IMG/VR virus record: IMGVR_UViG_3300049893_000343
Span: 1-20,388 of that record
Source: a virus
Length of the DNA: 20,388 nucleotides
Direction: 5' to 3' (one strand)
In this document: positions 1-20,388 of the stretch, one piece after another
How positions within the stretch are numbered: the first letter of the stretch is position 1
Layout of the letters: the number at the start of each line of letters is the position of its first letter
Program-made: the position numbers and the translations under genes
Notes under the pieces: model-generated
Told to the model about the DNA's origin: nothing
Seen by the model: the letters and a program-made list of their open reading frames with translations, nothing else
Database searches by the model: none

Positions 1-105
1 AGCCTGCCCCTTTGGCATGGTGCTACCAGGGATGAGCTGACTGGAATTGTGTTGCGGGCTTTGGCCCGCTGGGGCCGTACCGCCACTACCGAAGACCAAC
101 AATGA
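1..105 (+). CDS. 3' end of an unknown protein (partial)
   Basis: Frame 1 is open from the first base of the window to a TGA at 103-105 and encodes the last 34 residues of a protein, which contain the stretch ELTGIVLRALARWGR and end in TTEDQQ. The stop overlaps the ATG of the next gene (ATGA, 102-105). This is the same coupling seen throughout this plus-strand run and is the main reason to believe the frame is real. The start lies outside the window. The fragment is too short to assign a family; the helix-like LRALARWG segment is all that can be described. Confidence 0.6.
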   Translation, partial: SLPLWHGATRDELTGIVLRALARWGRTATTEDQQ

Positions 106-710
106 CTGAACCCAATTTCCGTGCGCCGTGCGCTGAGCTGGCCAGTCACTTACAAGCACGAGTTACCAAAGAAGATGAGACCGTTCCCGTGCCTGGCTAC
201 TACTCGCAGTCGCAGCAGTTGATTGACCGCGCCCACGCCTTGCTGGCCCAGCCCGAGCCTCAGGGGGAGACGGATGAAGAGCTGCTAGAGACTGCCGCCG
301 AGGCAGTGGGATACGAGCACGTTCCTTCCGATGAAATTTGCCTGCTATTGGCCCGCGCCGTCCTGCAGCGCTTCAGAGGCCGCCCCGCCATCGAGCCGGT
401 GCCAGTGAGTGAGCGGCTACCCGAGCCTGGCATAAAAGTCTTGGCTCACTACTTTAACAGTCACGGCAAATCTCGTACTGTTTGCGCCCGCTGGATTCCG
501 GCAAAGTTTGAAACTGCAGATTCTGATACTTACGATGACGACTTTCTGGAATACGACGAGGAATCCGATACTTTCTATTGGCCTGAAGCCTGGTACGAGG
601 AGATAGAAAACTGGGATGACTATGGTAGCGTCAAAATTAATGAGGGGGAAGTCACTCATTGGCAACCACTTCCCCACTGGGCGCTGCCGGTGCCACAAAA
701 CAACGCCTGA
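102..710 (+). CDS. DUF551-like domain protein
   Basis: This 202-residue protein has a helical N-terminal half (residues 1-95) and a C-terminal part resembling DUF551. It shows the domain's opening PVSERLPEPGIKVLAHY at about 101-117 and its closing THWQPLPHW near 186-194. Between these is a strongly acidic insert rich in Asp, Glu, Tyr and Trp. DUF551 is common in phage and prophage early regions and has no known biochemical role. The ATG overlaps the preceding stop (ATGA), which fixes the start despite a weak ribosome binding site. The family call comes from motif memory only. The N-terminal half is unassigned. Confidence 0.75.
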   Translation: MTEPNFRAPCAELASHLQARVTKEDETVPVPGYYSQSQQLIDRAHALLAQPEPQGETDEELLETAAEAVGYEHVPSDEICLLLARAVLQRFRGRPAIEPVPVSERLPEPGIKVLAHYFNSHGKSRTVCARWIPAKFETADSDTYDDDFLEYDEESDTFYWPEAWYEEIENWDDYGSVKINEGEVTHWQPLPHWALPVPQNNA

Positions 711-716
711 AATTAC

Positions 717-1040
717 ATGAATTTTTTTCGCTTTCGTTCTGATCTTTTTTATTTGGTAGTAAGTCGCTATGTGCCTGATGGGTGCATCCTGCCCTGGTGG
801 GCGCTGGGATTACGCGCACTGCTGTTCCCTTTGGAAATGCTCGGCCACTTACTTACCAGGCCAAATCACTATGACGTGATGACCGATACCTACGTAATTC
901 ATGGAGTTAGGTATCGCGGAAAGGTGTTTCGGGTCTTTGCCGCACCGGACGAAAAATATCTCTATCAGATTGTGCGAAATGGTGATGTAGTAAGTATGCA
1001 GCGAGTGGAACCGCCGGTGCCGCAGCAGGAGGTGGAGTGA
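717..1040 (+). CDS. Small membrane-associated protein of unknown function
   Basis: This 107-residue protein has a hydrophobic N-terminal region (about residues 10-45, containing ILPWWALGLRALLFPLEMLG) that could be one membrane segment or hairpin. A soluble C-terminal part of about 60 residues follows, with alternating polar and aromatic residues (YVIHGVRYRGKVFRVF). It starts 6 bases after the previous stop and its own stop overlaps the next ATG (TGATG at 1038-1042). The first codons are unusually T-rich (a run of seven T near 721). I do not recognise a characterised family. Membrane association is inferred from hydrophobicity only. Confidence 0.65.
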   Translation: MNFFRFRSDLFYLVVSRYVPDGCILPWWALGLRALLFPLEMLGHLLTRPNHYDVMTDTYVIHGVRYRGKVFRVFAAPDEKYLYQIVRNGDVVSMQRVEPPVPQQEVE

Positions 1041-1204
1041 TGGTTGACATTACGTCCGAGCACGGCTACATAGGTCCGTTCTGGTGGATCAATAGCCAGC
1101 CTTCCGAACGGCAGTGGCTTGCCGGTCGATATTGGACGCTTTGGGGAACTTTTGGCATTGGCCGCAAAACACTTCGCGTTGCATTGGAGCCCTGCGATGA
1201 CTGA
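1040..1204 (+). CDS. Short unknown protein, 54 residues
   Basis: A short frame opens with ATG at 1040, overlaps the stop of the preceding gene as TGATG, and ends with TGA at 1202-1204, seven bases inside the next gene. A strong ribosome binding site (GGAGG within AGCAGGAGGTGGAG) lies just upstream. The peptide begins MVDITSEHGYIGPFWW and is rich in aromatics (five Trp, three Tyr/Phe pairs nearby) and Arg. The overlap at both ends and the good ribosome binding site argue for a real gene rather than a spacer. No family is recognised. Confidence 0.6.
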   Translation: MVDITSEHGYIGPFWWINSQPSERQWLAGRYWTLWGTFGIGRKTLRVALEPCDD

Positions 1205-1418
1205 CGAAACTTGGGTAACACGCGCTGCTAACGCAAATCTCAATCGCAAGGTAAATGAGATCATGCTTGCAGCTGTTGCCACTAATGATCTTGTCTGCCG
1301 TGACAGCATTGCTGCTGCCTTGCTGGAAGCAATCAATCAGTGCCAAAACGGCAACGGCATGATTTCTGCCCCTGAACTACATCGCATTGCTGAACGCATG
1401 ATGGAGGTGAATCAATGA
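1197..1418 (+). CDS. Small unknown helical protein, 73 residues
   Basis: I place the start at ATG 1197 (MTDETWVTRAANANLNRK), not at the in-frame ATG at 1119. The 1197 start has a GGAG seven bases upstream and overlaps the preceding short gene by only eight bases, whereas 1119 would bury half the upstream gene. The protein is predominantly helical and Ala/Asn/Glu rich, with no visible catalytic motif or membrane segment. Its stop overlaps the next ATG (ATGA at 1415-1418). The function is unknown. It sits in a co-translated chain of small genes. Confidence 0.6.
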   Translation: MTDETWVTRAANANLNRKVNEIMLAAVATNDLVCRDSIAAALLEAINQCQNGNGMISAPELHRIAERMMEVNQ

Positions 1419-1621
1419 CTGAACTATCGCCACGAACACAAGCGGTGTTGGCCGCTTACCTATACGGAGGATTATCTGCCGCCCTGCAAGCTGCTGCGGA
1501 TCAGTTGGTGCCGGAACCAAGCGAGAGCGACAAAGGATCACTGTCACTTGCTGCCATCAGAAATCGCTGCAAAGTGCGCGACGAACTACTCGCCATCGCC
1601 GCCGAGCTGGAGGTGGAGTGA
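1415..1621 (+). CDS. Small helical protein, paralogue 1 of a tandem pair
   Basis: This 68-residue protein begins MTELSPRTQAVLAAY, continues through AAADQLVPEPSE and ends LLAIAAELEVE. The next gene has the same three blocks in the same order, so the two are tandem paralogues. I recall similar short proteins in Synechococcus/Cyanobium genomes and their phages, but none with a known function. The ATG overlaps the previous stop (ATGA) and has GGAGG at about 1402-1406. The stop is shared with the next start (TGATG). No membrane segment or catalytic motif is visible. Confidence 0.7.
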   Translation: MTELSPRTQAVLAAYLYGGLSAALQAAADQLVPEPSESDKGSLSLAAIRNRCKVRDELLAIAAELEVE

Positions 1622-1854
1622 TGGCTGAACTATCACCACAAGCGCAGGCGGTGCTGGCCTCAATAGATGACCTATTTAACTATGGTTGTCCTGAGGATCA
1701 CGACATTGCTGCCGCTGTCCTACGTGCTGCTGCGGATCAGGTGGTGCCGGAAGAAACAACACCGTGGAACTCAACCTTAATCCCAATGATTTCAGCAAGA
1801 GAAGTACGCGCCAAGCTCCTCGCCATCGTTACCGAGCTGGAGGCTGTTGAGTGA
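1621..1854 (+). CDS. Small helical protein, paralogue 2 of a tandem pair
   Basis: This 77-residue protein shares with the preceding gene the N-terminal block (MAELSPQAQAVLA), the middle block (AAADQVVPEE) and the C-terminal block (R.KLLAI.TELE). It differs by a longer acidic insert (DDLFNYGCPEDHDI). I use ATG 1621, not the GTG at 1618. The ATG gives the same N-terminus as the paralogue, forms a TGATG overlap with the upstream stop, and has GGAGG seven bases upstream. The function is unknown. The pair probably arose by a local duplication followed by divergence. Confidence 0.7.
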   Translation: MAELSPQAQAVLASIDDLFNYGCPEDHDIAAAVLRAAADQVVPEETTPWNSTLIPMISAREVRAKLLAIVTELEAVE

Positions 1855-2180
1855 AACGCGACAGCTTACGCCTATCGCCGCATCAGTGGATCGAAACCGG
1901 CCGCGATTGGAACGGGCGGTATTTCATCGCCTACAGCAGCGGCGCATCGATGTTCTTCCGTGATACCAAAGACTTACGACGGTTCATGAAGTTACCGGCT
2001 GGCATTCCAAGCCGTGCTAGCTTTGACAGCTGGATTGCATCACTAGCCGCCACTGATGCAGAACGCACCAGCGCTGCGGCTGATGGCCTTAGCGCTGAAC
2101 ACGTCGCAACGGGGTTCGGCCCCGAATGCCACGGCATTGATGCTACAGATCCAAACCACAACACCAGGACAGTCATTTAA
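1851..2180 (+). CDS. Unknown protein, 109 residues, GTG start
   Basis: The frame begins with GTG at 1851 overlapping the preceding stop (GTGA), with GGAGG seven bases upstream; both support this non-ATG start. The N-terminal half (residues 1-45) has beta-rich character with aromatics (WIETGRDWNGRYFIAYSSG), followed by a basic segment (RDTKDLRRFMKLP). The C-terminal third (from about residue 70) is low in hydrophobics and may be disordered. No recognised domain is present. The next gene starts three bases after the stop. Confidence 0.6.
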   Translation: MKRDSLRLSPHQWIETGRDWNGRYFIAYSSGASMFFRDTKDLRRFMKLPAGIPSRASFDSWIASLAATDAERTSAAADGLSAEHVATGFGPECHGIDATDPNHNTRTVI

Positions 2181-2183
2181 GCA

Positions 2184-2414
2184 ATGAACACCATCAGCCA
2201 AACACGCGCAGATCGTCTGCTTGAAGAGTTTGAGGAGGCTGCATACGTCGATCTCGGTGTGTACAACATAAGCAGAGGCATAGCAGCTCTACTGCGTCAT
2301 ATCGCCGCTACAGAGTCAGGCTACGGCAATGAGGAAAGCTTTTGCGCTGTCCGCACGCAAACGTTGGAAGACATGGCGGACAAACTCGATCCACAGACTG
2401 AGGAGCCCAATTGA
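2184..2414 (+). CDS. Unknown acidic helical protein, 76 residues
   Basis: This small acidic protein (Glu/Asp/Ala rich) has probable helices at residues 7-45 (LLEEFEEAAYVDLGVYNISR) and 55-70 (LEDMADKL). No cysteine cluster, membrane segment or catalytic motif is visible. The start is ATG 2184, three bases after the preceding stop, with little ribosome binding site of its own, so it probably relies on re-initiation. Its stop overlaps the start of the dCTP deaminase-family gene (TGATG at 2412-2416), so the two are likely co-translated. No functional link can be shown. Confidence 0.55.
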   Translation: MNTISQTRADRLLEEFEEAAYVDLGVYNISRGIAALLRHIAATESGYGNEESFCAVRTQTLEDMADKLDPQTEEPN

Positions 2415-2935
2415 TGTCTATTCTTTGCGACTGGCTAATCATTGCACGCTGCAATGCTGCTAAGCCACTGGTGGAGCCGTTTGATATTGAACTTGTCAAT
2501 CCAGCCAGTATTGATGTACGGCTTGGCGATACGCTGCTGATTGAATCAGTGCAAGGCCCTGAGTTGGTGCGGTATCCGCTTGGTGATCACAGCCAGCAGA
2601 ATCCGTATCTGATGGTGCCTGGGCAGTTTGCGTTAGCGCATACGGTCGAAACATTCAACCTGCCGGATGATATTGCAGCACAATTTATGCTCAAGTCAAG
2701 CCGTGCGCGTGAGGGTTTGGAGCACCTGATGGCCGGTTATTGCGATCCAGGTTGGCACGGTAGTACGTTGACACTGGAGCTGCACAATAGCCGCCAGCTG
2801 CATCCGGTTGCATTATGGCCCGGCATGAAGATTGGCCAGATGGTATTTCACCAGATGGCTGCAACACCACACCGCAGTTATGCCGTAACTGGGCGGTATA
2901 ACAACCACACCACCGTTCAGGAGAGTTTGGGATGA
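2414..2935 (+). CDS. dcd: dCTP deaminase / dUTPase-family protein
   Basis: This 173-residue protein belongs to the dCTP deaminase-dUTPase superfamily, which converts dCTP to dUTP (some members go on to dUMP) and supplies dTTP synthesis. It has the substrate-binding segment KSSRAREGL at about 95-103 (Ser and Arg equivalent to those contacting the triphosphate in E. coli Dcd). It also has AGYCDPGWHG followed by TLTLELHNS, whose first Glu matches the catalytic glutamate, and the family's PGMKIGQMVF block. The ATG at 2414 has AGGAG eight bases upstream and is preferred over the TTG at 2411. Mono- versus bifunctional activity cannot be told from the motifs alone. The length is close to the family norm. 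Confidence 0.85.
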   Translation: MSILCDWLIIARCNAAKPLVEPFDIELVNPASIDVRLGDTLLIESVQGPELVRYPLGDHSQQNPYLMVPGQFALAHTVETFNLPDDIAAQFMLKSSRAREGLEHLMAGYCDPGWHGSTLTLELHNSRQLHPVALWPGMKIGQMVFHQMAATPHRSYAVTGRYNNHTTVQESLG

Positions 2936-3291
2936 GCACCGCAAAAAGCAACAGTTCATTTGATTGGGCTTTAGTCGATACAGCAGCTGCGCCGAGAGAA
3001 ATCGCTCCTGGTATCACCTGTGGCGACACGATTACAACGCTGGCGCAGTCAATTCTCGAACTCCGCGCCAGGGTCGAGGCGCTGGAGGGCAAGTACGAGA
3101 CCATGCGCCTGGCCATCCTTGATGAGTCATTCGTCCATGACACGCCAGAGGTGAGGCTGTCATACCGCAAAGGGATCGAGAAGAAGGACGCTGAGATCCA
3201 GCGCCTCCGCACCGAGCTGGCCCATGTCAAGCAGCAGCTGACCGACCTGCAGGACCGGATCAACAATGCGGCCGACGGCGACGAGCCCTGA
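2932..3291 (+). CDS. Coiled-coil protein of unknown function
   Basis: This 119-residue protein has a variable N-terminus (about residues 1-40). A long predicted coiled coil follows, first ILELRARVEALEGK near residues 42-55 and then a second heptad-rich segment from about 84 to 112 (IQRLRTELAHVKQQLTDLQD). The ATG overlaps the deaminase stop (ATGA), with GGAG eight bases upstream. The ELRARVEALE element recurs in the next gene at both protein and DNA level. It is probably an oligomeric small protein. No enzymatic motif is present and no function is assigned. Confidence 0.65.
   Translation: MSTAKSNSSFDWALVDTAAAPREIAPGITCGDTITTLAQSILELRARVEALEGKYETMRLAILDESFVHDTPEVRLSYRKGIEKKDAEIQRLRTELAHVKQQLTDLQDRINNAADGDEP
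3064..3088 (+). repeat. Direct repeat, copy 1 (ARVEALE coding element)
   Basis: The 25 bases here match 3441-3465 in the neighbouring gene with one difference (G at 3081 against T at 3458). Both copies encode RARVEALE in frame at the start of a coiled coil. The near identity at third codon positions suggests recent duplication or exchange rather than only protein-level similarity. Confidence 0.7.
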
Positions 3292-3344
3292 CCACCAAGC
3301 GGCCCGCCGGAGCCCATCCGGCCCATCCCATTGCACTCTGTTCA

Positions 3345-3752
3345 GTGACTGATTGGCAAGTTATTGAAGAACGCGCAAAGCCCAACCACGCCTCTTGGGG
3401 CCACCCAGCAAGTGAACAATGCGCTGGACTGCTGGAGCTTCGCGCCAGGGTCGAGGCTCTGGAGGCTGGCGCCACCTGCCCGCACATCCGCAGCAGCGAC
3501 GAAGGCACCAGCTACTGCGCCCTGGCGGAGCAAACCGCAGCCGCCCAGCCCAACCATCTGGAAAAACCAAATAGTTCAGACCCTGCCGATTCGCTGGTGG
3601 AGCGGGTGGCAGACGCTATCTACAGAAATGGCACTGTTGACGGCTTCCGCGAAGAAGCCCGCGCCGCGATCCGCGAGGTGGCGGCGTGGATGCGTGAAAA
3701 CGACTGCGGCTATACCGCCGCCCGCTGGCTTGAGCAGGAGGCCAACAGATGA
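3345..3752 (+). CDS. Unknown two-part helical protein, 135 residues
   Basis: Residues 28-40 repeat the LELRARVEALEA coiled-coil element of the preceding gene. They are followed by a Cys/His-containing stretch (ATCPHIRSSDEGTSYCALAEQ) and a C-terminal helical part (VERVADAIYRNGTVDGFREEARAAIREVAAWM) ending in LEQEANR. I recall both parts as recurring modules in small cyanobacterial proteins without known function. The start is uncertain: GTG 3345 has no clear ribosome binding site, and 53 bases separate it from the previous stop. The Cys-x2-H and later Cys are suggestive of metal binding but incomplete. Confidence 0.55.
   Translation: MTDWQVIEERAKPNHASWGHPASEQCAGLLELRARVEALEAGATCPHIRSSDEGTSYCALAEQTAAAQPNHLEKPNSSDPADSLVERVADAIYRNGTVDGFREEARAAIREVAAWMRENDCGYTAARWLEQEANR
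3441..3465 (+). repeat. Direct repeat, copy 2 (ARVEALE coding element)
   Basis: This is the second copy of the 25-base element at 3064-3088, with one mismatch, again in frame with RARVEALE. Confidence 0.7.
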
Positions 3753-3771
3753 CCCCCCGCCGCCCATCGTG

Positions 3772-3834
3772 ATGTTCGGCCTGACCTGGCTGCTGGGGAT
3801 GCTGGCAGCCACCGCCTGGCTGACGCTACGCTGA
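3772..3834 (+). CDS. Tiny hydrophobic peptide, possibly a frameshifted remnant
   Basis: An ATG at 3772 opens a 20-residue, almost wholly hydrophobic peptide (MFGLTWLLGMLAATAWLTLR) that would form one membrane helix. The ATG that overlaps the preceding stop (3749-3751) instead reads only MTPRRPS before a stop. Adding one base to the run of six C at 3753-3758 would join that ATG to the hydrophobic frame. The result would be a 28-residue membrane peptide beginning MTPPPPIV. Possible explanations are a sequencing error, a true frameshift, or use of the internal ATG. The reality of the gene is uncertain. Confidence 0.3.
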   Translation: MFGLTWLLGMLAATAWLTLR

Positions 3835-3838
3835 ACCG

Positions 3839-4009
3839 ATGACCACCTACCGCACTTTCGTCTTACCTGATGGCTGCATCAGGGTATGGGTTGGCAACTA
3901 CTGCGGTACAGTGAGCAGTTGGCATCTGGTGGAGCCTAAGGTTCAGCAGCTTTTGCGACTGAATAACGTAGGTTTGCAGCAGCTTCATTCATTGCCCACC
4001 GCAGCTTGA
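3839..4009 (+). CDS. Possible 56-residue ORF overlapping the convergent gene
   Basis: The frame ATG 3839 to TGA 4007-4009 encodes a peptide beginning MTTYRTFVLPDGCIRVWVGN and continuing GTVSSWHLVEP. It starts four bases after the tiny hydrophobic ORF. The first 35 residues look protein-like (a beta-rich, aromatic-containing segment). The last 25 lie antisense to the end of the 3936-4145 gene, giving a 74-base tail-to-tail overlap. There is no clear ribosome binding site. It may be a shortened version of a longer gene. Confidence 0.4.
   Translation: MTTYRTFVLPDGCIRVWVGNYCGTVSSWHLVEPKVQQLLRLNNVGLQQLHSLPTAA
3866..3883. terminator. Weak hairpin at the convergent junction (terminator candidate)
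   Basis: CCTGATG (3866-3872) and CATCAGG (3877-3883) form a perfect 7-bp stem with a 4-base loop. It lies between the last confident plus-strand gene and the end of the minus-strand block, where a bidirectional terminator would be expected. Neither side is followed by a T-tract, so it does not meet the usual intrinsic-terminator pattern. It also lies inside the doubtful 56-residue ORF. Confidence 0.2.
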
Positions 4010-4145
4010 TGCGTTCTTGATAGTAGAGCGTATTAAGCAGAACTGCAGCCTTTAGCAGCGCCTCGTAGTCACCTTTACGGTGCAATTCATGTAGCCATCT
4101 ATGATGCTGCTCATGATAAAGGCGCTGCTCTAGGGTTGGTTCCAT
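3936..4145 (-). CDS. Unknown small helical protein, 69 residues
   Basis: The protein begins MEPTLEQRLYHEQHHRWLHE and is almost entirely helical, rich in His, Arg, Glu and Leu (ALLKAAVLLNTLYYQERIKL). I use ATG 4145, two bases after the endolysin stop (TAACGATG), rather than the in-frame GTG at 4160 that overlaps the endolysin. It is the last gene of the minus-strand block. The size and helical character slightly recall NblA-type phycobilisome-degradation proteins, but I could not match the conserved NblA positions and do not make that call. The function is unknown. Confidence 0.65.
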   Translation of the reverse strand: MEPTLEQRLYHEQHHRWLHELHRKGDYEALLKAAVLLNTLYYQERIKLRWAMNEAAANLRYSVAKAAEP

Positions 4146-4147
4146 CG

Positions 4148-5230
4148 TTAGTAATCCCACCGGATACGCGGCCGGCCAGGTCTGATGCCAAGATGCACAA
4201 ATCCCTTAGGCGCACCATACCCTAAGCTGTATGGCCATTCCTTGTCGCACCACTCTTGTACCTTATAGATGTCAACGCCGTCGATGTAAAAGTCAACAGC
4301 GCCGGTATCTTTTGCATCGTATAGGTGCTCTGATTGGCTGGCGCCACCGACACTACGGTTGATCTCAGGCGGGCGGTAGCCGGATGTAATCACAACAGGC
4401 TTACCGCCGAAGTGCGTGCGGCAGCGTTCCATAAATGCCGCCAGTTCTGCTGCGGTATCAAGTTGATGCGGGAAGCGAAAGCGCCGTGCCTCTTGACCCA
4501 GTGCAAACTCACCTAGCGTGATGTGTGGTGTCAGCCTGGCGGAGAAGCTAGCGGCAGGTGTCAGCTTGGCGGGTTGCTGCTGCGCTTCAGGTAACCCGAG
4601 GCCTTGCAGCCACAGGCGGCCTTCTGCCTCGCGGCGTCGCTTGAGCCCAGCTTCTACGTTGCTGCCGGGGTTGCGGTACAGCATCAGTGCATCCGGCACC
4701 TTTGCCCAGTCGCGTTCCTTCAGTCGGCGGGTGATGGTCTCGAACCCCTCAGCACCGTAGAAGCCATCGCCAAGGTTATAGGCGAAGGAAATCAATGCGC
4801 AACGCTGCGGATCCTGCAGCTGCTGCCAGTTGGGCACTGCACCACTCAGCTTGGTGGCGATGCGGTCAACCTCCTGGCGGAGCATTAGGTCAGCTTCAAC
4901 GGCATTGATCCGATCGCCCTGCTGCACTGCACGGCCATCGGGGTATCGCGTGTTGCCGTAGCCGATCGTCCATGGCGCACCACCGCTGGCGGGGTCTGGA
5001 TATGCCGTCAGTTGGCAACCTTCAAACTCCTTGATCAGCGCAAGCGCTTGCGAGTAATCGAGCTGCTTACCGGCGGTGCTCCATGTCTTGAACCACTCCC
5101 GATCGCGGCGCATGGCGACGGTGTAGCCATTGGCCTTGATGTCAGCTTCCAGCAGCGGGATAGCAGCGCGCTGATGCGGCAGGTCGCGCCAGTAGCGGAA
5201 CAACTGCTCGATTGTGATCGGTGATGCCAT
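4148..5230 (-). CDS. Two-domain endolysin: GH24 lysozyme plus M15 peptidase
   Basis: This 360-residue cell-wall lytic enzyme has three parts. Residues 1-55 are a helical N-terminal region (EQLFRYWRDLPHQRAA). Residues 60-210 are a T4-type GH24 lysozyme domain with the E..D..T triad visible as E70 (KEFEG), D79 (YPDP) and T88 (PWTIGYGNT). Residues 230-360 are an M15_3-type zinc carboxypeptidase domain with ITSGYRPP, zinc-ligand candidates H302 (SEH) and D313, and the closing H346 (FVHLGI). It would cut both the glycan and peptide parts of peptidoglycan at the end of infection. No signal peptide is seen, so it needs a holin. The ATG overlaps the stop of the 43-residue membrane gene (TGATG), placing it in a lysis cassette. 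Confidence 0.88.
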   Translation of the reverse strand: MASPITIEQLFRYWRDLPHQRAAIPLLEADIKANGYTVAMRRDREWFKTWSTAGKQLDYSQALALIKEFEGCQLTAYPDPASGGAPWTIGYGNTRYPDGRAVQQGDRINAVEADLMLRQEVDRIATKLSGAVPNWQQLQDPQRCALISFAYNLGDGFYGAEGFETITRRLKERDWAKVPDALMLYRNPGSNVEAGLKRRREAEGRLWLQGLGLPEAQQQPAKLTPAASFSARLTPHITLGEFALGQEARRFRFPHQLDTAAELAAFMERCRTHFGGKPVVITSGYRPPEINRSVGGASQSEHLYDAKDTGAVDFYIDGVDIYKVQEWCDKEWPYSLGYGAPKGFVHLGIRPGRPRIRWDY

Positions 5231-5361
5231 CAGCGGCGATAGGGAAAGGCACGCATGGCGGCAGCCAGCAGCAGCTGCAGCACGCTGTTGCTGCGCAGTT
5301 TGCTCATGCCGACGATCTCGCTGGCGACGAACAAACCAAGTCCGATGTATTCGGGGTGCAT
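5230..5361 (-). CDS. 43-residue single-helix membrane peptide, holin candidate
   Basis: ATG 5361 opens a 43-residue frame that ends TGA 5232-5230, overlapping the endolysin ATG as TGATG. It has an in-frame stop 12 bases upstream. The peptide begins MHPEYIGLGLFVASEIVGMS, has a second hydrophobic segment VLQLLLAAAM, and ends with a basic tail RAFPYRR. The hydrophobicity, basic C-terminus and direct coupling to the endolysin fit a small holin or holin-like protein. There is no clear ribosome binding site, so it may be translated by re-initiation from the gene ending 25 bases upstream. The holin role is inferred from size and position, not homology. Confidence 0.6.
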   Translation of the reverse strand: MHPEYIGLGLFVASEIVGMSKLRSNSVLQLLLAAAMRAFPYRR

Positions 5362-5386
5362 GTGGCGGATGCGTTATGACCTAAGC

Positions 5387-5671
5387 CTAGCGCTGCCCGG
5401 TCGTGAGGGCACGCAGCACATCAACCTTCACGCGCACATTATTAAGCTCAGTGCGTACCACCTCGATCAACTGGTCTTGGCGGTTATCGGATTTCGTTAG
5501 CGTACTGATCTGGTTCTGGATTACGTCCATCCCTGCCCACACGCGAATGCAGGTAGCGATCAGTGCGATTACGCCAGCTGCTATGAGCTGCGTTGTTAGA
5601 TCTCCTAGGCGTTGCGGTAGGCCGCTGCCCTTATCGTCGTCAGTCACGCCATAGGGCTCATCTGCTGGCAT
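5387..5671 (-). CDS. Membrane-anchored coiled-coil protein, lysis-cassette candidate
   Basis: This 94-residue protein has a charged N-terminus (MPADEPYGVTDDDKG), one transmembrane segment at about residues 27-48 (LIAAGVIALIATCIRVWAG), and a C-terminal coiled coil (QNQISTLTKSDNRQDQLIEV onward). The design recalls small phage lysis accessories such as XhlA-type proteins. It lies just upstream of the 43-residue peptide and the endolysin. I use ATG 5671; a GTG at 5701 would add ten residues (VGIAVWLADK). It could be a holin, an antiholin or a virion-membrane protein; the sequence does not decide. No lipobox is seen. Confidence 0.6.
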   Translation of the reverse strand: MPADEPYGVTDDDKGSGLPQRLGDLTTQLIAAGVIALIATCIRVWAGMDVIQNQISTLTKSDNRQDQLIEVVRTELNNVRVKVDVLRALTTGQR

Positions 5672-5732
5672 TTTATCAGCCAGCCACACCGCGATACCCA
5701 CCGTGCTGCCTGCATCAGGTTCGCCTTACAGC

Positions 5733-6176
5733 TTACCCGCTGAGTGCGTCTAAGAACTCCTGCGGTAAGTTGCAGCGCTGCGCTAATGCAAGCAGTTCGC
5801 CTGTGATATATGCACCTTGATCAGGCGACAGCGTAGCAAAGGCATTATGCAGTGCATCTACGAAATCACGCGGGTCGCCATCACGGCGGAAGTTATCAAG
5901 CCCCAGTGCAAGCGCAATACCTGCCATGGGGTCAGCGGCCATTGCAGCTTGAAATGCAGCTGAGAAGCCGTTTTCGGTGCGTAGCGCCTGGCGGAACTGC
6001 GTCCAGTCTGGATCCGGCGGCTTTGGTGGCGGCGCTGTTGCAATAGCCCAGATTGAGCCATCAGGATCAGGTGTGATCGTGAACCCCGCAGGCGGCTGCC
6101 AGTTGTGGTCCTCGTCAAGCAGAAGCCGATTGACCGCCTCACCGGAGGCATTAAACAGGACGTGAGGGATGGTCAT
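5733..6176 (-). CDS. Tail-fibre-associated protein, chaperone candidate
   Basis: This 147-residue protein has an N-terminal part (residues 1-55) containing a Pro-rich segment (ATAPPPKPPDPDW). A helical C-terminal part starts with DWTQFRQALRTENGF and runs through AAMAADPMAGIALALGLDN to a conserved-looking end NLPQEFLDAL. The ATG at 6176 overlaps the fibre stop as TGATG and is chosen over an in-frame GTG at 6185. Its place directly downstream of the large fibre gene is the classic place for a tail-fibre assembly chaperone. The N-terminal-linker-helix layout also resembles such proteins. The role is inferred from position and general layout only. Confidence 0.55.
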   Translation of the reverse strand: MTIPHVLFNASGEAVNRLLLDEDHNWQPPAGFTITPDPDGSIWAIATAPPPKPPDPDWTQFRQALRTENGFSAAFQAAMAADPMAGIALALGLDNFRRDGDPRDFVDALHNAFATLSPDQGAYITGELLALAQRCNLPQEFLDALSG

Positions 6177-8713
6177 CACCAGCACCAGATACGAACGACG
6201 CCATTAGCACCAGCGGCGCCAGCACCTGAAGCGCCGGCACCGTTAAGAACAGCGCCGCCACCACCGCCGCCACCACCGGGGAATGTGCCAGCGGCGCCTG
6301 CACCGGCTGCGGCTGTAATCGAAGAAGCGCCGCCGCCCCCGCCGTCAGACGCCGAGGTGCCAACACTTCCTGCGCCACCAGCTGTGCCAGCGGCGCCGCC
6401 GCCGCCTGTTGTGGCTGTTGTTGCTGAGGTGTTGATGGCGCTACCTGAACCGCCCGCAGCAGCTGCCAGCAACGCATCGGCTGTGCTGATGCTGCCGCCG
6501 CCGCCGCCGCCACCTGGGCCGTATGCACCGATGGATCCAGCAGTCGATCCAGCAGTAGCAGTGGTACCGCCGCCTGCACCGGCGAAGCCTGCACCGAATG
6601 CTGCGTTACCACGAAAACCGATGGTGCCGCCGCTTGTTGTACCTGTACCGCCTCCGTTGCCGCCACCACCGCCGGGCGCAAACAATACTGAGCCGAAGGA
6701 GGAAGTGCCACCGGAGCCACCAGCTCCACCGTTTGTTTGGCCGGTCACGCTAGCGCCAGCAGTACCGCCAGCTCCGATAACAACCGATTCGGTTGCGCCG
6801 AGGTCGGCGATTAGGCCCCAACGAAAAACGCGCGTGCCACCGGATCCACCACCACCGCCAGCGCGGCCTGTTGAGACAAGACCACTCCTGCCGCCGCCGC
6901 CGCCGCCGCCGCCGCCGATCACCTCGGCGTAGTAGAACGTACAACCTGATGGTTTGGTCCACGTGCCGGAACTTGTGAACTCCTGGTAGTTGGTGACGCT
7001 GCCGCCACCTCCCGTTGCAGTCAACGTGCCGGCGGACAGGCTGAGGCCAGAGCCTACGGTGATCTCTTCCGGTGCGCCGGTGCTTGCTGTTGTGCGCCCG
7101 AGCAGTCGAGCGGTGGCCATCGTGAGGCCGCTGGAGCCAATGGCGCCGGATGCAGCGGCACCGATGTTGTTGCGGGCTGTGGTGGTGTTGCTGAGGTTGG
7201 CGAGGTTGTCGGTTGCGTTCAGCAGCAGCCGCTCATTATTGGCGCTGTCGCGGTAGCGGATGGTATCTGCTACGGCGTAGATGTCCCGCGCCGTGGGTGA
7301 GCCTGGCGCGTTGAGCGGCAGGGTGAGTTCTGCGCTGGGTTGGATGACGCTCGGCAGATCAGCGGTGACCAGCGCACGGAACGTCGGCGCCGCTGCAGCA
7401 CCGGAGGATGGGCCGGCAAAGATAAGATTTGCGGCCTGCGTGGCCAGCGTGGCTGTAAGTGTGCCAGCGGTGGTGACCGGGCTGCCAGCGACAGAGAAGA
7501 TGCCAGGCAGGCTGAGCCCAACACTCGTGACCGTGCCAGTGCCTCCGGCCGTCACCACCAGGGCGCCGCCGCTGATGGCAAGGCCGGAGCCGATGGTGAT
7601 GGCCTCCAGCGCGCCAGTGCCGGCGGAGAAGCGCCCGGCCAGTGAGTTGGTAGCGATGCTGCTGCTGATCTGCGGGGCAGTACCGCCGCTGCTGGTGAGC
7701 AGGCCGGTGGCCGTGACACCAGTAACAGTGCCGTTGCCAGTGCCGGCGCCGAGCGTGGTACGTGCTGCGGCTGCATCAGCCTGCGTCAGCAGCGACCGGC
7801 CGAACGTGGTCGTGGTGAGCGCGGCGATGCTGGTGAGGTCGGCATCGAGGGGTTGATAGGTGGTTGCCGCAGTGGCGGCGCTTAGCGCTCCCGTGATGCG
7901 GCTGTCGTCACCGGCTGCAACCGTACCAGCGGTGGTTCCAACATTCAGCGTCGCGGCACCGCCGAGGCCGCTGAGGTCACTGGCGGCCAGCTGGGCATTC
8001 TTCCACAGTCCATCAGATGCGCGGCGCAGCACCTGTCCTGCAGTAGCGCCGACGATTAGAACGTCATGCAATTCCTCCAGTTCGAGGCCGTTGTCAACCT
8101 TGACGTAGAGGATGCCGCTGGTGCCGGGGCCCTGCTTGACGCAGTAGCCGAGCACAACGCCGTGCGCCGGCTGCGTCGGGCGGGTGCTGGTGCCTTCACC
8201 GGCGGTTTCGCTAAGCCATACGATCTGCCCTTCGGTGAGCGCTGCCGTCGAGATGCCATCAAGCAGGCCGACTGCTACCACGTAGCCGTTAGCGTTGTGC
8301 GCGATGGATTCCTGTGCCAGGCCCAGCGTTTGCGCTGCAGTCGCTTCGGCTGAGGCATCAGCCAATGCCACGGTGATGGTGGTGCCGCTGCTGCCGGTTT
8401 GATAAACCGCCGCGCCTTTGGGGATGCCGGCACCGGAATTATTGCGAACGTACTTGCGTACCAGCGTGGCGCTATCAACCGTGATCGAGTCAAGCTTGGT
8501 CTTGTCCGCTGCGGACTCAAGGCCAGCCAGCGCGGTGGTTGCAACGGGCAGCACCGCATCAGCGCCCGTTGAGCTGGCGATGGTGCGCGTTGCCGCGTCA
8601 TAGCTGAGGTCTGTGCCAGCACCGCCTCCACCGCCGCCTGCAGGGCCTTGTGGGCCGGCAGTGATGATGCGAACGATAGTAGTATCGCCGCGCGTTACAT
8701 TAACGGTTGTCAT
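6176..8713 (-). CDS. Large tail fibre with glycine-rich tip
   Basis: This 845-residue fibre starts with a short region ending in a collagen-like stub (AGPQGPAG, about 19-26). Next comes a globular or shaft part (about 80-240), then repeated low-complexity shaft segments (about 245-570). Within these, 'GR..A.TGA.E.IT.GSGL..S.G.L..T.GG' occurs twice (360-391 and 539-570), and the stretch near 395-455 is one I recall from many phage fibres. The C-terminal third (580-845) opens with FTSSGTWTKPSG and is dominated by Gly runs, ending GVVRIWCW. That matches glycine-rich receptor-binding tips. The complete-looking end suggests an intact gene. The ATG overlaps the preceding stop (ATGA), with GAGGG upstream. 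Confidence 0.85.
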   Translation of the reverse strand: MTTVNVTRGDTTIVRIITAGPQGPAGGGGGGAGTDLSYDAATRTIASSTGADAVLPVATTALAGLESAADKTKLDSITVDSATLVRKYVRNNSGAGIPKGAAVYQTGSSGTTITVALADASAEATAAQTLGLAQESIAHNANGYVVAVGLLDGISTAALTEGQIVWLSETAGEGTSTRPTQPAHGVVLGYCVKQGPGTSGILYVKVDNGLELEELHDVLIVGATAGQVLRRASDGLWKNAQLAASDLSGLGGAATLNVGTTAGTVAAGDDSRITGALSAATAATTYQPLDADLTSIAALTTTTFGRSLLTQADAAAARTTLGAGTGNGTVTGVTATGLLTSSGGTAPQISSSIATNSLAGRFSAGTGALEAITIGSGLAISGGALVVTAGGTGTVTSVGLSLPGIFSVAGSPVTTAGTLTATLATQAANLIFAGPSSGAAAAPTFRALVTADLPSVIQPSAELTLPLNAPGSPTARDIYAVADTIRYRDSANNERLLLNATDNLANLSNTTTARNNIGAAASGAIGSSGLTMATARLLGRTTASTGAPEEITVGSGLSLSAGTLTATGGGGSVTNYQEFTSSGTWTKPSGCTFYYAEVIGGGGGGGGGRSGLVSTGRAGGGGGSGGTRVFRWGLIADLGATESVVIGAGGTAGASVTGQTNGGAGGSGGTSSFGSVLFAPGGGGGNGGGTGTTSGGTIGFRGNAAFGAGFAGAGGGTTATAGSTAGSIGAYGPGGGGGGGSISTADALLAAAAGGSGSAINTSATTATTGGGGAAGTAGGAGSVGTSASDGGGGGASSITAAAGAGAAGTFPGGGGGGGGAVLNGAGASGAGAAGANGVVRIWCW
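6891..6917. repeat. (CCG)9 microsatellite in the fibre tip
   Basis: Nine perfect CCG units encode a run of nine Gly on the minus strand at residues 600-608 of the large fibre. A shorter run of five units lies at 6495-6509 in the same gene. Unit gain or loss would keep the reading frame and change the length of the Gly run. Confidence 0.9.
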
Positions 8714-9048
8714 GCTGTGTAACCCTCGCTCATGTAGAAGATGCCCTCTAGGTAGTATTCCCGTAGGCCGCTTGGGTTGATCAGCAGCACGTCATAATAC
8801 ACCTCAGCTGGGAATGTTGCAGTGTCGGTATCGGTAATCAGGATGTCAACAGTACCGTTGACGCGATCGGTATAGCTAATGGCTGCGTCAGCGTATTTTG
8901 TAGTGCGCAGCTTATTCCACACCTGCATCTGAACGGTCCAGCCGGTCAGGTTGATAGCAGTTTCGCTGCTGTCGAGAAACTGCAGCTGGATACCGTAATC
9001 CGCCCGCCGCTGGAGCGTATCGTTAAAAACGCCGGGTGCGATTGCCAT
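8710..9048 (-). CDS. Small virion structural protein candidate
   Basis: This 112-residue, beta-rich protein includes YGIQLQFLDSSETAINLTGW near residues 18-37, then MQVWNKLRT and VYYDVLLINPSGLREYYLEG toward the C-terminus. This layout resembles short beta-sandwich proteins found next to fibre genes in tailed phages, such as baseplate or fibre-adaptor modules. I cannot name the family. It lies between two fibre-type genes, and its stop overlaps the fibre ATG (ATGA), so it is probably co-translated with the fibre. A role as a fibre adaptor is inference. No strong ribosome binding site precedes ATG 9048. Confidence 0.6.
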   Translation of the reverse strand: MAIAPGVFNDTLQRRADYGIQLQFLDSSETAINLTGWTVQMQVWNKLRTTKYADAAISYTDRVNGTVDILITDTDTATFPAEVYYDVLLINPSGLREYYLEGIFYMSEGYTA

Positions 9049-9057
9049 GGTTACAGA

Positions 9058-9192
9058 CTAGCGGCCCTGCCCGCGCCACTTCTTGCGGTTGTGGTTTGCT
9101 TTGCTGTGCTGCCCTTGGCCTTGGCGTGTGCGCTTCGGCTTACCGGGTTGATGCTCAATGCGAGCGGTGCCGGTCTTTGCTTTTACTGCCAT
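9058..9192 (-). CDS. Strongly basic 44-residue protein
   Basis: ATG 9192 overlaps the stop of the preceding acidic gene as TGATG, and the frame ends TAG at 9060-9058. The peptide begins MAVKAKTGTARIEHQPGKPK and ends NRKKWRGQGR. It has 13 Lys/Arg against one Glu, so it is very basic and probably disordered in isolation. I recall short basic peptides ending in a similar KxxRGQGR in other cyanophage genomes, always without a function. It could bind nucleic acid or the acidic partner encoded just upstream; both ideas are speculative. Confidence 0.6.
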   Translation of the reverse strand: MAVKAKTGTARIEHQPGKPKRTRQGQGQHSKANHNRKKWRGQGR

Positions 9193-9389
9193 CAGTCATC
9201 ACCCAGCAGTAGTTCACGCAGTTCAGCGATGCTGAACCCAGCAGCCTCCAGCCGCTCGCGTGCGGTAAGCGGTGCCGGCGGCGTGGGAGGTTCTACGGGT
9301 TCGATGGCTTCGATCTCAGCGATTTCGTCTGCGGTGAGGTCGAGTTCGATGACTTCGCCGGTTTCGCAGTTGACTTCAATGCGTTTCAT
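9192..9389 (-). CDS. Acidic 65-residue protein
   Basis: The protein begins MKRIEVNCETGEVIELDLTA, has a Pro-rich hinge (PVEPPTPPAPLTARE), and ends with a helix (ERLEAAGFSIAELRELLLG). It has about 17 Asp/Glu against six Lys/Arg. The N-terminal 'KRIEVNxxTGE' style is one I have seen in short phage proteins encoded beside fibre genes. The ATG lies two bases after the fibre stop with GAGGG about eight bases upstream, which supports the start. The stop is shared with the next, very basic gene. The function is unknown. Confidence 0.65.
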   Translation of the reverse strand: MKRIEVNCETGEVIELDLTADEIAEIEAIEPVEPPTPPAPLTARERLEAAGFSIAELRELLLGDD

Positions 9390-9391
9390 GA

Positions 9392-10564
9392 TCAGCCCTC
9401 GTAGGTGATGTTCACGGTGCCGGCATCAAAGGTGTTAGAGCCGGTGGGCAATAGACGGATACCATCTAAGGTGCCGCTTAGCGTTACCTTACCGGCACCG
9501 TATGCGCAGTATCTCGTGTCATTATCATATACACCAACATAGGTTCCAACCCAAATGTTGCCGGTGATGTTGGTGAATGTATATGTTCCGGTCTGGATGT
9601 TAGTTGATACGCCGACGCTAATCGCGTAGCCAACTGTACTTCTAGTGCCAATACCCACCGTGGCCGCAACACCGTCTGTATAGTTGGCACCTGATGAGTA
9701 ACCAGTTGCAGCAAACGTTCCGCCGGTGCTCAGTCGCACGAGCAGGTCGTCAGTGCCGCTAAGGCTCACACCCGAAAGATGAATTGAGATACGTTTCACC
9801 CATGATGGCAACGATGTGAAGCTAACACTGGTGCCAGATGTAGTGCTTACAGCAGTCGAGCGGGTGACAGCACCGCTAAGGCCGCTTAGGGCGGTTACCA
9901 GCCCAAAGTTGTCAATCGTTATTACATCAGTCCATGCAGCGACTGTGCCGCGTTGAATTGCAAGCGTACCGGCAGCGCTTATAGTAGGCGTATTTGTGTT
10001 GGCAAACCGAAAGCCGTAGTAATCAGAGGCGCTGTAGCCAAGGTGGATGGAAAGCGTGCTAGCGCCTGTTGAACTTGTGCCGACGCTAAAATTGCCGCGT
10101 GGTGTTGATGTACCAACACCTAGACTTGCGCTTGCAACGTAAAATGTACCGCCGGAAGTGAACTTACCGTATGACGTAGCACCATCTACGCTGCGAAACT
10201 CATGGCTTACTGCGTCGTAGTATGCCTGATTCACAAATGCTGAAGTTGGGCCGTACAGCTCAATATTGGCGCCACCTGTGCCGCCGCCACTAAGGACTAG
10301 GTTGCCATTATCGACAGTAGGTCTAAGCTCTTGGCCATACAGCGCATAGCCATCTAGCGTACCCTTTGAAATCCACGCCGAATTAGCACCGTTACGTTGC
10401 TTAAGGATGCCGGCAGTTGTATCAGCCCAGAACTGATAAGCGTAGGTTGTGCTCGGTGCGGAGCCGCCGCTGCTCAGCGTACCGAGCGCCAGCAGTTGGT
10501 TGTTGAGGTCAGAGCGGAAGCCGGCGCCTGACTGGTTAGCGACGTTGAAATCAGCCTGCGCCAT
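9392..10564 (-). CDS. Tail fibre / receptor-binding protein candidate
   Basis: In this 390-residue, Ser/Thr/Gly-rich, beta-type protein the N-terminus (residues 1-70; QSGAGFRSDLNNQLLALGT then FWADTTAGILKQRNG) resembles a virion-attachment module seen in phage fibres. The middle is repetitive. The C-terminal about 165 residues form a likely beta domain beginning near SFTSLPSWVKRISIHLSGVS and closing TVNITYEG. This style matches sugar-binding or receptor-binding tips. The start is firm: ATG 10564 follows the J stop by three bases with AAGGAGG about eight bases upstream. The fold is inferred from sequence texture; no catalytic motif is seen. Confidence 0.75.
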   Translation of the reverse strand: MAQADFNVANQSGAGFRSDLNNQLLALGTLSSGGSAPSTTYAYQFWADTTAGILKQRNGANSAWISKGTLDGYALYGQELRPTVDNGNLVLSGGGTGGANIELYGPTSAFVNQAYYDAVSHEFRSVDGATSYGKFTSGGTFYVASASLGVGTSTPRGNFSVGTSSTGASTLSIHLGYSASDYYGFRFANTNTPTISAAGTLAIQRGTVAAWTDVITIDNFGLVTALSGLSGAVTRSTAVSTTSGTSVSFTSLPSWVKRISIHLSGVSLSGTDDLLVRLSTGGTFAATGYSSGANYTDGVAATVGIGTRSTVGYAISVGVSTNIQTGTYTFTNITGNIWVGTYVGVYDNDTRYCAYGAGKVTLSGTLDGIRLLPTGSNTFDAGTVNITYEG

Positions 10565-10567
10565 TGA

Positions 10568-13500
10568 TCAAACCTCCTTGCCGTAGCCGACGGCGGAATA
10601 GGTGAATTGCCGACTCACGGCGGTCCCGGCACTGTTCCTAAAGGTTACAGTAAATCCCTGCCTAGTGGTTGCCGTGATCGCGTAGTAGTCGCCGGTGCTC
10701 ATATTCATCGCTGTAATGCCGATTGCTGGGGTTTGATAAAACGCATTAGCAAATGTCACCGCATAAGCGCCGGCGCCACTGGTGAGCACTGCTGACTGCT
10801 CTGTGCGTTGCTGCAGTTCCATTACAGCGCCAAGCTCGCTAACGATTAGGTTGAGGTCTGGATTAGTGGTTGCTGCTTCCATCTTGAACTGAAAGCCACG
10901 GCCACGCACGATCGCATTAGCGAACTCCCGCCATTCGCTCCACGTTGGCGTACCAGCGGGGTCATCAGCGGTGGAGCGTACATAAACCCGTGCGTCGGTC
11001 TGATCAAGGTTGGTTTCGTCAATCGCCGGCCAGTCATCAATCAAGCCAAGCCGGTCATCCCACAGGCCATTGGGCAGGTACGGGAATGCCGCTAGTCGGC
11101 GCTGTAGGTTCACATCAAATACCGCGCCCATGTCGTAGCTGCTGCCGAACTCATAGGTGCCACTGCTGACGACACCACCAATACCGTCGATTGATGGCAG
11201 TGCATCCCAGTTGCCATCGGTAGCCATTGCATCAACAAGTGTGCCGCTAACCAGCGTCACACCGCCTAGCTCAGACTGGTATGCCATATCGCTGTAATTG
11301 CCACTGAATGGCGGCACCTCGGTATCTTCGGCGTAGGTCTGCACCAGCAGTCGCGGCTGTGGTGTTGGCAGGTCCGCCAGTACCAGCGTCGGCGTTGTCG
11401 AGCGGTTGCCGGTGTCATCCTCGAACTTCGCTAGGTAGGTGCCTTCCAGCAGCGGCACCAGCTTTTGCGTTTGCGAACCAGCGGCTGCAGCCACGATCTC
11501 CTGGCTGGCATCCCATTCAGCACCGATCAGCGCCTGGCTGTGGCGGATCAACACCTTACCGCCGACCAACACGTCAAGGTCAGTGGCTCGATCCCAGCTA
11601 AGGATGGCGCTAGCACTATCAACCGCTACAAGCGATAGGTTGCTAACGGCTGTAGGCGGTGCTGTCTTGCCGTATGCTTGGAATGTAAGCCGTGCTGGGT
11701 TGGTGGATGGCCTCAGCGCTGCATTGAGGCTATAAACCTCGATTTCATACGTGCCGACGATATTATCGAGGATCTCGTAGTCAACGCGGGAGCGGGTGTC
11801 AGTGATCCAGTTTCCGCTTTCAGCACGCCAGCGCACGCGGTACTGATTAGCACCTTTGACGGTTTGCCAGCTTAGGATGATCTTCGACTTGACACCACCT
11901 GTGCCTTCATAGAGCAGTTCACGTGCGGTTAGGTTAGTTGGTGCATCAGGTACAACGTTTAGGTTGCTGATGTCCCGTGTCGGTAGCGTTGCGCCATCTT
12001 CAACGTAGGCGTACTTACCAGGGTTATGAGCTAGTGCGCTGACGTTATATTCAATCCCATCTTGCTCCTCGATCGCTAGTACGCGGTAGAGCGCTGCTTG
12101 GATGTCGGGTGTTTCGTACATCCATACGCTATTGGCGTTCGGCGCTGCACTATATGCCGGTGATACGTTGATAACGCGGCCTACGATGCTGGTAACAGCC
12201 CGCGACTGGCTGATGCCGGTCGGCAGGATGACGGTCAGCGTTGCACCTGCAACGAAGCTGATGCCGGTTGAATCGTCGATGGTGATGGCTGATGTGGTAG
12301 CAGAGCTGATGCGTCCACCGCGCCGTGCGCCGGCCTTTACCGGATCGGCAATGCTGATGATCTGTCCTGGGCGTACCACCACGCCAGCATCAATGCTGGT
12401 CGTGAAGCTGCACACCTCAGTTTCATTCCATTCGGTGTATAGCATCCAGCGCCCCATACGCCGCGCCTGCGAGCGTGATGTGCAAGCAAATGCACTGATC
12501 TCGGTCTGAACGACACCGTATTTAGCGATGAGGTCTGCATCTTCAACTACCTCGCGCATGACATCACGCGCATCGAGGTCTAGGTAGCTGACGACAACAA
12601 CAGTAGGGCGGTTCTTGATGCTAGTGCCGCTGTAGCTGAAGTTGCCATCTTTTACGTTGGCTGGCGTGAAGGCATAGAGCGGATCAGCCGGTGCATCTTG
12701 CGATGTGACCAGTGCGCCGGCACCCCAGTATGGCATTGCGCGGAACACTGAGCACATATCATTGATCAGCTTATAGGCATCTTCTGCGGTTTGGATGTTG
12801 ACATTACAGCTGAAGCGCGGCTCAAGGCCACCGCTGCCATTTGATACAAGCGCTGAGCTGTATTGGCTAGCGGCATAAAATGCCCACTTATCGAGGTCTG
12901 CGGCTTGGATGTGATCACCAAAGCCGTAGCGCGTTGATGTAAGCAGATCCCATAGAATCCATGCTGGATCTGTAGTCCACTGCGCAGCACCGAATACACC
13001 GTTCCAGATGCCGGCGTAGATCAAGCGACCGGTGACGCTATCGACAGTTGCGTTACTTGGTATTGCAACCTTGATACCACGAATGCGGTAGCTGCGTTGC
13101 GGGATGCGTGAAAACTGCTCTGCATCAACGCGCATCCAAACCAATGCGCTGTTTGGATACCGCAGTTTGCTGTATGTGATCTCGGTATAGCTCGCCCAGT
13201 TGACCGTATCAGTAACGATCTTGGCGCCGGTTGTCACATCAGCTGTAACGCGGATAACCTTGATATTGACCGGAAACGCACCCGACAGACCGACGATATA
13301 GTCACGTTGGTACAGGTCAGATGTACGACCTGAAATCCAGTCATCGATGACGGTGTTGTAGCTGCCGCCGTAGTATTGCACCTGTACCTGCATCCGCACT
13401 TGTGCACCGAGCAGGTCACCCTTATCGGTGATTGCTTCAAGGCGTGGGATGCTAAGTGTTACACGGGCAGCATTGACGGTGGTGTCCGTGATGGTGCGAA

Positions 13501-13837
13501 CGATTGGCGTTGCATTAGTTACCGCAACGCCTACGGGCACCTCATTCTGTGCGCCAACTTCCAGTGGGATATAGGACTGCAGCTGCGTGCCGTTACGGGT
13601 GATAACGGTAGTGTTCTGGAAGTTGTAGCTGCCGTCTGGATTTTGTAGTGGCGTGTTGTCAAGAAAGATCGACTGCGCACCATTTACCAAGCCCTCGATT
13701 TCACCTTCACTGATTAGGTCAAGGACTGTAGCGTATTGGCGCGAATCAAGGTTATCGGCTGTTTCGGTTGGTTTGTATTCCTGCCGGCCGCCGCCTTTGC
13801 CGCCGCCGCCACCACCTGCACCGCGTAGTGTCGTCAT
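10568..13837 (-). CDS. J: Tail-tip host-specificity protein, lambda gpJ-like
   Basis: This 1089-residue protein aligns by eye with lambda gpJ. It has a Gly-rich N-terminus, then DLISEGEIEGLVNGAQSIFL near residue 40. Further on are NWASYTEI and YPNSALVWMRVDAEQF (about 215-245), GGLEPRFSCNVNIQ (about 340) and FACTSRSQARRMG (about 455). Two fibronectin type III-like domains follow at about 628-725 and 727-825 (DAPTNLTARE; TAVSNLSL). A C-terminal region of about 150 residues is probably the distal host-contact part. I use ATG 13837, not the TTG at 13843. The gpJ role is distal tip and receptor contact. Position last in the H-M-L-K-I-J order supports the call. Confidence 0.93.
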   Translation of the reverse strand: MTTLRGAGGGGGGKGGGRQEYKPTETADNLDSRQYATVLDLISEGEIEGLVNGAQSIFLDNTPLQNPDGSYNFQNTTVITRNGTQLQSYIPLEVGAQNEVPVGVAVTNATPIVRTITDTTVNAARVTLSIPRLEAITDKGDLLGAQVRMQVQVQYYGGSYNTVIDDWISGRTSDLYQRDYIVGLSGAFPVNIKVIRVTADVTTGAKIVTDTVNWASYTEITYSKLRYPNSALVWMRVDAEQFSRIPQRSYRIRGIKVAIPSNATVDSVTGRLIYAGIWNGVFGAAQWTTDPAWILWDLLTSTRYGFGDHIQAADLDKWAFYAASQYSSALVSNGSGGLEPRFSCNVNIQTAEDAYKLINDMCSVFRAMPYWGAGALVTSQDAPADPLYAFTPANVKDGNFSYSGTSIKNRPTVVVVSYLDLDARDVMREVVEDADLIAKYGVVQTEISAFACTSRSQARRMGRWMLYTEWNETEVCSFTTSIDAGVVVRPGQIISIADPVKAGARRGGRISSATTSAITIDDSTGISFVAGATLTVILPTGISQSRAVTSIVGRVINVSPAYSAAPNANSVWMYETPDIQAALYRVLAIEEQDGIEYNVSALAHNPGKYAYVEDGATLPTRDISNLNVVPDAPTNLTARELLYEGTGGVKSKIILSWQTVKGANQYRVRWRAESGNWITDTRSRVDYEILDNIVGTYEIEVYSLNAALRPSTNPARLTFQAYGKTAPPTAVSNLSLVAVDSASAILSWDRATDLDVLVGGKVLIRHSQALIGAEWDASQEIVAAAAGSQTQKLVPLLEGTYLAKFEDDTGNRSTTPTLVLADLPTPQPRLLVQTYAEDTEVPPFSGNYSDMAYQSELGGVTLVSGTLVDAMATDGNWDALPSIDGIGGVVSSGTYEFGSSYDMGAVFDVNLQRRLAAFPYLPNGLWDDRLGLIDDWPAIDETNLDQTDARVYVRSTADDPAGTPTWSEWREFANAIVRGRGFQFKMEAATTNPDLNLIVSELGAVMELQQRTEQSAVLTSGAGAYAVTFANAFYQTPAIGITAMNMSTGDYYAITATTRQGFTVTFRNSAGTAVSRQFTYSAVGYGKEV

Positions 13838-13839
13838 GA

Positions 13840-14415
13840 TCAACCGCTCACCTGTACGGTATCAATACCAGCGGAAACGACAACGCTACCGACGATGGTT
13901 TCACCGTAGGCGATCGGCACCGGCACACCCTGCCTTGATACCTGTTGGATGCCGGAGAAGCTGTATGACTTACGCGGGTCAGATTGCGTATCCTGCCCAG
14001 TTGGCAAGGTTGGTACGGGTGACAGGAGTTGTGCGACGCCACCTAGGGCGAGGCTTACGCCAACACCTGTAATCAAGGCGTATGCAGTCGGCCCTGCCCA
14101 AGCTGCGAATCCCGGAATGAAGCTAAGGGCGATTAAGCCTACTCCTGCAATTATGCGCCCTACCGTACCAGCTCCAACAATTACGGGCACAATACTGATC
14201 TGCTGCTGCCCGCTGGGGTGATGCAGCTCATCCTCGCTTAGGTCATAACTGCCAACACTTACGCGGTAGTGCTGCTCAGCCATGTGCTGCTCCAGCCCTG
14301 GGAAGTTCACCACCAGAAACCGCACAGCTTCAGCGGCAGATGCAATGTCCGCTTCGAGCACACGATGGCCAATGAACTTCGCCAGTTTGCCGTACAGCTT
14401 AATCTTGCTCAGCAT
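13840..14415 (-). CDS. I: Tail assembly protein, lambda gpI-like
   Basis: This 191-residue protein has an N-terminal ubiquitin-like part ([17 protein letters not shown] ... [15 protein letters not shown]), a middle with [17 protein letters not shown], and a Gly/Ala-rich hydrophobic region (about 95-145; [18 protein letters not shown]). It ends with [20 protein letters not shown]. This is the gpI family layout, involved in tail-tip assembly together with gpK. ATG 14415 overlaps the end of the K gene by seven bases and gives the normal family N-terminus. An in-frame upstream start at 14469 would add 18 basic residues inside K and is rejected. Confidence 0.85.
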
Positions 14416-15137
14416 CGCGTTAGCTGCAGCCTGTCTGCATCGTAGAGCCTGACGCGGCGGCCGGTGCATTTCTGCAGCCAGCCGCCGTACAAATCACGAC
14501 TGCTCAGCCGGCCGCGTAGGTGATGCAGTAGCAGCTGATCACCAACGTAAATACCAACATGGTTCAGCTTGCTATTGCTGATCGCCATCAGCAGCGCATC
14601 ACCCGGCTGCAGGTCTTCTTCTGGTTCCAGCTCACGAAACCCCGTATCACGCCAACAGCTGTCAAACATCGGTTCACGCTCGAAGTCATCCGCTGCGAGC
14701 GGTCGCTGCCAGTCGCGTACCGTGACGCCGTGCTCGGCGTACCAGTCCCGCACCAATGCCCAGCAGTCGGTAACGCCCCACACCCACTCACGACCGATCA
14801 GCGGCGCACGGTAGCCCGATGGCTTGGTAACAGGCCCCCACTGCCCGGTGCGTGGGTTGATGATCCACCACGGCAGGCCGGTGGCCTCAATGCCGATCAG
14901 ATCCGCCTGGCTTGGTGTTGGCGTGGTATGCGGATGGCTGTGAACGACTGCGATGATCTCGCCGGTATCCTCGGCGGCGGCGTAGTCATCTGGATCAAGG
15001 ATGAACTGATCGCGATCAGCGGCGAGGTTACGACACGGCCAATACCGTTGCCGGCCTTTGACCACAACAAGCAGCCCGCACGCCTCACGCGGATCTTCAG
15101 CTTGCGCGTGCGCTAATGCAGCGGCTTGCCACTTCAT
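14409..15137 (-). CDS. K: Tail-tip peptidase, lambda gpK-like (JAMM + NlpC/P60)
   Basis: This 242-residue protein has two domains in the usual gpK order. Residues 1-110 form a JAMM/Mov34 metalloprotease-like domain with a full motif: E18, HSHP at 66-69 (H66, H68), then S76 and D79. Residues 115-242 form an NlpC/P60 domain with the catalytic Cys at C125 ([10 protein letters not shown]) and His at H193 ([11 protein letters not shown]). It probably processes tail proteins or locally cuts peptidoglycan during DNA entry. The ATG overlaps the L stop (ATGA). Neither domain has lost visible key residues. The NlpC third residue is not assigned with confidence. Confidence 0.92.
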
Positions 15138-15814
15138 ATCAGGTACGTTCCGATGCCGGGGAATGAGCCATACGGCAGTTCTGCTGTAGCGCCGAAATGC
15201 ACCTTACAGTCATCTAGGGTTTTGCTGCATGTCGGCAGTGCGCCGGTATAACCACACTCTGTTGACTTATACACCCACTGGCAGATGTTACTAATGCACT
15301 GCCGTTTCGGTGCGCGTACATTAGACAAGTCAAATGCAGCGGCAAGCTCGAACTCGATAACATCACGATTCTCCGTTGCTTTGCGGTCGATGTAGTAAAT
15401 CTCACGCGGAAACTCAGCCGTTGGGTCCGGTGTACCCAGTGGGTTGACACCACCGGGGAAGTTCACGCCGTCGATGTAACGCGCTAACGTACGGATGCGC
15501 GTTACCTTAGCGCCCTCCAGTCCATTGGGCAGGCTTAACAGCAGCGCCGTGATGGTGCCGCTTAGGTTGGCGATGCGCAGCGTCGGCCGCGGCAGACTGC
15601 CTTTGCCGGAGTAACTGAAGCCATCAGCCTCGACGGGGAAGCGCAGGTAGTTGTTGCCGGCCCATACCAACTCACCGTTAGCGTTTAGGTTGCTGCCGGC
15701 ATGAAACCGATAGGTTTGCGTGATGCCATGCTGTAGGGTGTTTAGCTCCAGCGTGAACAGTTCAATGATCGCGCTAGGTGCTGCGGATTGTAGGTCTGAG
15801 ACTGGTACGGCCAT
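15134..15814 (-). CDS. L: Minor tail protein, lambda gpL-like
   Basis: This 226-residue protein of the phage minor tail protein L family forms part of the tail tip. It shows family blocks such as [13 protein letters not shown] (about 59-71), [11 protein letters not shown] (about 76-86) and a Cys-rich C-terminus. Cys occur at 173, 178, 187, 196 and 203. The spacings 178-187 (9) and 196-203 (7) match the iron-sulfur Cys of lambda gpL as I remember them (173/182 and 205/212). The ATG at 15814 has AGGTG about eight bases upstream, and the gene follows M by 15 bases. The Fe-S proposal follows from spacing and family knowledge. Confidence 0.92.
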
Positions 15815-15829
15815 ACATTCACCTACAGC

Positions 15830-16165
15830 TTAAGGTTCATAGACTTGTCTAAAGGTAGCACGAATCTGATTGTTATTGCAGTTACTTAGCGTCTCCTGCC
15901 ACTCCTCACACACATACTTACCGGCGGTGCCTCTGGGTGGTGTCCAGTCGAAGTTCTCGACGCCTCCGCGAGCCTCAAAGAAGGCGAGGATATTGTCGCG
16001 CTCGGTGTCGGTGCGATTGGCGAAGGTGAGCTGCCACTCCTTGGGATCGGTGCGTAGGCCGAAACGCAGACGTTGCTCGTACCCGTCACCCGCCCGAAAC
16101 TTACGCACACGAGGCTTACTTACCTCGGTGGCGTCGTATGAAGGTGTGTAGGTGAATACCGCCAT
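15830..16165 (-). CDS. M: Minor tail protein, lambda gpM-like
   Basis: This 111-residue protein is the usual length for the family (lambda gpM is about 109). The beta-rich N-terminus FTYTPSYDATEVSKPRVRKF, the GDGYEQRLRFGLR block, and FFEARGGVENFDWTPPRG followed by KYVCEEW are typical of phage minor tail protein M. gpM is a structural piece of the tail tip that joins before gpL. It starts nine bases after the tape-measure stop and is followed by L. There is no good ribosome binding site, so translational coupling to the upstream gene is likely. Confidence 0.92.
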   Translation of the reverse strand: MAVFTYTPSYDATEVSKPRVRKFRAGDGYEQRLRFGLRTDPKEWQLTFANRTDTERDNILAFFEARGGVENFDWTPPRGTAGKYVCEEWQETLSNCNNNQIRATFRQVYEP

Positions 16166-16174
16166 AATTTCAGC

Positions 16175-19100
16175 TTAGCTACTTAGGATGCCGCCGGGGC
16201 GTTTCTGCTTGATCAGTTCAGCCTGAACGGCGCCAGCGACAACGCGGGCGAGTTGGCTGGCTTGGCCGGCGTCGCCCTGGACTTGGCTGCCGGTGGCATC
16301 GACGCTGACGTTCACAGTGACGGGCGCTCCACCGCCAGCTGATTCGATGCCAAGTCGGCCGCTGGGGAGGCGGCGGAGCGGCATGATCGCTTCCGGGCCA
16401 GCCTCGCCCATAAGACCGAGGCGGCCGACCCCGCCGTTGGCGAAGGCGAACATCGTCGGCCGGTTGACCACACCCCCCATCGCAAACGGAACGATGCCGT
16501 TGGAGGCGAAGGCACCGCCGTTAGCAAACTTGAACCCACTCGTCGGGAATCCAGCGCCTGGCATCTCAAAGGTCTTGGCGAGTGCGCTTCCTCCACCGCC
16601 GCCGATAGCACCAATGGCCTGCATGACAGTACGCAGAATCAACTGCTGAATGATCATGCGAGCGGTATTTTCCAGGATCTGCTTAGCGAAGTCGCGGAAG
16701 TTGGCGGTGCCGGTGGTGACGAGGCTGAAGATGGCATCCTCGACGCCTTTGATGCCGGTCTGGGCGAGCTGGCTTGTGGCCTCGCGCATCGTGCCGATGG
16801 ATTCGACGTAAGACTTGGCGCCGTCGCGTAGGCCCTTACCGATGTCGGAGTCCTGGCGGAACTGCATCGCGTCGTCAAACTCACGCTTAGCTGCAGCAGC
16901 CTCACGCAGAAGGCGGACCTGCTCGGCAAAGCCAGCGTTCTGCTCGGCTAAGGCGGTGTTCAGTGTGGCCTGGACCTTCGGATTCCTAGTTGTAGCGGTT
17001 AGATCCTTGTAGGTCTGCTCCTGCTTGTTCTGGTCCTGCCGCACTTTAAGTAGCGCTTCCTCTAAGTCGATCTGCGAGGAGCTGACACCTTCTAGGGTCA
17101 GGCGGTTGCGGAGCTTTTGCAGCTCAGCGTTGTCGCGCAGGGCGGCGTTCTGGTCGCGCAGACTGGCGCTGGCCTTGAGAATGAACTGCTCAAACAGGGC
17201 GGCGCGTTCTTCGGCCACTTTGCTTTCCAGCAGCTGCTGCTGCCGTTCGGCTTGGGTGACGTCGAGGGCCTCAATGGCTGCGCCGCCGGCCGTTTTGATG
17301 GCCCGGCCTTGCTGGGCTAGGGCGCCGGTGGGCAGCTTTGTGGAACCACGCTGTAGGTGCAGCAGACGCATAGGCCCTTGCTTCGTATTGATTTCAACGG
17401 CGTACCCACCAGCCCCCGTAAAACCTAAGTCACGCAACAGAGTTGCACCGTCCTTTAATGTAATTCCGCTGCCTGATGGTGTGCCGAAATCTATACCTGC
17501 GTGGAACGAGCGTCCGAACATACTTCTCGGACCGTAAGGGCTTGTGATTCCGTAGCTGGAAGGAGTACGACCATTAACGCTGATGTAGCGGTCTACGTCT
17601 GCAACAGAGATGCGGCGCCCATCAGCCCACCGTGCGTCAAGATGGGGGCCCGTGCTTTGACCTGTGCTACCTGTTCTGGCTATGATTCCCGCCGTACCGC
17701 TAAGCGCGGCAGCACCGGCGGCGGCGAAGCTGGAGCGTGCTTCTGCTGACTGCTGCGCCTGCTTAGCGCGGACGATGGCGGCGGTGGTCTCCATGCGACG
17801 TTCTTCGATGTCGCGCAAGCCGCGTTGCAAGTCCTCGAAGTTGCTAACGATTTCGCGGGAGACCCCTGTTTCGCGCATAACGCGATTCTGGGACTGCAGA
17901 TCATCAAGGCGCTTCTGCATTTCGTAGCGCTGGCGATCCAGGGCGATGCCGTGCTCAAACAGGCGGTCCTGCGCCTTGATCTGCTGATCGAAGATTTCGT
18001 TATTAAGGCGCTGCTGTTCTGCCGCGGCCGTTTGAGCGTCCCGCGCCTGTTTTTCTTCGGCCAAGTTTTTCTTCTTTTCGTCCTCTACTGACAGACCTGG
18101 AAATCTAGGCAGACTTGGTTTAGCTGGGGTACGCTGCGCGAGGGCATCAATACCAGCTCTATAACGCGACTGTGCTATCGCTAAATCTGCCAGATCCGCG
18201 TTTATTTGCGTCTGCAGATACTCTTTCCTTGGCTTAAATGGCGTAGTAGCCTGCTCCTCTCTAGCCTGTTTAATCTTGTCTGCCAGGTATTGGTATGTGT
18301 CGCCGGCCGCTTGTACCTGCCTTCTCAATGCGGCTACGTCCAGCGCGCTTCCACCTATTTCCTGTAACCATGTATCGCCTCTGCTAGCTGTACCTGCACG
18401 TTTTAGTCTGTCTTTAGCTGCATTGATCTTATTCAGATAATCTATTACTACCGCTGCGCCTACAACAGCTACTGTAAGTATTAGAGGCTTAGCGAAGGAT
18501 AGAGCGAGGTTACCGATTAAGCCGCGTAAACCTACAAGCTTTGCACTGAGACTACCCGCGCTAGTTGCAGTCGAGGCGAGTACATCGCCTGTAATTTTAG
18601 CCGAGGCAGCCGCTGACGTAAACGTTGTAGCGATGTTTAGCGCTGAGATCGCAGTCATAGCACTACGCAGCGCGACTAAACCGGCTGTGACCGCACCCAA
18701 CTGCAGTGCAAAAGTCGCTAGACCCGAGGCAGTTTTATTTTCGATCAAAAATTCAAATGCAGCGGCTAGGCCCTGCGCAGCTGCAATAAAGGCTGGCGTA
18801 ATCTTTGTGATGAAATCAGCGAACGCGCTCTGTAGTGAAGCACCGATAGGCTGCAAAGCACGGCCCACGTCGAGCTGCATCTGCTTCATGGCAACGCTTA
18901 GGCGAGCGCCTGCGTCTTGGCTGGATGCTGCGATCTTCAGTGCTGTCTGACCGTACTGACTGCTGATGAGCTGCAGGAACTTCAGCAGGTCGTTGAGGCC
19001 TACCTGGCCCTCTTGGAGAGCCTTCTGCAGCTGAGGGCCGGTCATGCCGGCGGCCTTAGCGAAGAGGGTGAAGGTGCCGGGAAGGCGCTCAGCGATCTGG

Positions 19101-20388
19101 TTGAGTTCCTCGGCGCTGACCTTGCCCTTGGAGAAGACCTGCGTGAGGGCGAGGAGGGCGCCGTCTACCTGCTCCGCGTTGCCTCCGGTGGCTTTGACCG
19201 CTTCGTTGATGGCACGGAACGCAAAGGCCGAATCACTTACGTTTCCGCCGGCACCCTTGACTGCAGCGCTCAGGCGGGTCATGCCCTGGATCGCAACTTC
19301 CTGGGGGATGTTGAGGTCACGCGTCACAGAAGCGGCAGCGGCCAGCGCCTGCTTATAAGCGTCCTGCGAACCAACGATGCCGCGCAGGGCGATCTGCAGT
19401 TTGTCGATGCGGGCGGAGTATTCCGTCACAGCACCGAGCTGCTGGCGGAACATACCAACCTGCGCACCAAAGGCCGCACCAGCAAAGGAGCCGCCCACGC
19501 CGCCGATAGCCAAGCCGCCAAGACCACCAATCAGACCCTCGGGGCCGCCGAAGATGCCGCCACTGAGCGCCGCGCCGACGCCCTGGGCGAGCTGCATTCC
19601 TGTTAGCTTACGTCCGACATTAGTGGATAGTTTATTGGCGCGCTCATCTACTGCTTGAAGACGATTGGTTAATTGCTTAAATTCTTTGTCTGTTGATGGA
19701 AGCTCGTTACGGAGATTAGCTAGAGCTTCGCGTAGGTTAGTTAAGGAATTGATGCTGCCTGTGTTTGCCGTAGTGGCTTTATCTACGGCAGCTCGTAATG
19801 TCTCCATTCGCGCCCGCTGTTGCTCTACAGCTGCGGTATTTGCACGACGGGCATCTGTTTCAGCTATGTAACTACGCCGAGCACGATCAGCCTCTTCTGC
19901 TGTAGCCGTCGGTTGTAGACGTTCCCGCTCGCCGGGAAAACGCACACCCCCAACACCGCTGCCGGGGGCAAATATCTGTTGGACTGCTCCAGAAGCTCTG
20001 CCCTGTCGTACACGTACACCCTGGCCAGCGCTTATCTGTAGTCCTGTACCAGGGGCACTGGTTTGACCGGCAGCGGGGAGAAGCAACGGGGTTGTAGCTA
20101 CGCCTTGACGCACGCGCTGGCCAAGTTCGGCAAAAGCAGCCTCCTGCTGGCGTACCATCCCTCGGTTGAGGTAGTTGTCGCGGATGCGCTTATTAGCGGC
20201 GTTCTGCTCGGCTGTGGCAGCCTGCGTCGCCATAGTGCTTACATTACGATATGCACCAGCAAGATCGTTAAGCTGCTTTTCTAGGCGATTGGCGGCGTTT
20301 GCGTTTTCGGCGTAGTGCCTAGATCCTTCTGCAGTTGTTGTATCTAGTTGCTCCATTTCAGCCCGCAGGGCTGCAATAACTTCTTTAA
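16175..20388 (-). CDS. H: Tape measure protein, lambda gpH-like, start outside window
   Basis: This protein sets tail length and passes into the host envelope at infection. Residues are counted from ATG 20356, but the frame stays open to the window edge (KEVIAALRAE precedes that Met), so the true start lies beyond 20388. The N-terminus is coiled coil. A Gly-rich hydrophobic segment lies at about 255-300, the tape-measure domain at about 330-520 (VSAEELNQIAERLPGTFTL), and a membrane helix at about 622-638. A permuted M23-like segment runs 895-1010, then more coiled coil. A lambda-type C-terminus (FRDFAKQILENTARMIIQQL near 1219; LMGEAGPEAIMPL near 1313) ends the protein. Base composition is patchy along the gene. 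Confidence 0.92.
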   Translation of the reverse strand, partial: KEVIAALRAEMEQLDTTTAEGSRHYAENANAANRLEKQLNDLAGAYRNVSTMATQAATAEQNAANKRIRDNYLNRGMVRQQEAAFAELGQRVRQGVATTPLLLPAAGQTSAPGTGLQISAGQGVRVRQGRASGAVQQIFAPGSGVGGVRFPGERERLQPTATAEEADRARRSYIAETDARRANTAAVEQQRARMETLRAAVDKATTANTGSINSLTNLREALANLRNELPSTDKEFKQLTNRLQAVDERANKLSTNVGRKLTGMQLAQGVGAALSGGIFGGPEGLIGGLGGLAIGGVGGSFAGAAFGAQVGMFRQQLGAVTEYSARIDKLQIALRGIVGSQDAYKQALAAAASVTRDLNIPQEVAIQGMTRLSAAVKGAGGNVSDSAFAFRAINEAVKATGGNAEQVDGALLALTQVFSKGKVSAEELNQIAERLPGTFTLFAKAAGMTGPQLQKALQEGQVGLNDLLKFLQLISSQYGQTALKIAASSQDAGARLSVAMKQMQLDVGRALQPIGASLQSAFADFITKITPAFIAAAQGLAAAFEFLIENKTASGLATFALQLGAVTAGLVALRSAMTAISALNIATTFTSAAASAKITGDVLASTATSAGSLSAKLVGLRGLIGNLALSFAKPLILTVAVVGAAVVIDYLNKINAAKDRLKRAGTASRGDTWLQEIGGSALDVAALRRQVQAAGDTYQYLADKIKQAREEQATTPFKPRKEYLQTQINADLADLAIAQSRYRAGIDALAQRTPAKPSLPRFPGLSVEDEKKKNLAEEKQARDAQTAAAEQQRLNNEIFDQQIKAQDRLFEHGIALDRQRYEMQKRLDDLQSQNRVMRETGVSREIVSNFEDLQRGLRDIEERRMETTAAIVRAKQAQQSAEARSSFAAAGAAALSGTAGIIARTGSTGQSTGPHLDARWADGRRISVADVDRYISVNGRTPSSYGITSPYGPRSMFGRSFHAGIDFGTPSGSGITLKDGATLLRDLGFTGAGGYAVEINTKQGPMRLLHLQRGSTKLPTGALAQQGRAIKTAGGAAIEALDVTQAERQQQLLESKVAEERAALFEQFILKASASLRDQNAALRDNAELQKLRNRLTLEGVSSSQIDLEEALLKVRQDQNKQEQTYKDLTATTRNPKVQATLNTALAEQNAGFAEQVRLLREAAAAKREFDDAMQFRQDSDIGKGLRDGAKSYVESIGTMREATSQLAQTGIKGVEDAIFSLVTTGTANFRDFAKQILENTARMIIQQLILRTVMQAIGAIGGGGGSALAKTFEMPGAGFPTSGFKFANGGAFASNGIVPFAMGGVVNRPTMFAFANGGVGRLGLMGEAGPEAIMPLRRLPSGRLGIESAGGGAPVTVNVSVDATGSQVQGDAGQASQLARVVAGAVQAELIKQKRPGGILSS

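Follow-up and report, generated by a model that had tools for sequence, protein, structure and literature searches.

A predicted circularly permuted M23 peptidase domain in a phage tail tape measure protein

M23 peptidases carry their catalytic elements along the chain in the order HxxxD, lone His, HxH. Their zinc is bound by the His and Asp of HxxxD and by the second His of HxH, and water is activated by the first His of HxH together with the lone His (PMC9662197). Peptidoglycan hydrolysis also occurs in tape measure proteins: that of mycobacteriophage TM4 contains a motif with proven hydrolytic action on peptidoglycan, which helps DNA to enter (PMC1796659). We analysed a window of 20,388 nucleotides, the whole stretch of viral DNA under study (IMGVR_UViG_3300049893_000343), whose tape measure protein carries M23 elements in a rotated order.

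The tail tape measure protein gene lies at 16175..20356 on the minus strand, as do all features described below, and encodes 1393 aa from the ATG at 20356. It matches Pfam TMP_3 (E=2.9e-26, residues 309-493) and Tape_meas_lam_C (E=9.8e-17, residues 1174-1242), and several PHROG tape measure families. The first-pass annotation counted residues from this ATG and its positions were reproduced, but the ATG is probably not the true start, with the start and N-terminus beyond the window. Residue numbering is provisional: the frame has not closed at the window edge (20388), and at about 1550-1970 aa the majority of closely related tape measures exceed this one in length. The tape measure is followed by genes for a lambda-like minor tail protein M (Phage_min_tail), L, a K-like JAB plus NlpC/P60 protein, and J. 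The J proteins nearest to the window's are those of Prochlorococcus siphoviruses, at about 36% identity, which fits a cyanophage but is not proof of one; megablast of the window against phage records gave 0 matches. Two further wall-targeting genes are present, one for the tail-tip JAB plus NlpC/P60 protein (14409-15137, minus) and one for an endolysin joining Phage_lysozyme and Peptidase_M15_3 (4148-5230, minus).

The segment of interest comprises residues 890-1009 (17330..17689), marked out by the rotation scan, hhalign, the AlphaFold2 model, structural matches and 120 relatives described below. Its first element is the one that is C-terminal in an ordinary M23 domain, GSTGQSTGPHLDARW (17627..17671). 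This includes H905 (17642..17644), the predicted water-activating His and first His of HxH, and D907 (17636..17638), a predicted metal ligand standing where the second, metal-binding His would be. A joint, ADGRRISVADVDRYISVNGRTPSSYG (17549..17626), lies between the M23 halves in the rotated alignment, runs from the ordinary C-terminus to the ordinary N-terminus, and holds helices in the AlphaFold2 model. The N-terminal element of an ordinary M23 domain then follows, ITSPYGPR...H952AGID956...H1000LQRGS (17342..17548), with the predicted metal ligands H952 (17501..17503) and D956 (17489..17491) and the predicted second catalytic His, H1000 (17357..17359). The chain order is thus STGPH905-L-D907, H952-AGI-D956, H1000. 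The first-pass annotation had reported each of these elements, including the upstream STGPH with Asp for the second His, and both motifs and coordinates were recovered; it had also reported no HxH after the lone His, and there is none anywhere in the 1393 residues. Histidine occurs at only five positions in the protein (14, 802, 905, 952, 1000), three of them in M23 motifs. H952 and H1000 are 48 residues apart, and most reference ordinary M23s also have a His exactly 48 past the HxxxD His.

Judged against the marks of the M23 family, the segment has the H(x)nD motif (H952-AGI-D956) and, over model residues 33-120, the LytM beta fold (Z 4.8-6.1 by sequential alignment). In place of HxH it has H905-L-D907, HxH occurring in 20 of the 120 permuted relatives; its elements run HxD, HxxxD, lone His; and its Pfam M23 score is below the gathering cut-off (24.2 vs 28.7 bits; 16.6 for the whole protein). 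We therefore class it as a permuted variant derived from M23. As expected of a virion-associated hydrolase, it is carried by a virion or DNA-delivery protein (one with TMP_3 and Tape_meas_lam_C in the window; hubs and a phage P60 protein among relatives).

The Pfam match to the segment falls in two separate pieces, and its low score is explained by the opposite element order of the profile. PDB sequence matches to the M23 enzymes 2hsi, 3slu, 6muk and 9gy1 likewise came as two pieces each, in swapped order. For a rotation scan we aligned 13 ordinary-order M23 domains, a small reference set from three bacterial genomes found through HLD matches, rotated the alignment in steps of four columns, built a new profile at each step and scored six permuted sequences. 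For all six the best score came from cutting at columns 80-96, which lie between the lone His and GxTG. From unrotated to rotated profile the window segment rose from 23.7 to 34.2 bits, Acinetobacter phage R3177 from 21.1 to 33.7, Moraxella phage Mcat20 from 19.1 to 36.7, cyanophages S-TIM54 and S-TIM66 from 14.9 to 33.3 and from 11.5 to 24.4, and L080 from 11.5 to 23.8. Control ordinary M23s from outside the profile (n=3) peaked at rotation 0-8, which is essentially the native order. Shuffling the segment 20 times gave only scores below 0 bits, at every rotation tested. With hhalign, two local pieces (scores 51 and 51) became, on rotation, a single alignment over segment residues 4-109 (score 91, E 3e-16). 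With order and residues kept in 120 relatives and shuffled copies below 0 bits, the motif match is, on sequence grounds, far beyond chance.

The catalytic positions are strongly constrained. H905, H952, D956 and H1000 are invariant among 39 close relatives. Across 24 diverse relatives, the most distant of them 28% identical to the window, the residues that never vary are G, G, T, G, H905, G, S, H952, G, D956, G and H1000. For a wider tally we collected 122 distinct sequences from all loci and left out two, giving 120 permuted relatives; the two left out (L287, L306) lack the STGPH element and are ordinary-order M23s aligned out of register. H905 and D956 are invariant in 120/120, H1000 wherever the contig reaches, and H952 in 119, the exception being Ser in phage P60 gp33. 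Free variation of these four residues in homologues, which would have told against the first-pass interpretation, was thus not seen. Residue 907 is Asp in 100 and His in 20 and nothing else, the pattern expected of a metal ligand. The domain is 80-83% identical between the window and four related tape measures (L012, L013, L016, L039), and only 24-28% identical over residues 600-889; outside the domain these proteins are mostly 24-42% identical to the window's. Within the domain, synonymous change has reached saturation (pS about 0.8) while pN is 0.05-0.16, which indicates purifying selection rather than recent transfer or decay. The first-pass annotation had offered "circularly permuted or degraded"; the second description finds no support, given the constraint at the catalytic positions and the restriction of residue 907 to Asp or His.

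The Asp at 907 is also seen outside permuted proteins. Ordinary-order M23s with HLD for HLH occur in Bacillota/Clostridiales MAGs (L088, L090, L096), and others with HLD in a Chloroflexaceae sequence (L089) and in L091 and L101, the latter Halothermothrix; Asp at this place is therefore independent of permutation. The L064/L065 group of gpD hubs, which falls inside an HLD clade, reads STGPHLHAGW, with Asp changed to His. The P60 gp33 protein (L330:2778-5780) is a T7-like internal virion protein with a C-terminal permuted M23 in which the metal His is replaced by Ser; this copy is probably inactive, judging from its sequence, so some members of the family probably are.

These observations bear on a reading in which the M23 fold and metal site are kept in a non-peptidase that binds peptidoglycan or activates another enzyme, as EnvC and NlpD do. 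The replacement of HxH by HxD in the window would suit such a role, as would the P60 copy without its metal His and the presence of an NlpC/P60 protein in the same tail, and there are degenerate M23 folds that act as regulators (PMC9662197). Degenerate factors lose their catalytic residues, however, whereas here four are kept across 120 sequences with only Asp or His at 907, and HLD is found in ordinary-order M23s as well. We consider a non-peptidase role unlikely.

We modelled residues 890-1009 with AlphaFold2. A first run with 39 closer relatives gave a pLDDT of 86.9 and pTM of 0.83, and the 24 diverse permuted relatives gave a mean pLDDT of 92.6 and pTM of 0.88. The first-pass annotation had proposed superposition on LytM, and the seven best solved chains for the model in VIA-align were indeed all M23 peptidases, through the HxxxD half only: LytM (2b13; Z 6.1, rmsd 2.3, 81 residues, with model residues 33-120 on LytM 185-267), StM23 (9gy1, Z 5.5), ShyA (6u2a, Z 5.4), 2gu1 (Z 5.2), and LytU (5kqb), 6muk and 3slu (Z 4.8-4.9). 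The eighth row was an unrelated lectin (Z 3.7). VIA-align is sequential, the Z scores are modest, and the alignments span model residues 31-45 to 120, the half from HxxxD to the lone His, with residues 1-32 outside; that a sequential aligner leaves out the first strand is what a permutation predicts. Foldseek against the PDB gave 0 matches below E 0.001 with either model, as expected of a sequential search with a permuted fold, and VIA-align then recovered the M23 rows. Against predicted viral structures Foldseek gave near full-length matches (E 1.1e-5 to 2.2e-5, TM 0.69-0.78) to the S-TIM5 virion protein, the internal virion protein of Synechococcus phage P60 and an uncultured tape measure.

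The domain recurs in several kinds of protein, some of which end or begin at the predicted cut. Phage_GPD baseplate hubs of 483-530 aa, from many contigs, end in the domain (about 70-79% identical to the window) and terminate exactly after the lone His plus a few residues; one (L072) also carries SLT_3. L252, L253 and L303 share this C-terminal end, as does L251, a protein of 966 aa in which a stretch resembling lytic transglycosylases lies upstream of the domain. Other frames start at the cut, namely the L263 protein (MSYLSLGTQGSTGVSTGPHFHFE...) and a 218-aa frame (MATFYTGNTGSRTTGDHLDFR...) in a genome of the phylum of a Synechococcaceae MAG. More distant permuted copies occur in the R3177 and Mcat20 tape measures and in structural proteins of the virions of cyanophages S-TIM5, S-TIM54 and S-TIM66, of which the hub-like S-TIM54 and S-TIM66 proteins have Phage_lysozyme2 as their C-terminal domain; gp33 of the T7-like phage P60 has a copy at its C-terminus. 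By their protein types, the carriers appear to include phages with long flexible, contractile and short tails. A permuted profile matched 185 of 194 genomes of the Synechococcaceae MAG's phylum; among the matches listed, nearly all cover only about 37 to 116 of the profile, the ordinary host M23 half, and matches to the full permuted profile occur in two genomes, one being the Synechococcaceae MAG whose contigs carry a gpD-type hub (L086). The permuted M23 thus appears to be mainly a phage form. A related-locus search with the S-TIM66 segment gave 0 loci.

Free-standing phage proteins of about 160-265 aa also begin with a permuted M23, mostly with canonical HxH (L263, L268, L275, L278, L280, L281, L282, L285, L296-L301, L307, L309). 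Several candidates were set aside: in PDB Gp16 (9m7n), which looks ordinary-order, only GSTGESTGPHLHF near the chain end matched, and the phage matches MT838142, ACG-2014f and Vibrio phage XC31 turned out to have M23s in the ordinary order. In S-TIM66 (L085) and S-TIM5 (L331) a weak ordinary-order M23-like stretch, HQEYTSLAGINVKEGDKVEIGQIIGSV (residues about 430-480), sits ahead of the permuted domain by about 55-60 residues, and may be a relic of the tandem duplication that made the permutation.

Tape measures form oligomers within the tail. The two halves might then act in trans, the STGPHLD strand of one chain completing the HxxxD half of its neighbour by domain swapping, with no permuted fold in a single chain. 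The single-chain AlphaFold2 model is nevertheless confident, the small free-standing proteins hold both halves and the joint, and the hubs carry the same module, and we regard such swapping as very improbable. That the segment is a functionless chance pairing of unrelated or decayed M23 fragments has the sub-threshold Pfam score in its favour. The rotation scan contradicts this reading, as do the conservation, the purifying selection and the spread of the domain over unrelated host proteins, and we give it next to no credence. We conclude that four lines of evidence independent of one another, namely the rotation scan, the structure model, catalytic residues invariant down to 28% identity and natural termini at the predicted cut, strongly support the window domain as a circularly permuted M23, the first of the two descriptions in the first-pass annotation.

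We propose that residues 890-1009 most probably form a complete, circularly permuted M23 zinc endopeptidase that opens peptidoglycan for DNA entry. Alongside homology, permutation, conservation and predicted fold, which were computed, we infer metal binding, catalysis, the bond that is cut and the timing in infection. In this reading the ordinary C-terminal strand, GxTGxSTGPHxH, comes first; the short joint follows, and after it the portion that opens an ordinary M23, bearing HxxxD and the lone His, so that the new chain ends lie between the lone His and GxTG. By homology, metal would be bound by H952, D956 and D907, and water activated by H905 and H1000. Histone deacetylases offer a familiar example of zinc bound by one His and two Asp. 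Tape measures exit the tail at infection; the protein would carry the domain through the tail tube and, once expelled, deliver it to the periplasm, where the domain would cleave peptide cross-links in peptidoglycan and allow DNA entry. By analogy with other M23s acting on Gram-negative-type walls, the substrate is likely the stem-peptide cross-link. The proposed wall-cutting role in DNA entry fits the carriers, namely tape measures, hubs with SLT or lysozyme domains, and internal virion proteins.

The position of the new ends, beside the lone-His and GxTG loops, invites the speculation that the tape measure could gate the groove. A broader scheme, which we hold to be doubtful, is an overlooked and widespread permuted-M23 family serving mainly in phage DNA delivery, with ends at the groove edge, so that the virion protein would shut the groove and ejection release it. 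Because the rotated order splits profile matches and drops them below curated cut-offs, wall-cutting domains of this kind would tend to go unannotated in tape measures, hubs and internal virion proteins. The natural alternation of HxD and HxH offers a direct way to ask whether Asp can serve as the third metal ligand in this enzyme class, and since the domain recurs across several tail types, its part in entry could be put to the test in cultured phages.

A literature search of incomplete coverage found no prior description of a permuted M23, so its novelty is provisional, and the word "permut" is absent from the M23 review (PMC9662197). Permutation has precedent in another cell-wall superfamily, that of the NlpC/P60 enzymes (YaeF/LRAT-like; PMC6403190), although these are cysteine enzymes of unrelated fold. 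The "peptidase M23 family" protein of Synechococcus phage S-EIVl (AHV82231.1) has the permuted order with HLD and is already labelled M23 in GenBank, but it is small and free-standing and its record is silent on rotation. Mycobacteriophage TM4 motif 3 is likewise a peptidoglycan-cutting motif in a tape measure, and aids entry into stationary cells (PMC1796659); mycobacteriophage tape measure motifs are Rpf-like or akin to small mycobacterial proteins, and are called neither M23 nor permuted. The virion M23 lysins phi29 gp13, Tal2009 and CwlP of SPbeta (PMC9662197) also place an M23-type domain in a virion protein for entry; in contrast to the window domain, no permuted member is mentioned there. 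The best structural matches are the M23B peptidases (LytM, lysostaphin, StM23, ShyA, MepM), with which the window domain shares HxxxD, the 48-residue spacing to the lone His, GxTGxSTGPHxH/D and the strand pattern, and from which it differs in its rotated order and in the Asp that replaces the second His of HxH.
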